A stretch of 64,000 nucleotides of DNA from Thioalkalivibrio sp. ALJ16. Lineage in GTDB: Bacteria > Pseudomonadota > Gammaproteobacteria > Ectothiorhodospirales > Ectothiorhodospiraceae. Of this stretch, positions 1 to 64,000 are shown piece after piece. A program made the translations under genes and the position numbers. The stretch spans positions 1 to 64,000 of the forward strand of contig NZ_KB898045.1 of the NCBI RefSeq assembly GCF_000377345.1, written 5' to 3'. How positions within the stretch are numbered: the stretch's first letter is position 1; each line of letters starts with the position of its first letter. Under the pieces are notes generated by a model that worked only from the letters and a program-made list of their open reading frames with translations, had not been told where the DNA came from and did not search any database.

Positions 1-114
1 AGGGCTGGGTCGAGAACTTCCGCGAGATGACCGAGGGGGCGACCGGTGACTCCGTGCTGCGCCTGCCGGATACGTCCGTGGACGAGCGCGTTACCCGTGA
101 CCTGGGCGGGCTAG

Positions 115-394
115 GGAGACGCTGATTTAATCGCACGTCCGCGTTGGTGCCCCCTGTTTTCCGAGACAAGGCGCGTCGTGCAGCGGGTAGTGGTTCTACC
201 CGCAAGCGGCGCAACGCAGGATCGGGGAACAGGGGGCACCAACCCCACAAGCCATTGAAAGCAGGGGCTCGGCCGCTTTTGCGCGCGCACTGCGTTGCGG
301 TTCCCTTGTGCAGAATGACTGCACGGCAGTCACCGCGCCTTGTTCGCACGCAAAAGCGACTCGAGCGCGGACGTGCGATTAAATCAGCGTCTCC
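115..394. mobile_element. MITE-like element, family A copy 1, inserted in the MBL gene
   Basis: A 280-bp non-coding segment ends in perfect 29-bp terminal inverted repeats (115-143 and 366-394) that begin GGAGACGCTGATTTAA. It is flanked by CTAG at 111-114 and 395-398, taken as a target duplication because deleting the element and one CTAG restores the host reading frame exactly. It contains an internal hairpin, GTGCAG-N5-CTGCAC, and a nested palindrome at 144-242. No transposase is encoded, so it must have been moved in trans. A shorter relative lies at 31273-31412 and shares the right-hand half. Confidence 0.85.
144..242. repeat. Nested palindromic repeat inside MITE copy 1
   Basis: A 99-bp segment begins TTGGTGCCCCCTGTT and ends with the reverse complement of that 15-mer. 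Its centre has a second stem, GCGGGTAG-N5-CTACCCGC. It starts directly after the left terminal repeat of the MITE, and the equivalent segment is absent from the second MITE copy, so it looks like a separate palindromic unit that entered this copy. No coding potential. Confidence 0.7.
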
Positions 395-841
395 CTAGAG
401 GTCGTGATCATCCCGTCCGCGGGCGCCCATTCGCCGGGTGACCTGAGTGTATGGCTGCCACGGCAGCGCGTCCTGCTGGCCGGGGACGTGGTCTACAGCG
501 ATCGCGCACCCTCGGTGTGGGATGGCGATGTCGCGCGGTGGATCGATCTTCTGGACGAGCTGATCGCGTTGCGACCAACCGTGGTGGTTCCCGGTCACGG
601 CCGGATCGAGGATGCCGCCACCCTGGAGCGGCTGCAGCGCTATCTGGTCACGCTGTGGGATGCCATCGAGGAGGGCGTGGAACAGGGACTGGCTGACTTC
701 GAGACCGTGCCCCTGGTGCGCGAGCGGATGGGCGACCTGGTCGAGGCCTATCCGGGGTTCGAGGACAAGATCGACCGTTCGGTGGCGACCACGTACCCGG
801 ATGTCGAGGCGGCGGTGTTCTGAAGCCGCCCGCGGGCGCGG

Positions 842-1834
842 TCAGAACTGCCAGGTGGCATGCAGCGAGCCGAACTCGGCCGCGCCCTTGGCCTGGCCGC
901 TGAACTCGCGCGAGCGCCACACGTGGGTGTAGCCGACCCGCACGCCGCCCACATGAAAGACCGCGCCGGCGGTGAGCTCGCCGACCAGCGGGTGCTTGTC
1001 CACCGAGGGGCCGTCGCGGAACAGCGGGCCGTCGAGAAACAGGTCGTAGGCCATCAGGCGGGTGTCGACCCCGGCGAAGAAATAGCCGCCAACCCTGCTG
1101 GTCGGTTCGAAGGTATGCGAGCCGGACAGGGCAGGGTTGACCCGTGTCGGGCCGTAGTCGCGCGGGAGGTTGCGCCCGGCCCGCATGATCGCCCCGGCGT
1201 TGGCGAAGGTGAACGGGCTGCCGACGGTCGTGCCCCAGTGCGGGGTCAGATCCCAGCCCCAACCGCTCGCGGCATGCCGCGTGTAGCCCCGTAGCTGGCG
1301 CTCGTAGCCCACCATCAGGGTCGGTTCGTTGCCAATCTGGTCGTCCCAGCCCTGGGGTTGCGGCGCGCTGGACCAGCTGTGGACCTCTTTCTGGGTGCGA
1401 TCCGCCAGGGAGGCCGGCCCCACGGTGCCGAGGGTGACCTGCAGTCGGTCCAGGCGGTCGCCGTGCTCCTCGGCCAGGCTGAAGTTCAGGTACAGCCAGC
1501 CCGCGTAGGGGCGGTCGTCCGGGTCCGCGGGCGAGCGCTCGATGTCCTCCGGTGTGTACATGTTCTGGCCCAGGTGGATGGCGGATTTCAGCCTTCCACG
1601 CTCCTCGCGCTCCACAAAATAGGGCAGGAAGTCGGCCACGCTTCGCAGCCACGAGGGGACCTTTTCCCCGCTGCGGGTCCAGCCGATGCGAACGCCGTTG
1701 GTGTAGTAGCGGTCCTCGCCGGCAAACAGGTCGTTCTCGAACTCGAAGTGCAGGGCATCCACGCCGGTTTCCGCACCGGCGGTCGGGCCTGCAGCCGCCA
1801 AACCAAGGGCCGCCGCGGCCAGCCACGCCCGCAT
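842..1834 (-). CDS. LpxR-like / DUF2219 outer membrane protein
   Basis: A 330-residue protein with a clear signal peptide (about residues 1-21, cleaved near TAGA-ET) followed by a family-typical opening, FEFENDLFAGEDRYYTNG, and the DDRPYAGWLYL motif. These mark the DUF2219/LpxR family of outer-membrane beta barrels; LpxR of Salmonella removes the 3'-acyloxyacyl chain of lipid A. The C-terminus ends in Phe (ATWQF), as expected for a barrel inserted by BAM. Lipid A deacylation is inferred from family; the family also contains uncharacterised members. The start is chosen at the Met directly before the signal peptide. It is transcribed divergently from the antiporter gene with only 55 bp between starts, so a shared promoter region is likely. 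Confidence 0.85.
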   Translation of the reverse strand: MRAWLAAAALGLAAAGPTAGAETGVDALHFEFENDLFAGEDRYYTNGVRIGWTRSGEKVPSWLRSVADFLPYFVEREERGRLKSAIHLGQNMYTPEDIERSPADPDDRPYAGWLYLNFSLAEEHGDRLDRLQVTLGTVGPASLADRTQKEVHSWSSAPQPQGWDDQIGNEPTLMVGYERQLRGYTRHAASGWGWDLTPHWGTTVGSPFTFANAGAIMRAGRNLPRDYGPTRVNPALSGSHTFEPTSRVGGYFFAGVDTRLMAYDLFLDGPLFRDGPSVDKHPLVGELTAGAVFHVGGVRVGYTHVWRSREFSGQAKGAAEFGSLHATWQF

Positions 1835-1889
1835 CCTGCGGTTGGATGACCGTCCTCGAGGGGCAATGGTGTTCCGGTATGATTGGTGC

Positions 1890-3611
1890 ATGGACCTCTC
1901 CAACCAGATCATCTTCCTGGCCGCGATCGTGTTGCTGGGGAGCATCCTGTCGAGCGTGATCACCTCGCGGCTGGGGGTGCCCCTGCTGCTGGTGTTCCTC
2001 GTGATCGGGATGCTGCTGGGCCCGGAAGGCCCGGGCGGTCTGGTCTTCGAGAATATCACCCTTGCGTATCTGGTCGGCTCGGCCGCCCTGGCGATCATCC
2101 TGTTCGACGGCGGGATGCGCACACCGGCCCGCAATTTCCGGATCGGGCTGAAGCCGGCGCTGGGGCTGGCTACCGTCGGAGTGCTCGTGACCTCCGGCCT
2201 GACCGGGCTGTTCGCCGTGTGGTGGCTGGGGCTGTCTTGGCTGGAAGGCCTGCTGCTGGGGGCGATCGTGGGCTCCACCGATGCCGCCGCCGTGTTCTCC
2301 CTGCTGCGCTCGCGCGGGCTGGAGCTGAAAAGCCGCGTCGGCGCCACGCTGGAGATCGAGTCCGGCTCCAACGATCCGATGGCGATCTTCCTGACCATCG
2401 TCCTGATCGAACTGCTGCTGATGCCCGAGCGTGATTTCGGCCTGGTGGTGCTGATCGAATTTGTGCAGCAGATGGGCCTGGGCGCGGTGCTTGGGGTCGG
2501 GGGAGGTCTGGCGCTGCTGGCGCTGATCAACCGGGTGCCGATGGCGGCGGGACTGTACCCCCTGTTCGCGATGGCGGGGGCGCTGGCGATCTTCGGCCTG
2601 ACCGGGCTGGTCGGGGGCTCCGGCTTCCTCGCGGTGTACCTGGCCGGCCTGCTGCTGGGCAACCGCCCGCTGGAGGCCTCGCAGAACATCAAGCGCTTCC
2701 ACGATGGCATCGCGTCGCTGGCACAGATCGGCATGTTCCTGATGCTGGGCATGATCGTGACCCCCTCGGACCTGCCGCCGGTGGCGCTGGATGCCGGCCT
2801 GGTCGCGGCCGTTCTGATCCTGCTTGCGCGGCCACTGGCCGTCTGGATCTGCCTGTACCCCTTCCACTTTCCCTGGCGCGAACAGCTGTTCATCGCCTGG
2901 GTCGGGCTGCGCGGTGCGGTCCCCATCATCCTGGCGCTGTTCCCGCTCCTGGCCGGGCTGGAGCTGGCGGAATATTTCTTCCACGTGGTGTTCTTCGTGG
3001 TGCTGATTTCGCTGCTGGTACAGGGCTGGACCGTCGCCCCGTCGGCGCGCTGGCTGGGCCTGGAGCTGCCGCCGACGACCGCCCGGGTCCAGCGCACCGA
3101 ACTGGATATCCCCGGCCAGCAGGAGATGGAGCTGGTGGGCTATCGCCTGGCCGAGACCACACCGGTGGTGCGCGAGGCATGGTCGAACTTTCGCCTGCCG
3201 GGGACCGCGCGCGTCGTGGCCCACCTGCGCGACGGCAGGCTGCTGGAGACCCTGGAGATGCTGGATCTGCATGCCGGCGACCACCTCTACATCATGGTCG
3301 CGCCGGCTGACCTGCACGATCTGGATCGCCTGTTCGTGCCGCAGGACGAGGTGCCGGAGCGCCTGACCGAACGCAGCGTGTTCGGGGAATTCGCGCTCAA
3401 CGGCGGGGCGCAGTTGGGCGCGGTCGGCATGGCCTACGGTGCCCCGGTCCCGCCGGAGCGCCAGGGCGAGACCCTGGAGGCCTACCTGCGCCGCGAACTC
3501 CAGGCCGAACCGGTGGTGGGGGATGCCGTCGACCTCGGGCCGATGCGCCTGGTCATCCGGGAAATGGACGGCCCCCGCATCACCCGCGTGGGCCTGAAAC
3601 TCCTGAGGTAA
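1890..3611 (+). CDS. cvrA: K+/H+ antiporter, CPA1 type (NhaP2/CvrA-like)
   Basis: A 573-residue inner-membrane antiporter, close to the 578 residues of E. coli CvrA. Residues 1 to about 390 form a dozen hydrophobic segments; the transport core shows GSTDAAAVFSLL and ESGSNDPMAIF, where the ND Asp is expected to bind the cation. The C-terminal part (about 395-573) is a cytoplasmic regulatory region with a TrkA_C-like segment (GTARVVAHLRDGRLLE) and a CorC/HlyC-like tail. The start is the Met of MDLSNQIIFLAAI; an upstream in-frame ATG at 1842 would add a non-hydrophobic tail. It probably expels K+ or Na+ in exchange for protons, fitting the trkA/trkH K+ uptake genes elsewhere in the window. Confidence 0.9.
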   Translation: MDLSNQIIFLAAIVLLGSILSSVITSRLGVPLLLVFLVIGMLLGPEGPGGLVFENITLAYLVGSAALAIILFDGGMRTPARNFRIGLKPALGLATVGVLVTSGLTGLFAVWWLGLSWLEGLLLGAIVGSTDAAAVFSLLRSRGLELKSRVGATLEIESGSNDPMAIFLTIVLIELLLMPERDFGLVVLIEFVQQMGLGAVLGVGGGLALLALINRVPMAAGLYPLFAMAGALAIFGLTGLVGGSGFLAVYLAGLLLGNRPLEASQNIKRFHDGIASLAQIGMFLMLGMIVTPSDLPPVALDAGLVAAVLILLARPLAVWICLYPFHFPWREQLFIAWVGLRGAVPIILALFPLLAGLELAEYFFHVVFFVVLISLLVQGWTVAPSARWLGLELPPTTARVQRTELDIPGQQEMELVGYRLAETTPVVREAWSNFRLPGTARVVAHLRDGRLLETLEMLDLHAGDHLYIMVAPADLHDLDRLFVPQDEVPERLTERSVFGEFALNGGAQLGAVGMAYGAPVPPERQGETLEAYLRRELQAEPVVGDAVDLGPMRLVIREMDGPRITRVGLKLLR

Positions 3612-3872
3612 GGCGTCCTGACCGGCGCGCCCGGCGGGGCACTTCACCGTGCCGGAGCGCGAGCCGCCACCGCCCCCTGACGAGCCGTTTGATCGTTGCC
3701 GCCTGGCGGCCCCTGAGGGTCGGGCGTACTGCGCCGTTCTGGGGCGTTAGGGTGCACGAAGTTGGTGCCCGGTACTGGTGAACCCCTTCATAAAGCGAAT
3801 CGTTGTGTAAAAAAAACCGACAACAAAAATCTTGCCAGGTGGCGAATACTCTGGTTATCTGTAAGTGCAAAG

Positions 3873-3888
3873 CGTGATTTTTATCACG
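3873..3888. promoter_or_regulatory. CRP/FNR-family operator upstream of rhodanese
   Basis: A perfect 16-bp palindrome, CGTGAT-TTTT-ATCACG, matches the CRP core GTGAT-N4-ATCAC and is close to FNR/DNR sites (TTGAT-N4-ATCAA). It lies about 38 bp before the ATG at 3926 in an otherwise AT-rich region, a position that suits activation or repression of the rhodanese gene. Which CRP/FNR-family regulator binds cannot be told. Confidence 0.6.
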
Positions 3889-3977
3889 TTGTGCGCGCAT
3901 CCCGTTTCCATCAGGAGTTGTAACCATGACTGTATTTCGCCCGCTTTTCAGCTTTTCCGCTTTTCCGTTTTGCCGTT

Positions 3978-4379
3978 GTGCTGGCCTTTCTGTTTCCGCT
4001 AGCCCTGCTAGCTGACTACGCCTCGCCCGAGCGCGTCGACGGCACGACCTACGCCGGACCGCAGGAGGCCCGCGCCCTGTTCGATCAGCGTGTGCCGTTT
4101 GTGGATGTCCGTGTGGCGTCCGACTACGAGGCCGGCCGGATCCCCGGCGCGATCAATCTGGTGGTCCATCGCGACCAGGCGGATAGCGATTTCACCGAGG
4201 CGTCGCTGCTGGAGTTCATCGGCTCCAAGGACGCCAAGGTCGTGCTCTACTGCAACAGCACCCCTTGCTGGCGTACCTCCGTGGCCGCCGAGCGCGCGGT
4301 GGAGTGGGGTTTCACCAACGTCCATTACTACCGTCTGGGCTTCCCCTCCTGGCAGGACGCCGGCTACCCGGTCGAGTGA
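3978..4379 (+). CDS. Periplasmic rhodanese-like protein (signal peptide split by a frameshift)
   Basis: The open frame from a GTG codon gives 133 residues: a hydrophobic stretch (LAFLFPLALLA), then a rhodanese domain with FVDVRVASDYEAGRIPGA and the active loop VVLYCNSTPCWRTS, in which the Cys of YC would carry the persulfide. This loop type is common in exported single-domain rhodaneses. The GTG has no Shine-Dalgarno sequence. A better start, ATG at 3926 after AGGAG, is in another frame and encodes MTVFRPLFSFS, the charged n-region that the open frame lacks. The shift falls in a short repeat of GCTTTTCC units at about 3950-3971, so the gene is probably frameshifted (mutation, assembly error or slippage). 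The domain itself is intact. Confidence 0.75.
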   Translation: MLAFLFPLALLADYASPERVDGTTYAGPQEARALFDQRVPFVDVRVASDYEAGRIPGAINLVVHRDQADSDFTEASLLEFIGSKDAKVVLYCNSTPCWRTSVAAERAVEWGFTNVHYYRLGFPSWQDAGYPVE

Positions 4380-4412
4380 TCTCAAGTAATCCCCGGAAAA
4401 GCCGCTAAAAGA

Positions 4413-4450
4413 CCTGTCGGGTGCTGATCCCTTCATCACCGCCCGACAGG
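4413..4450. terminator. Stem-loop between rhodanese and chemoreceptor
   Basis: CCTGTCGGG (4413-4421) pairs with CCCGACAGG (4442-4450), with extra pairing of TGAT with ATCA inside the loop. The downstream stretch contains a run of A and only weak T, so it is a possible factor-assisted terminator or mRNA-end structure rather than a clear intrinsic terminator. It sits 40 bp before the chemoreceptor start. Confidence 0.4.
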
Positions 4451-4489
4451 CCTGCCAGATCGAAAAAAACAATATCGCGCGGGGGAAAC

Positions 4490-6370
4490 ATGTCTCTGAA
4501 GCTTCGTCTGACCTTGCTGGCCCTGGGGGCTCTGCTGCTGGCATCGATTGTCCTGATCGGGCTGGCGCGGGTTGCCCAGGACGTTTCGGAGACACGGTTC
4601 GAGGACCTGATGCTCGCCAGCAAGGCGCAGCTCTGGGACCGAATCATCGCCACCGAGATGGAGCGCATGGAGGCAGGCGTGCAGAGCATGACCCGCAACC
4701 GTGGCGCCATCGCCGCGCTCTACGAAGGCGACCGCCAGGCGCTGCAGGACGAAGCTCGCCCGACCTTCAACCGGCTGAGTTCCTCCGGGACCCTCACCGG
4801 CATGCAGGTGGTCGATGGCGACGCCCGCATCCTGTTTTCCACCACCGGCGACTTTTCCGGAAGGACCACCAAGCCACTGGTGAGGGCCGTGCTCGAGGAG
4901 CGCAACGTGATGCGCGGGGTACAGCGCGACGAGGACGGGACCCTGGTCTCGACCCTGGTGTTCCCGATGTATGACCGCGGTCAGGTCGTCGGCGCCACTG
5001 TGTTCATGCGCCACATGGATGCCCCGCTGGCAGAGATGGCGGCCGCGGATGGCTCCCTCAATCTGCTGCTCGACGGTCGTGGCAACGTGGAACACCGTTC
5101 CTACGACCCGGAAGAAAATCGGTTGCTCGACCGTATCGAGCTGGACCTGCCCGCACTGGGTGAGCAGCGCGTGGCTCGCGCCTTGGGCGATGAGCGTGCC
5201 TATTCGGTCGTGACCCACCCGGTGCGTGCGCCAGATGGCGAGGCCCTCGCGCATTTCGTCAGCGTGAGCGACTTTACCGAGAGTTTCGGCCGCCAGGCCG
5301 TCATCAACCGTATTGCCGTCGCCAGTTCGGTCATCGTGCTGCTGGCCCTCGCTATCCTGATCTACTGGTACACCCAGCGTTCGTTTGCGCCATTGCTGCG
5401 TGCGGTCAGCGCAGCCGATGCCATTGCTCAGGGCGACCTCAGCCAGGAACTGGCGGACACGACTCGCAATGACGAAACCGGGCGTCTGTCCCATGCAATG
5501 CAGGCCATGCTCACGCAGCTGCGGTCGATGATCGAGGCGATCAACGATGCGACGCGTCAGGTGGCCTCCGCGGCGGAGCAGGTTTCCGCGACCACCCAGC
5601 AGACCGACTCGGGTATGCGCCGGCAGCACCAGGAGATCGAACAGATCGCCACCGCGATGAACGAGATGACGCAGACCACCCGTGAAGTGGCCAGTAGTGC
5701 CTAGGGCGCGGCGGCTTCGGCGGACAGCGCGAAGAAGGATATCGATGCAGGTCAGTCGGCGCTGCAGAAGACCGTGCAGTCCATCCGTTCGCTCGAGACC
5801 TCCGTGGGCGAGACCTCCGAATCGGTGCAGGCCCTGCAGGCGGATGTCGAGAACATCACGGTGGTGCTTGATGTCATCAAGGGTGTGGCGGAACAGACCA
5901 ATCTGCTGGCGCTGAACGCGGCGATCGAGGCGGCGCGGGCCGGCGAGCAGGGACGTGGTTTTGCGGTGGTGGCCGACGAAGTGCGGACACTGGCGAGCCG
6001 CACCCAGCACTCCACCGAAGAGATCCAGGAAATCATCACCAAGCTGCAGGACCGCGCAGGGCAGTCGTCGAAATCGATGGCGGTCGGTATGGAACGGGTA
6101 TCGACCACGGTCGCGGACGCTCGGGGGGCCGAAGAGGCCTTCTCCGGCATCAAGGCATCGGTGGACCAGATCACCGACGTCAATCACCAGATCGCCGGCG
6201 CCGCCGAAGAGCAGAGTGCGACCGCCTCGCATATCGACGAGGGTGTGACGAATATTCGCGATGTGGCCGAGGAGACCTCGCGCGCGTCGGAAAACACGAC
6301 TGCGGCCACCGAGGAACTGGCGCGGCTGGCGGCCCAGCTGCAGGAGCTGACCGCGCGCTTCCGTCTGTAG
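4490..6370 (+). pseudogene. Methyl-accepting chemotaxis protein interrupted by an in-frame amber codon
   Basis: Read through the TAG at 5702-5704 (codon 405), this is a complete 626-codon chemoreceptor: TM1 at residues about 5-28, a periplasmic Cache-like sensor region (30-275), TM2 (about 278-302), HAMP (about 303-355) and the cytoplasmic coiled-coil signalling domain with the hairpin tip [20 protein letters not shown] around residue 468. The reading frame on both sides of the TAG is the same, so a single CAG-to-TAG change would explain it. Terminated at codon 405 the protein would sense but lack the CheA/CheW-contacting tip. The ATG at 5774 could yield a soluble tip fragment, without an obvious ribosome site. 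The start at 4490 follows a purine-rich GGGGGAAAC. No CheB/CheR tether pentapeptide is present at the C-terminus. Confidence 0.85.
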
Positions 6371-6442
6371 TCGGTGCGCCGTCCTCCATCGTCCGCAGCT
6401 GATCCGTCCTCAACACGGAAGGCTCCCGGGCCCGCTGGTCCG

Positions 6443-8494
6443 CTATTTTTCCAGCATGGCCTTGAGGCCGGCCAGGTGGGCCTGGGCGGTGAGCTTCTGG
6501 GTCTCGGGGTCCGGCGGCCGGGCGTCCGGCCATTCGAGGTGTTCCTCGGGTAGCTCGTCCAGGAAGCGCGAGGGTTCGCATTCGATGCTCTCGCCGTACC
6601 GGCTGCGTTGCTGGGCGTAGGTGATCAGCAGGGTCTGTCGGGCGCGGGTCAGGCCGACATAGGCCAGGCGGCGCTCCTCCTCGATGGAATCGTCCTCCAC
6701 GCTGACCCGGTGCGGTAGCAGCTCCTCCTCGAAGCCGACCAGGCAGACATGCGGAAACTCCAGGCCCTTGGCGGTGTGCAGGGTCAGGAGCTGCACCGAC
6801 TCGCCGCCGTCCTGGGCATCGCGGTTGCGGTCGAGGATGTCCATCAGGCTGATGCGGTTGACGATATCGGCCAGGTCCATGGTCTGCTCGTCGTCCGCCT
6901 GGTCATCGCCGTATTCGGCGGTGGTGTTGCCGCCGCCCATGCGCCCGACCCAGTCGATGAACTCGCGCACGTTCTCCATGCGCCGGGTCGCGGCCCGCGG
7001 GTTGGGGCTGTTCTCCAGCAGCCAGGACTCGTAGTCGATGTCCTCGACCAGGGCACGCAGCAGGGCGTCCGGGGCCTCCTCCGCGCCGCGGCGCTGGAAG
7101 CCGTCGACCCAGTCGGTAAAGCGCTCCAGGCGTGCCTGTGCGCGGGCGTCCATGTACTCGGACAGGCCGACCCCGCGCGCGGCCTGCAGCAGCGAGGTGC
7201 CGCGCTGGTTGGCGTAGTGCCCCAGCTTCTCCAGCGTCGCCGGGCCGATCTCGCGCCGCGGCACGTTGACCACGCGCAGAAAGGCGGTGTTGTCGTCCGG
7301 GTTGGCGAGCAGGCGCAGGTAGGCGACCAGGTCCTTGATCTCGGCCTTCTCGAAGAACGACTGCCCGCCGCTCAGCCGATAGGGGATGCCCTGCTCGCGC
7401 AGGAGCTTCTCGAACAGCCTGGACTGGTGGTTGCTGCGGTAGAGGATCGCGAAGTCGCCCCAGCCCGCGTTCAGGCGGAAGCGCCGGCGCATCAGCTCGG
7501 AGACCACGCGCGCGGCCTCGGTGTCGGCGTCGGAGCAGCCGATGACCTCGATCTTCTCGCCCTCGCCGAGCGCGCTCCACAGGCGTTTCTCGAACACATG
7601 CGGGTTGTTGGCGATCAGCGCGTTCGCGGTGTGCAGGATGCGGTTAGTGGAGCGGTAGTTCTGCTCCAGCTTGATCACCTCCAGGCGCGGGAAGTCCTGC
7701 TGCAGGCGCGCGAGGTTTTCCGGGCGGGCGCCGCGCCAGGCGTAGATCGACTGGTCGTCATCGCCGACCACCGTCAGGCCGTCACTGACGCCGACCAGCA
7801 GGCGCACCAGCTGGTACTGCGCGGAGTTGGTGTCCTGGTATTCGTCCACCAGCAGGTGGCGGATGCGGTCCTGCCAGCGGTTGCGTAGCTCGGCGTCCGT
7901 GCGCAGGCAGTCCACCGGGCGCTTGATCAGGTCGTCGAAGTCCACCGCGTTGTAGGCGCGCAGGGCGTCCTCGTAACGCGGGTAGAGGTTGGCCGCGGCG
8001 ATCGCCTCAGGGGTGTCGCTCATCTGGCTGGCCTCGTGCAGAGCCTCCTCCGGCGTCATCAGGTCGTTCTTCCAGCGGCTGATGTGGCCAATCAGGGCAT
8101 CGACCTCGGAGCCGGTATCGTCGCGGTAGGTGATCTCGCGCAGCAGCGAGCGGCAGTCGCCCGGGTCGAGGATGGAGAAGCCCGCGCGCAGCCCGGCCGC
8201 AGCCAGTTCGCGGCGCAGGAAGTTCAGCCCGAAGGTGTGGAAGGTGGAGACGCCGAGCCCGCGTGCCTGGTCCTTCGACAGGCGTCCCTGGACGCGCTCG
8301 CGCATCTCGCGCGCGGCCTTGTTGGTAAAGGTGATCGCGACAATCCGGCGCGCGTCCAGCCCGCGTTGCTCGATCAGATGCGCGATCTTCTCGGTGATCA
8401 CCCGGGTCTTGCCCGAACCGGCCCCGGCCAGTACCAGCAGGGGGCGGTCCGTGGTGGTCACGGCGGCCTGTTGTTGCGGGTTGAGTTCGGACAC
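6443..8494 (-). CDS. rep: ATP-dependent DNA helicase Rep
   Basis: A 683-residue superfamily 1A 3'-5' helicase. Walker A is AGAGSGKTR near residue 27, motif II is VDEYQDTN, motif III is GDDDQSIYAWRGA, and the late motifs TLHTAKGLEF and VGLTRARQ are present. The N-terminus (SELNPQQQAAV) and total length match Rep (673 residues in E. coli) better than UvrD (720) or PcrA. Rep clears proteins ahead of the replication fork. It starts at a GTG (8494) directly followed by the conserved LNPQQ. It converges with the chemoreceptor gene and is divergent from the thioredoxin-like gene. Confidence 0.93.
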   Translation of the reverse strand: MSELNPQQQAAVTTTDRPLLVLAGAGSGKTRVITEKIAHLIEQRGLDARRIVAITFTNKAAREMRERVQGRLSKDQARGLGVSTFHTFGLNFLRRELAAAGLRAGFSILDPGDCRSLLREITYRDDTGSEVDALIGHISRWKNDLMTPEEALHEASQMSDTPEAIAAANLYPRYEDALRAYNAVDFDDLIKRPVDCLRTDAELRNRWQDRIRHLLVDEYQDTNSAQYQLVRLLVGVSDGLTVVGDDDQSIYAWRGARPENLARLQQDFPRLEVIKLEQNYRSTNRILHTANALIANNPHVFEKRLWSALGEGEKIEVIGCSDADTEAARVVSELMRRRFRLNAGWGDFAILYRSNHQSRLFEKLLREQGIPYRLSGGQSFFEKAEIKDLVAYLRLLANPDDNTAFLRVVNVPRREIGPATLEKLGHYANQRGTSLLQAARGVGLSEYMDARAQARLERFTDWVDGFQRRGAEEAPDALLRALVEDIDYESWLLENSPNPRAATRRMENVREFIDWVGRMGGGNTTAEYGDDQADDEQTMDLADIVNRISLMDILDRNRDAQDGGESVQLLTLHTAKGLEFPHVCLVGFEEELLPHRVSVEDDSIEEERRLAYVGLTRARQTLLITYAQQRSRYGESIECEPSRFLDELPEEHLEWPDARPPDPETQKLTAQAHLAGLKAMLEK

Positions 8495-8580
8495 CGGGGC
8501 GGTCGATTCCTTCGCAGCGGGGCGCGTAAACTAACCCACGCAACCCGATTCATAAAGACTGCAGCGGTGAGGGTAATCCA

Positions 8581-8964
8581 TTGACCAATGTACCGCCGGC
8601 CGCAGCGGCGGCTGCGCAACGGGTCCAGCTCCCGCGCCTGACCCAGTTCGATTTTCACCAGCGCCTGATGGATGTCCCCGGGGCGGCGGTGATCCTGTTT
8701 ACGCGTCAGGGCTGCGGTGCCTGCAAGGTGATGGGGCGGGTCCTGGCCGATTGGCGGAACGAGGCAGACGCACCCGCCCTGTTCGTGGTGGATGCCGAGA
8801 CCGATACCGCCCTGGTACGGGAGTTCGAGGTGTTTCATCTGCCGGCGCTGTTCGTCTTTCGCGCCGGCGACTATCACGGCCGTCTGGAGGCCCCGCCGCG
8901 CGTGCCGCTGCTGCGCGAGGCCCTGACCACCGTACTCGCGCGGCCGCCGGAGGAGGCGCCGTGA
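8581..8964 (+). CDS. Thioredoxin-like protein
   Basis: A 127-residue cytoplasmic protein with a thioredoxin fold: the strand AAVILFTRQGCGACK carries a CGAC redox motif (CxxC), followed by FVVDAETDTALVREFEVFHLPALFVFRAGDY with the cis-Pro equivalent at LPAL. It starts at a TTG (8581) after GAGGGTAA; no ATG is in position before the conserved part. There is no signal peptide, so it probably acts in the cytoplasm as a disulfide reductase or in redox sensing. Its stop overlaps the GTG start of ampD, so the two are translationally coupled; a functional connection is not obvious. Confidence 0.75.
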   Translation: MTNVPPAAAAAAQRVQLPRLTQFDFHQRLMDVPGAAVILFTRQGCGACKVMGRVLADWRNEADAPALFVVDAETDTALVREFEVFHLPALFVFRAGDYHGRLEAPPRVPLLREALTTVLARPPEEAP

Positions 8965-9539
8965 CCGCCCGGCCCGCCGCCACGGCCCCCGCGCAGCGGG
9001 ACTGGTACCCGCCAGCGCGGCGGGTCGAGAGCCCGAACCAGGACGCCCGCCCGCCCGGTCAGGAGCCGGAGCTGATCGTGGTGCACGCGATCAGTCTGCC
9101 GCCGGGCGAGTTCGGGGGCCCCCACATCAGCGAGCTGTTCCGCAACCGCCTCGACCCCGCGGCACATCCATATTTTGCCGAGGTCGCGGCGCTGCGGGTA
9201 TCGGCCCACGTGCTGATCGACCGCGAGGGTGATCTGGTCCAGTACGTGCCGTTTTCCCGCCGCGCCTGGCATGCCGGGGTGTCGTGCTGGGATGGGCGGG
9301 AACGCTGCAACGACTTTTCGATTGGCATTGAACTGGAAGGGACGGATGATCACCCCTTCACCCCGGCGCAGTACGCGGCGCTGGCGGCTCTGATCCAGTG
9401 GCTGCGGTCGCATTTCCCGGGGATCGGCCCGCAGGCCCTGGCGGGGCACAGTGACATCGCTCCCGGTCGCAAGACCGATCCGGGCCCGTACTTCGACTGG
9501 CAAACGCTGGCGGACCACCTGCGGGAGGCCGGCGCGTGA
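8961..9539 (+). CDS. ampD: 1,6-anhydro-N-acetylmuramyl-L-alanine amidase AmpD
   Basis: A 192-residue amidase_2 protein. Expected zinc ligands are His in IVVHAISLP, His in HSDIAPGRKTDPGP and the following Asp; FSIGIELEG is the typical central motif. AmpD cleaves the peptide from anhydro-muropeptides in the cytoplasm during peptidoglycan recycling and thereby limits ampC-type induction. No signal peptide is present, as expected. The GTG start at 8961 has a strong GGAGGAGG ribosome site and overlaps the preceding stop; the gene's own stop overlaps the next start in the same GTGA arrangement, giving a tight three-gene operon. Confidence 0.92.
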   Translation: MTARPAATAPAQRDWYPPARRVESPNQDARPPGQEPELIVVHAISLPPGEFGGPHISELFRNRLDPAAHPYFAEVAALRVSAHVLIDREGDLVQYVPFSRRAWHAGVSCWDGRERCNDFSIGIELEGTDDHPFTPAQYAALAALIQWLRSHFPGIGPQALAGHSDIAPGRKTDPGPYFDWQTLADHLREAGA

Positions 9540-10120
9540 TTGTCGATCTCCTGCGCCACGGCGAGCCGGAGGGTGGTCAGCGCTACCGCGGCCATGGCTG
9601 CGATGATCCGCTGAGCGCGCGCGGCTGGGGCCAGATGGAGCGCGCGGTTCGCGGCGAGTCCGAATGGCAGTTCGTGGTCAGCTCGCCGCTGCGGCGCTGC
9701 CGCACCTTCGCCGAGCACTACGCGTCCACCCAGGACCTGCCGCTGATCCTGGAGCCGGACCTGCGCGAGATCGGTTTTGGCGACTGGGAGGGCCGCACCC
9801 GGGTCGAGCTGCAGCGGGACCGACCGGAGGAATACCGCGCCTTCTATGCCGACCCGGTACACGCGCGCCCGGCCGGGGCGGAGCCGCTGGCGGCCTTTCG
9901 CCGCCGGGTCGAGGCCGGTTTCGATGCGGCTTTGCGGCCGCTGCAGTCGGAACGGGTGCTGATGGTGGTGCACGCGGGGGTTATACGGGCGCTGGTCGGC
10001 TGGGTGCTGGGCGTGCCGGACGATCGCCTTTACCAGCTCGAGTGCGAGTACGCCAGCCGCACCCGCCTGCATCGGCATCCGACCCGCGGCTGGCGGCTGC
10101 TTTACGCCAACCGGGTCTGA
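9536..10120 (+). CDS. Histidine phosphatase family protein
   Basis: A 194-residue phosphoglycerate-mutase-fold phosphatase. The N-terminal LLRHGEPEGG holds the RHG phospho-acceptor motif, SSPLRRCRTFAE the second catalytic Arg, REIGFGDWEGRT the family signature and VVHAGVIRALV the second catalytic His. This pattern is typical of alpha-ribazole phosphatase (CobC)-like and broad-specificity phosphatases; no cobalamin genes are near, so the substrate is open. The GTG start overlaps the ampD stop by four bases. Confidence 0.85.
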   Translation: MIVDLLRHGEPEGGQRYRGHGCDDPLSARGWGQMERAVRGESEWQFVVSSPLRRCRTFAEHYASTQDLPLILEPDLREIGFGDWEGRTRVELQRDRPEEYRAFYADPVHARPAGAEPLAAFRRRVEAGFDAALRPLQSERVLMVVHAGVIRALVGWVLGVPDDRLYQLECEYASRTRLHRHPTRGWRLLYANRV

Positions 10121-10133
10121 GCCGGTCCAGCCC

Positions 10134-10451
10134 CTAGCCGGCCTGCGTGTCGCGCCGCGGAACCGCCTTCACCGACAGGTAGTAGTCGTTGTTCAGCACC
10201 TCGATCAGACGATCGATGTTGGGGTGCTTGCCGGGGTTGGCGCGGGCGTCATCGGCATGGCTGCCGTACATCAGCAGCCCCGAGTTGGCCGCCTTCGGTC
10301 CGATGCCGCCGTAGTCCAGGGCCAGCTGGTAATAGATCTGCAGCGACAGGATCTGGCCGTCCCGATTCTCGATGGTGGCCGTGGGGTTGTAGTCCTCCCC
10401 AAACAATTCCAGGCGTTCGATCTTGCTGACGTCGGGCAGCTTCTTGGACAT
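10134..10451 (-). CDS. Conserved-looking hypothetical protein, 105 aa
   Basis: I do not recognise this family. It is a soluble, mixed-charge 105-residue protein without signal peptide or membrane segment. Its middle resembles a folded alpha/beta domain (TATIENRDGQILSLQIYYQL), followed by a Gly/Ala-rich loop (GGIGPKAANSGLLMYGSHAD) and a C-terminal HPNIDRLIEVLNNDYYLSVK helix. The ATG at 10451 is preceded by GAGCCCGACAT with a modest ribosome site (CGAGGAGC). It stands alone between a phosphatase and an inositol-phosphatase gene, both on the other strand. Codon use is like the neighbours, so it is likely a real gene. Confidence 0.6.
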   Translation of the reverse strand: MSKKLPDVSKIERLELFGEDYNPTATIENRDGQILSLQIYYQLALDYGGIGPKAANSGLLMYGSHADDARANPGKHPNIDRLIEVLNNDYYLSVKAVPRRDTQAG

Positions 10452-10595
10452 GTCGGGCTCCTCGAAAGAATCGCGGCATTATCGGGGCACGGCCGCGGCA
10501 CGACAACCAACCCGCGCGGGCGGGAGGGACGAGGCCGGGGCGGCCTGGCGTGAGGCCCGTGGTAGGATAGCGGCTTTTGTCGAGGGGACACGAAC

Positions 10596-11375
10596 ATGTC
10601 GCAAAGTGCGTTCATGGAGGCGGCCCAGGCCGCCGCCGATGCCGCCGAGAAGGTGATCCGCCACTACTACGAGGCGGGTGTCGACGTCGAAACCAAGCCC
10701 GACGATACCCCGGTAACCCGGGCCGACGTGGAGAGCGAACAGGCGATCCGCCAGGTGATTCGCGAGCGCTTCCCGGATCATGGCTTCTATGGCGAGGAGA
10801 CCGGCCAGTCGGACATGGACTCGGACTACGTCTGGCTGATCGACCCGATCGACGGCACCAAGAGCTTCGTGCGCCGCTATCCGTTCTTCTCCACCCAGAT
10901 CGCGCTGATGTACAAGGGCGAGCTGATCCTGGGGCTGTCCAACGGCATCCAGTTCGGCGAGCGGGCCTGGGCGGAAAAGGACCAGGGTGCGTTCCTGAAT
11001 GGCGACCCGATCTCGGTCGAAAAGACAACGGATCTGGCGCGCGCCTCCCTGTCTACCGGCAACCTGAAGACCCTGGCGCAGCATGCCGAGGGCTGGAGGG
11101 CGCTGGGCGGGATCATGGCCGAGGTCAACCGCACGCGCGGCTATGGCGACTTCTACCACTACCACCTGCTGGCGCGCGGCAGCATCGACCTGATCATCGA
11201 ATCGGACGTGAACATCCTCGATATTGCGGCGCTGGCCGTGATCGTGCGCGAGGCGGGCGGGACCTTCACCAACCTGTCCGGTGGCGAGCTGGATCTGGAG
11301 ACCACCAGTGTCCTGGCGGCGGCCACGCCCGATCTGCACCGGACGGCCCTGAACCGCCTCGCCTGGAAGGGCTAG
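10596..11375 (+). CDS. Inositol monophosphatase family protein (HisN-like)
   Basis: A 259-residue Mg-dependent phosphatase. Metal-binding motifs are present in order: GEETG (Glu), WLIDPIDGTKSFVRRYPFF (the DPxDGT signature) and, near the C-terminus, ESDVNILDIAALAVIVREAGG. These place it in the FIG superfamily. The TKSFVRRYPFFSTQIAL stretch is most like histidinol-phosphate phosphatases of the HisN type and inositol-1-phosphatases; a CysQ (PAPS phosphatase) role is less likely. No histidine genes are nearby to decide. The ATG is preceded by GAGGGGAC, a good ribosome site. Confidence 0.8.
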   Translation: MSQSAFMEAAQAAADAAEKVIRHYYEAGVDVETKPDDTPVTRADVESEQAIRQVIRERFPDHGFYGEETGQSDMDSDYVWLIDPIDGTKSFVRRYPFFSTQIALMYKGELILGLSNGIQFGERAWAEKDQGAFLNGDPISVEKTTDLARASLSTGNLKTLAQHAEGWRALGGIMAEVNRTRGYGDFYHYHLLARGSIDLIIESDVNILDIAALAVIVREAGGTFTNLSGGELDLETTSVLAAATPDLHRTALNRLAWKG

Positions 11376-11428
11376 CCGGGGACTGATTGAACCACTGAGG
11401 ACACAGGGGGCGTAGAGAAGGGCGGTCT

Positions 11429-11614
11429 ACAGGAAGACGGGAAGACTGGAAGGGGAAAGCTGTGAGTGGTTGCAGGCTGGCTGGTGATGCCGCGCATTTC
11501 GGGGCCATCATTGGCCGGGCCCTGCATCAGTAACCTGTTGGTTTTTCCAGCTGGCCGTAAATGGCATCCGTGTCGGCAACCGAAGTCATTCTTCCGGCCT
11601 TCCTGGCTTCCTGT
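11429..11614. repeat. Palindrome-ended repeat, family B copy 1
   Basis: The arms ACAGGAAGACGGGAAGACTG... (11429-11452) and its imperfect reverse complement (11591-11614) enclose about 140 bp with no gene. The same arm sequence bounds the element at 41961-42118, so this is an interspersed family. The left flank (11391-11405) holds TTGAACCACTGAGGACACAG, a motif often met next to such repeats. It fills the gap between the phosphatase gene and fis; no target duplication is evident. Confidence 0.6.
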
Positions 11615-11629
11615 GACCAGAACCGAACG

Positions 11630-11962
11630 TCAGGTCGCGGCGCCGTTCCCGTTTCCGTTGGGTTCCACCAGCCCGTGGGCGCGCAGCTTTTTGCGCAGGG
11701 TGGCGCGGTTGAGCCCGAGCAGGGCGGCGGCGCGGCTCTGGTTGCCGCCGCAGCGCTCCAGAACGCTGGCCAGCAGCGGGCGCTCCACCTCGTTCATCAC
11801 CAGCGCGTAGAGGTCATGGCTGCTCTGGCCGTCGAGGGTCTGGAAGTACTGGTCCAGGGCGCGGCGCACGGAATCGGCCAGCACACAGTCCGACGCCAGC
11901 GGGCCGACCTGCGTGGTCGCGCCTGCATCCGTTTCCCGTTGCAGTGGCAGGTTCGTGCTCAT
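11630..11962 (-). CDS. fis: DNA-binding protein Fis
   Basis: A 110-residue nucleoid-associated protein. The C-terminal helix-turn-helix GGNQSRAAALLGLNRATLRK is the hallmark of Fis; the preceding region (LYALVMNEVERPLLASVLER) forms the dimerising helices. Fis bends DNA and regulates rRNA promoters and site-specific recombination. The gene starts four bases inside the end of dusB, reproducing the conserved dusB-fis operon, in which fis is usually expressed from the dusB promoter. The acidic, Gln-rich N-terminus is longer and less conserved than in enterics; the tail ends in NGNGNGAAT. Confidence 0.92.
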   Translation of the reverse strand: MSTNLPLQRETDAGATTQVGPLASDCVLADSVRRALDQYFQTLDGQSSHDLYALVMNEVERPLLASVLERCGGNQSRAAALLGLNRATLRKKLRAHGLVEPNGNGNGAAT

Positions 11963-12951
11963 GCAGCCTCGCTTGCGATTCCCGTCAGGTTGGCGCGGAG
12001 GCGCCGCAGCTGTTCGCTGGCCGTAGGGGCGGCGAGAAGTTCAGCCCGTGCCGCCCGGGTGCGGGCCTCGTCGAGACCCAGCCCAAGAAGATACCAGCCC
12101 AGATGCTTGCGCGCGATACGCACGCCCTGCGGCTCCCCGTACTGGGCGTGCAGCCCGCGGATGTGTTCCTCGATCAGGGCCAGTCGGGCGGCCGGATCCG
12201 GCGCAGGTGGAACCGGTTCTCCGGCAAGGGCGGCGCGGATCTGTCCCGGCAGCCAGGGCTGGCCCTGGGCTGCACGGCCGATCATCACCCCGGCGGCGCC
12301 GGTGGTCTCGAGTACCCGCCGGGCCTGCTCGGGGGAGGTGATATCGCCATTGGCCAGCACGGGGATCGAGACCGCGCGTACTACGCGCGCGATGGCCGCA
12401 TAGTCGGCCTGGCCGCGGTAGCCATCGGCGCGGGTGCGGCCGTGCACGGTGAGCATCGCGATGCCGCAGTCCTGTGCGATCGCCGCGATGGTCTCGGCGT
12501 TGATGCGCTCGCGATCCAGACCCAGGCGCATCTTCAGCGTTACGGGGACGTCCACCGTGGCGGTGAGTGCCTGCAGCAGATCGCGGACCCGTTCCGGTTC
12601 GCCGAGCAGCGCGGACCCGGCCGCCTTGCTGCAGACCTTCTTCGCCGGACAGCCCAGGTTCAGGTCGATCACGTCGGCGCCGCGAAGCACGTTCTCCTGC
12701 GCCGCGGCCGCCAGCGCGTCGGGCTCGTTGCCGAGCAGTTGCACGATGCGCGGCCGCGGTTCCTGGCGGTGGTCGAGCCGGTGCCGGCTCTTGTCGCTGG
12801 ACCACAGCCGGGTGTCGGAGGTCACCATTTCCGAGACCGCCGCACTCGCCCCCAGACGCCGCGCCAGCAGCCGGAACGGGCGGTCGCTGACGCCGGCCAT
12901 CGGGGCCAGAAATACGGCGGGATCCGGAAAATGGTGGGCGCCAAGCTGCAT
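11959..12951 (-). CDS. dusB: tRNA-dihydrouridine synthase DusB
   Basis: A 330-residue FMN-dependent TIM-barrel enzyme that reduces uridine to dihydrouridine in tRNA. Diagnostic motifs are APMAGVSDRPFR, the catalytic Cys in DLNLGCPAKKVCSKAAGSAL, TLKMRLG, TVHGRTR and VLANGDI. The start is the Met of MQLGAHHFPDP; longer in-frame extensions upstream to 13080 encode low-complexity Arg/Pro sequence and are not expected to be translated. Length fits DusB (321 residues in E. coli). It overlaps fis by four bases (ATGA). Confidence 0.93.
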   Translation of the reverse strand: MQLGAHHFPDPAVFLAPMAGVSDRPFRLLARRLGASAAVSEMVTSDTRLWSSDKSRHRLDHRQEPRPRIVQLLGNEPDALAAAAQENVLRGADVIDLNLGCPAKKVCSKAAGSALLGEPERVRDLLQALTATVDVPVTLKMRLGLDRERINAETIAAIAQDCGIAMLTVHGRTRADGYRGQADYAAIARVVRAVSIPVLANGDITSPEQARRVLETTGAAGVMIGRAAQGQPWLPGQIRAALAGEPVPPAPDPAARLALIEEHIRGLHAQYGEPQGVRIARKHLGWYLLGLGLDEARTRAARAELLAAPTASEQLRRLRANLTGIASEAA

Positions 12952-13045
12952 CGGACACGGAACGGAGGAACGGGGAAGGCCCGCGAGTCTAGCAGGTCGG
13001 GGCTCGGGGTGCCGGGATCGGTAGGGTTCGGCTCTCCGTGTGCTC

Positions 13046-13858
13046 CTAGAAGGATGGCGGGACCTGTCGGTAGCCGGCATGGGTCACGCGCGCCATCGCC
13101 ACGCTGCGGCGTATATCGCGGCTGCGGGCATGCTGCAGCCGGTGCCCCAGCCAGCGAAACGGTGCCAGCAGACGCGCCACACCCCGCAGTGCCCGCGTTT
13201 GCCGCGGACTCCAGTGCAGCTCCTGGTAGGTTTGCAGCAGTTCCAGCCCCAGTGCCTCGGCCTGGTCCTCGTGCTGCGCCCAGGCGGTCGCGTCCGCCAG
13301 GTGCTGGAACAGGTCATATACCTGCGCCAGTTCCAGCGACAGGACCTGTTCGAGGTCTTCCTCGAAATCCACCCGGTAGTAGAGCCCGTCATCGAACAGG
13401 ACATTGCGCAGCTGGGCCCCGCCATGCCAGTAGCCGGCACGGTGGAAGGCCGCCAGGTTGCGGGTAACCGCGTGCAGGGTTTGCCGCCGCGCGGCCGGGT
13501 CCCGGGCGCGCAGGTGCTGTTCCACGGTCTCGCCGCAGTGGGTGTACATCACCGCGTCGGAAAGCGTGGCCACCACGCGGGGCACGTTCTGCCCTGCGGA
13601 CGCCAGCATGCGCACCCGTTCCATCTCGTACCAGCCGTCGCGCGGGGGTGCATTGCCGGGCGCGGTCAGGAACGGGAAGAACAGCCGGCAAAGCAGTCGG
13701 ATCGCCCATTGCTGGCGACGACTCCGGGCCTTCTCGCGCACACGCTTGAGCACATAGCGCCGGCCGTCGAATTCGAGGCCGAGGATACGCCCCGGGTCCT
13801 GCGCCAGGCGTGCCTCGGCAGCCCTGATCAGTGCCGGGTCCGGAGATTCTGCGCGCAT
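13046..13858 (-). CDS. Kinase-like protein (BUD32/Kdo-kinase-like fold), unusual catalytic loop
   Basis: A 270-residue protein with a protein-kinase-like layout: GRRYVLKRVREKAR supplies the N-lobe Lys, GWYEMERVRMLASAG the helix-C Glu, VMYTHCGETVEQHLR the hinge, and AFHRAGYWHGGAQLRNVLF plus YRVDFEED the catalytic and metal-binding loops. In canonical members the loop reads HGD....N; here Gly replaces the Asp (HGG...N), and DFG reads DFE. This is seen in a poorly studied group of lipopolysaccharide-kinase-like proteins. Activity is unproven; it may be a divergent kinase or a pseudokinase. It stands between DUF3426 (3 bp away, same strand) and dusB, so it is probably co-transcribed with the DUF3426/prmA group. 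Confidence 0.65.
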   Translation of the reverse strand: MRAESPDPALIRAAEARLAQDPGRILGLEFDGRRYVLKRVREKARSRRQQWAIRLLCRLFFPFLTAPGNAPPRDGWYEMERVRMLASAGQNVPRVVATLSDAVMYTHCGETVEQHLRARDPAARRQTLHAVTRNLAAFHRAGYWHGGAQLRNVLFDDGLYYRVDFEEDLEQVLSLELAQVYDLFQHLADATAWAQHEDQAEALGLELLQTYQELHWSPRQTRALRGVARLLAPFRWLGHRLQHARSRDIRRSVAMARVTHAGYRQVPPSF

Positions 13859-13861
13859 GGC

Positions 13862-14581
13862 TCAGCGGGTCCGGATATCGACGCCGGCCACCGGCGCGGG
13901 CGGGTTGGCCAGGGTCACGCGTACCGGTGTGTCCCGGTTCGCGGCCAGCAGGGAGCCGGCGTCGGCATAGTCATCGGGGGTCAGGCGTAGACGCCCGAGT
14001 GCGGTCCCCAGGCGGTCGCTCAGGTGAATGTCCAGCACCGGCCAGGCCTGCTGCACCGGGCTTTCGAGCGAGAATTGCAGATGCAGGCTGCCATCGGCGG
14101 CGGCAAAAAAGTCCGGTGTCGAGGTGCGGATGCGCTCCGGTGCCCGCAGCGGGTGCCAGGCCGGGCAGGGGATCCGTGCGCACAGTTCGCCGCGGGCCTG
14201 ATCGAGTGTGTTGTGTTCGTCTGGGGCAATCGGGGGTACGAGCAGCAGCTGCAGGGCCAGCAGCGCGAGCAGCGCCGCCGTCAGGGCCAGCGCGGGCGCG
14301 CGGCGGGCGGCCGCGGGCGCAGCAAGGGTTGTGGCGTCGGGGGCGGCCTCGATGTTCAGAGGGACCGCCTCCTGGCGCGGAGTATCGATTCGCACGGCCG
14401 GCCGGTGACGGGCCGGCGTCAGGCCGCGGCCACGGACCGGCGCCCCGGCCCCGCCGATCTCGAGGCTCGGGAACAGGTCGAATTCGGCACCGCAGTTGTC
14501 GCAGCGCACCCGCTGCAGGCGCAGGGTGTCGCCGCGGGCAATGGCGTGAGTGACCTGGCATTCGGGGCAGCGGGCCAGCAT
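13862..14581 (-). CDS. DUF3426 zinc-ribbon membrane protein
   Basis: A 239-residue protein with an N-terminal MJ0042-type zinc ribbon (CPECQVTH...CDNCGAEFDLF, two CxxC pairs), a Pro/Ala/Arg linker, one transmembrane helix at about residues 93-115 (LALTAALLALLALQLLLVP) and a C-terminal DUF3426 domain with a CARIPC pair. The orientation is probably zinc ribbon in the cytoplasm and DUF3426 in the periplasm. Function is unknown. Position between prmA and the dusB-fis pair is conserved in many gammaproteobacteria; here a kinase-like gene is inserted before dusB. Confidence 0.8.
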   Translation of the reverse strand: MLARCPECQVTHAIARGDTLRLQRVRCDNCGAEFDLFPSLEIGGAGAPVRGRGLTPARHRPAVRIDTPRQEAVPLNIEAAPDATTLAAPAAARRAPALALTAALLALLALQLLLVPPIAPDEHNTLDQARGELCARIPCPAWHPLRAPERIRTSTPDFFAAADGSLHLQFSLESPVQQAWPVLDIHLSDRLGTALGRLRLTPDDYADAGSLLAANRDTPVRVTLANPPAPVAGVDIRTR

Positions 14582-14635
14582 GTCGTGGGGTGAGGGTCCG
14601 TTGCCGGCCGCGCGCGCTGGGGCGCGTGACCGCGC

Positions 14636-15517
14636 CTAGCGCCGGCGACCGCCGAGCAGGGCCCAGCCTTCGCGGCAGTCCTCGACCCCGATGTCAAAGG
14701 CGTCGGAATAGGCCGCGATGACCTCGTCCGCCTGCCGTTCCAGCAGGCCCGCCAGCAGGATTCGGGCACCCGGTTTCGCGGCCCGCGCCAGTTCCGGGGC
14801 GAGGTCGATCAGAGGCTTGGCGAGGATGTTGGCCAGTACCAGGTCGTAGCCGGCGTCTGGCACCGGGTGATCGGTCAGCCCGATGTCCAGTTGCTCCGGG
14901 GTGATGGCGTTGACGTCGGCATTGCTGCGGGTGGCCTGCACGGCCTGTTCGTCGATGTCGATCCCCAGCGCATGCCGGGCCCCCAGCTTGAGGGCGGCGA
15001 TGGCGAGGATGCCGGAGCCGCAGCCATAGTCGAGCACGTCCTGATCGACGGGGGGCTGCTGGGCCAGCGCCGCCAGGCACATGGCGGTGGTCGGGTGGTT
15101 GCCGGTCCCGAAGGCCAGCCCGGGGTCCAGACGCACAAAGGTGCCTTCCTCGATGGCGGGCTCGTCCTCCCAGGACGGGACGATCCACAGCGAACCCCCG
15201 CAATGGATGGCCCCCAGCCCGTCAAGGCCGGCACGCACCCAGTCCTGGTCCTCGATGGCCTGGACCTGGATGGCCTCGGGGGCCTCGGCCTGGCGTTGCA
15301 GGGCGGCGGCCGCGAGATCGGCCCGGGTGGTGTCGGGAAACACCGCCTTCAGGCGCACGGTGGACCACAGCGGGTGGGTGCCCAGTGGCGGTTCGAACAG
15401 CGGTTCGTCGGCCGCGTCGAACAACTCGACGCTGACCGCGCCCAGCTCGAACAGCGTATCTTCCAGCGGCTCGGCCTGCTCCGGACGGATCTGGCATTCG
15501 AGTTCGGCAAGGCTCAT
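14636..15517 (-). CDS. prmA: Ribosomal protein L11 methyltransferase
   Basis: A 293-residue SAM-dependent methyltransferase. The N-terminal substrate-recognition domain (SLAELECQIRPEQAEPLEDTLFELGA) is typical of PrmA; the Rossmann-fold domain shows DPGLAFGTGNHPTTAMCL, VLDYGCGSGILAIAALKLG (SAM loop) and VLANILAKPLI (NPPF-like substitute motif). It trimethylates lysines and the N-terminus of ribosomal protein L11. Length equals E. coli PrmA (293). It is downstream of accC in the accBC operon, a common arrangement. Confidence 0.93.
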   Translation of the reverse strand: MSLAELECQIRPEQAEPLEDTLFELGAVSVELFDAADEPLFEPPLGTHPLWSTVRLKAVFPDTTRADLAAAALQRQAEAPEAIQVQAIEDQDWVRAGLDGLGAIHCGGSLWIVPSWEDEPAIEEGTFVRLDPGLAFGTGNHPTTAMCLAALAQQPPVDQDVLDYGCGSGILAIAALKLGARHALGIDIDEQAVQATRSNADVNAITPEQLDIGLTDHPVPDAGYDLVLANILAKPLIDLAPELARAAKPGARILLAGLLERQADEVIAAYSDAFDIGVEDCREGWALLGGRRR

Positions 15518-15541
15518 GGGGACTCCGGATGACGCGGGCCG

Positions 15542-16888
<1,347 letters not shown>

Positions 16889-16937
16889 GCTCGAACCTGT
16901 TTCCAGCGAAGCCGGGCGTGCAGCCCGGCGGATGGGT

Positions 16938-17399
16938 TCATCCGATGATGAACAGCGGCTGCCCGTATTCCACCGGGTTGCCGTTCTCGACCAGGATGTC
17001 GCGGACCGTCCCTGCCTGGTCGGCTTCGATCGGATTGAGCATCTTCATCGCTTCGATGATGCACAGGGTCTCGCCGACCTCTACCGTTTGCCCGACCTCG
17101 ACAAATGGATTCGAGCCAGGACTGGGGGCGCGATAGAACGTGCCGACCATCGGGGCGGTGACGCGGTGACCGTCCATCTCCGGGGGCGCGCTGGCCACGT
17201 CGGCCGGGGCGGCCGCGGGCGGTGTGCCGGCTGGTGCCGGTGCCGTGGCGGGCAGGGGCGCCGGGGCCGGTGCGGCAACGGCGGTGCCGCTGGCCGAGCG
17301 CGTGATACGGACCGACTCCTCGCCTTCGTGGATCTCGATCTCGTGGATGCCGCTCTCGTCGAGCAGGTCGATCAGTTTCTTGACCTTGCGAATGTCCAT
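16938..17399 (-). CDS. accB: Acetyl-CoA carboxylase biotin carboxyl carrier protein
   Basis: A 153-residue carrier protein. The N-terminal helix ([16 protein letters not shown]) and [12 protein letters not shown] precede a Pro/Ala-rich flexible linker (about residues 38-72); the C-terminal biotinyl domain includes the thumb segment [15 protein letters not shown] and the biotin acceptor Lys in [14 protein letters not shown]. BirA attaches biotin to this Lys and AccC then carboxylates it. The gene sits 9 bp after aroQ and 49 bp before accC, the conserved aroQ-accB-accC order. Confidence 0.95.
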
Positions 17400-17408
17400 G
17401 GAAGCCTC

Positions 17409-17849
17409 TTATTCCGTGATGGCTGCAAGCGCCGCGTCCAGCGCCAGCCGGTAGCCCATGACGCCGAAGCCACTGACCAGGCCGGCGGCCACATCGCTCA
17501 GGCGTGACGTCTGGCGGAAGGGCTCGCGGGCGTGAATGTTGCTGATATGAATCTCGTAGAACGGGATGGCAACACCCAGGAGGGCATCGCGCAGGCTGAC
17601 GCTGGTGTGGGTCAGGCCGCCCGGATTGATCAGGATGCGTTGCACGCCCTCGCCGGGGGCGGCATGAATGCGGTCGATCAGCGCGCCCTCGTGGTTGCTC
17701 TGGAAGCAATCGAGCGCGACCCCGGCGTCACGCGCGCGGGTTGCCAGATCGGTCTCGATGTCCGCGAGGGTCTGGGCGCCGTAACGCTCTGGCTCCCGCT
17801 GTCCCAGCAGGTTCAGATTGGGGCCGTTGAGCAGCAGTATGGACGCCAT
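17409..17849 (-). CDS. aroQ: 3-dehydroquinate dehydratase, type II
   Basis: A 146-residue type II dehydroquinase for the third step of the shikimate pathway. Motifs: [21 protein letters not shown] (with the catalytic Tyr in RYG), [31 protein letters not shown] and [14 protein letters not shown] with the catalytic His. The Met of [11 protein letters not shown] is chosen; a longer open frame runs to 17981 but encodes Pro/Arg-rich sequence unlike the family. Usual length is about 145-150. It heads the aroQ-accB-accC-prmA operon. Confidence 0.94.
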
Positions 17850-17977
17850 GGCAGCGGGAATCGGTAGCGATCCTGACGAGAATGGACGCGATTGCACCGA
17901 AAAATGACGGTGCGACGAATGATCGGGATTCTGCCGCAGGAAGGGTGGGGGTGTCCAGCGCGGAGAGCGCCCCGGAC

Positions 17978-18014
17978 GCACGCAGGCACCGCGCCGGGAG
18001 CGGTGCCTGCGTGC
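17978..18014. terminator. Strong stem-loop downstream of the OmpA-like gene
   Basis: A perfect 15-bp stem (GCACGCAGGCACCGC at 17978-17992 with its complement at 18000-18014) and a 7-base loop lie 10 bp after the OmpA-like gene stop, read on the minus strand. There is no T tract, so it may be a Rho-assisted terminator or an mRNA-stabilising end rather than a classic intrinsic terminator. Confidence 0.55.
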
Positions 18015-18023
18015 GGGTGACGA

Positions 18024-18686
18024 TCAGTCGGCGGTCAGCGGGAACAGGGTCAGTTCCACCCGGCGGTTCTGCTGGCGGCCCGCGTCGGTGTCGTTGGTGG
18101 CCACCGGCTGGTGCGGGCCAAAGCCAATGGTGTGCACACGCACCGGCTGCACGCCGCGCCGGATCAGGGCCTGGCCCACGCTGTTGGCGCGGCGCTGGGA
18201 CAGATCCATGTTGTATTCGACTCGCCCGGTGCTGTCGGTGTGACCGGCGACCTCGATGCCGGTCTGGTCAAACTCCTCCAGGACCAGGGCCACCGAGTCC
18301 AGTACATCCCCGAATTCCGGCTTGATGTCGCTGCGGTCGAAATCGAAGGTGATGTTGCTCGGCATGTTGAGGATGATGTTATCGCCGTCGCGGGTCACGC
18401 TGACGCCAGTCCCGCGCAGCTGCTCGCGCAGAGCGTCCTCCTGCTGATCCATGTAGTTGCCGATGGCGCCGCCGGCGAGGGCGCCGATGCCGGCCCCGAT
18501 CATCGCGCGCTGGGTGCGGTTACGGCTGCTGGTGACACTGCCGAGCACGGCGCCGGTGGCCGCGCCGATGCCGGCCCCGATGGTGGCGCGCGAGACGCGT
18601 TCCTCCCCGGTATATGGATCGATGGTGGTGCAGCCCATTACCAGGACAAGAGCACTGGTGGCGGCCAGGGCGAGGATGCGTTGCAT
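18024..18686 (-). CDS. OmpA-family lipoprotein with glycine-zipper region
   Basis: A 220-residue lipoprotein. Residues 1-18 are a signal peptide ending in the lipobox LVMG-C (Cys19). Residues about 35-80 hold two glycine-zipper segments (ATIGAGIGAATGAVLGS and AMIGAGIGALAGGAIGNYMD), which usually form membrane-associated helical hairpins. Residues about 110-215 form the OmpA C-terminal peptidoglycan-binding domain (FDFDRSDIKPEF, VAGHTDSTGRVEYNMDLSQR, RRVEL). This matches the YiaD/Pal-like lipoproteins that tie the outer membrane to peptidoglycan. No Tol genes are adjacent, so it is not assigned as Pal. Confidence 0.88.
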   Translation of the reverse strand: MQRILALAATSALVLVMGCTTIDPYTGEERVSRATIGAGIGAATGAVLGSVTSSRNRTQRAMIGAGIGALAGGAIGNYMDQQEDALREQLRGTGVSVTRDGDNIILNMPSNITFDFDRSDIKPEFGDVLDSVALVLEEFDQTGIEVAGHTDSTGRVEYNMDLSQRRANSVGQALIRRGVQPVRVHTIGFGPHQPVATNDTDAGRQQNRRVELTLFPLTAD

Positions 18687-18789
18687 GGTGTTTCTCCCGT
18701 GTTCGTGTTGCTGGCCAAATGGCGCGATGGATACCCGCCAGCTTGCGGTCAGGCGCGTGAACCGTCCATGAACCCGGAATCAGGCTGTG

Positions 18790-22256
<3,467 letters not shown>

Positions 22257-24912
22257 TCAGGCGGCTGTCGCCGGCGCTGTCGCCGCTGCCGGACTTCGTG
22301 CTACCCGACTTGGCGGTCGAGGCCTTCTTCGTCGGGGCCTTCTTCGATGTGATCTTCCTGGCGGCGGTCTTTTTCGTGCCCGTCTTGCTGGCGGCCTTCT
22401 TGGTGGTGGCCGCCTTTTTCGTGGTCGTCTTCTTCGCGGTCGACGACTTGGCGGTCGACTTGGCCGCCCCCTTGCGGCCGCGGCCCTTGCGTTCCGGGGC
22501 GGCGGCGATCAGCTCCTGGCACTGCTCCAGCGTCAGGGACTTGGGATCGGTCTCCTTGGGGATCTTGGCGTTCTTGTTGCCGTCGGTCACATACGGTCCG
22601 TAGCGGCCGTTGAGGACCTGGATGCCCTCCGCGTCGAAGCTCTTGATGAAGCGTTCGGCGTCCTTTTTCTTCTTCTCGGCGACGATCTCCAGCGCGCGTG
22701 GCAGCTCGATGGTCCAGACGTCGTCATCCGGGCCGAGGGAGGCGTACTTGGAGCCGTACTTCACGTACGGCCCGAAGCGGCCGATGTTCACCATCACCGG
22801 CTCGCCCTCGGGGGTCTCGCCGAGGTCGCGCGGCAGCTTGAACAGCTCCAGCGCCTCGTCGAGGGTGATCTTGTCCATCTTCTGCCCGGGCAGCAGGCCG
22901 GCGAAGCGCGGCTTCTCCTCGTCGTCCTTGGTGCCGATCTGCACGATCGGGCCGAAACGACCCAGGCGCACGCTGACCGGGCGTCCGCTCTGTGGATCGG
23001 TGCCCAGCTCGCGCGACTGCACGGCCTCGGCGCGGGTGACGTTTTCTTCCTTCTCCTTCACCCGGTCGCGGAAGTCGCCCCAGAAATCCTCCAGCACCGG
23101 GACCCAGTCCTTCTCGCCGCGCGAGATCGCGTCCAGCTCGTCCTCGAGCTTTGCGGTGAAGTCGTAGTCCACGTAGCGGTCGAAGTGCTGGGTCAGGAAG
23201 CTGTTCACGATCCGGCCGGTGTCGGTCGGGATGAAGCGCTTGCCGTCCATCTCCACGTACTCGCGCGACTGCAGCGTGGAGATGATGCTGGCGTAGGTGG
23301 ACGGACGGCCGATGCCGTATTCCTCCAGCGTCTTCACCAGGCTGGCCTCGGTGTAGCGCGGCGGCGGCTCGGTGAAGTGCTGGTCGGCGGTGACCTCTTC
23401 GAGTTTGACCGTGTCGCCCTCGGCCATCTCCGGCAGGCGCTTGTCCTCGTCGTCATCCTGCGCGTCGTCGCGGCCCTCCTGGTAGACCGCGATGAAGCCG
23501 GGGTCGACCAGGGTGGAGCCGGTGGCACGGAACTGGTGCCGGCTGTCGCCCGGGACCAGGTCGGCAGCGACGGTGTCGAAGGTCGCGTGGATCATCTGGC
23601 AGGCGACGGTGCGCTTCCAGATCAGGTCGTACAGCCGGGCCTGGTCGCTGCTCAGGCGCTCGCGGACCTCGTTCGGCAGGCGGCGCACGGAGGTCGGGCG
23701 AATGGCCTCGTGGGCCTCCTGCGCGTTCTTCGACTTGGTCTTGTACTGGCGCGGGCTGTCGGGGACGTTGTTGGCCCCGTAGCGCTCCTCGATCAGGCCG
23801 CGGATCTCGCCGATCGCCTCGCCGGCCAGGGCCACCGAGTCGGTACGCATGTAGGTGATCAGGCCGATCGCGCCGGAGCCCAGATCGATCCCCTCGTACA
23901 GCTGCTGCGCGGTGCGCATGGTGCGCGATGCGGTAAAGCCCAGCTTGCGCGAGGCCTCCTGCTGCAGGGTCGAGGTGGTGAACGGCGCGGCCGGGTTGCG
24001 GCGGCGCTGCTTCTTCTCGACCTTGGCGACGCGCAGTGCGCCGTTCGCGGCCTCGGTCAGGCGCTTCTGGGCGTCGTGCGCGAGCTCGGCGCTGTTCAGG
24101 TCGAACTGGTCCAGCTTGTTGCCGTCCAGGTAAGTCAGGCGCGCGGTGAACGGCTGGCTCTGGCGCTCGACCTTCGCATCCAGGGTCCAGTATTCGCGAG
24201 GGACGAAGGCCTCGATCTCGTTCTCGCGCTCGCAGATCATGCGCAGTGCCGGGCTTTGCACGCGCCCGGCGGACAGGCCGCGCTTGATCTTGCGCCACAG
24301 CAGCGGCGAGAGGTTGAAGCCGACCAGGTAGTCCAGCGCGCGGCGCGCCTGCTGGGCATCGATCAGGGGTTTGGCGAGGTCGCGCGGCTCCTCGATCGCC
24401 TGCTGGATCGCCTTCTTGGTGATCTCGTGGAATACGACCCGGTGCACGCCGCGATCGTCCAGCAGGCCGCGGTCGCGCAGCACCTCATAGAGGTGCCAGG
24501 AGATGGCCTCGCCTTCGCGGTCGGGGTCAGTCGCGAGGATCAGGTCGTCGGATTTCTTCAGCGCCTTGGCGATCGCCTCGATCTGCTTCTCGCTGCGCTC
24601 GATGATGTCGTACTTCATGCGGAACCCGTTTTCCGGGTCCACCGCGCCCTCCTTGGGGACCAGATCGCGTACATGGCCATAGGAGGCCATGACCTGGTAG
24701 TCCGGGCCGAGATACTTCTCGATGGTCTTGCCCTTGGCGGGCGACTCTACGATGACGAGGTGCTTGCTCATGTCGCTCGGGACCGTCTCCGTGGCAGCGG
24801 GTTCCGTATCGGGGCGATCGCGGTCGCATGACAGCGACCGGGTTCACGGGCGCTAAAGACTAGATGAGGAAAATGTCTGTGGCTACCGTGTATCCACCGG
24901 AAGACGGAGGAA

Positions 24913-25398
24913 TCAGTGCAGATAATCCACGGCCGCAGGGCCCGAATCGTCGCGCATGACCTCCTCCAGGCGGGAGTAGGCGATTGCGTCGTCGGGCTGG
25001 TTGAACAGCACCATCAGCACCACCCAGCGCAGCTGGTCGAGGTCGATCTCCTCGGCGTCCAGCTCCATCACGCGGTCCAGCACCAGCTCGCGGGTGCCGG
25101 CGGTCAGCAGTCCGTTCTGTTCCAGGTGCAGCAGGAAGCCGTGCGCCTCGATGTCCAGGCGCTTGCGTTCCTCGGGGGCATAGATGCGGTGCGCGGCACC
25201 GTCGCCGCCCCGACCCGCAAGCGGGGATTCGCTCATCAAGCGATCCAGCCAGCCCAGGGCGCGGTCGATTTCGCGGCGGGCAAAACCGGCCTCCACCAGA
25301 TGGCGCTCCAGTTCCGAGCGGTCCGGCTCCTCGTCGGATTCCTCGTCGATGGTGTGCTCGAACAGGTACATGAGCACATCCAGCACGCTTTCGTTCAT
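24913..25398 (-). CDS. smg: Smg family protein (DUF494)
   Basis: A 161-residue acidic protein beginning MNESVLDVLMYLFEHTIDE, the conserved opening of Smg, and containing GFLLHLEQNGLLTAGTRELVLDRVMEL. The biochemical role is unknown, though the gene is almost always next to dprA. Here its ATG overlaps the dprA stop by four bases and topA begins 141 bp further downstream, so dprA-smg is a tight pair. Confidence 0.9.
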   Translation of the reverse strand: MNESVLDVLMYLFEHTIDEESDEEPDRSELERHLVEAGFARREIDRALGWLDRLMSESPLAGRGGDGAAHRIYAPEERKRLDIEAHGFLLHLEQNGLLTAGTRELVLDRVMELDAEEIDLDQLRWVVLMVLFNQPDDAIAYSRLEEVMRDDSGPAAVDYLH

Positions 25399-26534
25399 GA
25401 TTCGGGGGATCCTGCGTCGAGGCGCTGGTAGCGCCCGTGGTCGAGGGCGGCCACACGGCCGTTCAGTTCCAGCAAAACCAGCATGGATGAAAGCTGTTCG
25501 ATGGTCAATTTGGTGCGTTCGCGCAGGGTTTCCAGTGCCACCGGGTCGAAACCCATCGCCTGCAGTACGCGTTCCTGCTCCGGATCCTGCGGGTCGGAGG
25601 CGGGTTCGGTCGCGGCCGGAGGCGCATCGGGCGCGACGCCCAGCCAGTCCGCGAGGTCATCCAGGATCTCCTCGGCCGATTCCACCAGTTGGGCGCCATC
25701 GCGGATCAGCCGGTGGCAGCCGCGGCTGGTCGAGCTCAGCACCGAGCCGGGTACGGCGTAGACCTGGCGCCCCTGTTCGGCGGCGAGCCGCGCGGTGATC
25801 AGGGATCCGCTCTTCAGCGCTGCCTCGACGACCAGGGTCGCCAGTGACAGGCCGCTGATCACGCGGTTGCGCTGCGGGAAGTTGCGTGCCAGTGGGCGGG
25901 TGTCGGTAGGCCACAGCGAGACCACCAGGCCGTGGTCCGCGATGCGGTGCGCCAGGCGCCGATGCTGGGCGGGGTAGATGCGGTCGGGCCCGGTGGCCAC
26001 GACCGCGATGGTGCGCCCGCCGGACGCGGCCAGGGCACCCTCGTGGGCCGCGCCGTCGATGCCTCGCGCCAGGCCGCTGGTGACCGTCAGTCCGGCCCCG
26101 GCCAGCTCGCGCGCGAATTCGGTGGCCAGGCGCTCGCCCTGCGGGGTGGCCTCGCGGCTGCCAACGATGCCCACCTGTGGGCTGCGCAGCAGCTTGCGCG
26201 CGCCGTTCAGGTATAGCACCGGGGGTGGGTCGGGGAGTTCCGCCAGCAGGGGCGGGTAGTCAGGGTCGTCCAGGCACAGCAATGTGTGCCGGGGGTCGGC
26301 ATCCAGCCAGGCCTGGTCGGCCTGCGCCCCGGCCTCGCGGGCTTTGTGGGCGGCGGTATCCAGCTTGAGGTCGACGCCCGCGCGCTGCCATTCGGCCGCA
26401 GGGGCGGCCAGGGCATTGCCTGGAGACCCGAAGGCCTCGACCAGTTGCAGCAGGCGCCGCGGGCCGAGGCCGGGGGTGTTGATCAGTTGCAGCCAGTCCT
26501 CGTGCGGGGCGGCTGCCGCGCCGGCATCACGCAT
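25395..26534 (-). CDS. dprA: DNA-processing protein DprA
   Basis: A 379-residue protein that binds single-stranded DNA and loads RecA during transformation. An N-terminal helix-hairpin-helix/SAM-like part (WLQLINTPGLGPRRLLQLVEAFG) precedes the Rossmann-like DprA domain (VGIVGSREATPQGERLATEFA, VTSGLARGIDGAAHEGAL, RNRVISGLSLATLVVEA, GRQVYAVPGSV) and a C-terminal winged-helix domain (LTIEQLSSMLVLLELNGRVAAL). All three parts are intact. Together with the pilus genes in this window it suggests, but does not prove, natural competence. Confidence 0.94.
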   Translation of the reverse strand: MRDAGAAAAPHEDWLQLINTPGLGPRRLLQLVEAFGSPGNALAAPAAEWQRAGVDLKLDTAAHKAREAGAQADQAWLDADPRHTLLCLDDPDYPPLLAELPDPPPVLYLNGARKLLRSPQVGIVGSREATPQGERLATEFARELAGAGLTVTSGLARGIDGAAHEGALAASGGRTIAVVATGPDRIYPAQHRRLAHRIADHGLVVSLWPTDTRPLARNFPQRNRVISGLSLATLVVEAALKSGSLITARLAAEQGRQVYAVPGSVLSSTSRGCHRLIRDGAQLVESAEEILDDLADWLGVAPDAPPAATEPASDPQDPEQERVLQAMGFDPVALETLRERTKLTIEQLSSMLVLLELNGRVAALDHGRYQRLDAGSPES

Positions 26535-26555
26535 GCCGCCCGGTCGCAGTCCCGA

Positions 26556-27716
26556 TCAGGGGGTGCGAACCTTGTCGCCCTCGCGCAGGGTACGCTCGGC
26601 CTCGGTCACCAGCACGTAGGACACCTTCTCGAAGGTCTGGAAGACCATGACGGTGCCGACTTCCTCTTCCGGCAGGGTGACCACATCGTTGGCGCGATCG
26701 CTGATCGGGTCGCGGACCTCGCGGCCGGCGGAGAAAGCGGTGAAGACCTGGCCGTTCTCGATGCCGTCGCGCGCGCCGCGGTTAATGATGGCCGCCTGCA
26801 ACTGGCCGATCTGGCTGATGGCGTCGAACAGCGAGATGATCGTGCCTTCGGTCCCGGCGGGCGGACGACCGATGTCGAACAGCATGTCCTGTTCCTCGGC
26901 GTAGGGCACCAGGCGGTCGCCGCGGATCGCCTCGCGCTCGCCCTTGCGGATGTCGGCGCGGGCGACGTTGCCGGGTTCAAGGATCTCGGCCTCGCCCACC
27001 GGCAGCGTGGCGACACCCAGGTCCTCGCCGGTATCCGGGTCGATCAGCATGCCGTCGTCACGCACGATGTGATAGAGCTCGTAGCGTTCGGTGTCCTCGG
27101 CGTTGCGCACGTAGACGCGGTCGCCCGGGCCAAAGATCACGCGCTCGTCCTGCGAGGCGAGGATGTACGGGGCGTTTTCCAGGGTCTCTTCGTCCAGCAC
27201 CTGCGGGCGGAACATGAACGACTGCAGGGTGGAGATCGGGGAGACGTCACGGTCGCGTTCCACCACCCGGACCTCGGGCGACAGGCGGTGGGTTGGGCGC
27301 ACGCGCGGGCCGCCGTCGACCGTGATGCGCGGGCGGCCATCCACGTAGTAGATGCTCAGGACGTCACCCGGATAGATCAGGTGCGGGTTTTCGATCTCGG
27401 GATTGACCAGCCAGATCTCCGGCCAGTACCACGGGTCTTCGAGGAACATCGCGGAGATATCCCAGAGCGTGTCGCCCTTTTTCACCACGTAGCGTTCGGG
27501 GGCGGAATCACGGATCTCGGGTTCCGCCTCGGTGGTCTGGCGTTCCTGCGTCGCGTCGGCGGCGGTGCGCGGCGCGTTGCGGGTTTCGCCGCTTTCGGTC
27601 GCGCTGGCGTCGGCGCCGCCATTTTCCGGGGTCGCCGCGCAGGCGCCCAGCAACAGCGTTACACTGAACAGAATGCTCGGAAGAACGAAGGTCGTGGTGG
27701 CCCGGGTCTTGTACAT
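26556..27716 (-). CDS. LysM-domain lipoprotein
   Basis: A 386-residue exported protein. The signal peptide ends with the lipobox LLGAC (Cys26). A low-complexity linker (about 27-75) leads to one LysM domain (YVVKKGDTLWDISAMFLEDP...NPHLIYPGDVLSIYY, residues about 76-130), which binds peptidoglycan. The rest (about 140-386) contains a FlgT-like/DUF part with repeated GxxVYV and VATLPVGEAEILEPG strands; its function is unknown. It is the first gene of the dprA-smg-topA run and diverges from def, the typical place for this protein upstream of dprA. Confidence 0.88.
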   Translation of the reverse strand: MYKTRATTTFVLPSILFSVTLLLGACAATPENGGADASATESGETRNAPRTAADATQERQTTEAEPEIRDSAPERYVVKKGDTLWDISAMFLEDPWYWPEIWLVNPEIENPHLIYPGDVLSIYYVDGRPRITVDGGPRVRPTHRLSPEVRVVERDRDVSPISTLQSFMFRPQVLDEETLENAPYILASQDERVIFGPGDRVYVRNAEDTERYELYHIVRDDGMLIDPDTGEDLGVATLPVGEAEILEPGNVARADIRKGEREAIRGDRLVPYAEEQDMLFDIGRPPAGTEGTIISLFDAISQIGQLQAAIINRGARDGIENGQVFTAFSAGREVRDPISDRANDVVTLPEEEVGTVMVFQTFEKVSYVLVTEAERTLREGDKVRTP

Positions 27717-27857
27717 TTAATGTCCCCTGTCAGGTCCGCGCGCTCCCCGAGCCTTCCTGTGGCCCGGCCCCAGTCGGATGACGCAATTCCGCGGATATTG
27801 CGGTCCAACGTTAGCAGAATTGCGACGTCTGTACAGTACAAAGTTTGAGGTTTTTTC

Positions 27858-28385
27858 ATGGCCAAGCGTGAAATCCTGCACTTCCCCGACCCCCGGCTGC
27901 GCCTGAAGGCCGAACCGGTCACCGATGTGGATGACGAGATCCGCACCCTGGTGGATGACATGTTCGAGACCATGTACGCCGCTCCCGGCATCGGCCTGGC
28001 GGCGACCCAGATCAACGTGCAGAAGCGCGTGCTGGTGGCCGACGTGTCCGAGGACCAGAGCGAGCCGCATGCCCTGATCAATCCCGAGATCCTCGAGACC
28101 CGGGGCGAAGAGGCAATGGATGAGGGCTGCCTCTCGGTGCCCGGCTTCTATGAAAAGGTGCAGCGTGCCGACAGCATCCGCGTGCGCGCGCTGGGACGCG
28201 ACGGCAAGCCCTTCGAGCTGGACGTCGACGGCCTGCTGGCGGTGTGCATCCAGCACGAGATCGATCACCTCGACGGCAAGCTGTTCGTCGACTACCTGTC
28301 CAGCCTGAAGCGCAACCGTATTCGCAAGAAGCTGGAGAAGCAGGGCGCCCGCGCGGGGGACAAGGCCGCGGTCCCCGCGGTCTGA
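27858..28385 (+). CDS. def: Peptide deformylase
   Basis: A 175-residue iron/zinc hydrolase that removes the formyl group of new proteins. It has [18 protein letters not shown] (motif 1, GxGxAAxQ), EGCLSVPGF (motif 2, metal Cys) and [17 protein letters not shown] (motif 3, HExxH). The C-terminal tail is basic. The stop overlaps the fmt start (TGATG), the classic def-fmt pairing. Confidence 0.95.
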
Positions 28386-29350
28386 TGGGGGTGACGGACA
28401 CGGAAGTCGCGTCCCTGCGCATCGTCTACGCGGGGACCCCGGACTTTGCCGTTCCAGCCCTGCAGGCGCTGATCGCCGCGGGTCATGCGCCGGTGGCGGT
28501 GTATACCCAGCCGGACCGTCCGTCCGGCCGCGGGCGCAAGCTGCGCCCCGGTCCGGTCAAGGTGGTCGCGGAGGCCGCGGGGCTGCCGGTCGTGCAGCCG
28601 GAATCGCTGAAGTCGCCCGAGGCCCGGGCGGAACTCGCGGGCTGGCGCCCGGATGTGCTGATCGTGGCGGCCTACGGGCTGATCCTGCCCCGTGCCGTGC
28701 TGGAGCTGCCCCCGCTGGGCGGGCTCAATATCCATGCCTCGCTGCTGCCACGCTGGCGCGGGGCAGCCCCGATCCACCGCGCCATCCTCGCCGGTGACCA
28801 CGAAACCGGGGTCTGCCTGATGCAGATGGCACCGGGGCTGGATACCGGACCGGTGCATGCCTGCCGCAGGGTCGCGATCACCGCGCAGACGACGACCGGC
28901 ACGCTTCACGATGAACTTGCCCGCGAGGGTGCCGAGCTCCTGCTGGAGCGGCTGCCGGCGATCGCGCGGGGGGCGTCCGTGCCGCAACCGCAGGATGATG
29001 CGCAGGCGACCTATGCACACAAGCTGGACAAGCAGGAGGCCTGGCTCGACTGGTCGCGTTCGGCCGCGGCCCTGGATCGGCAGGTCCGCGCCTTCAATCC
29101 CTGGCCGGTGGCTCAGGCCGGCTGGCAGGACCAGGTGGTGCGGGTCCATGCGGCTGTCCCGTTGGCGGGTTCGAGCACGGCCACGCCGGGGACTATCCTC
29201 GCGGCCGGGCCGGAGGGCGTGGATGTGGTCACCGGGGACGGCCTGCTGCGCCTGCTCACGGTGCAGCTGCCCGGGCGGCGTCCAGTGGCGGCCGCCGACT
29301 GGGCGCGCAATGCGGACCTGGTCGGGCAGATCCTGACGGGGGCTGTCTGA
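28385..29350 (+). CDS. fmt: Methionyl-tRNA formyltransferase
   Basis: A 321-residue enzyme that formylates initiator Met-tRNA with 10-formyl-tetrahydrofolate. Motifs: [29 protein letters not shown], the [16 protein letters not shown] formyl-folate site (catalytic Asn-His-Asp triad region NIHASLLP) and DTGPVH. The C-terminal domain starts about residue 205 ([16 protein letters not shown]). It begins with ATG 28385, sharing bases with the def stop, and ends overlapping rsmB (TGATG). Confidence 0.95.
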
Positions 29351-30708
29351 TGGGTACCCGTGCGAAGCGCGTGGTGCCGTCCCGTGTTGACTCGCGGTCG
29401 CCGCGCCAGCGGGCGCTGGAGGCCGCCGAGCGCGTAGTGCTGCAGGGCCAGTCGCTGACCCAGGCCGTGGATCTGGTGACCGAGGGCCTGGAGGCACGCG
29501 ATGCGGCCTGGGTGCAGGCACTGGCCTACACCACGTTGCGCTGGTATCCGCAGCTCGAGGGCCTGGTATCCGGGTTTCTCGACCGTCCGCTGCGCAGGAA
29601 GGACGCGGTGATCGGAGTGTTGCTGGCGCAGGGGCTTGCCGAGTTACTGCACTTCGGCACCCGTGATCACGCTGCCGTGCGCGAGAACGCGGAACTGGCC
29701 CGGGAGATCCACCGCCCCGGTGCGGTGGGCATGGTCAATGCGATTCTGCGGCGTGCGCAGCGCGAACAGGAAGCCCTGGGGCGCCGCATCGCGGCGGACC
29801 CGGTGCTGCGTTATGCCGTCCCGGCCTGGCTGCTGGACGCGGTTCGTGCCTCCTGGCCGGAAGACTGGGAGGCGCTGCTGGAGGCCTCGACGCGGCCGGC
29901 CCCGATGACGCTGCGCGTGAATCTGCACCATGGCACCCGCGAGGCGGCCCTGGAGGCCCTGGCAGAGGCGGGACTCCCGGCCCGGCCCCACCCCGCGCTG
30001 GCCAGCGCGTTGACCCTGGAACAGCCAGCCGACGTCGGGGCCCTGCCGGGGTTCTTCGACGGACGGCTGTCGGTGCAGGATGCCTCGGCGCAGTGGGCGG
30101 CGGCGCTGCTCGCGCCGCGCGCGGGCGAGCGCGTTCTGGATGCCTGCGCGGCCCCCGGTGGCAAGACCGGCCACCTGCTGGAGCATGCCGTGGGCCAGCT
30201 GGACCTGACCGCGCTGGACAACGATCCGGAGCGCCTCGGGCAGGTGCGCGAGAACCTCGACCGGCTGGGCTACCCGGCGCAGCTGGTGGCCGCGGACCTG
30301 GAGGCGACGGATGCCTGGTGGGGCGGTCAGGCCTTCGATGCGATCCTGCTGGACGTGCCCTGCTCGGCCACCGGTGTCCTGCGCCGCCACCCGGATATCA
30401 AGACCCTGCGCCGGCCCGAGGACATCCCGCGCCTGGCCGCCGAGCAGGCCCGACTGCTGGCCGCGGCCTGGCCGTTGCTGCGCCCCGGTGGTCGACTGCT
30501 GTACGCCACCTGTTCGCTGCTGTCGCCGGAAAACGATGCCGTCGTGGCGCCGTTCGTCGCGGCCACCGCGGATGCGCGCGTCCTGCCGGTGAACGGCACC
30601 GAGGGCATCCCCGGCGCCGTGGCGCGCAGTGTCGGCGTATCGCTGCCGCTGGGGCTCGAGGGAGGAGACGGTTTCTACTACGCGCTTCTGGAGAAGCAGG
30701 CCCGTTGA
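29350..30708 (+). CDS. rsmB: 16S rRNA (cytosine(967)-C(5))-methyltransferase RsmB
   Basis: A 452-residue RNA methyltransferase. The N-terminal NusB-like domain (about residues 10-150) is followed by a SAM domain with VQDASAQWAAALL, ACAAPGGKTGHLLE, ALDNDPERLGQV and LLDVPCSATGVLRRHPDIK; the catalytic Cys pair is PCS and ATCSLLSPEND. It methylates C967 of 16S rRNA. ATG 29350 overlaps fmt, and its stop overlaps the DUF4390 start. Confidence 0.94.
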   Translation: MGTRAKRVVPSRVDSRSPRQRALEAAERVVLQGQSLTQAVDLVTEGLEARDAAWVQALAYTTLRWYPQLEGLVSGFLDRPLRRKDAVIGVLLAQGLAELLHFGTRDHAAVRENAELAREIHRPGAVGMVNAILRRAQREQEALGRRIAADPVLRYAVPAWLLDAVRASWPEDWEALLEASTRPAPMTLRVNLHHGTREAALEALAEAGLPARPHPALASALTLEQPADVGALPGFFDGRLSVQDASAQWAAALLAPRAGERVLDACAAPGGKTGHLLEHAVGQLDLTALDNDPERLGQVRENLDRLGYPAQLVAADLEATDAWWGGQAFDAILLDVPCSATGVLRRHPDIKTLRRPEDIPRLAAEQARLLAAAWPLLRPGGRLLYATCSLLSPENDAVVAPFVAATADARVLPVNGTEGIPGAVARSVGVSLPLGLEGGDGFYYALLEKQAR

Positions 30709-31283
30709 TGTCGGCCTGTGTGCTCTCAAGGGGCTGGCCGCTCGCGCTGCTGTGCCTGCTTCTGGCCTGGACCGGCCCGGCTTCGGCGGTGGAGGTCCGT
30801 GGCGCCAACCACCTCTGGCTGGATGAGCACACGCTGCTGGTGCGGCTGGATATCGACATGCGTCTGCCCGCCGTACTGGAGGATGCCCTGGCCAACGGGG
30901 TGACCCTGGAGTTCGAGGCGGATGCGCGCCTGGAGCACAGCCGGCGGGTCGGGCGCGATACCCTGGCCGCCGAGACGCGCCGCGTGCAGCTGCAATACTT
31001 TGCGCTGAACCGGCATTACCTGGTGACGACGGTGGCCGACGAGCGCATGGATCTGAAACCGACCCTGGGTGATGCCCTGGAGCTGGTCGCCCGCCGGCTC
31101 GGGCGTCTGCGCCTGACCGACGTACCGCCGTCGGTGCGCACCAGCCCGGGGGAGCTGGAGCTGGCCGCGCGGCTGGTGCTGGTGTATTCCGCGCTGCCGC
31201 TGCCGCTGCAGCTCGACGCCGGGTTGCGCGGCGACCTGACCACGCGCCAGGAATGGTTGCGATGGCCGCTAGGGGAAGACTGA
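30708..31283 (+). CDS. DUF4390 domain protein, C-terminus altered by a MITE
   Basis: A 191-residue exported protein with a signal peptide (about 1-27, ending PASA-VEV) and a DUF4390 domain, a small periplasmic family of unknown function that is regularly found between rsmB and ntrY. The start overlaps the rsmB stop. The last codons (GED-stop) lie in the left terminal repeat of the MITE-like element at 31273-31412; without the element the frame would end WPLD-stop at nearly the same place, so only two residues change. The core domain is intact. Confidence 0.82.
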   Translation: MSACVLSRGWPLALLCLLLAWTGPASAVEVRGANHLWLDEHTLLVRLDIDMRLPAVLEDALANGVTLEFEADARLEHSRRVGRDTLAAETRRVQLQYFALNRHYLVTTVADERMDLKPTLGDALELVARRLGRLRLTDVPPSVRTSPGELELAARLVLVYSALPLPLQLDAGLRGDLTTRQEWLRWPLGED

Positions 31284-31412
31284 TTTATGTACACACTCGC
31301 GTTGGCACGGCGTTGCGGTCCCCTTGTGCAGAATGACTGCACGGCGGTCACCGCGCGTGGTTTGCACGCAAACGCGACTCGAGCGCGGGTGTGTGAATGA
31401 ATCAGTCGTTCC
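31273..31412. mobile_element. MITE-like element, family A copy 2, at the DUF4390/ntrY junction
   Basis: This 140-bp non-coding element has imperfect terminal repeats (GGGAAGACTGATTTATG at the left, reverse complement GGAACGACTGATTCATTCA at the right) flanked by CTAG (31269-31272) and CTGG (31413-31416). About 95 bp of its right half match the MITE at 115-394 (shared GTGCAGAATGACTGCACGG hairpin), but the 140-bp inner part of copy 1 is missing. Element plus one 4-bp flank is 144 bp, a multiple of three, so the downstream frame is kept. It supplies the current stop of DUF4390 and the current ATG of ntrY. Confidence 0.8.
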
Positions 31413-33607
31413 CTGGACTGAGGGGGTTCCCCTGGGGGCTGTTGGGGATCGGCCTGCTGTTCGCGCTGCTGCTGACCTCGCTGGTGGTCATGGGCAATGC
31501 CGCTCAGGATCAGGCGCGTTTCGAACAGCTGTTCCTGTGGCTGCTGGTGTTCCACGCCGCCATTCTGGTGGTGCTGGGCGGCCTGATCATCTTTCAGCTG
31601 GTGCGCATGGCGATCCAGTATCGCCGGGGCGTGCCGGGCAGCCGCCTGACGCTGCGGCTGGTCGCGGTGTTCATGCTGGTCGCGGTGCTGCCGGTCTCGG
31701 TGGTCTACTACTTCTCCTTCAAGTTCCTGAACGAGGGGGTTGACTCCTGGTTCGACGTGCGCGTGGAGTCGGCGCTGGAGGATGCACTGGAGTTGTCGCG
31801 TTCCTCGCTGGATCTGCGCGTGCGCCAGCTGGCGACCGAGACGCAGGAACTGATGGCCGAACTGGAGGGCGTCTCCGAGGGGCTGGTGCCGCTGGCGCTG
31901 AATGACTACCGGCGTCAGGTCGGGGCCCAGGAGCTCACGCTGGTGGGCTCCAACAACCGCATCATTGCCTCCAGCACCGACAGCCCGATCCGGCGCCTGC
32001 CCACCCCGCCCGATTCCGACGTACTGATGCGAGTGCGCCCGGAGCAGCCGTACTCGCGTCTGGAGCCGCGTTCCGACGGGTCGCTGATTATCCGCGTCGT
32101 AGCCACCACCAGCAGCCGCCGGCCGGGTTCCGAGAACCGCATCCTGCAGGGTATCTACCCGGTGGATCCGCGCATGAGCGCTCTGTCCCTGCGCGTTCAG
32201 GATGCGTTTGCGGACTACCGCGAATTTGCCTACCTGCGCGGACCGATGATCCAGGGATTCGTGTTTACCCTGTCACTGGCGCTGGCGATCTCGCTGATGG
32301 CGGCGCTGTGGGCCGGGCTGCTGGTGGCGCGGCGCATGGTGCGCCCGATCTCCGACCTGGTGCAGGGCACGCGCATGGTGGCGCAGGGCGACTACAGCAC
32401 CCGCCTCGCGGTGCAGCGCGCCGACGAGCTGGGTTTCCTGGTGCAGTCGTTCAACACCATGACGCGCACCCTGAACGAGGCGCGCGACGAGGCCGAGCGC
32501 AACCGCCGTCTGCTGGATGCCGAGCGCGCCTATCTGGAAAGCGTGCTGCAGCACCTGCGTTCCGGGGTGCTGGCACTGGACGGCAGCCTGCGTCTGCGTA
32601 CCGCCAACGCCGCAGCCAGCGAGATCCTGGAATGTGACCTCCAGGGCGGGCGTACCCGGGTGATGTCGGAGCTGGGGGACGATTGTCCGCTGGTGGCGCA
32701 GTTCTTCGAGGCAATCAGCGATGCCCTGGTGCGTCAGGAGGAGGAGTGGTCGCGCCAGGTGGTGGTGTTCACCCGTACCGGGCGCAAGGTGCTGATGACG
32801 CGTGCGGTCTGGCTGCCGACGTCCGGTTCCAGTCGCGGCCTGCACGCGATCGTGTTCGACGACATGACCGAGTTCCTGAAGGCGCAGCGCGACGCGGCCT
32901 GGGGCGAGGTGGCCCGGCGTCTGGCGCACGAGATCAAGAACCCGCTGACCCCGATCCAGCTCTCCGCCGAGCGCCTTTCGAGGCGTCTGGGCAAGGTACT
33001 GGAGGGGGCCGATCGCGAGGTGCTGGACCGTGCCACGGGTACCATCGTGCAGCAGGTGGAGGCGATGAAGACCCTGGTCAACGCCTTCCGTGATTATGCC
33101 CAGGCACCGCAGCTGGAGCGCGCGGCGGTGGATCTGAACCAGCTGATCCGCGATGTCTGCGAACTGTACCGGGACCAGGACGGGCGTTCGCGGGTGGATG
33201 TGACCCTCGACCCAGCGCTGCCGCCCATCCAGGGCGATGCCGGGCGGCTGCGGCAGCTGCTGCACAACCTGATCAAGAACGCCCTGGAGGCGGGTGCGGG
33301 TACCGACGGCATGGAGGTGCATGTGGTGACCGCCTATCTCGACGATCCCGCCGGGCCGCACATCGAGATGCGGGTGACCGATACCGGCCCGGGCATCAAG
33401 CCGGAGTTCCTGGAGCGCATCTTCGAGCCCTACACCACGGACAAGCCGCGCGGGACCGGGCTGGGTCTGGCCGTCGCCCAGAAGATCGTGGAGGAGCATG
33501 GCGGGCTGATTGAGTGCCATAATGCGGAATCCGGTCCCGGCGGGGCGGTGTTCCGCATCCGCATCCCGGTGGAGCATGGCCCGGTGGTTCACGAGGAGCC
33601 CGCATGA
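31397..33607 (+). CDS. ntrY: NtrY-like sensor histidine kinase
   Basis: A 736-residue membrane histidine kinase. Two N-terminal transmembrane helices (about 12-35, 45-75) and a third (about 288-312) enclose a long extracytoplasmic region; then HAMP (RRMVRPISDLVQGTRMVAQG), a PAS domain, the H-box RRLAHEIKNPLTPIQ with the phospho-His near 511, and the ATPase domain (LLHNLIKNALEAG, DTGPGIKPEF, GTGLGLAVAQKI). The ATG lies inside the MITE; the likely ancestral ATG at 31262 is in the same frame but is now followed by a TGA within the MITE. Partner of ntrX, which overlaps the stop by four bases. Signal unknown; family members sense nitrogen, redox or envelope state. Confidence 0.9.
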   Translation: MNQSFPGLRGFPWGLLGIGLLFALLLTSLVVMGNAAQDQARFEQLFLWLLVFHAAILVVLGGLIIFQLVRMAIQYRRGVPGSRLTLRLVAVFMLVAVLPVSVVYYFSFKFLNEGVDSWFDVRVESALEDALELSRSSLDLRVRQLATETQELMAELEGVSEGLVPLALNDYRRQVGAQELTLVGSNNRIIASSTDSPIRRLPTPPDSDVLMRVRPEQPYSRLEPRSDGSLIIRVVATTSSRRPGSENRILQGIYPVDPRMSALSLRVQDAFADYREFAYLRGPMIQGFVFTLSLALAISLMAALWAGLLVARRMVRPISDLVQGTRMVAQGDYSTRLAVQRADELGFLVQSFNTMTRTLNEARDEAERNRRLLDAERAYLESVLQHLRSGVLALDGSLRLRTANAAASEILECDLQGGRTRVMSELGDDCPLVAQFFEAISDALVRQEEEWSRQVVVFTRTGRKVLMTRAVWLPTSGSSRGLHAIVFDDMTEFLKAQRDAAWGEVARRLAHEIKNPLTPIQLSAERLSRRLGKVLEGADREVLDRATGTIVQQVEAMKTLVNAFRDYAQAPQLERAAVDLNQLIRDVCELYRDQDGRSRVDVTLDPALPPIQGDAGRLRQLLHNLIKNALEAGAGTDGMEVHVVTAYLDDPAGPHIEMRVTDTGPGIKPEFLERIFEPYTTDKPRGTGLGLAVAQKIVEEHGGLIECHNAESGPGGAVFRIRIPVEHGPVVHEEPA

Positions 33608-34983
33608 GCGAAGCCTACATTCTCGTTGTCGATGACGAGCCGGACATCCGCATGCTGCTGAAGGATGTACTGGAGGACGAGGGCTACCAGGTGGCGCTGG
33701 CCGGATCGGTGACCGAGGCCAAGGCGCAGCGCCGGAGCCGGCGCCCCGACCTGATACTGCTGGATGTCTGGATGCCGGATGGCGATGGCATCTCGCTGCT
33801 CAAGGAGTGGAGCGACGACGAGGGCCTGCCATGCCCGGTGGTGATGGTCTCCGGCCATGGCAACGTCGAGACCGCCGTGGATGCCACGCGGCTCGGGGCC
33901 TACGATTTCATCGAGAAGCCGCTGTCCATCGACAAGCTGCTGATTACCCTGCACAACGCCCTGGAGGCCGCGCGCCTGCAGCGCGAGAACGTGGGCCTGA
34001 AGCGGCATGCGGGCACGGTCCACGACCCGGTGGGCAGCAGCGCCACCATGGTGAACCTGCGCGACCAGGTGCAGCGCATGGCGCAGCACGATACCTGGGT
34101 GCTGATCACCGGCGAGCCGGGGGTGGGCAAGCAGACCTTCGCGCGCCTGCTGCATGCGCGCAGCGCGCGGCGCGAGAGCCCGTTCATCGTGGTCTCGGTG
34201 GGCTCGCTGTCCGGCGAGGAGGCGATTGCCGAGCTGTTCGGCAGCGAGCAGGGCGAGCACGTGCGCTACGGGCTGCTGGAGCAGGCCGCCGGGGGGGTGC
34301 TGTTCCTGGACGAGGTCGCGGAGATGGACCTGCAGACCCAGGGCCGCCTGCTGCACGCACTGGACACCCAGCGCATCACCCGTATCGGTGGCAACCAGCC
34401 GATCAGTGTAAACGTGCGCGTGATCGCGGCAACCCAGTATGATCTGGCGGAGGCAGTGGCGCAGGGCCACTTCCGCGAGGACCTGTACTACCGGCTCAAT
34501 GTCCTGCCACTGACGATCCCGCCGCTGCGCGAGCACCCGGAGGACATCCCGGAACTGCTGGAATGCCACATGCGCCACCTGCATCAGCAGGAGGGGCTGC
34601 CGGTGCGCGCGTTTCAGCGCCCGGCCCTGGAGCGGTTGCAGCAGTATCACTGGCCGGGCAATGTGCGCGAGCTGCGCAACCTGGTGCAGCGGCTGATGAT
34701 CCTGGGCTCTGGCGACGAGATCACCCGTGACGAGGTGGAGCGTACCCTGACCGGTCAGCCGCAGCGCGGCGAGGAGGCCGGGGAGGGCGTGCTGGCGATC
34801 CCCGACCTGCCGCTGCGCGAGGCTCGCGAGCAGTTCGAGCGCGAATACCTGCAGCAGCAGCTGGAGCGGTCCGAAGGCAACATGACCCGCCTGGCCGAGC
34901 GGGTCGGGCTGGAACGCACGCACCTGTACCGCAAGTTCAAGGCGCTGGGCATCGATCCCAAGCGGGTCAAGTCCGAAGGCTGA
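33604..34983 (+). CDS. ntrX: NtrX-like response regulator lacking the GAFTGA loop
   Basis: A 459-residue regulator: receiver (phospho-Asp in DLILLDVWMPDGDG, about residue 58), AAA+ domain (Walker A GEPGVGKQT, Walker B GGVLFLDEVAEMD, Arg finger region REDLYYRLNVLPL) and a Fis-type helix-turn-helix (GNMTRLAERVGLERTHLYRK). Where sigma-54 activators carry GAFTGA, this protein reads ELFGSEQGEHVRYGLLEQ (residues about 212-228), so the sigma-54 contact loop is missing. NtrX proteins of some alphaproteobacteria share this trait and act on sigma-70 promoters. It is translationally coupled to ntrY and lies 24 bp before trkA. Confidence 0.9.
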   Translation: MSEAYILVVDDEPDIRMLLKDVLEDEGYQVALAGSVTEAKAQRRSRRPDLILLDVWMPDGDGISLLKEWSDDEGLPCPVVMVSGHGNVETAVDATRLGAYDFIEKPLSIDKLLITLHNALEAARLQRENVGLKRHAGTVHDPVGSSATMVNLRDQVQRMAQHDTWVLITGEPGVGKQTFARLLHARSARRESPFIVVSVGSLSGEEAIAELFGSEQGEHVRYGLLEQAAGGVLFLDEVAEMDLQTQGRLLHALDTQRITRIGGNQPISVNVRVIAATQYDLAEAVAQGHFREDLYYRLNVLPLTIPPLREHPEDIPELLECHMRHLHQQEGLPVRAFQRPALERLQQYHWPGNVRELRNLVQRLMILGSGDEITRDEVERTLTGQPQRGEEAGEGVLAIPDLPLREAREQFEREYLQQQLERSEGNMTRLAERVGLERTHLYRKFKALGIDPKRVKSEG

Positions 34984-35006
34984 ACCCGCGCCGCCACGGG
35001 AGTCGC

Positions 35007-36386
35007 ATGAAGCACATCATCATTCTGGGGGCCGGTCAGGTCGGGCAGTCGCTGGCGGAGGCCCTGAGCGCCGACGGTATCGACATCACGGTGGTCGACT
35101 ACCGTGCCGAGATGCTGGCCGAGCTGGAAGACCGCTTCGACATCAAGACCATCCACGGCTTTGCCGCGCACCCCTCGGTGCTGGAGGCGGCGGGGGCGCA
35201 GGATGCGTCGATGCTGATCGCGGTGACCAACTCCGACGAGACCAACATGGTCGCCTGTCAGGTGGCCTCCACTCTGTTCAACATCGAGACCAAGATCGCC
35301 CGCGTCCGCGCCCGGGACTATCACGAGACCCCGGCGCTGTTCGCGCAGGACGCGATGCCGGTGGACATGCTGATCTCGCCCGAGGCGATCGTGACCAGCC
35401 ACATCCAGCGTCTGATCGAGCACCCCGGCTCGCTGCAGGTGCTGGAGTTCGCCGAGGGCCGCGTCTCGCTGGTGGGCGTGCGCGCCTACTACGGCGGGCC
35501 GCTGGTGGGGCACGAGCTGAAGAACCTGCAAAGCGACATGCCCGGGATCCAGACCCGGGTGGCGGCCATCTTTCGCAAGGACCGTCCGATCCAGCCCGAC
35601 GGCTCGACGGTGATCGAGGCCGACGACGAGGTGTTCTTCGTGGCCGCGAAGAAGAACATCCGCGCGGTGACGTCCGAGCTGCGCAAGCTGGAAAAGCCGT
35701 ACAAGCGCATCCTGATCGCCGGCGGCGGCAACATCGGCGAACGCCTGGCCGAGACCCTCAGCAAGCGCTACCGGGTCAAGGTGATCGAGCGCGATTCCGA
35801 ACGCGCCGACTACCTGGCGCGCTCCCTTCCGGGCAACGTGCTGGTGCTGCAGGGGGACAGTTCGGACGACCGTTTCCTGGAATCCATCAATGTCGAACAC
35901 AGCGACGTGTTCTGCGCGGTGACCAACGACGACCAGGCCAACATCTTCGCCGGGATGCTGGCCAAGCGCTGGGGCGTGCGCAAGGTGATGTCGCTGATCA
36001 ATCGGCCGAGCTACGTGGACCTGCTGCAAAGCGGCGCGATCGACGTCGCGATCTCGCCGCAGCAGGCGACCATAAGCGCGCTGCTGGCGCGGGTGCGCGA
36101 GGGCGGTACCGCCACCGTGCATACCCTGCGTCGCGGTGCGGCCGAGGCGATCGAGACCGTGGTGAATGGCGATGCCCGCACCTCTCAGGTCGTCGGCCGC
36201 CGGATCGACGAGATCGATTTCCCCGAGGGCACCAGTCTCGGGGCGGTGGTGCGCGACGAGGAGGTCATCATCCCGCACCGGGACACGCTGATCGCGGCCG
36301 GTGACCACGTGATCCTGTTCGTGACCGACCGCCGCAAAGTGAAGCAGGTCCAGCGCCTGTTCCAGCCGACGGCGCTGTTCTTCTAG
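35007..36386 (+). CDS. trkA: Trk system potassium transporter TrkA
   Basis: A 459-residue peripheral membrane protein that gates TrkH. Two RCK_N domains with NAD-binding loops (IIILGAGQVGQSLAEAL and ILIAGGGNIGERLAETL) alternate with two RCK_C domains (VGVRAYYGGPLVGHEL..., and VVGRRIDEIDFPEGTSLGAVV). Length equals E. coli TrkA (458). In E. coli trkA follows rsmB directly; here ntrYX is interposed. Followed by trkH after 10 bp. Confidence 0.95.
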   Translation: MKHIIILGAGQVGQSLAEALSADGIDITVVDYRAEMLAELEDRFDIKTIHGFAAHPSVLEAAGAQDASMLIAVTNSDETNMVACQVASTLFNIETKIARVRARDYHETPALFAQDAMPVDMLISPEAIVTSHIQRLIEHPGSLQVLEFAEGRVSLVGVRAYYGGPLVGHELKNLQSDMPGIQTRVAAIFRKDRPIQPDGSTVIEADDEVFFVAAKKNIRAVTSELRKLEKPYKRILIAGGGNIGERLAETLSKRYRVKVIERDSERADYLARSLPGNVLVLQGDSSDDRFLESINVEHSDVFCAVTNDDQANIFAGMLAKRWGVRKVMSLINRPSYVDLLQSGAIDVAISPQQATISALLARVREGGTATVHTLRRGAAEAIETVVNGDARTSQVVGRRIDEIDFPEGTSLGAVVRDEEVIIPHRDTLIAAGDHVILFVTDRRKVKQVQRLFQPTALFF

Positions 36387-36395
36387 GCGGCGTCT

Positions 36396-37850
36396 ATGCT
36401 GCATCTCGCGTCCACCGCCCGCCTGCTCGGGATGTTGCTGACCCTCTTCAGCCTGTCCATGCTGCCGCCGGCGGCGATCGGCTTCCTGTACGGCGAGGCT
36501 ACCGCCTGGGTGTTCCTGCAGGCGTTCGCGCTGCTGCTGCTGATCGGCGGTCTGCTGTGGGGGCCGCTGTACCGGGCGCGGCGCGAACTGCAGGCACGCG
36601 ACGGCTTCATCCTGGTGGTGCTGTTCTGGCTGGGGCTGGGGATCGCCGGGGCCACGCCGCTGTTCCTGGACCCGAACCTGCAGGTCTCGTTCACCGACGC
36701 CGCGTTCGAGTCCATGTCCGGCCTGACCACGACCGGGGCCACGGTGCTGACCGGACTCGACGACCTGCCGCGGGCCCTGCTGTGGTATCGCCAGCAGCTG
36801 CAGTGGATGGGCGGCATGGGGATCATCGTGCTGGCCGTGGCCATCCTGCCGCTGCTGGGCGTCGGCGGCATGCAGCTGTTCAAGGCCGAGACCCCGGGCC
36901 CGATCCGCGACAACAAGCTGACCCCGCGCATCGCCGAGACCGCACGCAACCTCTGGTACATCTACCTGGGCCTGACCGTGGCCTGCGCACTGGCCTACTG
37001 GGCCGCCGGCATGGAGGCGTTCGATGCCGTCGCGCATGCCTTTTCGACCGTCGCGATTGGCGGATTTTCGCCATACGACGCGAGTATCGGCCACTTCGAA
37101 AGCGCGCGAATCGAGGCCGTGGCCATTGTCTTCATGGTGCTGGCGGGCATGAACTTCGCCCTGCATTTCCTCGCGTTTCACCGCGCCTCCGCGGGCCCCT
37201 ACCGCCGTGACGAGGAGTTGCGGACCTATCTGCTGCTGCTCGCGGGTGCCGGCGTGATCGTGGTGGCCTTCATGCTCTGGAGCGGCTTTGCCAGCGAACC
37301 CTCGGAGGCCCTGCGCAAGGGCCTGTTCCATGTGGTGTCGATCGCGACGACGACCGGTTTCACCACGGACAGCTTCTATCTCTGGCCGGGTTTTCTTCCC
37401 GTGCTGCTGATCTTCCTGTCGTTTATCGGGGCCTGCACCGGTTCCACGGGGGGCGGGATGAAGGTCGTGCGCGTCCTGCTTCTGATGAAACAGGGGCAGC
37501 GCGAGATCAAACGGCTCATCCATCCGCACGCGCGGATCACTGTGAAGGTGAATGGCAAGGAGGCGCCGGACCGCGTGGTCCAGGCCGTGTGGGGCTTTCT
37601 CGCCGCCTACGTGATGGTGTTTGTCGTGATGATGCTCCTGCTGATGGTGACTGGGCTGGACCAGGTCACTGCGTTCTCGGCGGTTGCGGCCACGCTGAAC
37701 AATCTGGGCCCGGGGCTGGGCGAGGTCGGGGCCAACTATGCCGGCATCAACGACTTCAGCAAGTGGGTGCTGGTGCTGGCCATGCTGATGGGACGGCTGG
37801 AAATCTTTACCGTGCTGGTGCTTCTGTCGCCCGCCTTCTGGCGGCGTTAG
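36396..37850 (+). CDS. trkH: Trk potassium uptake channel TrkH
   Basis: A 484-residue integral membrane K+ transporter with four selectivity-filter P-loops (MSGLTTTGATVLTGL, STVAIGGFSPYDASIG, IATTTGFTTDSFYLW, ATLNNLGPGLGEVG) between hydrophobic helices. Together with TrkA it forms the TrkAH K+ uptake system, driven by proton motive force. The ATG at 36396 lies 10 bp after trkA, implying one transcript. Confidence 0.95.
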   Translation: MLHLASTARLLGMLLTLFSLSMLPPAAIGFLYGEATAWVFLQAFALLLLIGGLLWGPLYRARRELQARDGFILVVLFWLGLGIAGATPLFLDPNLQVSFTDAAFESMSGLTTTGATVLTGLDDLPRALLWYRQQLQWMGGMGIIVLAVAILPLLGVGGMQLFKAETPGPIRDNKLTPRIAETARNLWYIYLGLTVACALAYWAAGMEAFDAVAHAFSTVAIGGFSPYDASIGHFESARIEAVAIVFMVLAGMNFALHFLAFHRASAGPYRRDEELRTYLLLLAGAGVIVVAFMLWSGFASEPSEALRKGLFHVVSIATTTGFTTDSFYLWPGFLPVLLIFLSFIGACTGSTGGGMKVVRVLLLMKQGQREIKRLIHPHARITVKVNGKEAPDRVVQAVWGFLAAYVMVFVVMMLLLMVTGLDQVTAFSAVAATLNNLGPGLGEVGANYAGINDFSKWVLVLAMLMGRLEIFTVLVLLSPAFWRR

Positions 37851-37890
37851 CCTGAAAGCATGCAAAGCGGCGTGGCGCGGGAGGTGCCCC

Positions 37891-38238
37891 ATGAGCGACA
37901 TGATTGAGCGTTTCCAGAACATGCTGGATGGCGGACAGGATTCCGCGATGCTGCGTTTCTCGCTGGGGAATGCCCTGGCGACTGACGGCCAGCTGGAGGC
38001 GGCGGTCCCGCATCTGGAGCGGGCACTCGCGCTGGATGGTGGCTATTCCGCGGCCTGGAAGCTGCTGGCCAGGACCCTGGTCGAGCTGGAGCGCCCGGAG
38101 GCGGCCCTCTCCGCCTGCGAGCAGGGTATCCGGGTCGCCACGGACAAAGGCGACCTGCAGGCGGCGAAGGAGATGGAAGTCTTCGCCAGGCGCGCCCGCA
38201 AGCAGCAGGCGGCTGCGGACGGGCCCGGGGACGCATGA
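37891..38238 (+). CDS. Tetratricopeptide repeat protein, 115 aa
   Basis: A small soluble protein with about two TPR units (LRFSLGNALATDGQLEAAVPHLERALALDGGY and AAWKLLARTLVELERPEAALSACEQGI, cited here only by their position, residues about 20-52 and 53-85) and a basic C-terminal helix. No signal peptide. It probably mediates protein contacts; the partner is unknown. It ends overlapping the acyltransferase start by four bases, so the two are coupled; its upstream region is only 40 bp from trkH. Confidence 0.7.
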   Translation: MSDMIERFQNMLDGGQDSAMLRFSLGNALATDGQLEAAVPHLERALALDGGYSAAWKLLARTLVELERPEAALSACEQGIRVATDKGDLQAAKEMEVFARRARKQQAAADGPGDA

Positions 38239-39212
38239 GTTCCAGCGACGAGCGCGCCGCGCGCGGCACCGATGCCGGTGCCTACCAGGCACCCCTGACC
38301 GCGGCCCATTTCGCGCCGCGCTACTGGGGCAGCTGGCTGCTGCTGGGGCTGGCCTGGGTGCTGCAGGAACTGCCGCGCCCGGCCGTGCGCGTAATGGCGC
38401 GCGGCCTAGGGCGTCTGATCCGCCGTCTCGCCGGGCGCAGCCGCGTGATCGCCGAGCGCAACCTCGAACTGTGCTTCCCGGAGCTGAGCCCCGCCGAGCG
38501 TGCCCAGCGCCTGGAGGCCTACTACCGCTATCAGGCCCAGACCGTGCTGGATTACGGGCTGCTGTGGTTCGGCAAGCCCGGGCAGCACGCCGCGCGGATC
38601 CGTATCGAAGGCCTCGAGCACTACGAACGCCTGCGCGATGCCGGCACGCCGGTGATCATCCTCGCGCCGCATTCGCTGGCGCTGGACTACGGCGGCGTGC
38701 GCATGAGCCAGATGCACGACGGCGTCTCGTTCGCCAAGCCGATGAAGAACCCGGTGCTGGAGTGGATCAATCACCGCAGCCGCACCCGCTACTCGGGTGA
38801 CATTTTCGCCCGCGAGCAGGGGCTGCGCCCGGCCATTCGCCAGCTGCGGCGCGGTCGCTTCTTCTACTACCTGCCGGACGAGGACCTGGGCGCCGAGGGC
38901 GCGGTCTTCGTGGACTTCTTCGGTGTGAAGAAGGCCACGCTGACAGCCCTGGCGCGGCTGGCGCGCATGTCGAAGGCGGCGGTGCTGCCGAGCTTCGCCT
39001 GGTATGACGGCGCGGCGGACCAGTACGTGATGCGGCTCTGGCCGCCCATGGACGGCTATCCCTCCGGTGACGATGCAGTGGATGCCCGCCAGATGAATGT
39101 GGCCGTGGAACGCGGCATCGAACAGGCACCGGCGCAATACCTGTGGAGCCTGCGGCTGTTCCGCACCCGCCCCGACGGCGAGGCCTCGCTCTACCCCGAC
39201 CGCAGGCGCTGA
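38235..39212 (+). CDS. Lipid A biosynthesis acyltransferase (LpxL/HtrB family)
   Basis: A 325-residue inner-membrane acyltransferase adding a secondary acyl chain to lipid A. An N-terminal membrane anchor (YWGSWLLLGLAWVLQEL) precedes RVIAERNLELCFPELS, the HX4D catalytic motif HSLALD, and YYLPDEDLG. Both LpxL and LpxM share these; the exact acyl position cannot be told, so no symbol is given. Overlaps the TPR gene by four bases. Confidence 0.88.
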   Translation: MSSSDERAARGTDAGAYQAPLTAAHFAPRYWGSWLLLGLAWVLQELPRPAVRVMARGLGRLIRRLAGRSRVIAERNLELCFPELSPAERAQRLEAYYRYQAQTVLDYGLLWFGKPGQHAARIRIEGLEHYERLRDAGTPVIILAPHSLALDYGGVRMSQMHDGVSFAKPMKNPVLEWINHRSRTRYSGDIFAREQGLRPAIRQLRRGRFFYYLPDEDLGAEGAVFVDFFGVKKATLTALARLARMSKAAVLPSFAWYDGAADQYVMRLWPPMDGYPSGDDAVDARQMNVAVERGIEQAPAQYLWSLRLFRTRPDGEASLYPDRRR

Positions 39213-39225
39213 TCGACCTTCCGCG

Positions 39226-40080
39226 ATGCCCGAGGGCGATACCATCCACAAGCTGGCGCGGGCGCTCGGCCCGGTGCTGGGTACCGCCGCGCTGGAGGCC
39301 GTGGCCACTCGATCGCGACGCGGTGCGGCGCTGGTGGAACACGGGGCCATGGCCGCACGGGGCGTAAGCGCGCGCGGCAAGCACCTGCTGATCGCGCTGG
39401 ACGACGCCGCGGGTCACGCCTGGCAGCTGCGCACCCACCTGGGAATGTACGGAACCTGGCATCAATACGCGCCCGAAGCCGCCTGGAACAAGCCCGTGCA
39501 GCAGGCCTGGGCCGTGCTGCGGCTGCCGGACCGGGTGCTGGTCTGCTTCCATCCACGTGAACTGGCCTGGCAGCCCCGCTCAGAGGCGCGCGCCGACCCG
39601 GAACGCCTGGATTCGCGTGTGGGGCCGGACCTGCTGGACCCGGGTCTGGACCTGGCCGCGGTGGTCCGGCGCGTTCGCGACCGCAGCCCGCCGCCGCGCC
39701 CGATTCTGGATGTGCTGCTGGATCAGTCGCTGGCGTCCGGCATCGGGAACATCTACAAATCGGAGGTACTGTTCCTGCACCGGCGCCACCCGCTCGATCC
39801 GGTCGCCGCGATCGCGGATGACGCCCTGCAGGCGATGTATCGAGACGCGGCGCGCCTGCTGCGGCGCAACCTGAAGCCGGGGCCGCGCATCACGCGCGAG
39901 CGGGCCGAGACCGACGAGTACCTGTACGTGTACGGGCGTCGCGGCCAGCCCTGCCGGGTCTGCGGCACAGCCATCGAGCGGGCACTGGCGGGCGAACACC
40001 TGCGTTCCACCTACTGGTGCCCGTCCTGCCAGGCAGGGAACCCGGCGCCGACTGCGGGGCACCAAAGGGGACGGCGATAA
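39226..40080 (+). CDS. nei: Endonuclease VIII-like DNA glycosylase
   Basis: A 284-residue bifunctional glycosylase/AP lyase. The mature protein begins PEGDTIHKLARAL after Met, with catalytic Pro and Glu at positions 2 and 3. RTHLGMYGTW, SGIGNIYKSEVLFLHR (helix-two-turn-helix) and the C-terminal zinc finger CRVCGTAIERAL...YWCPSCQ are all present. The PEGDT start resembles Nei rather than Fpg (PELPE), so it likely removes oxidised pyrimidines. The start is 13 bp after the acyltransferase stop. Confidence 0.9.
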   Translation: MPEGDTIHKLARALGPVLGTAALEAVATRSRRGAALVEHGAMAARGVSARGKHLLIALDDAAGHAWQLRTHLGMYGTWHQYAPEAAWNKPVQQAWAVLRLPDRVLVCFHPRELAWQPRSEARADPERLDSRVGPDLLDPGLDLAAVVRRVRDRSPPPRPILDVLLDQSLASGIGNIYKSEVLFLHRRHPLDPVAAIADDALQAMYRDAARLLRRNLKPGPRITRERAETDEYLYVYGRRGQPCRVCGTAIERALAGEHLRSTYWCPSCQAGNPAPTAGHQRGRR

Positions 40081-40098
40081 CACCGAGGAGGCGCGAAC

Positions 40099-41259
40099 AT
40101 GGTCAGGCGATATTCGGGGCGGTTGCTGGCAGCCCCCCTGCTGGGCGGATTCCTGGTGGCCTGCGGGGGCGCGGTCGGCGTTGCCGCCGAGGAGTTCTCC
40201 ACCGCGAACGGTGAACTGCGGGGCGAGGTGCTGCACTCGGGACTGAATCACCCCTGGGCGATGGCCTTTCTGCCGGATGGCGGGGCGCTGATCAGCGAGC
40301 GGCCGGGGCAGTTGCGCTACTTCCCCGATGCGAAGGACTTCGACGGTCGGGGCGAGCTGGTGTCCGGTCTTCCGGACGACCTGGTTGCGAATAACCAGGG
40401 TGGGCTGCTGGATCTCGCGCTGCATCCGGACTACGCGGAGAACGGCTGGCTGTACTTCACCTACTCCGCGCGGGTGGAGGGCGGACAGACCACGCGGCTC
40501 GCCCGCGGGCAGTTCACGGACGGGGCACTGGAGGCGGTCGAGGTGCTGTTCTCGGCCGCGCCGGCGGCGCGGGGCGGGCGCCACTTCGGCTCGCGTATCG
40601 CGTTCGACGATCGGGGCCATGTCTACGTCAGCGTGGGTGATCGCGGCGATGATGACCGCGCCCAGCAGAAGGATGACCACGCCGGCAGCATCGTGCGCCT
40701 GCACGATGACGGCTCGGTGCCGGACGACAACCCGTTCGTGAACACGGACGGCGCGCACCCCGAGCTGTGGGTGATCGGTGTGCGCAACCCGCAGGGCATG
40801 GTGATCGATCCCGAGACCGGCACCTTCTGGCAGAACGAGCACGGCCCGCGTGGTGGCGACGAGGTCAACATCATCGAGCGCGGCCTGAACTATGGCTGGC
40901 CGGTGATCTCGCATGGTGGGGCGTACTCCGGTGGCCCGATCGGCACGGGCGAGTCGGAGAAGGAGGGCATGGAGTCCGCGATCCACTACTGGACACCGGC
41001 CATCGCCCCGTCCGGCATGGCGATCCTGCGCGACCCGGCCTTCGCCGACTGGGATGGTGATCTTCTGGTCGGCGGGCTCCGGGGCCAGACCCTGCGCAGG
41101 CTGACCTTCGAAGGCCGCGAGCTGGTCAACGAGGAAGACCTGCTGCCCGAGCTTCGCCGCCGTATTCGCGATGTGCGCGTGCACGACGGTGCGATATGGG
41201 TACTGACCGACCACAACCCGGGTGAGCTGATCCGACTGACCCCGACCGATCCCGGCTGA
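40099..41259 (+). CDS. PQQ-dependent sugar dehydrogenase family protein
   Basis: A 386-residue exported six-bladed propeller protein of the soluble glucose dehydrogenase (YliI/Gdh) type. An N-terminal signal peptide with a possible lipobox (FLVAC-G) is followed by GLNHPWAMAFLPDGGALISE, GLLDLALHPDYAENGWLYF, the RHFGSRIAFDDRGHVYVSVG active-site strand and GVRNPQGMVIDP. Family members oxidise aldose sugars with PQQ; E. coli YliI is one. No PQQ synthesis genes are visible. The ATG follows a GAGGAGG ribosome site. Confidence 0.87.
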   Translation: MVRRYSGRLLAAPLLGGFLVACGGAVGVAAEEFSTANGELRGEVLHSGLNHPWAMAFLPDGGALISERPGQLRYFPDAKDFDGRGELVSGLPDDLVANNQGGLLDLALHPDYAENGWLYFTYSARVEGGQTTRLARGQFTDGALEAVEVLFSAAPAARGGRHFGSRIAFDDRGHVYVSVGDRGDDDRAQQKDDHAGSIVRLHDDGSVPDDNPFVNTDGAHPELWVIGVRNPQGMVIDPETGTFWQNEHGPRGGDEVNIIERGLNYGWPVISHGGAYSGGPIGTGESEKEGMESAIHYWTPAIAPSGMAILRDPAFADWDGDLLVGGLRGQTLRRLTFEGRELVNEEDLLPELRRRIRDVRVHDGAIWVLTDHNPGELIRLTPTDPG

Positions 41260-41289
41260 CGAACCCCGTTTCCGGAAGGAGCCTTTGTG

Positions 41290-41931
41290 ATGTTTGCGTT
41301 TTCCGAACCGCGCATGCCCGCGCCCGAGGAGGCCCTGCCCGGGCGCGACGAGCCGCTGCCGGTCCCGCCGCGGCACATGGTACTGGGCACGCCGTTGGCG
41401 CCGCCCTATCCGGATGGCATGCAGGTACTGCATGTGGGCATGGGCTGTTTCTGGGGCGCGGAGCGGCTGTTCTGGCAGACCGATGGCGTGTATTCGACCA
41501 GTGTGGGCTATGGCGGTGGCTACACCCGCAACCCGACCTATCGGGAGGTCTGTTCCGGGCAGACCGGGCAGACCGGGCATACGGAGCTGGTGCGTATCGT
41601 GTTCGACCCGGCCCGGGTCCCGCTCGAGACGCTGCTGCGCGTGTTCTGGGAAGGGCACGACCCGACCCAGGGCATGCGCCAGGGCAATGATGTCGGCACG
41701 CAGTACCGCTCCGCGATCTATGTGGACTCGGCCGAGCAGCAGGCGGCCGCCGAGGTCAGCCGCGAGCGCTACCAGGCCGCGCTGGACGCCGCAGGGCGCG
41801 GCGCCATCACCACGGAGATCCGGCCACTGGACGCCTGGTACTTCGCTGAGGACTACCACCAGCAGTACCTCGCCCGCGTCCCGGACGGCTACTGCGGCCT
41901 TGGCGGCCTGTCCGTGCCCTATCCCGCCTGA
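41290..41931 (+). CDS. msrA: Peptide-methionine (S)-S-oxide reductase MsrA
   Basis: A 213-residue enzyme repairing methionine-S-sulfoxide. The catalytic motif GMGCFWGAE is followed by [23 protein letters not shown]-type sequence, [13 protein letters not shown] and QYRSAIYV. The C-terminus lacks the usual resolving-Cys pair apart from YCGLGG. A GTG at 41287 is an alternative start, just before the ATG used; AAGGAG lies about 9 bp upstream. The N-terminal 45 residues precede the catalytic core and have no signal peptide. Confidence 0.92.
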
Positions 41932-41960
41932 GTATCCGTCCGGCCAGGGTGGCCGTGGGG

Positions 41961-42118
41961 CTAAAAAGGCGATTCACAGGAAGACGTGAAGAGTGGAAGA
42001 CAGATCCTGTTGACCGCGACAAGCCACCGTCCACGTTGTGTGTAGTGCGATAAACGCTGCCTCAGCTCGTCACCCAAAAAAACCCTCCCATCTTCCAAAC
42101 TTCCTGTGAATCGCTTAG
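41961..42118. repeat. Palindrome-ended repeat, family B copy 2
   Basis: The 158-bp segment begins CTAA and ends TTAG. The inner arms GCGATTCACAGGAAG (41969-41983) and its exact reverse complement (42100-42114) flank a non-coding core with a poly-A run. The arms extend into GAAGACGTGAAGAGTGGAAG, which matches repeat copy 1 at 11429. It lies in the gap between msrA and the GATase gene, and could act as a bidirectional transcript end. Confidence 0.65.
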
Positions 42119-42149
42119 GGCCTGCCTTGCTCATCCACTCCGTGATGGA

Positions 42150-42971
42150 TCAGGGTTTCGTGGAGGCGTGTACGAGTGCGTGGAACAGGCGCTGATGGCG
42201 GTGCTTTTGCGGCAGGTATTCGGGGTGCCACTGCACGCCCACGCACCAGCCGTGCTCGGCCTCGATCGCCTGCACCACCCCGGATCCCTCGTGCGCGGCC
42301 ACCCGCAAGCCGCGACCGAGGGTGTCCACGGCCTGGTTGTGCAGGGCGTTTACGTGCAGTGGTGTGTCGCCAAGGATGTCCGCCAGGTGGCTGCGTGGTT
42401 CCAGTGTGACCGGTTTCACCGGCAGCAGGCTGCGGGCCTGGGGCGTTTCCACGTAGAAGTCGGTCAGGTCGCGCTGCAGCGTACCGCCGCAGACCACGTT
42501 GACCAGCTGCATGCCGCGACAGATGCCGAGGATGGGGCAGTGGTCGTCCAGGGCGCGGTGGATCAGGGCCTTTTCCAGCCGGTCGCGGTCGATATCGAGC
42601 ACGCCCCCGTGCGACTGGAACAGCCGCCGCAGCAGCCACAGCGCCGGGTAGAACAGGTAGCCAATCAGGCGCTGGGAGAGGCGGCGTTCGGCCGCGCGGA
42701 TGGCATCGGCATCCGGCCCCTCGGGCAGCGTCTCGCCGTAGAGTTCCGGGTCGACGTCGGCGCCGCCGCCGATGATCAGCCCATCGAAGTGGCAGTGGCT
42801 GCGGGGCTTGCCCGGGCGCAGTCGCAAGGGCCGCCCGCCGGCGCGCCAGACGGCCAGGGCCGTAAACAGCCAGGCGGGGCCGCCGCCGTGGTCCGGCCCG
42901 GTGATGGCGATCACTGGGCGCCGGGGCGGCGGCGTCAGCGGGTCCGCGCTGGCGTGTTCAGAACCACTCAC
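42150..42971 (-). CDS. Class I glutamine amidotransferase-like hydrolase (gamma-glutamyl-GABA hydrolase family)
   Basis: A 273-residue protein. GLIIGGGADVDPELYG, PILGICRGMQLVNVVCGGTL (catalytic Cys) and GVQWHPEYLPQ (catalytic His-Glu) place it in the PuuD/gamma-glutamyl hydrolase group, which cleaves gamma-glutamyl amide bonds. An insert between about residues 75-110 contains a hydrophobic stretch (LIGYLFYPALWLLRRLF) unusual for PuuD. It starts inside the end of the amidoligase gene (14-bp overlap), so the pair is coupled; the amidoligase presumably makes an amide that this enzyme trims or recycles. No polyamine catabolism genes flank it. Confidence 0.85.
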   Translation of the reverse strand: MSGSEHASADPLTPPPRRPVIAITGPDHGGGPAWLFTALAVWRAGGRPLRLRPGKPRSHCHFDGLIIGGGADVDPELYGETLPEGPDADAIRAAERRLSQRLIGYLFYPALWLLRRLFQSHGGVLDIDRDRLEKALIHRALDDHCPILGICRGMQLVNVVCGGTLQRDLTDFYVETPQARSLLPVKPVTLEPRSHLADILGDTPLHVNALHNQAVDTLGRGLRVAAHEGSGVVQAIEAEHGWCVGVQWHPEYLPQKHRHQRLFHALVHASTKP

Positions 42972-43950
42972 GGATGCGCTGGCTCCAGTCGTCTGCCCAG
43001 CGGCCCAGGGCCTGCCCGGGACGTTCGAGATATTCCCGGGTCAGCCGGTCCAGGCGTTCCGGGTTGGCCGCAAGTCGCTCGACCTCCACCCAGCCATTGA
43101 AGGGTCGGGCCAGACTCCAGTCGGGGTCGTCGATTTCGCAGTTGGGCAGGCGGTAATGGAACGCCGGGCGGGGCTTGATCAGTTCGTGTTCCACCGGCGC
43201 TGCGGCTACTCGGTCCGGGTCCAGGTGGGCGAACAGCGGCAGCAGGTCCAGCGGGCGGTTGCGGGTCGGGCTGTGTTCCAGGTAGGCGTCGATCAGCGCG
43301 GCCTGGTCGGGCTGGAAATCCGGGTCCAGCATGGCGCGCACGAAGGTCCCGGGAAAGGCCCGGATGTACGGCGACAGCCGGCGTGCCAGGTTGATGGCGC
43401 CGGCCGCGGTCAGGGCCTCGTACAGCAGCAGGAAGGCCCGCAGCACGGCCAGAATCCAGCGCGCATCGGTGCGGTGGATCTCGATGTTCAGCTGCAGTCC
43501 GAAGGCGTAGAGCAGGGAGGTCTCCGTGCCCTGGGCACCGGCCTGCTGCAACTGAGCGCGTACCCGGTCCAGCCGCGGCAGCATCGCGGCGGGGATGGGC
43601 GGGGCGACGATCTCGTGGGGTACCAGGTGGCCGGCGGCATCGGCCAGCCAGCGGTCCAGCGCGGCCTCGTCGGAGTCGTCCAGCTCGATCCCGAGTCGCC
43701 GCAGGTGTTCGCGATAGGCGCGATCCTTCAGTACCCGGGCATCCAGTTCCAGCTGGAAGTCCCCCACTTCGGAATCCTGCACCTGTGCCACGAAGGCATT
43801 GTCGTGCTGGATGTGTCCGCCGAACTCCTCCTGCACCGCGGCGGCCATGGTCTCGAGTGAAACGCCGGCCATCTCGATCTCGACGCCGATACGGCGGGGC
43901 TGGCCGTCGGGGGCTTCGTTCCAGGGCAATTCGTGAAAGGGCTCGCTCAT
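42958..43950 (-). CDS. Putative amidoligase
   Basis: A 330-residue soluble protein of the putative amidoligase family, part of the carboxylate-amine-ligase/glutamine-synthetase-like fold. The opening RRIGVEIEMAGVSLETMAAA (IGVEIE is a metal/ATP strand), the segment VGDFQLELDARVLKD, HEIVAPPIPAAMLPRL and GLQLNIEIHRTDARWILAVLRAFLLL carry the conserved acidic and His residues. Such enzymes are predicted to form amide bonds using ATP; the substrate is unknown. It overlaps the class I amidotransferase by 14 bp, a pairing predicted for small peptide or amino-sugar modification. No other biosynthetic genes are beside it. Confidence 0.8.
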   Translation of the reverse strand: MSEPFHELPWNEAPDGQPRRIGVEIEMAGVSLETMAAAVQEEFGGHIQHDNAFVAQVQDSEVGDFQLELDARVLKDRAYREHLRRLGIELDDSDEAALDRWLADAAGHLVPHEIVAPPIPAAMLPRLDRVRAQLQQAGAQGTETSLLYAFGLQLNIEIHRTDARWILAVLRAFLLLYEALTAAGAINLARRLSPYIRAFPGTFVRAMLDPDFQPDQAALIDAYLEHSPTRNRPLDLLPLFAHLDPDRVAAAPVEHELIKPRPAFHYRLPNCEIDDPDWSLARPFNGWVEVERLAANPERLDRLTREYLERPGQALGRWADDWSQRIREWF

Positions 43951-44061
43951 GTCGCCGCCTGTCGGAATGTGGTGCCCATGATAACGGTTCGGTATCGCGG
44001 TCGCGCCTCAGGTAGGATTGGCGCGCCTGGCAAATACCGCCCCGCTGTGGAAGAACGGACC

Positions 44062-44424
44062 ATGGATCGAATCTATCTCAAGGATCTGCGCATTGATGCC
44101 GTGGTCGGCGTCTATGACTGGGAACAGCGCCAGCAGCGCCCGCTGCGCTTCGACATCGAGCTGGCCACCGATACGCGGGTGGCCGCGCACTCCGGCGAGA
44201 TCACCGACACCGTGGACTACGAGGCTGTGGCGAATACGGTACGCGCCATCGTCACGCGCGAGCCCCACACGCTGCTCGAATCCCTCGCCGAGGAGATCGC
44301 CGAGACCCTGATGACCGCGTTCCGCACCCCGTGGGTGCGCATCGATCTGGGCAAGCCGGGGGCGGTCGCGGGTGTCGCCGAGGTCGGTATCCGGATTGAA
44401 CGCGGGGTTCACCCGGGTGGCTGA
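44062..44424 (+). CDS. folB: Dihydroneopterin aldolase
   Basis: A 120-residue folate enzyme converting dihydroneopterin to 6-hydroxymethyl-dihydropterin. MDRIYLKDLRIDAVVGVYDWEQ is the usual start (catalytic Glu in DWEQ... region), TDTVDYEAVANTVRAIV holds the Tyr/Glu site and LLESLAEEIAETLM is typical. The chosen Met follows GAACGGACC. An intrinsic terminator 30 bp downstream isolates it from torF. Confidence 0.92.
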   Translation: MDRIYLKDLRIDAVVGVYDWEQRQQRPLRFDIELATDTRVAAHSGEITDTVDYEAVANTVRAIVTREPHTLLESLAEEIAETLMTAFRTPWVRIDLGKPGAVAGVAEVGIRIERGVHPGG

Positions 44425-44453
44425 GTCGCCAGCACACAACCTGCATCCCTGAA

Positions 44454-44475
44454 GCCGGCCTGTGCCGGCTTTTTT
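44454..44475 (+). terminator. Intrinsic terminator after folB
   Basis: AGCCGGC-CTGT-GCCGGCT stem (six GC pairs) is followed directly by a run of six T. It is positioned 30 bp past the folB stop and 12 bp before the NtrC-type sites of the next operon. Confidence 0.9.
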
Positions 44476-44486
44476 GTATCTGTTTG

Positions 44487-44533
44487 GCACCCTTCTGGTG
44501 CGTGTGCACTTTTAGTGCGCACTGCATTGGTGC
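44487..44533 (+). promoter_or_regulatory. Two NtrC-type enhancer sites
   Basis: Site 1 at 44487-44501 is GCAC-CCTTCTG-GTGC; site 2 at 44519-44533 is GCAC-TGCATTG-GTGC. Both match the NtrC consensus GCAC-N7-GTGC. Their centres are 32 bp apart, about three helical turns, as at E. coli glnA, which suits cooperative binding of two NtrC dimers. They lie about 98 and 130 bp before the predicted transcription start of the sigma-54 promoter. Confidence 0.8.
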
Positions 44534-44597
44534 GCGCCCCCGTGGTTTTACCGCAACAGGTGTTGCGAGTACCCGATTTCTCCCGCGTTTCTACATG

Positions 44598-44613
44598 TGG
44601 CACGCCCCATGCA
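44598..44613 (+). promoter_or_regulatory. Sigma-54 promoter of torF-glnK-amtB
   Basis: TGGCAC-GCCCC-ATGCA fits the -24/-12 consensus TGGCAC-N5-TTGCA with a single change. The invariant GG (44599-44600) and GC (44611-44612) are exactly 10 bp apart. Start of transcription is expected near 44624, 45 bp before the torF ATG. Paired with the NtrC sites upstream, it makes the operon a clear candidate for activation under nitrogen limitation. Confidence 0.85.
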
Positions 44614-44668
44614 AGGACCGGGTGTCGACTACGCGACACTTGATTGAACAATCCGGGAGAAGACCAAC

Positions 44669-45382
44669 ATGAAGAAGTTCACCCGCTCCGCACTGGCTGC
44701 CGCCGTCCTCACCGTGGGTTCCACGGGTGGCGTTGCCTTTACCTCCACCGCCGCCGCGGAACTGTCCGTGAACATTGGCGCGGTCTCCAATTATTACTTC
44801 CGCGGTTTTTCCGAAACCGACGGCGGTGCGGCCATCCAGGGCGGCATCGATTTTGAACATGAATCCGGCTTCTACGTAGGCACCTGGGCGTCCAATGTCG
44901 ATTTCGGCGATGACACCAGCTACGAGCTCGATCTCTACCTGGGTTTTGCCGATGAATTCGACAGTGGCTTTGGCTACGACGTCGGTTACATCTACTACGC
45001 CTACCCCGATGCTCGTGATGACACCGGCTCCCTGAGCGCCGACTTCGGCGAGATCTACGGTGAAGTCAGCTTTGACACCGGTGTGGTCGGTCTCTACGGC
45101 GGTATGGCCTACGTCGTCAACGACAGCGATGATTCCGCTCTCGAAGATGACGATATGTACTTCTACGCCGGTCTGGATATCCCGTTCATGGATGTCTACA
45201 GCGCCGGGTTCATGGTCGGCCGCACGAAGTTCGACGACTCCAGCCTGGATAACTACACCCATTACACCGCAAGCCTGACCCGTGACGCGGGCGACTGGGG
45301 CGAGTTCAGCTTCAACCTCGAATACGTCGATGAGTCCGACGAGGACCTGGGTGCCTGGGTGGGCTGGTCCAAGACGTTCTAA
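44669..45382 (+). CDS. TorF-family putative porin
   Basis: A 237-residue outer-membrane protein. The signal peptide (about 1-30, ending AAAA-ELS) is followed by LSVNIGAVSNYYFRGFSETD, the hallmark of TorF porins, and alternating Tyr/Phe-rich beta strands; it ends in Phe. Asp/Glu residues are abundant (pI low), as in halophiles. The function of TorF porins is not well known; here it is first in an operon with glnK and amtB under NtrC/sigma-54 control, suggesting a role in letting ammonium or another nitrogen source through the outer membrane. A ribosome site, GGGAGAAG, precedes the ATG. Confidence 0.88.
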   Translation: MKKFTRSALAAAVLTVGSTGGVAFTSTAAAELSVNIGAVSNYYFRGFSETDGGAAIQGGIDFEHESGFYVGTWASNVDFGDDTSYELDLYLGFADEFDSGFGYDVGYIYYAYPDARDDTGSLSADFGEIYGEVSFDTGVVGLYGGMAYVVNDSDDSALEDDDMYFYAGLDIPFMDVYSAGFMVGRTKFDDSSLDNYTHYTASLTRDAGDWGEFSFNLEYVDESDEDLGAWVGWSKTF

Positions 45383-45407
45383 TCCCTGCTCTACCTCTTA
45401 ACGCTAA

Positions 45408-45788
<381 letters not shown>

Positions 45789-45823
45789 GGCCTCCGTCTT
45801 CCATCGAATGAGGAATTTCAATC

Positions 45824-47077
45824 ATGGAAATTGAACAGCAAGTTGTCGAACTCGCCTACGCAATGGACACCTTTTACTTTCTGGTGGCCGGCGCGCTGGT
45901 GATGTGGATGGCCGCGGGCTTCACGATGCTCGAGGCCGGTATGGTCCGCAGCAAGAGCGTGGCCGAAATTGCGACCAAGAATATCGCGCTCTACTCGATC
46001 GCGAGCATTATGTACATGCTGATTGGCTACAACATCATGTACGGCGACGGCCTGAGCTCGGTGATCCCGAGCATCGGCTTCCTGATCACCGGCGACAACG
46101 CCGTGGGTGACGTGCTGGGTAGCGATGGCGACATCTACTACTCCGATCGTGCCGACTTCTTCTTCCAGGTCGTGTTCGTGGCTACCGCGATGTCCATCGT
46201 CTCGGGTGCCGTGGCCGAGCGGATGAAGCTGTGGGCCTTCCTTGCCTTTGCGGTCGTGCTGACCGGCTTCATCTACCCGATCCAGGGCTTCTGGAGCTGG
46301 GGCGAAGGCTTCCTCGACCAGATCGGCTACCTCGACTACGCGGGTTCCGGCATTGTCCACTTCACGGGCGCCGCTGCTGCGCTGGCCGGTGTGCTGCTCC
46401 TCGGGGCGCGTAAAGGCAAGTACGGCAAGGATGGTCAGATCAACGCGATCCCGGGCTCCAGCATGCCGCTGGCCACCCTGGGTGTGCTGATCCTCTGGCT
46501 GGGCTGGTTCGGCTTTAACGGTGGCTCCGAACTGAAGGTCTCGGATGTCGAATCCGCCAATGCCGTGGCCGCCGTGTTCGCCAACACCAACCTGGCCGCG
46601 GCCGGTGGTGTGGTGGCTGCCCTGATCACCACCCGTCTGGTGTTCGGCAAGGCCGACCTGACCATGGCGCTGAACGGCGCGGTCGCGGGCCTTGTGTCCA
46701 TCACCGCCGAGCCGCTGATGCCCAGCCCGTTCCTGGCCGTCATCATCGGTGCCGTCGGTGGCGTGATCGTGGTGTTCTCGATCGTCGCGCTGGACAAGCT
46801 GAAGATCGACGATCCGGTTGGTGCGATCTCCGCGCACGGTACCGCCGGTATCTGGGGTGTCTTCGCGGTGCTGCTGTCCAACCCGGATGCGACCTTCGTC
46901 GCTCAGCTGCTGGGTCTGCTGTCCATCTTCGTGTTCGTCTTCGTGGCCTCGCTGATCGTCTGGGCCATCCTGAAGGCGGTGATGGGTATCCGCCTGAGCG
47001 AAGAGGACGAGGATATCGGTGCCGATATCGCCGAGTGCGGTCTCGAGGCCTATCCGGAGTTCACCGGGAAGCAATAA
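45824..47077 (+). CDS. amtB: Ammonium transporter AmtB
   Basis: A 417-residue transporter with 11 predicted helices. Typical motifs are DTFYFLVAGALVMWMAAGFTMLEAGMVR at the start (residues 15-42), DYAGSGIVHFTGAAAALAGVLLLG (first pore His at HF), GWFGFNGGSE and HGTAGIWGVFAV (second His-Gly). The C-terminal tail (SEEDEDIGADIAECGLEAYPEF) is the GlnK-binding region. Trimeric AmtB imports ammonium and is blocked by GlnK. It has no cleavable signal peptide, as in some Amt proteins. Confidence 0.95.
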   Translation: MEIEQQVVELAYAMDTFYFLVAGALVMWMAAGFTMLEAGMVRSKSVAEIATKNIALYSIASIMYMLIGYNIMYGDGLSSVIPSIGFLITGDNAVGDVLGSDGDIYYSDRADFFFQVVFVATAMSIVSGAVAERMKLWAFLAFAVVLTGFIYPIQGFWSWGEGFLDQIGYLDYAGSGIVHFTGAAAALAGVLLLGARKGKYGKDGQINAIPGSSMPLATLGVLILWLGWFGFNGGSELKVSDVESANAVAAVFANTNLAAAGGVVAALITTRLVFGKADLTMALNGAVAGLVSITAEPLMPSPFLAVIIGAVGGVIVVFSIVALDKLKIDDPVGAISAHGTAGIWGVFAVLLSNPDATFVAQLLGLLSIFVFVFVASLIVWAILKAVMGIRLSEEDEDIGADIAECGLEAYPEFTGKQ

Positions 47078-47188
47078 TCCCCGGTTAACCTGACGCGGGT
47101 TCGGTCCGGTGCGGCCGGATCGAACCCCGAACAAGTCTCCTCCGAAGCCGACAAGACAGTCTCCCAGGACTAGAGGATGTTGGCATTT

Positions 47189-47215
47189 GGGCGCCCCCCC
47201 GGGGCGCCCTTTTTT
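47189..47215 (+). terminator. Intrinsic terminator after amtB
   Basis: GGGCGCCCC (47189-47197) pairs with GGGGCGCCC (47201-47209) across a 3-base loop and is followed by six T. It lies 112 bp past the amtB stop and separates it from fetA. Confidence 0.9.
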
Positions 47216-47305
47216 ATGTGGCGCCTGCGCGCGCCGATCCGGTTTTTCCGGCCGCCGCGCACCCATCGGTTAGGATTCCCTGATCGCCGGACCGGAAATG
47301 CCCGC

Positions 47306-47926
47306 ATGGACCCCCTTCTCGACGTACAGCAACTCAAGACCGCCCACCTGGGCCCGCTGGATCTGCGGCTTCAGCCAGGTGAGCTGGCACAGGTCACCGG
47401 TGCATCCGGCGCCGGCAAGTCCCTGCTGCTGCGCGCGCTGGCGGATCTGGATCCGAACACCGGCTCGGTCCGCCTGGCCGGCGTGCCGCGCGAATCGATG
47501 CCCCCGGTCCAGTGGCGCTGCCAGGTGGCCTATGTGCCAGCCGAGACGGCCTGGTGGGGCGAGCGCGTCGACGAGCACCTGCCCGGCGAATTCTCGCGCG
47601 ATACGGCGCTGCATCTGCTGGAGCAGGTCGCCCTCCCGGAAGATGCCCTGCACTGGGAGGTCGAACGCCTGTCCAGTGGCGAAAAGCAGCGTCTGGGGTT
47701 GCTGCGGGCGCTGTTGAACCAGCCGCGTGTCCTCCTGCTCGATGAGCCCACCGCCAACCTTGATCTCGACAACACCCGACGGATCGAGCGGGCCGTGCGG
47801 AGCTATCTGGCCGAGCAGGACGCCGCGGCCCTCTGGGTCAGCCACGACACCCTGCAGCGCCAGCGTCTGGGCGGACGCATCCTGACCATCCGCGAAGGAC
47901 TGCTGGAGGCGCCGGCATGGACCTGA
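47306..47926 (+). CDS. fetA: ABC transporter ATP-binding protein FetA-like
   Basis: A 206-residue ABC ATPase. Walker A is TGASGAGKS, signature LSSGEKQR, Walker B VLLLDEPTANLD and switch His in WVSHDT. It is short, as FetA (YbbL, 225 residues). With fetB it exports iron or a related metal; family evidence comes from E. coli FetAB. The ATG of MDPLLDVQQLK is chosen; an upstream open stretch overlaps the terminator and is not used. Its end overlaps fetB by ten bases. Confidence 0.85.
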   Translation: MDPLLDVQQLKTAHLGPLDLRLQPGELAQVTGASGAGKSLLLRALADLDPNTGSVRLAGVPRESMPPVQWRCQVAYVPAETAWWGERVDEHLPGEFSRDTALHLLEQVALPEDALHWEVERLSSGEKQRLGLLRALLNQPRVLLLDEPTANLDLDNTRRIERAVRSYLAEQDAAALWVSHDTLQRQRLGGRILTIREGLLEAPAWT

Positions 47927-48723
47927 TCTCGCTCTCCGCGGTCGACCTCGCCCTCGCCGCGCTGCTGGTGATTGCGCTGGCCGGGGTCACGGTATGGGCA
48001 CGGATGGGGCTGGGGCGCAGCCTGGTGATCGCCGGGGTGCGTACCGTGATCCAGCTGCTGCTGGTCGGCCTGATCCTGCAGACGCTGTTCGACCATGCGC
48101 AGCTGGGCTGGGTCGCCTTGATGGCTGTGGTGATGCTGGCGGTCGCCGGTTACGAGGTGATGGCGCGCCAGCAGCGCCGCTTCGTCGGCCTGTGGGGCTA
48201 CGGGATCGGCACTGCCACCATGTTCATCTCCGCCTTCGCGGTCACGGTGCTGGCGCTGACCACCATGGTCGGGCCCACCCCCTGGTGGGAGCCGCAGTAC
48301 GCGATCCCGCTACTGGGCATGCTGCTCGGCAACACCATGACCGGCATCGCGCTGGGGCTGGACCGCCTGACCCAGACCGTCTGGCGCGAGCGGCGCACCA
48401 TCGAGGGACGGCTGGCGATGGGGGCCTCGTGGAGCGAGGCGGTCACGACCATGCGCCGCGAGGCGGCGCGCTCCGGCCTGATGCCGACCATCAACGCCAT
48501 GGCCGCCGCCGGCATCGTCAGCCTGCCGGGCATGATGACCGGTCAGATCCTGGCCGGCGCCCCGCCAGTGGAGGCCGTGAAGTACCAGATCCTGATCATG
48601 TTCCTGATCACCGCCGGTACCGGCTTCGGCACCCTGGGCGCGGTCTGGTTTGCTTCCCGCCGCCTGTTCGACACCCGCGAGCGCCTGCGCCTCGACCGCC
48701 TCAAGGCCGGCCGCCACACCTAG
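47917..48723 (+). CDS. fetB: ABC transporter permease FetB-like (UPF0014 family)
   Basis: A 268-residue permease with seven hydrophobic segments, starting LSAVDLALAALLVIALAGVTV. GVRTVIQLLLVGLIL, LLGMLLGNTMTGIALGLDRL and MPTINAMAAAGIVSLPGMMTGQILAGA are the family markers. It forms the iron-export ABC transporter with FetA and helps against oxidative stress in E. coli. Overlap with fetA shows translational coupling. Confidence 0.88.
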   Translation: MDLISLSAVDLALAALLVIALAGVTVWARMGLGRSLVIAGVRTVIQLLLVGLILQTLFDHAQLGWVALMAVVMLAVAGYEVMARQQRRFVGLWGYGIGTATMFISAFAVTVLALTTMVGPTPWWEPQYAIPLLGMLLGNTMTGIALGLDRLTQTVWRERRTIEGRLAMGASWSEAVTTMRREAARSGLMPTINAMAAAGIVSLPGMMTGQILAGAPPVEAVKYQILIMFLITAGTGFGTLGAVWFASRRLFDTRERLRLDRLKAGRHT

Positions 48724-48749
48724 GGAGACGTAGCCGGGCACCCATGCCC

Positions 48750-48782
48750 CGTAGGATGCGCTGAGCGCTGCCAACCGCATCG
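48750..48782. repeat. Fragment of a dispersed GTAGGATGCG-type repeat
   Basis: CGTAGGATGCGCTGAGCGCT...CCAACCGCATCGG resembles an interspersed repeat common in proteobacteria. It lies in the 79-bp gap between fetB and the convergent toxin gene, 27 bp beyond a CTAGGGAGACG 11-mer (48720-48730) that equals the end of MITE family A. Confidence 0.45.
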
Positions 48783-48802
48783 GCCAGACACACGTGCGGG
48801 CG

Positions 48803-49084
48803 TTAAGAATCGCGTTTCAGGTCCCGGTAGAAGTTCTCGTGTGTGCCCAGCAGGAGGAGGTGGCGCGTGCGGGGATCGTACTCATAGGCGAGCAGCATCA
48901 GTTGCCCGCGTGACTTGAACTTGTAAACCATGACCCCCGCCAGGTCCCCTTTCTTGCTGGTGCCCAGCTCGGGGTCGCGGATGATCTCGGCGACCGCATC
49001 GTCTACGTCGGCCTTCTGGGCGGGGTGCAGGCGCTTGTAAGCCCGTCGGAATCGGGTGCTTTGCAGCACATCCACGCCGTTCAA
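48803..49084 (-). CDS. RelE/ParE-type toxin
   Basis: A 93-residue protein with the RelE/ParE toxin pattern: STRFRRAYKRLHPAQKADVDDAVAEI, a Lys-rich YKFKSRGQLMLLAYEYD strand and LLLLGTHENFYRDLKR at the C-terminus, similar to RelE/YafQ-like mRNA interferases. The start is a TTG at 49084; a GTG nine bases later (V4) is also possible. It lies 13 bp after the antitoxin gene on the same strand. Substrate not determined. Confidence 0.78.
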   Translation of the reverse strand: MNGVDVLQSTRFRRAYKRLHPAQKADVDDAVAEIIRDPELGTSKKGDLAGVMVYKFKSRGQLMLLAYEYDPRTRHLLLLGTHENFYRDLKRDS

Positions 49085-49097
49085 TTCTCGGGGGCCA

Positions 49098-49325
49098 TCA
49101 GTCGCGCTGGCCCTCGGGAGTAAATGGCGTGGCCAGCTCCCGGCCTTCGGCCCGTGCGATCAGGAGTTCACAAATGAAGTCGATGGGCAGGTCGGGGTTG
49201 TCCATGGCGGTACGCCCGACCTCGGCCCAGAACTCGATCTGGCCGGCGATGGTCCGGTGCTCGGCCTTCGCGTGGGCGCGAGCCTGCTGGTAGAGCGTTT
49301 CATCAATGCGGACGGGCAAACTCAT
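49098..49325 (-). CDS. ParD-like antitoxin
   Basis: A 75-residue protein: MSLPVRIDETLYQQARAHAK is a ribbon-helix-helix-like N-terminus (the strand SLPVRI binds operator DNA), AEHRTIAGQIEFWAEVGR the dimer helix, and the C-terminal half the toxin-wrapping region. Precedes the RelE/ParE-type toxin by 13 bp. The order antitoxin-toxin is standard. It probably autoregulates through the palindrome at 49341-49363. Confidence 0.75.
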   Translation of the reverse strand: MSLPVRIDETLYQQARAHAKAEHRTIAGQIEFWAEVGRTAMDNPDLPIDFICELLIARAEGRELATPFTPEGQRD

Positions 49326-49340
49326 GGCCTGCTCTTTTTT

Positions 49341-49363
49341 GCTACAATTGTAGTAATTGTAGC
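49341..49363. promoter_or_regulatory. Operator/promoter of the toxin-antitoxin pair
   Basis: GCTACAATT-GTAGT-AATTGTAGC is a 9-bp inverted repeat with a 5-bp spacer, 15 bp before the antitoxin ATG (minus strand). On the minus strand it contains TACAAT, a good -10 element, so bound antitoxin would block RNA polymerase. AT-rich island in GC-rich DNA. Confidence 0.65.
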
Positions 49364-49448
49364 CCGCACCCGAATTGCCAGCAAGAAAAACGCGCGGATT
49401 GGTGCATTTCGCATGCGCTCAATGCACCCTGCGGAGTTTGTGGTGCCC

Positions 49449-49494
49449 GTCATCGCGAGGCGCGCCGCGCCGTGGCGATTCTCCGTGAGTGGCC
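49449..49494. repeat. Fragment of a GTCATCGCGAGG-type dispersed repeat
   Basis: GTCATCGCGAGGCGCGCCGC... through ...TGGCGATTCTCC resembles the widespread GTCATTGCGAGGAGCGAAGC repeat of many bacterial genomes. It fills part of the 186-bp gap between the toxin-antitoxin promoter and speE. No other feature is seen there. Confidence 0.4.
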
Positions 49495-49511
49495 CCGGTG
49501 CTGGCGCGCGA

Positions 49512-50363
49512 TCAGGCGAACAGCTTGCGGCGGAAGAACTCCGGCGTGGCACCGGCGGCGCGGTGGATCGCGGCGTTATAGTAGTGCGTGACAAACGGCA
49601 GCTCCTCGGCCGCCTCCTCGCGCAGGAACGACACCGGGGCGTCCTTCGCGGCGATGGTGCAGGTCCACCAGCCGGAGGGGTAGGTGGCCTGCGGGAAGTG
49701 CAGGGTCAGCGCGTCGATGAAGCCGGCCGCGCGCAGGCTGTCGTGCATTGGGCGGATGATGCTGTCGGTGTGCAGCAGCGGCGATTCGCTTTGCTGCACC
49801 AGCAGGCCGTCCGGGCCCAGGGCCTTCACGCAGTCCTTGTAGAACGCGGTGGAGAACAGGCCTTCGGCCGGGCCGACCGGGTCGGTGGAGTCGACAATGA
49901 TCACGTCGATGGAGCCGGGGGCGGCGTCCTTCAGGTACTGCACGCCGTCATCGAACAGCAGTTCGGCGCGCGGGTCGTCGTTGGCGTCGCACAGCTCCGG
50001 GAAGTACTGTTCGGACAGGCGGGTGACGCGCTCGTCGATATCCACCTGTACGGCGTGCTCGACCTCGTCGTGCTTTAGCACTTCGCGCAGGGTGCCGCAG
50101 TCGCCGCCGCCGATGATGACCACGTTCTTCGGGGCGCTGTGCGAGTACAGCACCGGGTGCGACATCATCTCGTGGTAGATAAAGTTGTCGCGGCCGGTGA
50201 GCATCACGCAGTCGTCGATCACCATCAGGTTGCCGAAGGCCTCGGTCTCGTAGATCTCGATCTTCTGGTACGGGGTCTGTTCTTCGTGCAGCTTCTGCTT
50301 GATGCGCAGGGACAGCGCCATGTCTTGGTGCGGTTCGCTGAACCAGTTGTTGTCGAGTGCCAT
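49512..50363 (-). CDS. speE: Polyamine aminopropyltransferase (spermidine synthase)
   Basis: A 283-residue enzyme joining putrescine and decarboxylated SAM to spermidine. MALDNNWFSEPHQDMALSLR is the typical start; YQKIEIYETEAFGNLMVIDD, NVVIIGGGDCGTLREVLKH (nucleotide loop), DVIIVDSTDPVGPAEGLF (catalytic Asp) and TYPSGWWTC are all present. It diverges from speA, the other polyamine gene, across 107 bp that must hold both promoters. Confidence 0.95.
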   Translation of the reverse strand: MALDNNWFSEPHQDMALSLRIKQKLHEEQTPYQKIEIYETEAFGNLMVIDDCVMLTGRDNFIYHEMMSHPVLYSHSAPKNVVIIGGGDCGTLREVLKHDEVEHAVQVDIDERVTRLSEQYFPELCDANDDPRAELLFDDGVQYLKDAAPGSIDVIIVDSTDPVGPAEGLFSTAFYKDCVKALGPDGLLVQQSESPLLHTDSIIRPMHDSLRAAGFIDALTLHFPQATYPSGWWTCTIAAKDAPVSFLREEAAEELPFVTHYYNAAIHRAAGATPEFFRRKLFA

Positions 50364-50470
50364 TGGGCGGCTCCCCTTGCCGGTGCGGTGGACGGTATGA
50401 TGCGCCGCTATGATAGTGCCCCGCACGCTGCGGGCAACTGGTCACACTCATGCGCAACCCCGGGATCGCC

Positions 50471-52375
50471 ATGTCTGTCACGCCCTGGAATCTGGATGAG
50501 GCCCGCGCCACCTACGGGATCGATCACTGGAACGGTGGCTTCTTCGAGGTGAACGCCGCGGGCCACGTGGCGATGCGCCGCGCGGACTGGCCGGATCACC
50601 CCGGCGTGGACCTGTACGAACTGGCGGGGCGTCTGCGCGAGGAGCATGTGGGCCCGCCGGTGCTGGTGCGGTTCCAGGATGTGCTGGACGGCCGGGTGCG
50701 CCGCCTGGCGCGGGCCTTCGACACCGCCGCGCGCGAGCTGGAGTACGAAGGCGCGTTTACCGCGATCTACCCGATCAAGGTCAACCAGCAGCGCAGCGTG
50801 GTGGACCAGATCCTGGCGGCCGGCGATCAGCCGGATGCCGGGGGCCTGACCCCGCGCGTGGGGCTGGAGGCCGGCTCCAAGCCGGAGCTGATGGCCGTAC
50901 TGGCGCAGTCGCGCCCGGGTGCGGCGATCATCTGCAACGGCTACAAGGACCGCGAATACGTGCGCCTGGCGCTGATCGGCCGGCAGCTCGGGCATCGCGT
51001 GTATATCGTGATCGAAAAGCCCTCCGAGCTGGAGGAGGTGATCCGTCAGGCCGAGGCCATGCAGGTCGAGCCGCTGCTGGGCCTGCGCGTGCGCCTGGCC
51101 TCGATCGGCAAGGGCAAGTGGCAGAACACCGGCGGCGAGAAGGCCAAGTTCGGCCTGTCGGCGGCGGACGTGCTGGGCATCCTCGAGCGCCTGCGGGGCC
51201 TTGGCTGGCTGGACCGGCTGCAACTGCTGCACTTCCACATGGGCTCGCAGATCGCGAACATCCGCGACATCCAGAATGGCATGGGCGAGGCGGCCAGCTA
51301 CTTCGCCGCGCTGACCGAGGCCGGTGCGGCCCTGCGGGTGGTGGATGTCGGCGGCGGTCTCGGAATCGACTACGAGGGCTCGCGTTCGCGCAACGAGTGT
51401 TCCATCAACTATTCGGTGGAGGAGTACGCGCTGAACATCCTGCGCCCGCTCAAGCGCATTTGCGAGGAGCAGGGCCTGGTCATGCCGGAGGTCTTCAGCG
51501 AGTCCGGCCGCGCCCTGACCGCGCACCACGCGGTGCTGATCACCAACGTGATCGACTGCGAGCCGGCCCCGGGGGATGGCAACGTGCCGCCCGCAGAAGA
51601 TGGCGAGCTGCCGGAGATCGCCGCCATGCGCGCCTTGCTGGAGGATGGTGAGCGCCCGGCCTCCGAGATCTACCACGATGCCGCCTATGGCCTGTCCGAG
51701 GTACAGGCGCGCTTCGCCCGCGGGATGCTGTCGCTGGCCGACCGCGCCCGTGCCGAGGCAATCTACTTTGCCCTGTGCCAGCGCCTGCTGGCGCGGCCGG
51801 AGGCCCTGCCGGCGGAGATCCACGCGGAACTGACCGACAAGCTTGCGGACAAGGTCTTCTGCAACTTCTCCGTGTTCCAGTCGATCCCGGACACCTGGGC
51901 GATCAACCAGATCTTCCCGATCATGCCGCTGCACCGGCTGGACGAGCAGCCAACCCGGCGCGCCGTGCTGCAGGACCTGACCTGCGATTCCGACGGCCAC
52001 ATCGAACACTACGTGGAGCGCGAGGGCACGCATACCACGCTCGCCCTGCACCCGTGGAACGACCGCGAGCCGTACTACCTCGGCATCTTCCTGGTCGGTG
52101 CCTACCAGGAGATCCTGGGAGACCTGCACAACCTGTTCGGGGACACCGACACCGTAAACGTGGAGCTGCTGCCGGAGGGTGGCTACCGTCTGGTGGACCC
52201 GGAGCGCGGCGATACCGTGGACGAGCTGCTGTCCTATGTGCACTTTGCCCCGGATGACCTGCGCCGCGCCTTCCGCGCCAAGATCGACGCCGCCGGCCTG
52301 CGCGGCGAGGCCGCGGGCCGGTTGCTGGCCGAGCTGGAACAGGGGCTGACCGGCTACACCTATCTCGAGGACTGA
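50471..52375 (+). CDS. speA: Biosynthetic arginine decarboxylase
   Basis: A 634-residue PLP enzyme making agmatine from arginine for polyamine synthesis. GAFTAIYPIKVNQQRSVVDQ has the PLP Lys; LLHFHMGSQIANIRDIQNGM, VVDVGGGLGIDYEGSRS and FSESGRALTAHHAVLITNVI are characteristic. Length is near that of E. coli SpeA (658). The ATG at 50471 is selected because family similarity begins there; an ATG at 50450 would add seven residues. Divergent to speE. Confidence 0.95.
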   Translation: MSVTPWNLDEARATYGIDHWNGGFFEVNAAGHVAMRRADWPDHPGVDLYELAGRLREEHVGPPVLVRFQDVLDGRVRRLARAFDTAARELEYEGAFTAIYPIKVNQQRSVVDQILAAGDQPDAGGLTPRVGLEAGSKPELMAVLAQSRPGAAIICNGYKDREYVRLALIGRQLGHRVYIVIEKPSELEEVIRQAEAMQVEPLLGLRVRLASIGKGKWQNTGGEKAKFGLSAADVLGILERLRGLGWLDRLQLLHFHMGSQIANIRDIQNGMGEAASYFAALTEAGAALRVVDVGGGLGIDYEGSRSRNECSINYSVEEYALNILRPLKRICEEQGLVMPEVFSESGRALTAHHAVLITNVIDCEPAPGDGNVPPAEDGELPEIAAMRALLEDGERPASEIYHDAAYGLSEVQARFARGMLSLADRARAEAIYFALCQRLLARPEALPAEIHAELTDKLADKVFCNFSVFQSIPDTWAINQIFPIMPLHRLDEQPTRRAVLQDLTCDSDGHIEHYVEREGTHTTLALHPWNDREPYYLGIFLVGAYQEILGDLHNLFGDTDTVNVELLPEGGYRLVDPERGDTVDELLSYVHFAPDDLRRAFRAKIDAAGLRGEAAGRLLAELEQGLTGYTYLED

Positions 52376-52379
52376 ACCC

Positions 52380-52628
52380 ATGCAGTGCTATGTCTACCGC
52401 GCGACCCGGCGCGCCGATACCTACGTCTACCTGCCGCAGAAGGACGACTTCTCCGAGCTCCCCGACGGCTTGACCCGCGCACTCGGTCGCCTCGAGTTCG
52501 CCCTGGAGTTCGAACTGACCCCGGAGCGCGCCCTGGCCCAGGAAGACCCGCAAAAGGTCCTGGCCAACCTCAAGGAGCAGGGCTTCCACCTCCAGCTCCC
52601 GCCCCCGGAAGACGAACCCGGCACCTGA
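52380..52628 (+). CDS. YcgL domain protein
   Basis: An 82-residue protein of the YcgL (DUF709) family: MQCYVYRATRRADTYVYLPQ, FSELPDGLTRALGRLEFALEFEL and VLANLKEQGFHLQLPPP are the conserved parts. Function unknown; small soluble. Four bases after speA, so it may be co-transcribed with it. Confidence 0.85.
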   Translation: MQCYVYRATRRADTYVYLPQKDDFSELPDGLTRALGRLEFALEFELTPERALAQEDPQKVLANLKEQGFHLQLPPPEDEPGT

Positions 52629-52714
52629 TCTCCCGCGCGGTCGCCACCCATCGCGCCGCCAGGCTCATAGAGCCGACCCCTGCTCGGGTCATCCCGTCCC
52701 CTCGAAGCCTCCAC

Positions 52715-52839
52715 CCGGTCATCCCGGAAACCGCGCAGCGGTTATCCGGGATCTCATGCGTCGGAGCATTCCCAAGCCCTGGGGCTGATCCGGTGTTGGA
52801 GATCCCGGCTCTTCGCTGCGCTGCGGCCGGGATGACCGG
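52715..52839. repeat. Palindromic GGTCATCCCGG repeat (family C)
   Basis: The 125-bp segment starts CCGGTCATCCCGG and ends with the exact reverse complement CCGGGATGACCGG; inside, GCGCAGCGGTTATCCGGGAT and a GATCCCGGC... arm form a long hairpin. Such GTCATCCCGG repeats are dispersed in many bacterial genomes. It sits in the 420-bp gap between ycgL and typA, in which I see no gene. Confidence 0.7.
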
Positions 52840-53047
52840 GGCGGGTGGGTGTGTGTGGGAGGGGTAACGAGGCGAAACGGTTGCGGCCGGGGGCGCCGGT
52901 TACTGATGCAGGGCAGGTGGCCGCTTTGCTGCGCTGGCGGCGCGTGGCGGCGAAGGAGCCTGCGCATAAAACAGGGGAGTCGCAGCGCGGTCATGAATAA
53001 GTCTGTATAGTGTCGGCCCTTTTGCCAGTATCCAGAGTTTGTATTCC

Positions 53048-54868
53048 ATGACCGAGAAGCTTCGCAACATCGCCATCATCGCCCACGTCGATCATGGCAA
53101 GACCACGCTGGTCGACCAGCTCCTGCGCCAGTCCGGCACGCTTGATGCGCGTGGCGACCACGGCGAGCGGATCATGGATTCGAACGCGATCGAGAAAGAA
53201 CGTGGTATCACCATCCTGGCCAAGAACACGGCCATCGAATGGCAGGACTACCGCATCAACATCGTCGACACCCCCGGGCACGCCGACTTCGGTGGCGAGG
53301 TCGAGCGGGTGCTGTCCATGGTCGACTCCGTGCTGCTGCTGGTGGACGCGGTCGACGGCCCGATGCCGCAGACCCGCTTCGTGACCCAGAAGGCCTTCGC
53401 GATGGGCTTCAAGCCGATCGTGGTGGTCAACAAGGTCGACCGCCCCGGCGCCCGCCCGGACTGGGCCGTGGACCAGGTGTTCGACCTGTTCGACCGCCTC
53501 GGCGCGACCGACGAGCAGCTGGACTTCCCCATCGTGTTCGCCTCCGCGCTGAACGGCTTCGCCGGCATGGATTCCAGCGTGACCGAAGGCGACATGACCT
53601 GCCTGTTCGAGACCATCGTCAAGCATGTCTCGCCGCCAAACGTGGACGTCGACGGCCCGTTCCAGATGCAGGTCTCCTCGCTGGACTACAACTCCTACCA
53701 GGGCCTGATCGGCATCGGCCGCGTGAAGCGCGGGCGCATCAAGCCGAACACCCCGGTCAAGGTAGTGGACCGCGAAGGCAAGGTACGTAACGGCCGCATG
53801 CTGCAGATCATGGGCTTTCATGGCCTGGAGCGTGTCGAGGTCGCGGAGGCCCGTGCCGGAGACATCATCACCTTCACCGGCATGGACGAGCTGTACATCT
53901 CCGACACCCTGTGCGATCCGAATAACGTCGAGGCGATGGAGCCGCTGACCGTGGACGAACCGACGGTGACCATGACCTTCCAGGTCAACACTTCGCCGTT
54001 CGCCGGGCGCGAAGGCAAGTACGTGACCTCGCGCGTGCTGCGCGACCGCCTGCTGGAAGAGCTCAAGCACAACGTCGCCCTGCGCGTGGAAGAGACCGAC
54101 GACGCCGACAAGTTCAGGGTCTCCGGGCGTGGCGAACTGCACCTGGGCATCCTGATCGAGAACATGCGCCGCGAAGGCTACGAGCTGGGCGTCTCGCGCC
54201 CGGAAGTGGTCATCAAGGAAGTGGACGGTGTGAAGCAGGAGCCCTACGAGGCCGTCACCGTCGACGTCGAGGAGCAGCACCAGGGCACGATCATGGAGAA
54301 GCTCGGCGAACGCCGCGGCGACATGACCAACATGGTGCCCGACGGCAAGGGCCGCGTGCGCCTGGACTTCATCATCCCGTCGCGCGGGCTGATCGGCTTC
54401 CAGACCGAGTTCATGACCGCGACATCCGGCACCGGCATCCTGCACCACATCTTTGACCACTACGGCCCTTACCAGCCGGGTGCAGTCGCCTCGCGCCAGA
54501 ACGGCGTGCTGATCGCCAATGCCGCCGGCAAGGCGTTGGGCTTTGCGCTGTTCAACCTGCAGGATCGCGGCAAGCTGTTCATCGGCCCCGGCGACGAGGT
54601 CTACGAGGGCATGGTGATCGGCCTGCACTCGCGCGAGAACGACCTGGTCGTCAACGCGCTCAAGGCCAAACAGCTGACCAACATCCGCGCCGCCGGCACG
54701 GACGAGAACATTCAGCTGACCCCGCCGATCCGCATGACGCTGGAGCAGGCCATCGAGTTCATCGACGACGACGAACTCGTCGAGGTCACCCCGGAAAACA
54801 TCCGCATCCGCAAGAAGTTCCTGCTCGAGCACGAACGCAAGAAGGCCTCCCGCGCCGCCTCGGCGTAA
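53048..54868 (+). CDS. typA: Ribosome-associated GTPase TypA/BipA
   Basis: A 606-residue translational GTPase. G motifs: [16 protein letters not shown] (P-loop), [19 protein letters not shown] and [14 protein letters not shown]. Elongation-factor-like domains follow ([37 protein letters not shown]) and the C-terminal BipA-specific domain ([20 protein letters not shown]) ends in KKASRAASA. It binds 70S ribosomes and aids assembly and stress growth. The Met of [16 protein letters not shown] is used; an ATG nine bases earlier is also in frame. Its 3' end is partly duplicated at 56229. Confidence 0.96.
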
Positions 54869-54908
54869 GGGCTGACGCCCGCGTCCCTCACAAGGGGCAA
54901 GGCAAAAA

Positions 54909-54942
54909 AGCGCCCGGTCGGATCATCCGCCGGGCGCTTTTT
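54909..54942 (+). terminator. Intrinsic terminator after typA
   Basis: AGCGCCCGG (54909-54917) pairs with CCGGGCGCT (54930-54938), preceded by A and followed by a T tract. It is 40 bp after typA. A decayed copy of the same structure follows the typA fragment at about 56528-56570. Confidence 0.9.
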
Positions 54943-54978
54943 GTGTATATGGGCGGTGTGCAGGCAAAAGCCAGAGGC

Positions 54979-55000
54979 GAACTCTGCATGCGCAGAGTTC
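54979..55000. promoter_or_regulatory. 22-bp palindrome, possible operator
   Basis: GAACTCTGC-ATGC-GCAGAGTTC is a perfect 9-bp inverted repeat in the gap between the typA terminator and the PEP-CTERM gene terminator. It could be a protein-binding site or a small hairpin; nothing else indicates its role. Confidence 0.3.
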
Positions 55001-55054
55001 AAAAGACAGGATCGGACCCCGCGACTCACATAGTAACTGGCGCGTTTGCGGGCA

Positions 55055-55089
55055 GAAAAAACGCCCGCCAGAGGTTGTGTGGCGGGCGT
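55055..55089 (-). terminator. Intrinsic terminator of the PEP-CTERM gene
   Basis: ACGCCCGCCA (55061-55070) pairs with TGGCGGGCGT (55080-55089). On the minus strand it is followed by a T run (the A run at 55055-55060), 42 bp downstream of the PEP-CTERM gene stop. Confidence 0.85.
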
Positions 55090-55130
55090 GAGGTCTGGCG
55101 ATTGCCTGAGCCGGGGTTTTAGCGCGAGGG

Positions 55131-55928
55131 TTACCGCGCCGTGAGCTTGCGACGGATACCCAGCATGGCGACCAGTCCGGTCAGGAAGAGCGCGAGTGTC
55201 GCCGGCAGGGGGACCTCGGTCGGGTCGCCGCCGATGTCCTGACCCGCAATAGTCGCGCCGTCAAAGGCGAGCCCTGACTGGAAGGCCTCATCTGACCAGT
55301 TCACCACGCCGAACTGGAGGGCATAGGTGCCGGCCTCGTCGAAGCTGAAGCTGCTTTCAATCCAGTCGGTATAGCCGCAACCGTCGTCCCAGCAGGTCCC
55401 GGAGCTGGCGCCCAGCGGCGACCACTCCGGCGCGCCGGCAATGACGGGGGTTTCTGCCGGGTTCAGCGACACCTCGGCGTCCGGTTCCGGAAGGTTGAAC
55501 CCGGGCACCGTGTCGCCCTCCGGGGTGGCGCGGGCGGTAAAGAGCTGGAGCGTTGGCTCCATGTTGCTGTCCAGCAGCAGGGCCCAGGCATAGTCGGTGA
55601 AGCCACCACCGTCCGATGTGACGAAATTGAAGAAGAAGTTCAGCTCGTCACCCTGATTGGCCTGAAACAGGGGCGATGTGATTGTCGTTCCGGTGGTCTC
55701 AGATCCCACACCGAGGCCGTCGGTGTCGATGCCATTGGCGGTAGAAATCCAGCCGTATTCGGAGCTGCCGAAGGGCGAGAGCGTCACGTCCCCGTCGGCG
55801 GCGGAGGTGCCGCAGTTGCCCTCGCAGGTCCAGCCGGAGATGTCGATCGGGGAGCTGTGTGCACTGTGGGCCCATCCCATCAGGCTGAGTGCGCCCGCGA
55901 TGACCAGGAGCTTTCTCGAAGTTTTCAT
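55131..55928 (-). CDS. PEP-CTERM sorting domain protein
   Basis: A 265-residue exported protein: signal peptide (about 1-25), a beta-rich middle with GSSEYGWISTANGID, Asp/Gly-rich strands and a CEGNC pair plus CWDDGCG, then a C-terminal PEP-CTERM tripartite tag: the motif VPLPATL, a transmembrane helix (ALFLTGLVAMLGI) and a basic tail (RRKLTAR). Exosortase recognises this tag, cleaves and probably anchors or releases the protein in extracellular polymer; exosortase and glycan genes are not in the window. The middle part has a lectin/jelly-roll appearance. An AT-rich promoter-like region lies upstream (55990-56100). It stands alone between typA and the typA remnant. Confidence 0.85.
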   Translation of the reverse strand: MKTSRKLLVIAGALSLMGWAHSAHSSPIDISGWTCEGNCGTSAADGDVTLSPFGSSEYGWISTANGIDTDGLGVGSETTGTTITSPLFQANQGDELNFFFNFVTSDGGGFTDYAWALLLDSNMEPTLQLFTARATPEGDTVPGFNLPEPDAEVSLNPAETPVIAGAPEWSPLGASSGTCWDDGCGYTDWIESSFSFDEAGTYALQFGVVNWSDEAFQSGLAFDGATIAGQDIGGDPTEVPLPATLALFLTGLVAMLGIRRKLTAR

Positions 55929-56228
55929 TGCCTATCCTTTGCTTTGCCAGGTGTCTGTGACGAGGACGGGCAGTTTCCGTCCATGGCCTGGATCATATGC
56001 AAAGGTTATGCCGGTTTAATTTAAATAATTGATATAAAATAAAAAAGAATCGATCGGTCGAGCGCTCAGCTACTCTTTTGTAAAAAATGCCGACAGCCGG
56101 AGCAGCGCCTAAATACCGCGCGGGTCGTCTTGGCGAGCGGCTAAACCGGTCATACTGACAGAGCGCTCTTTTGAAATGACCGAATTGGCGGATGCGGCGC
56201 CGAGAGCGCGCCGCATCCGCCTGCGTGT

Positions 56229-56487
56229 ATGGTGATCGGCCCGCTCTCGCGCGAGAACGACCTGGTCGTGAACGCACTCAAGGCCAAGCAGGTAGCCCAT
56301 ATTCGCGCCGCCAGTAGCGACGAGAACATCCAGCTGACCCCGCCGATCCGACATGACGCTGGAGCAGGCTATCGAGTTCATCGGCGACGACGAACTGGTC
56401 GAGATTGCTCTAGAAAACATCCGCATTCGCCATAAGTCCCAGCTCGAACACGACTCAAAGAAGCCCGTCCGCGCCGCCTCGGCGTAA
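56229..56487 (+). pseudogene. Duplicate fragment of the typA 3' end
   Basis: Bases 56229-56487 match the last 85 codons of typA (from 54611) with many substitutions: [20 protein letters not shown] is clear. An extra A at 56352 shifts the frame, and the copy continues to a TAA at the same place as typA. The similarity runs on into the terminator region (to about 56612), so it arose by duplication of chromosomal DNA and is not expressed as a functional protein. It may be the displaced 3' end left by an integration event (see findings). Confidence 0.85.
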
Positions 56488-56644
56488 TGATCGACGCAAG
56501 CACCCCGCCAGTGGGCCAAGCGACCAGAAGCGCCCGGTCGCACCTGCTGTCTGGCACTTTTTCTATTTGTAGGCGGTGTTTCTGTCAGGCAAAAGGCAAG
56601 GTTTGCCCCCGCGCGTGCGCTCGTGAGAACAAGGGTTTTACGAG

Positions 56645-57058
56645 TCACCAGCAGTCACTGACGTCACCCTCGGCACCCTTTTGGCCGCGTTCGTTTAGTG
56701 TGAGGTCGCCGCAGGAGCGCCGGTCATTTTGTTGGGCGCCTAATGGGGATGCGGTCAATGTAAAGGTCTGCGTATTCGGTATCGGGTCAGGGGAAAAGTC
56801 GTATCGATTGTTCATGTCCCCTTCGTTCATGCAGCCTCGATTAGGTAGCGCACCCGAGTAGCTCATAGTGCTCGTGTATCGTCGCTCAAGCGCCTGAGAG
56901 AGCTCGGTCAGACAGGCGCCGGCGGTCGTGCGGTAGGAGTTGATCACGTATTGCTGATAGGCGGGATAAGCGATTGCAGCAAGTATTGCAATTATCGCAA
57001 CCACGATCATTAGTTCGATCAGAGTGAAGCCTCTGCGTGCGCTTGGTAGGGCGTACAT
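56645..57058 (-). CDS. pilE: Type IV minor pilin PilE
   Basis: A 137-residue type IV prepilin. A basic leader ([10 protein letters not shown]) is cut by PilD before [20 protein letters not shown], the canonical N-terminal helix with Glu5. The C-terminal domain has CLTELSQAL...CGDLTLNE...SDCW, a Cys pair typical of PilE-like minor pilins. It is last in the fimT-pilVWXY1-pilE operon. It probably helps start pilus assembly. Confidence 0.88.
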
Positions 57059-57141
57059 TTCGCGATACTCCTATAGGCCGGTTCTGTTCTCCGGCCGTCC
57101 GTGCCTGAGTCGGTCTCGGGCTTGATTTATGCAACCCTAGA

Positions 57142-60100
57142 TCAGCGAAGCTGAATCCACGAACGCGGGCGGATGGTTCCAGTCCCGGGGCCGGCGAGCT
57201 CTTCCGGGCCGTCCGCGTCAGTGCCGCCAAGAATCCGAGTGATGGTTCCGTCGGGGCTCTGCACAACGGTTGGGGTGGCCATGATCCCGATTCCGGGGTC
57301 CACGGCGCTGACGGGAATGTCTTCGCCATCAATGTTAATCATGTCGCCCACACCGAAGTCGCCGTCATTGTTCAGGTCAAAAACCGGGTCGTTGGGTCGG
57401 CCGCCAGTCGCGGCATCCAGCGCAACGAGCGAAGATGATCCGCCACCTGCGCACGGATCGTCCGAAGGGGTGAGTGTGACGAACTCAACGCGCCCGCCAA
57501 CGATCTGGGCGCGTTCAACGACACGTTCACCTTCTGGGCTCGGATAATCCAGGTCGATATACCACCCTTCATGCACACTGGAATCGAAGCCCTCACCGGA
57601 GGAAGTCGCGCGCACATTGAAGCCTTCGATTACACCCTCACCGATGAATTCATTGCGGTACAGGTTGTTGCGGCTCACCGGGGTCGAGATGCTGTCATAG
57701 TCGCGGATACCGTAGAAGCTCTGGACCGGTGCGGGGCTCGGTACCTGGTTGTCGGCGTTTTCTAGGTATTTGCCGGTTCCGAACAGCACAATCGACCCGC
57801 CACCAGGGTGGGTGCCTACCGTCGGCCGGGCGGTGATCGGTTGCGTCTCGCCATTTGGAGCCGTTGCCTGAAAGTGCAGGTTGGCACCCCACTGGTTGGT
57901 CGTGTTCGTGTTGCTGATATCGAACTTCCAAAGGTTGCCCTGCAGATCACCGGCGAAGCCGTCCTGGATCACGCCTTCCGCGTTGGCCCGAAAGGTCGCC
58001 TCGGATAGGCCATTGCCACCAGTGGCACCAGTTCCCAGCTCGAAAACGCTGCCCGATGCCAGGTTGGCAACTATCAGGATCGCCTCGTCGGCGTCGCTCC
58101 CATAACCATTGGCGAAGAGGGCTGACCACTGCCCGTTGGCCGTTTGGGCGACCGTTGGCGCCCCGAACGTATGTCCCAGTGCGCTAATGTCGTCGCCTGA
58201 CAACTCCCAGAGGATGTTGTCGGCAGAGAAACTGGTGGGGTCGGTGACGTCCAGTGCGTAGATACCGCGCCCCCCGGCGCCGAGTGTGCCGACCAGTACC
58301 GTGCGCCACGAGCCGTCGATCTGCGCGTGAGCGATGGTCTGCTGGCCGTCCACGAAGAACTGGTGGCTGTAGTTGGGATCGGCCAGATCCGGAAGCTTGT
58401 CAAACACCGCGTTGGGTACGAAGGCAAAAAGTTCTTCTCCCGTCTGTCCGTCAAACGCGTGGAGCATCCCGGCGTTGCCTCCCACGTAGACAACCTCGGG
58501 GATAGTCTGGTTATCGGACCGGAACTGCGTGTAGCCGTCCATCTGTGAGTACCCGAAATTCAGATTAGGGGTCTGGACAGCCGGGCTCGAGTTGATGAAG
58601 TTGCCCAGGGGATTCGAGCGATTACGCCACTCGCCTCCGTTTTGGAGTTCGTGGCTTGGATCGCCTCGCAGGTATGCCAGTAGGTCGGGACCGGTCAGAT
58701 TCGACCCGCCAGAGAGTACCGGAGCGTCGGAAAGGATTTGTTGCTGTGTGGCACTCAGGTTGTTCCAATCGAAGGAAATCCCCTCGTTACCGTCATAGGA
58801 AAAAATGTTGCGATTCTGTGGTTGAGGCAGAGCTTCGGACGCGACCCACTGTTCAGAGAAGACACCTTGGTCCAGCAAGAAATCAAAGGCTCGAAGGTCT
58901 CCCGACCAATCGGCCGAGTTGAACGAGGCCTGATACACCAGGTTGGTCCCGTCAGGTTGGTAGGTGGTTGACGCGGCCGCCACAGAGGATGCGCTGCCGG
59001 TAGCCTCGGCGATGATGGCCTCGAAGATCTGGCTCATCGCGAGATCAAGGCCTTCCTCGTCGGTTGCATCGAACGCCGTGCCTGTGCCGCCGGCCTCGGC
59101 CAGCAAGTTCAGTGGATTTTCAGGCATTCCCGGGATGCCAGACACGCCAGGAGGCAGGGCAAACCCCACAATGTATGTGCTCACTCCCGTGTCGTTATGG
59201 AAGTTGGCAACAGCCTGCTGGGCATCTTCGAGGGCCTGCGGCAGGTCCGCGCCCAAGCCAATTCCATCGGCGGACACAGAAGGCAAACCATCCGTAACCC
59301 AAATGGCCGCGTTTACACCGCAGCTTCTCGGCATCTGTGCCGCGTTGTCGGATCCTTGGTTGTTCCCCAGCGCGCTACCGGGAGTACCCGTCATGTCTCC
59401 GCTTTCATCCGGGTGCACGAACTGCAGGAAGTAATCCCGAGCCGTTTGCATGGTGCCTTCGAGCGGCGTCAGGCCTGATGCAATTAGTGGCCACGATGGG
59501 TCGGACATCGGGTTGCCCGTGCCATCCCAGTCATGGCGCTGCGGTTGCAGCTTGGTGCGAATGGCCTCCCAATGGTCGCTGTCGATGCTTCCGTCTTCGT
59601 TCAGGCCGCCAACGGGAACGTGCAGATATCCGAGTCCGGGTGATTGCGTGTTTCGCCACTCTAGCTGGTTATATTGAAAAAACACCGCACGCTGTCCCCA
59701 GCTAGTGATATTTCGCTGCCGCTGGCTGTCGACCAGAAAAGTGTTAATTGTCCCTGTGGGACTGGCGAAATACAGCCCACTGTCTGGGTCCAAGAATGTT
59801 TGTGTGCCGCCGAATGTACGGAGGTCTGCGTAGCGATTGTTCTGGAATCCATCGGGCGGGTTGTTTTGAGACGTGTTACCTGTGTACCACCGATACTCAG
59901 TTTGGTCCGATGTTGGGGTCCCGAAAGAACCATCACCCGTGTCCCAGAAATATCCTGGGACGCCATCGTTGAAAAATATCCAGATGTTGTCACGCGTCGG
60001 GTGAGGTGCGCGAAAGCGCTTGGTGCTGGAATCCCAAGCCCCTTCGAAGTCCGGGTCGTACCAGTCCGGTTCCGGGTCAGTGCTGAAGCGGGTGTCAATC

Positions 60101-60600
60101 GCACGCTCCACCAATCGCCAGCGCACGGTTCCGCCCGCGTTAAAGGCGTTGCGGTTGTTACTGGCGGGCATCTGTTGATAGGACATCAGGCCCAGATTCA
60201 CCTGGCCTTCGTACTGATTGACGAGGTTGAGGCCCACGCGCTTAACGATACTGCCCTTACTGTTGGGGTGCCTGGCACCTGCGGGGCAAACGTCATCTTC
60301 CGGGGCGCGGTTGTAGTCGATATCCGGTTCGAGATCTGGGCCCGGCTGGCAGAGCGGATTGTCCTGATCCATGGCCAGACGCCCGTCGGGACTTTCCTGC
60401 ATGCTTTCGGACGTATCCGGAATGAACAGGATGTTCGGTGGCAATGCGGAGTCCTGCAGGAACAGGGGCGTATTGGCCAGGTTAATGCCATGTGCTGTCC
60501 CCGAAAACGCCATGGTGGCTGCAGCAACCGCAATGGTGATGCGGCTGCGGGCGAGCCGAAGCGGACGGGCCGGTGGGGTGTTGGTTCGATATGAAGCCAT
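57142..60600 (-). CDS. pilY1: PilY1-like pilus tip adhesin/assembly protein
   Basis: An 1152-residue exported protein. The signal peptide covers about 1-38; a VWA-like domain has an imperfect MIDAS (PDTSESM at about 60, and AIWVTDGLPSVSADG later); the C-terminal half is a beta propeller (EVVYVGGNAGMLHAFDGQTG is the PilY1 signature). A calcium loop, DLNNDGDFGVGD, lies near the end. PilY1 with the minor pilins starts pilus assembly, sits at the tip and can adhere and sense surfaces. It follows pilX by 38 bp and precedes pilE by 83 bp. Confidence 0.92.
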   Translation of the reverse strand: MASYRTNTPPARPLRLARSRITIAVAAATMAFSGTAHGINLANTPLFLQDSALPPNILFIPDTSESMQESPDGRLAMDQDNPLCQPGPDLEPDIDYNRAPEDDVCPAGARHPNSKGSIVKRVGLNLVNQYEGQVNLGLMSYQQMPASNNRNAFNAGGTVRWRLVERAIDTRFSTDPEPDWYDPDFEGAWDSSTKRFRAPHPTRDNIWIFFNDGVPGYFWDTGDGSFGTPTSDQTEYRWYTGNTSQNNPPDGFQNNRYADLRTFGGTQTFLDPDSGLYFASPTGTINTFLVDSQRQRNITSWGQRAVFFQYNQLEWRNTQSPGLGYLHVPVGGLNEDGSIDSDHWEAIRTKLQPQRHDWDGTGNPMSDPSWPLIASGLTPLEGTMQTARDYFLQFVHPDESGDMTGTPGSALGNNQGSDNAAQMPRSCGVNAAIWVTDGLPSVSADGIGLGADLPQALEDAQQAVANFHNDTGVSTYIVGFALPPGVSGIPGMPENPLNLLAEAGGTGTAFDATDEEGLDLAMSQIFEAIIAEATGSASSVAAASTTYQPDGTNLVYQASFNSADWSGDLRAFDFLLDQGVFSEQWVASEALPQPQNRNIFSYDGNEGISFDWNNLSATQQQILSDAPVLSGGSNLTGPDLLAYLRGDPSHELQNGGEWRNRSNPLGNFINSSPAVQTPNLNFGYSQMDGYTQFRSDNQTIPEVVYVGGNAGMLHAFDGQTGEELFAFVPNAVFDKLPDLADPNYSHQFFVDGQQTIAHAQIDGSWRTVLVGTLGAGGRGIYALDVTDPTSFSADNILWELSGDDISALGHTFGAPTVAQTANGQWSALFANGYGSDADEAILIVANLASGSVFELGTGATGGNGLSEATFRANAEGVIQDGFAGDLQGNLWKFDISNTNTTNQWGANLHFQATAPNGETQPITARPTVGTHPGGGSIVLFGTGKYLENADNQVPSPAPVQSFYGIRDYDSISTPVSRNNLYRNEFIGEGVIEGFNVRATSSGEGFDSSVHEGWYIDLDYPSPEGERVVERAQIVGGRVEFVTLTPSDDPCAGGGSSSLVALDAATGGRPNDPVFDLNNDGDFGVGDMINIDGEDIPVSAVDPGIGIMATPTVVQSPDGTITRILGGTDADGPEELAGPGTGTIRPRSWIQLR

Positions 60601-60638
60601 GGCTTTGTTCTCTGTTTGACGGGATCACGCCCGTGGCA

Positions 60639-61118
60639 CTAGTTTGATCGGATTACGGCCTGCAGGATGACGATCGCTTCTGGGCTGCCACCGACACCTT
60701 TGGAGGTGATCCTATACGCATTCCCCGTAACCACCGCGCCGAAGTCTTCAGGACAGACTTGCCCTGGCGGGCACTCGGCGCCAGTGATCTCGAGGCGCTC
60801 CACGTAGTAAGCGAAACTCTGCGGGGAAGCGGATAATTCTTCGTCCCACTCCGAGGCAACCCATGAGGGAAAGTCCACCATCGGACTTGTGTTGCCGGGT
60901 AGTCCCCTCTGTGCATCTCGGAGGCCCCGCTCTGCTTGTTGAAAGGCGATGTTGCGGTCATGCATATTGCCAGCCATGCGCTCTTGCAGGACGGTGTTCT
61001 GCATGCCTGCAACGGCCAAAAGAGTGATCACCAAAAGCAGGATGAGTGCAACAATGAGAGCGGAGCCTCCTTGCCGGTCGGAGCCTGCTGAACGATTGCC
61101 AATATGATTAAAAGCCAT
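60639..61118 (-). CDS. pilX: Minor pilin PilX
   Basis: A 159-residue protein with the PilX N-terminus: GGSALIVALILLLVITLLAVAG, then MQNTVLQERMAGNMHDRNIAFQQAE, the family signature. The hydrophobic helix lacks Glu5 as in PilX/GspK-like minor pilins. The ATG at 61118 follows GAGGG; a GTG at 61139, overlapping the pilW stop, is an alternative that adds seven residues. Located between pilW and pilY1 as expected. Confidence 0.88.
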   Translation of the reverse strand: MAFNHIGNRSAGSDRQGGSALIVALILLLVITLLAVAGMQNTVLQERMAGNMHDRNIAFQQAERGLRDAQRGLPGNTSPMVDFPSWVASEWDEELSASPQSFAYYVERLEITGAECPPGQVCPEDFGAVVTGNAYRITSKGVGGSPEAIVILQAVIRSN

Positions 61119-61135
61119 AGGATTGATCCCTCGCG

Positions 61136-62170
61136 TCACTCGAGTCGATTGCGCGCGGCGATGGTGGTGGTGAAAGTCTGGTAGAGGCGCCGGTCCGGCG
61201 CGTCGAACAAGCTGCTACCAAAATAGAGATTTGTTCGAGGCTGTTCGACCACGTTGTCTTCGGCCCCGTTGTGTACCAGCAGATGAACACGGACGGCCGC
61301 AGCGTTTGGCCAGTCATTGGTCGTCATGTCATCTGCGGCTACGTATCGATCCACCCGCCGGTCTCCGTTGTCATCCAGGCCGTAATCGATCCGCATATCG
61401 TGGACGCCTTCGGCAATTTCCCGGGGTGGTGCACCTGTTGACAAGTTCATTCGAAAGAGGCTCGTTCGGTCTGGATCAGCGGTGCTTTCGCCTATGAAAT
61501 ACGATGTGGTGGACAGGCTCAGCAAGTCAATGGGGCCTGAAAATTCCGTGTAATTTGCGGACTGTGGAGGCAGATTGCCCGGCCCGCCTGGACTTTGGGA
61601 CCGGTTCAGGTTGGCAGCATTCTCATTGGCGTTGTGCTGAAATCGCTCACAACTGCTGCCGGTTTGGTCAACAACCAAGACGATCGTGCCCATTGGAATG
61701 CCAGCCTCGGAGCCATCAAGCACGATGGGTGGGACGTTTCCAGCGCCGTTTCCAGCCGCAACAAGGTCTCGCCCAGACGAAGTCATGCGATTGATCGTCA
61801 GGAAATCCCCTCTAACATATCGGTTAGGCAGCGTGCTGGGCGCCGCGGCGAATGCCTGAACGTCATCGTGAATAGAGGCATCATAGCCTGCGTCGTTCAC
61901 GTTCAAAATGTTGTTGATGTTCCCCCCGGGGCAGCCAACATGTCCGGCTTCGCGGGCATCACGCGCGATACGCTCGATCGCAAAGCGACCGGACTCTTGA
62001 ACGCGCGACATCGCTTCCTGCGTGCGATAGGTCTGCTGGGTACTGATAAATATGCTGATCGTGCCCCCGATCAGGAGCAGCCCGATGAGCATGGCGACCA
62101 TCAGCTCCACCAACGTCAGACCGCGGACCACAGGGGAAAGAGAAATTGTCGGGGTTCGGCGGGTGCTCAT
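61136..62170 (-). CDS. pilW: Minor pilin PilW
   Basis: A 344-residue type IV pilin-like protein. The leader (to RGL) precedes LVELMVAMLIGLLLIGGTI, and IFISTQQTYRTQEAMSRVQESGRFAIERIARD is the PilW core. A large C-terminal domain is beta-rich with no further motif. Its stop overlaps pilX and its start overlaps pilV by four bases, so pilV-pilW-pilX are tightly coupled. Confidence 0.9.
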   Translation of the reverse strand: MSTRRTPTISLSPVVRGLTLVELMVAMLIGLLLIGGTISIFISTQQTYRTQEAMSRVQESGRFAIERIARDAREAGHVGCPGGNINNILNVNDAGYDASIHDDVQAFAAAPSTLPNRYVRGDFLTINRMTSSGRDLVAAGNGAGNVPPIVLDGSEAGIPMGTIVLVVDQTGSSCERFQHNANENAANLNRSQSPGGPGNLPPQSANYTEFSGPIDLLSLSTTSYFIGESTADPDRTSLFRMNLSTGAPPREIAEGVHDMRIDYGLDDNGDRRVDRYVAADDMTTNDWPNAAAVRVHLLVHNGAEDNVVEQPRTNLYFGSSLFDAPDRRLYQTFTTTIAARNRLE

Positions 62171-62649
62171 ATTTCGGTCCTGGTGACGAATTCTTCGACT
62201 TCTTGACTCTCGTCTTCGGCGAGGCGGCCGTTGTCCCAGCGGATACGGATGACGAATTCATCTCCGCTACGGCTGACTTGGGCGCGGCCGTTTGGCAATC
62301 CGCACGCAAGGGCAATACGCCATTCGGTAATATCGTCTGCCGTTACATTGCCGGTCGTTTCCGGAATGTCTTCGGTGGCGTCGGGGCATTCCAGTGCGTC
62401 AAATTGGCCGACGTATGCATTATTAAGGGCTTCTTGGCGGTTTGCTCGCATCCGGTCTGCAATGTCGTAGGCAAGGTTGGTCGCCTGCGATCGCATCTGG
62501 GAGCCATGGTTGGCCTGTAGCGCGTTGGCCTGCAGGGCGGCTACGCCGATGAGCCCGATGGATAGCACGAGCAGGGCCACCAGTACCTCAATCAAGGTGA
62601 CACCGGTAGAGTGGCGGGGGGGTATCGGTTTGTTATGTGCTCGGTCCAT
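62167..62649 (-). CDS. pilV: Minor pilin PilV
   Basis: A 160-residue prepilin: the leader MDRAHNKPIPPRHSTG precedes VTLIEVLVALLVLSIGLIGV (Glu5 present), then AALQANALQANHGSQMRSQA, standard for PilV. A Cys (LACGLP) and a CPDATED pair lie in the C-terminal domain. The open frame extends upstream to 62838 without family similarity; the ATG used is the last one before the leader. Confidence 0.88.
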   Translation of the reverse strand: MDRAHNKPIPPRHSTGVTLIEVLVALLVLSIGLIGVAALQANALQANHGSQMRSQATNLAYDIADRMRANRQEALNNAYVGQFDALECPDATEDIPETTGNVTADDITEWRIALACGLPNGRAQVSRSGDEFVIRIRWDNGRLAEDESQEVEEFVTRTEI

Positions 62650-62689
62650 CAAGAAGGCCCTGGTTGAATCTCGGTTGTGCGGGGCGCTG

Positions 62690-63178
62690 CTAGCAGGCGA
62701 TGCGCTGCACGGATGCTCGGCCACCGGGGCCGACGTATATTTCGCGCGCGCGCTCGCCTCCGGCACAGTCCTCGGGTTGAATGACGAAGGTGAATTCGGC
62801 GTCGTCGTCATCCGTGTCCATCCGTCCGCCGAGGGCATCGAATGCTAGGAAGTCATCTTCCCCCGAAGCGGCGATGGTTACCCGCGCCGGGAGCTCGGTC
62901 CACTCGCGAAGCTGGTCTCCGCCGCAGCCTTCGCTGCGAACGACTTGCCAGCCGTCTGCCCATCCGTCACCCAGCGGACATACGGATACCGGCAAGCCTC
63001 TCCTGACGGCTTCGCTTCGCGCATAGTTAAAGGCGGTGGTCAGCTCGTTGGCTGCGGCAGTGACACGGTTGTTTTCGATGATGAACCGAAAGCTGGGCAC
63101 GGCGATCGACGCCAGCACTGCGAACACCGCAATGGTGACCATCAGTTCGACGAGCGTGAATCCGCGGAGTCGGGTCAT
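62690..63178 (-). CDS. GspH/FimT-type minor pilin (FimU-like)
   Basis: A 162-residue prepilin starting MTRLRG/FTLVELMVTIAVFAVLASIA; a GspH/FimT domain follows (NNRVTAAANELTTAFNYARSEAVRRG). Two Cys pairs lie in the C-terminal half (PVSVCPLGDG...SEGCGGD...QRIAC). The position corresponds to fimU in Pseudomonas; the family cannot tell FimT and FimU apart with certainty. It is followed by pilV after 41 bp. Confidence 0.85.
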   Translation of the reverse strand: MTRLRGFTLVELMVTIAVFAVLASIAVPSFRFIIENNRVTAAANELTTAFNYARSEAVRRGLPVSVCPLGDGWADGWQVVRSEGCGGDQLREWTELPARVTIAASGEDDFLAFDALGGRMDTDDDDAEFTFVIQPEDCAGGERAREIYVGPGGRASVQRIAC

Positions 63179-63344
63179 TGAGCGTCAGCCGTTCTGGGGT
63201 TTCGTGATTTCAGAGATAAACGCGCGGCGGTTGTACTGCAAGGTCCGATTGGGTTAGTGGTCGAATCGCGCGGACGAGCGGTTGCAGCCGTCGCATCCGC
63301 TGGGGTGCCGTGGCGCTGCGCCGGGATCGGCCGGGCCCGATGGT

Positions 63345-63881
63345 CTAGGCGCAGTCGGCGGTGTCGACGCGGGGGCGACCGGTACTGCTGATGATGATCG
63401 CGCGGCCCTCGCCGTTGCCGGTGCAAACCGTGACCGTGCCCATGAGCAGCGCACCCGACAGGCGCTCGGACTGGCCGAGGGCGTTGTAGGAGATGTGCTG
63501 GCTGACCGGCTGGTTGCCGGCCACCGCCACATTGGAGTCGGTCCAGGCGTTGCCTGCGCGCAGGATGCTCGCGGGATCGGGCGGTTGTTCGGTCCGCGCC
63601 GGATTGGCGTAGAGGATCCAGCCGGCGTCCCAGTCCGCGCCGCTGGTGCAGGTGTTGCCGTCGTTGGAGGTACAGAGTGTGACCAGATGGCCGCGCCGAA
63701 TGGCCTCGCTGCGAGCCATGTGCAGGGTGGTCAGGAACTGGTTGGTGGATGTGGTCAGGCGGGTCTGCTCGACGAGACTGCCGAAAGCTGGCACGCCGAT
63801 CCCCAGCAGGATGGAGGCCACCAGCAGGGTGACCATCAGCTCCACCAGGGTGAAGCCGCGCGAGCGCTCCATGTGCTCCAT
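63345..63881 (-). CDS. GspH/FimT-type minor pilin (FimT-like), first of the pilus operon
   Basis: A 178-residue prepilin: leader MEHMERSRG, then FTLVELMVTLLVASILLGIG and TNQFLTTLHMARSEAIRRGH, the GspH/FimT pattern; C-terminal Cys residues are present (TLCTSNDGNTC, VDTADCA). The Met at 63881 is preceded by GGAGGAG, a strong ribosome site; longer open sequence upstream is not used. It is about 170 bp ahead of the second FimT-like gene on the same strand. Confidence 0.85.
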   Translation of the reverse strand: MEHMERSRGFTLVELMVTLLVASILLGIGVPAFGSLVEQTRLTTSTNQFLTTLHMARSEAIRRGHLVTLCTSNDGNTCTSGADWDAGWILYANPARTEQPPDPASILRAGNAWTDSNVAVAGNQPVSQHISYNALGQSERLSGALLMGTVTVCTGNGEGRAIIISSTGRPRVDTADCA

Positions 63882-64000
63882 GTTTGACTCCTCCCTGAGC
63901 CCAAACAAGGATCGGAGCGTAAAATGGCCTCGCGGCCTGCGCAAGCCACAACGGGCTGTGGCGAACCTCGGGCGCTAACGCTTGCCTACAGGCTTGTTAA

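Follow-up and report, generated by a model that had tools for sequence, protein, structure and literature searches.

Two overlapping genes in the window, the whole 64,000-nucleotide stretch of Thioalkalivibrio DNA analysed here, appear to form a two-gene module that makes and breaks a gamma-glutamyl amide, a reading to which we assign a probability of roughly 0.55. We infer that glutamate is the acyl donor, that both enzymes act on the same bond, and that the hydrolase docks onto the membrane. With energy from ATP, the ligase, of the predicted glutamine synthetase (GS) fold, would activate a carboxylate group, most likely that at the gamma position of glutamate, and couple it to an amine. The partner, a hydrolase with a Cys-His-Glu triad, would attack bonds of this kind by way of a glutamyl-thioester, so that glutamate is set free along with the amine or an amine derivative. 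In the window's clade, a hydrophobic helix that carries basic residues and is inserted beside the active-site loop would place the hydrolase against the inner face of the membrane. The gamma-glutamyl version is favoured because known precedents that combine a GS-superfamily ligase with a C26/GAT-like hydrolase perform gamma-glutamylation and its reversal or completion. It also suits the pair better than the general wording of the initial annotation, in which the two proteins build or edit amide-linked small molecules or modified peptides. The gamma-glutamyl hydrolase type of the partner turns that open-ended description into a testable statement, and a membrane location of the insert-bearing hydrolase, if true, would narrow the search for the amine.

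Gene pair and its setting

The features of the pair are as follows.

42958..43950, minus strand: Amidoligase_2 (PF12224) ligase gene, 330 aa, ATG start; predicted glutamine-synthetase-fold carboxylate-amine ligase
42150..42971, minus strand: Peptidase_C26 / class I GATase-fold hydrolase gene, 273 aa, GTG start; gamma-glutamyl-hydrolase type, SpuA/PuuD-like
42958..42971, minus strand: 14-bp overlap containing the ligase stop and the hydrolase GTG start
42519-42521, 42225-42227 and 42219-42221, minus strand: codons of the hydrolase triad C151, H249 and E251
42594..42734, minus strand: clade-specific insertion, hydrolase residues ~80-126; 35-37 residues longer in most insert-bearing rows than in relatives that lack the insert
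42618..42668, minus strand: hydrophobic core of the insertion, LIGYLFYPALWLLRRLF, hydrolase residues 102-118, within a low-confidence predicted helix (98-117)

Both reading frames are present as initially annotated, with positions 42958-42971 in common. Given the GTG start, the 14-bp overlap is likely real, because a start scan finds this GTG to be the only ATG, GTG or TTG in the hydrolase frame upstream of the conserved R18-P19, and the next in-frame start, V20, drops P19, a residue kept in 102 of 103 alignment rows. Translational coupling at the overlap is probable. The flanking genes, msrA (41287-41931) and folB (44062-44424), both lie on the plus strand, which makes the pair an isolated, closed two-gene unit. 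Consensus scans of 41900-44100 returned neither a sigma-70-like promoter (0.2 expected by chance) nor an intrinsic terminator (1.2 expected by chance). The nearest named relatives are Thioalkalivibrio species, and the ligase is 92% identical to that of Thioalkalivibrio sp. ALJT.

Elsewhere in the window, a Gcw_chp protein (PF09694), a P-II protein (PF00543) and an AmtB-like transporter (by eye) follow one another beyond folB (44669-47077, plus strand). An ABC ATPase gene overlaps a UPF0014 membrane protein gene at 47177-48723 (plus strand), and a 1152-aa protein with a PilY1 beta-propeller domain (PF05567) is encoded at 57142-60600 (minus strand).

Co-conservation and distribution

The ligase is found in 35 of 58 relatives' genomes: in all 30 of the genus (the window's included), in 5 of 7 other members of the family and in none of 21 from the wider class. 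At 30 of 30 loci from these relatives, the window's own among them, the hydrolase adjoins it. A PF12224 match occurs in 20 of 369 genomes of the class, with the hydrolase at 18 of their 21 loci (the exceptions are L031, L050 and L051), and in 17 of 299 genomes of the phylum; 12 of the 17 additional phylum loci fit the family-specific ligase profile, and 10 of these 12 carry the hydrolase. A search of named genomes gave the hydrolase in 77 of 80 loci, the best 80 of 358 relatives; the three lacking it are L113, L127 and L126, the last on a contig that stops just past the ligase. Reading frames picked by profile yielded 109 ligase rows (window included) and 103 hydrolase rows, the six unpaired ligases being L051, L113, L126 (contig end), L127, L142 and L143, with about 1.5 kb of flank covered at L051, L142 and L143. 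This row set leaves out seven PF12224 loci (L031, L050, L144-L148) that do not match the family profile and that also lack the hydrolase, as well as L037, L046 and L047, which are likely repeats; loci from different genome sets may still represent one species twice.

At all 102 paired loci outside the window the hydrolase comes after the ligase in the same orientation; the median distance between the two stops is 785 bp, and in 98 of the 102 the stop-to-stop open frame of the hydrolase crosses the ligase stop. Pairwise divergences of the two proteins correlate with r = 0.85 across 83 rows differing by more than 15% in the ligase, a value that includes shared host ancestry. The co-occurrence analysis proposed in the initial annotation thus bears out a co-conserved pair, and with 102 paired against 6 unpaired loci the family displays the adjoining GATase-like thiol peptidase characteristic of Amidoligase_2 neighbourhoods. 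One genome, G281, carries a second ligase (L051) alongside a complete pair (L045).

Amidoligase_2 proteins of this ligase family are found in several bacterial phyla. Among the best 80 of 358 loci, insert-bearing pairs occur in Gammaproteobacteria, Desulfobacterota, Balneolales and one Bdellovibrionales contig. On the ligase tree, the Desulfurivibrio-type rows L071 and L074 nest among Thioalkalivibrio rows with strong support, a placement that speaks for transfer across phyla, with the two genes probably moving as one unit. At these two loci the pair is preceded on the same strand by a gene for a protein of 181-184 aa with no family match named (L071:9350-9904 and L074:262-807, both plus). The pair of L104, a contig titled Phycisphaerales, is nested among Wenzhouxiangella rows and has the same glnE-like neighbour, so the contig is probably mis-binned.

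The ligase

The ligase matches PF12224 with 197.2 bits (cut-off 22) over profile positions 2-244 of 245, which places it in the Amidoligase_2 family. No exception occurs among 108 rows at E24, E26 and D70, or among 109 rows at E113, N155, R230, R261, H265, Y266 and R267; by analogy with the superfamily, some of these residues may bind metal or substrate. Together with the invariant triad of the hydrolase described below, these ten positions are retained throughout the rows compared, in keeping with the expectation that relatives preserve the catalytic residues of both proteins.

Placement in the GS fold comes from a structural model (mean pLDDT 72.9, built from 13 sequences). Structural alignment against 852 chains pre-ranked by Foldseek puts glutamine synthetases on top (best Z 8.8), with glutamate-cysteine ligase, 1-naphthylamine GS, Dop and YbdK lower down, and all 50 matches listed appear to be GS-superfamily enzymes. 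Foldseek itself gave no match to the ligase at E <= 0.001, its best being E 0.039 in a list that also holds unrelated chains such as gyrase and alditol oxidase. The modelled ligase therefore resembles the GS fold, and the match is a modest one. By sequence, no solved relative is better than E 0.73, and no NCBIfam family covers the ligase. In profile comparison with GCS2 (8 sequences) the match has P 0.017 and a probability of 2.7%, with the GVEIE strand of the ligase laid on the GVElE strand of GCS2; comparison with glutamine synthetase (16 sequences) gave no match. Such comparisons have little power here, because GCS2 against glutamine synthetase likewise gave none. Among the papers listed in our literature searches there is no assigned reaction for Amidoligase_2 proteins of this ligase family, and no functional study or biochemistry on any member of the pair.

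The hydrolase

The second protein scores 143.7 bits against PF07722 Peptidase_C26 (cut-off 20.5), and its triad is complete: C151 is conserved in 102 of 102 rows reaching that position, and H249 and E251 in 101 of 101 each. It thus combines the profile and the Cys-His-Glu triad of a Peptidase_C26 gamma-glutamyl hydrolase, and it is the sole strong PF07722 match in the genome, the other four having E values of 2.4e-9 or weaker. The nearest solved chains, by sequence and by fold, are Lin1909 (uncharacterised), SpuA and PuuD, with GATase subunits behind. According to their entry titles, the SpuA structures solved with Glu or as a glutamyl-thioester carry the H221N mutation, whose site aligns with H249 of the window's hydrolase. 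The protein is not PuuD proper, scoring 79.8 bits against the PuuD equivalog PRK11366 (cut-off 266), and it reaches 36.9 against a cut-off of 250 for the gamma-glutamyl-CDP-amidate hydrolase model. It falls far below the cut-off of every NCBIfam model listed (25 of 26).

The strongest rival to the gamma-glutamyl module is a two-subunit amidotransferase, in which the second protein would hydrolyse glutamine and pass the ammonia to the ligase for conversion of a carboxylate to a primary amide. The partners are near-constant neighbours, as in synthase-glutaminase pairs, and the hydrolase exceeds the PF00117 GATase cut-off (57.6 against 22.8 bits). However, its Peptidase_C26 score is far higher; all GATase-subunit models listed, TrpG/PabA, GuaA, CarA and HisH among them, are far below cut-off; among studied structures, the closest are those of the gamma-glutamyl hydrolases SpuA and PuuD; and five loci have the ligase with no adjoining partner in the flank examined. 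We regard an amidotransferase as unlikely on this evidence, while according it more weight than any other alternative. The designation of the second protein as a class I GATase stands for the fold, but probably not in the sense of an ammonia donor. The protein is closest to the gamma-glutamyl-hydrolase type, a distinction that sequence cannot draw with certainty.

Neighbouring genes

We searched for a third gene by clustering reading frames of at least 80 aa from the best 80 of 358 loci (45 clusters listed) and by inspecting neighbours at up to 27 of the 80. Neither the clustering over 80 loci nor the neighbour reading at some of the 27 produced a constant third gene. Apart from frames overlapping the pair, the widest cluster listed covers 30 of the 80 loci and consists of mixed regulators at varying positions. 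In 18 loci (L087, L090-L094, L096-L099, L101-L107, L112), the pair is succeeded in the same orientation by what looks by eye like glnE, the gene for glutamine synthetase adenylyltransferase. These loci belong to Wenzhouxiangella and related gammaproteobacteria, with the addition of L104; in several of them the open frame of the glnE-like gene overlaps the hydrolase stop. In 20 of 24 Thioalkalivibrio loci, glnK (P-II) and amtB are matched on the far side of folB, msrA is matched in 27 of 80 loci, and metH-like and sulfate-activation-like genes (by eye) follow the pair in others. Although two of these neighbours concern nitrogen, each is confined to some lineages, and we therefore take them as local context. 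In line with the initial suggestion that the pair may act alone, the clustered loci share no constant third gene, and the pair looks self-contained.

This bears on a second alternative, peptide or protein tagging and untagging by analogy with PafA/Dop, in which the ligase would attach glutamate or a peptide to an amine on a protein, for the hydrolase to take off again. The GS superfamily includes Dop, and four Dop entries are present in the fold list (Z 6.2-6.9). On the other side, the best 80 of 358 loci share no constant third gene, and no tag or proteasome family is seen among the nine window neighbours scanned, which leaves tagging improbable.

A third alternative concerns osmolytes. Thioalkalivibrio is a soda-lake genus, and N-carbamoyl-glutamine amide was first isolated from Ectothiorhodospira marismortui. 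An osmolyte route, in which bacteria of salt and soda lakes would use the pair to make or recycle an amide solute, draws on the 24 of the best 80 loci titled Thioalkalivibrio and on the pair carried by Ectothiorhodospira mobilis DSM 4180 (L088). It is the least probable of the three: Desulfobacteraceae, a Bdellovibrionales contig and scattered Gammaproteobacteria carry the pair as well, the nine neighbours scanned include no osmolyte gene, and the habitat signal is biased, the 80 loci being those most similar to the window and hence to a soda-lake genus, so that no habitat enrichment can be claimed. One source lists DSM 4180 as E. marismortui and counts N-carbamoyl-glutamine amide among the solutes that some purple sulfur bacteria use (PMC7824335).

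The hydrophobic insert

The proposed gamma-glutamyl module has a distinctive variant in the window's clade. The part of the hydrolase that links the GGGAD loop to the RD helix is 23 residues long in 23 rows and 46 to 62 residues long in 80 rows, 72 of them with 58 to 60. Trees of 81 rows, with reading frames picked by profile and without L061 and L089, where the contig ends within the hydrolase, each show one change in insert state; its SH-aLRT value is 95 for the ligases and 96 for the hydrolases, whose tree was computed without the insert columns. The insertion of about 35 residues is therefore a single inferred change on both trees. In class I GATases the loop preceding this position forms the oxyanion hole, and because the insert comes after that loop, its probable place is the active-site rim. 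We also considered and rejected a contact in which the insert docks onto the ligase: the partner ligases have no matching insertion, and their gap state differs only at residues 89-91 and 252, in a row set that includes some wrong reading-frame picks.

In 45 of 59 insert-bearing rows no 15-residue stretch of the protein is more hydrophobic than the best one in the insert, and 56 of the 59 have Arg-Arg or Arg-Lys there. A stretch elsewhere is more hydrophobic in the other 14, and the median best 15-residue hydropathy is 1.74 for the insert, 1.43 for the rest of the same proteins and 1.37 for whole insert-free proteins (maximum 2.01); these controls weaken the membrane reading. Over 19 residues, hydropathy reaches 1.6, the usual threshold for a membrane span, in 31 of 61 rows. 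The five Thioalkalivibrio rows among the 20 listed have values of 0.64 to 0.84 and a hydrophobic moment of 0.43 to 0.46, and L076 has 1.23. Since Thioalkalivibrio-type rows fall below the threshold, a membrane-spanning helix is doubtful in the window's own branch, where an amphipathic helix lying on the surface seems more likely. Thus, of the earlier suggestion that an odd hydrophobic insert implies membrane contact, the insert is borne out (80 of 103 rows, one change on the trees), while the contact, given the borderline hydropathy, is plausible; a role in protein contact is also conceivable.

A more specific version, to which we give little credence, would have the insert-bearing hydrolase docked with its active site open to the bilayer, the module reversibly gamma-glutamylating an amphiphilic or lipid-bound amine such as the head group of an amino-lipid. 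If this were true, the pair would adjust surface charge in hosts whose habitats are often alkaline and salty. An obligatory role of ornithine lipid as the amine is unlikely, because three near-complete carrier genomes (G017, G018, G027) have no match to PF13444, itself not a specific marker.

Relation to known systems

The pairing of the two families is not new. In the Pfam description of PF12224, amidoligase genes neighbour a GATase-like thiol peptidase, and Iyer et al. (2009) reportedly described the same association; the window pair has these two families adjoining in the same manner. To our knowledge, neither account mentions the insert or the two clades, and the insert-defined clade is undescribed in the literature searched.

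Two studied systems offer precedents for the proposed chemistry. PuuA and PuuD provide one for gamma-glutamylation, in the putrescine pathway, according to the available text of PMC9397018. PuuD, SpuA and the window's hydrolase have in common the fold, the triad and a VN-x-x-H-x-Q type motif; PuuD and Lin1909 lack the insert in alignments with the window's hydrolase. The nine window neighbours include neither a PuuB-like oxidoreductase nor a PuuC-like aldehyde dehydrogenase, as a puu pathway would have; the one dehydrogenase among them is of the glucose/sorbosone type (PF07995). The window's genome has one PF00120 match.

The other precedent is the aniline pair AtdA1/AtdA2 with the related 1-naphthylamine pair NpaA1/NpaA2. 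Ligases of the AtdA1/NpaA1 type are GS-like proteins and are not known to be Amidoligase_2 members, and the AtdA/NpaA genes sit with dioxygenase genes, whereas none of the nine neighbouring genes scanned in the window is a dioxygenase. As predicted for the window pair, both systems combine a GS-superfamily ligase with a GAT-like hydrolase in the available text of the reports (PMC11335346, PMC4539516). There, AtdA1/AtdA2 are reported to form and cleave a single gamma-glutamyl amide: a GS-like gamma-glutamylanilide synthase is accompanied by a GAT-like enzyme that hydrolyses gamma-glutamylanilide back to aniline (PMC11335346, PMC4539516).
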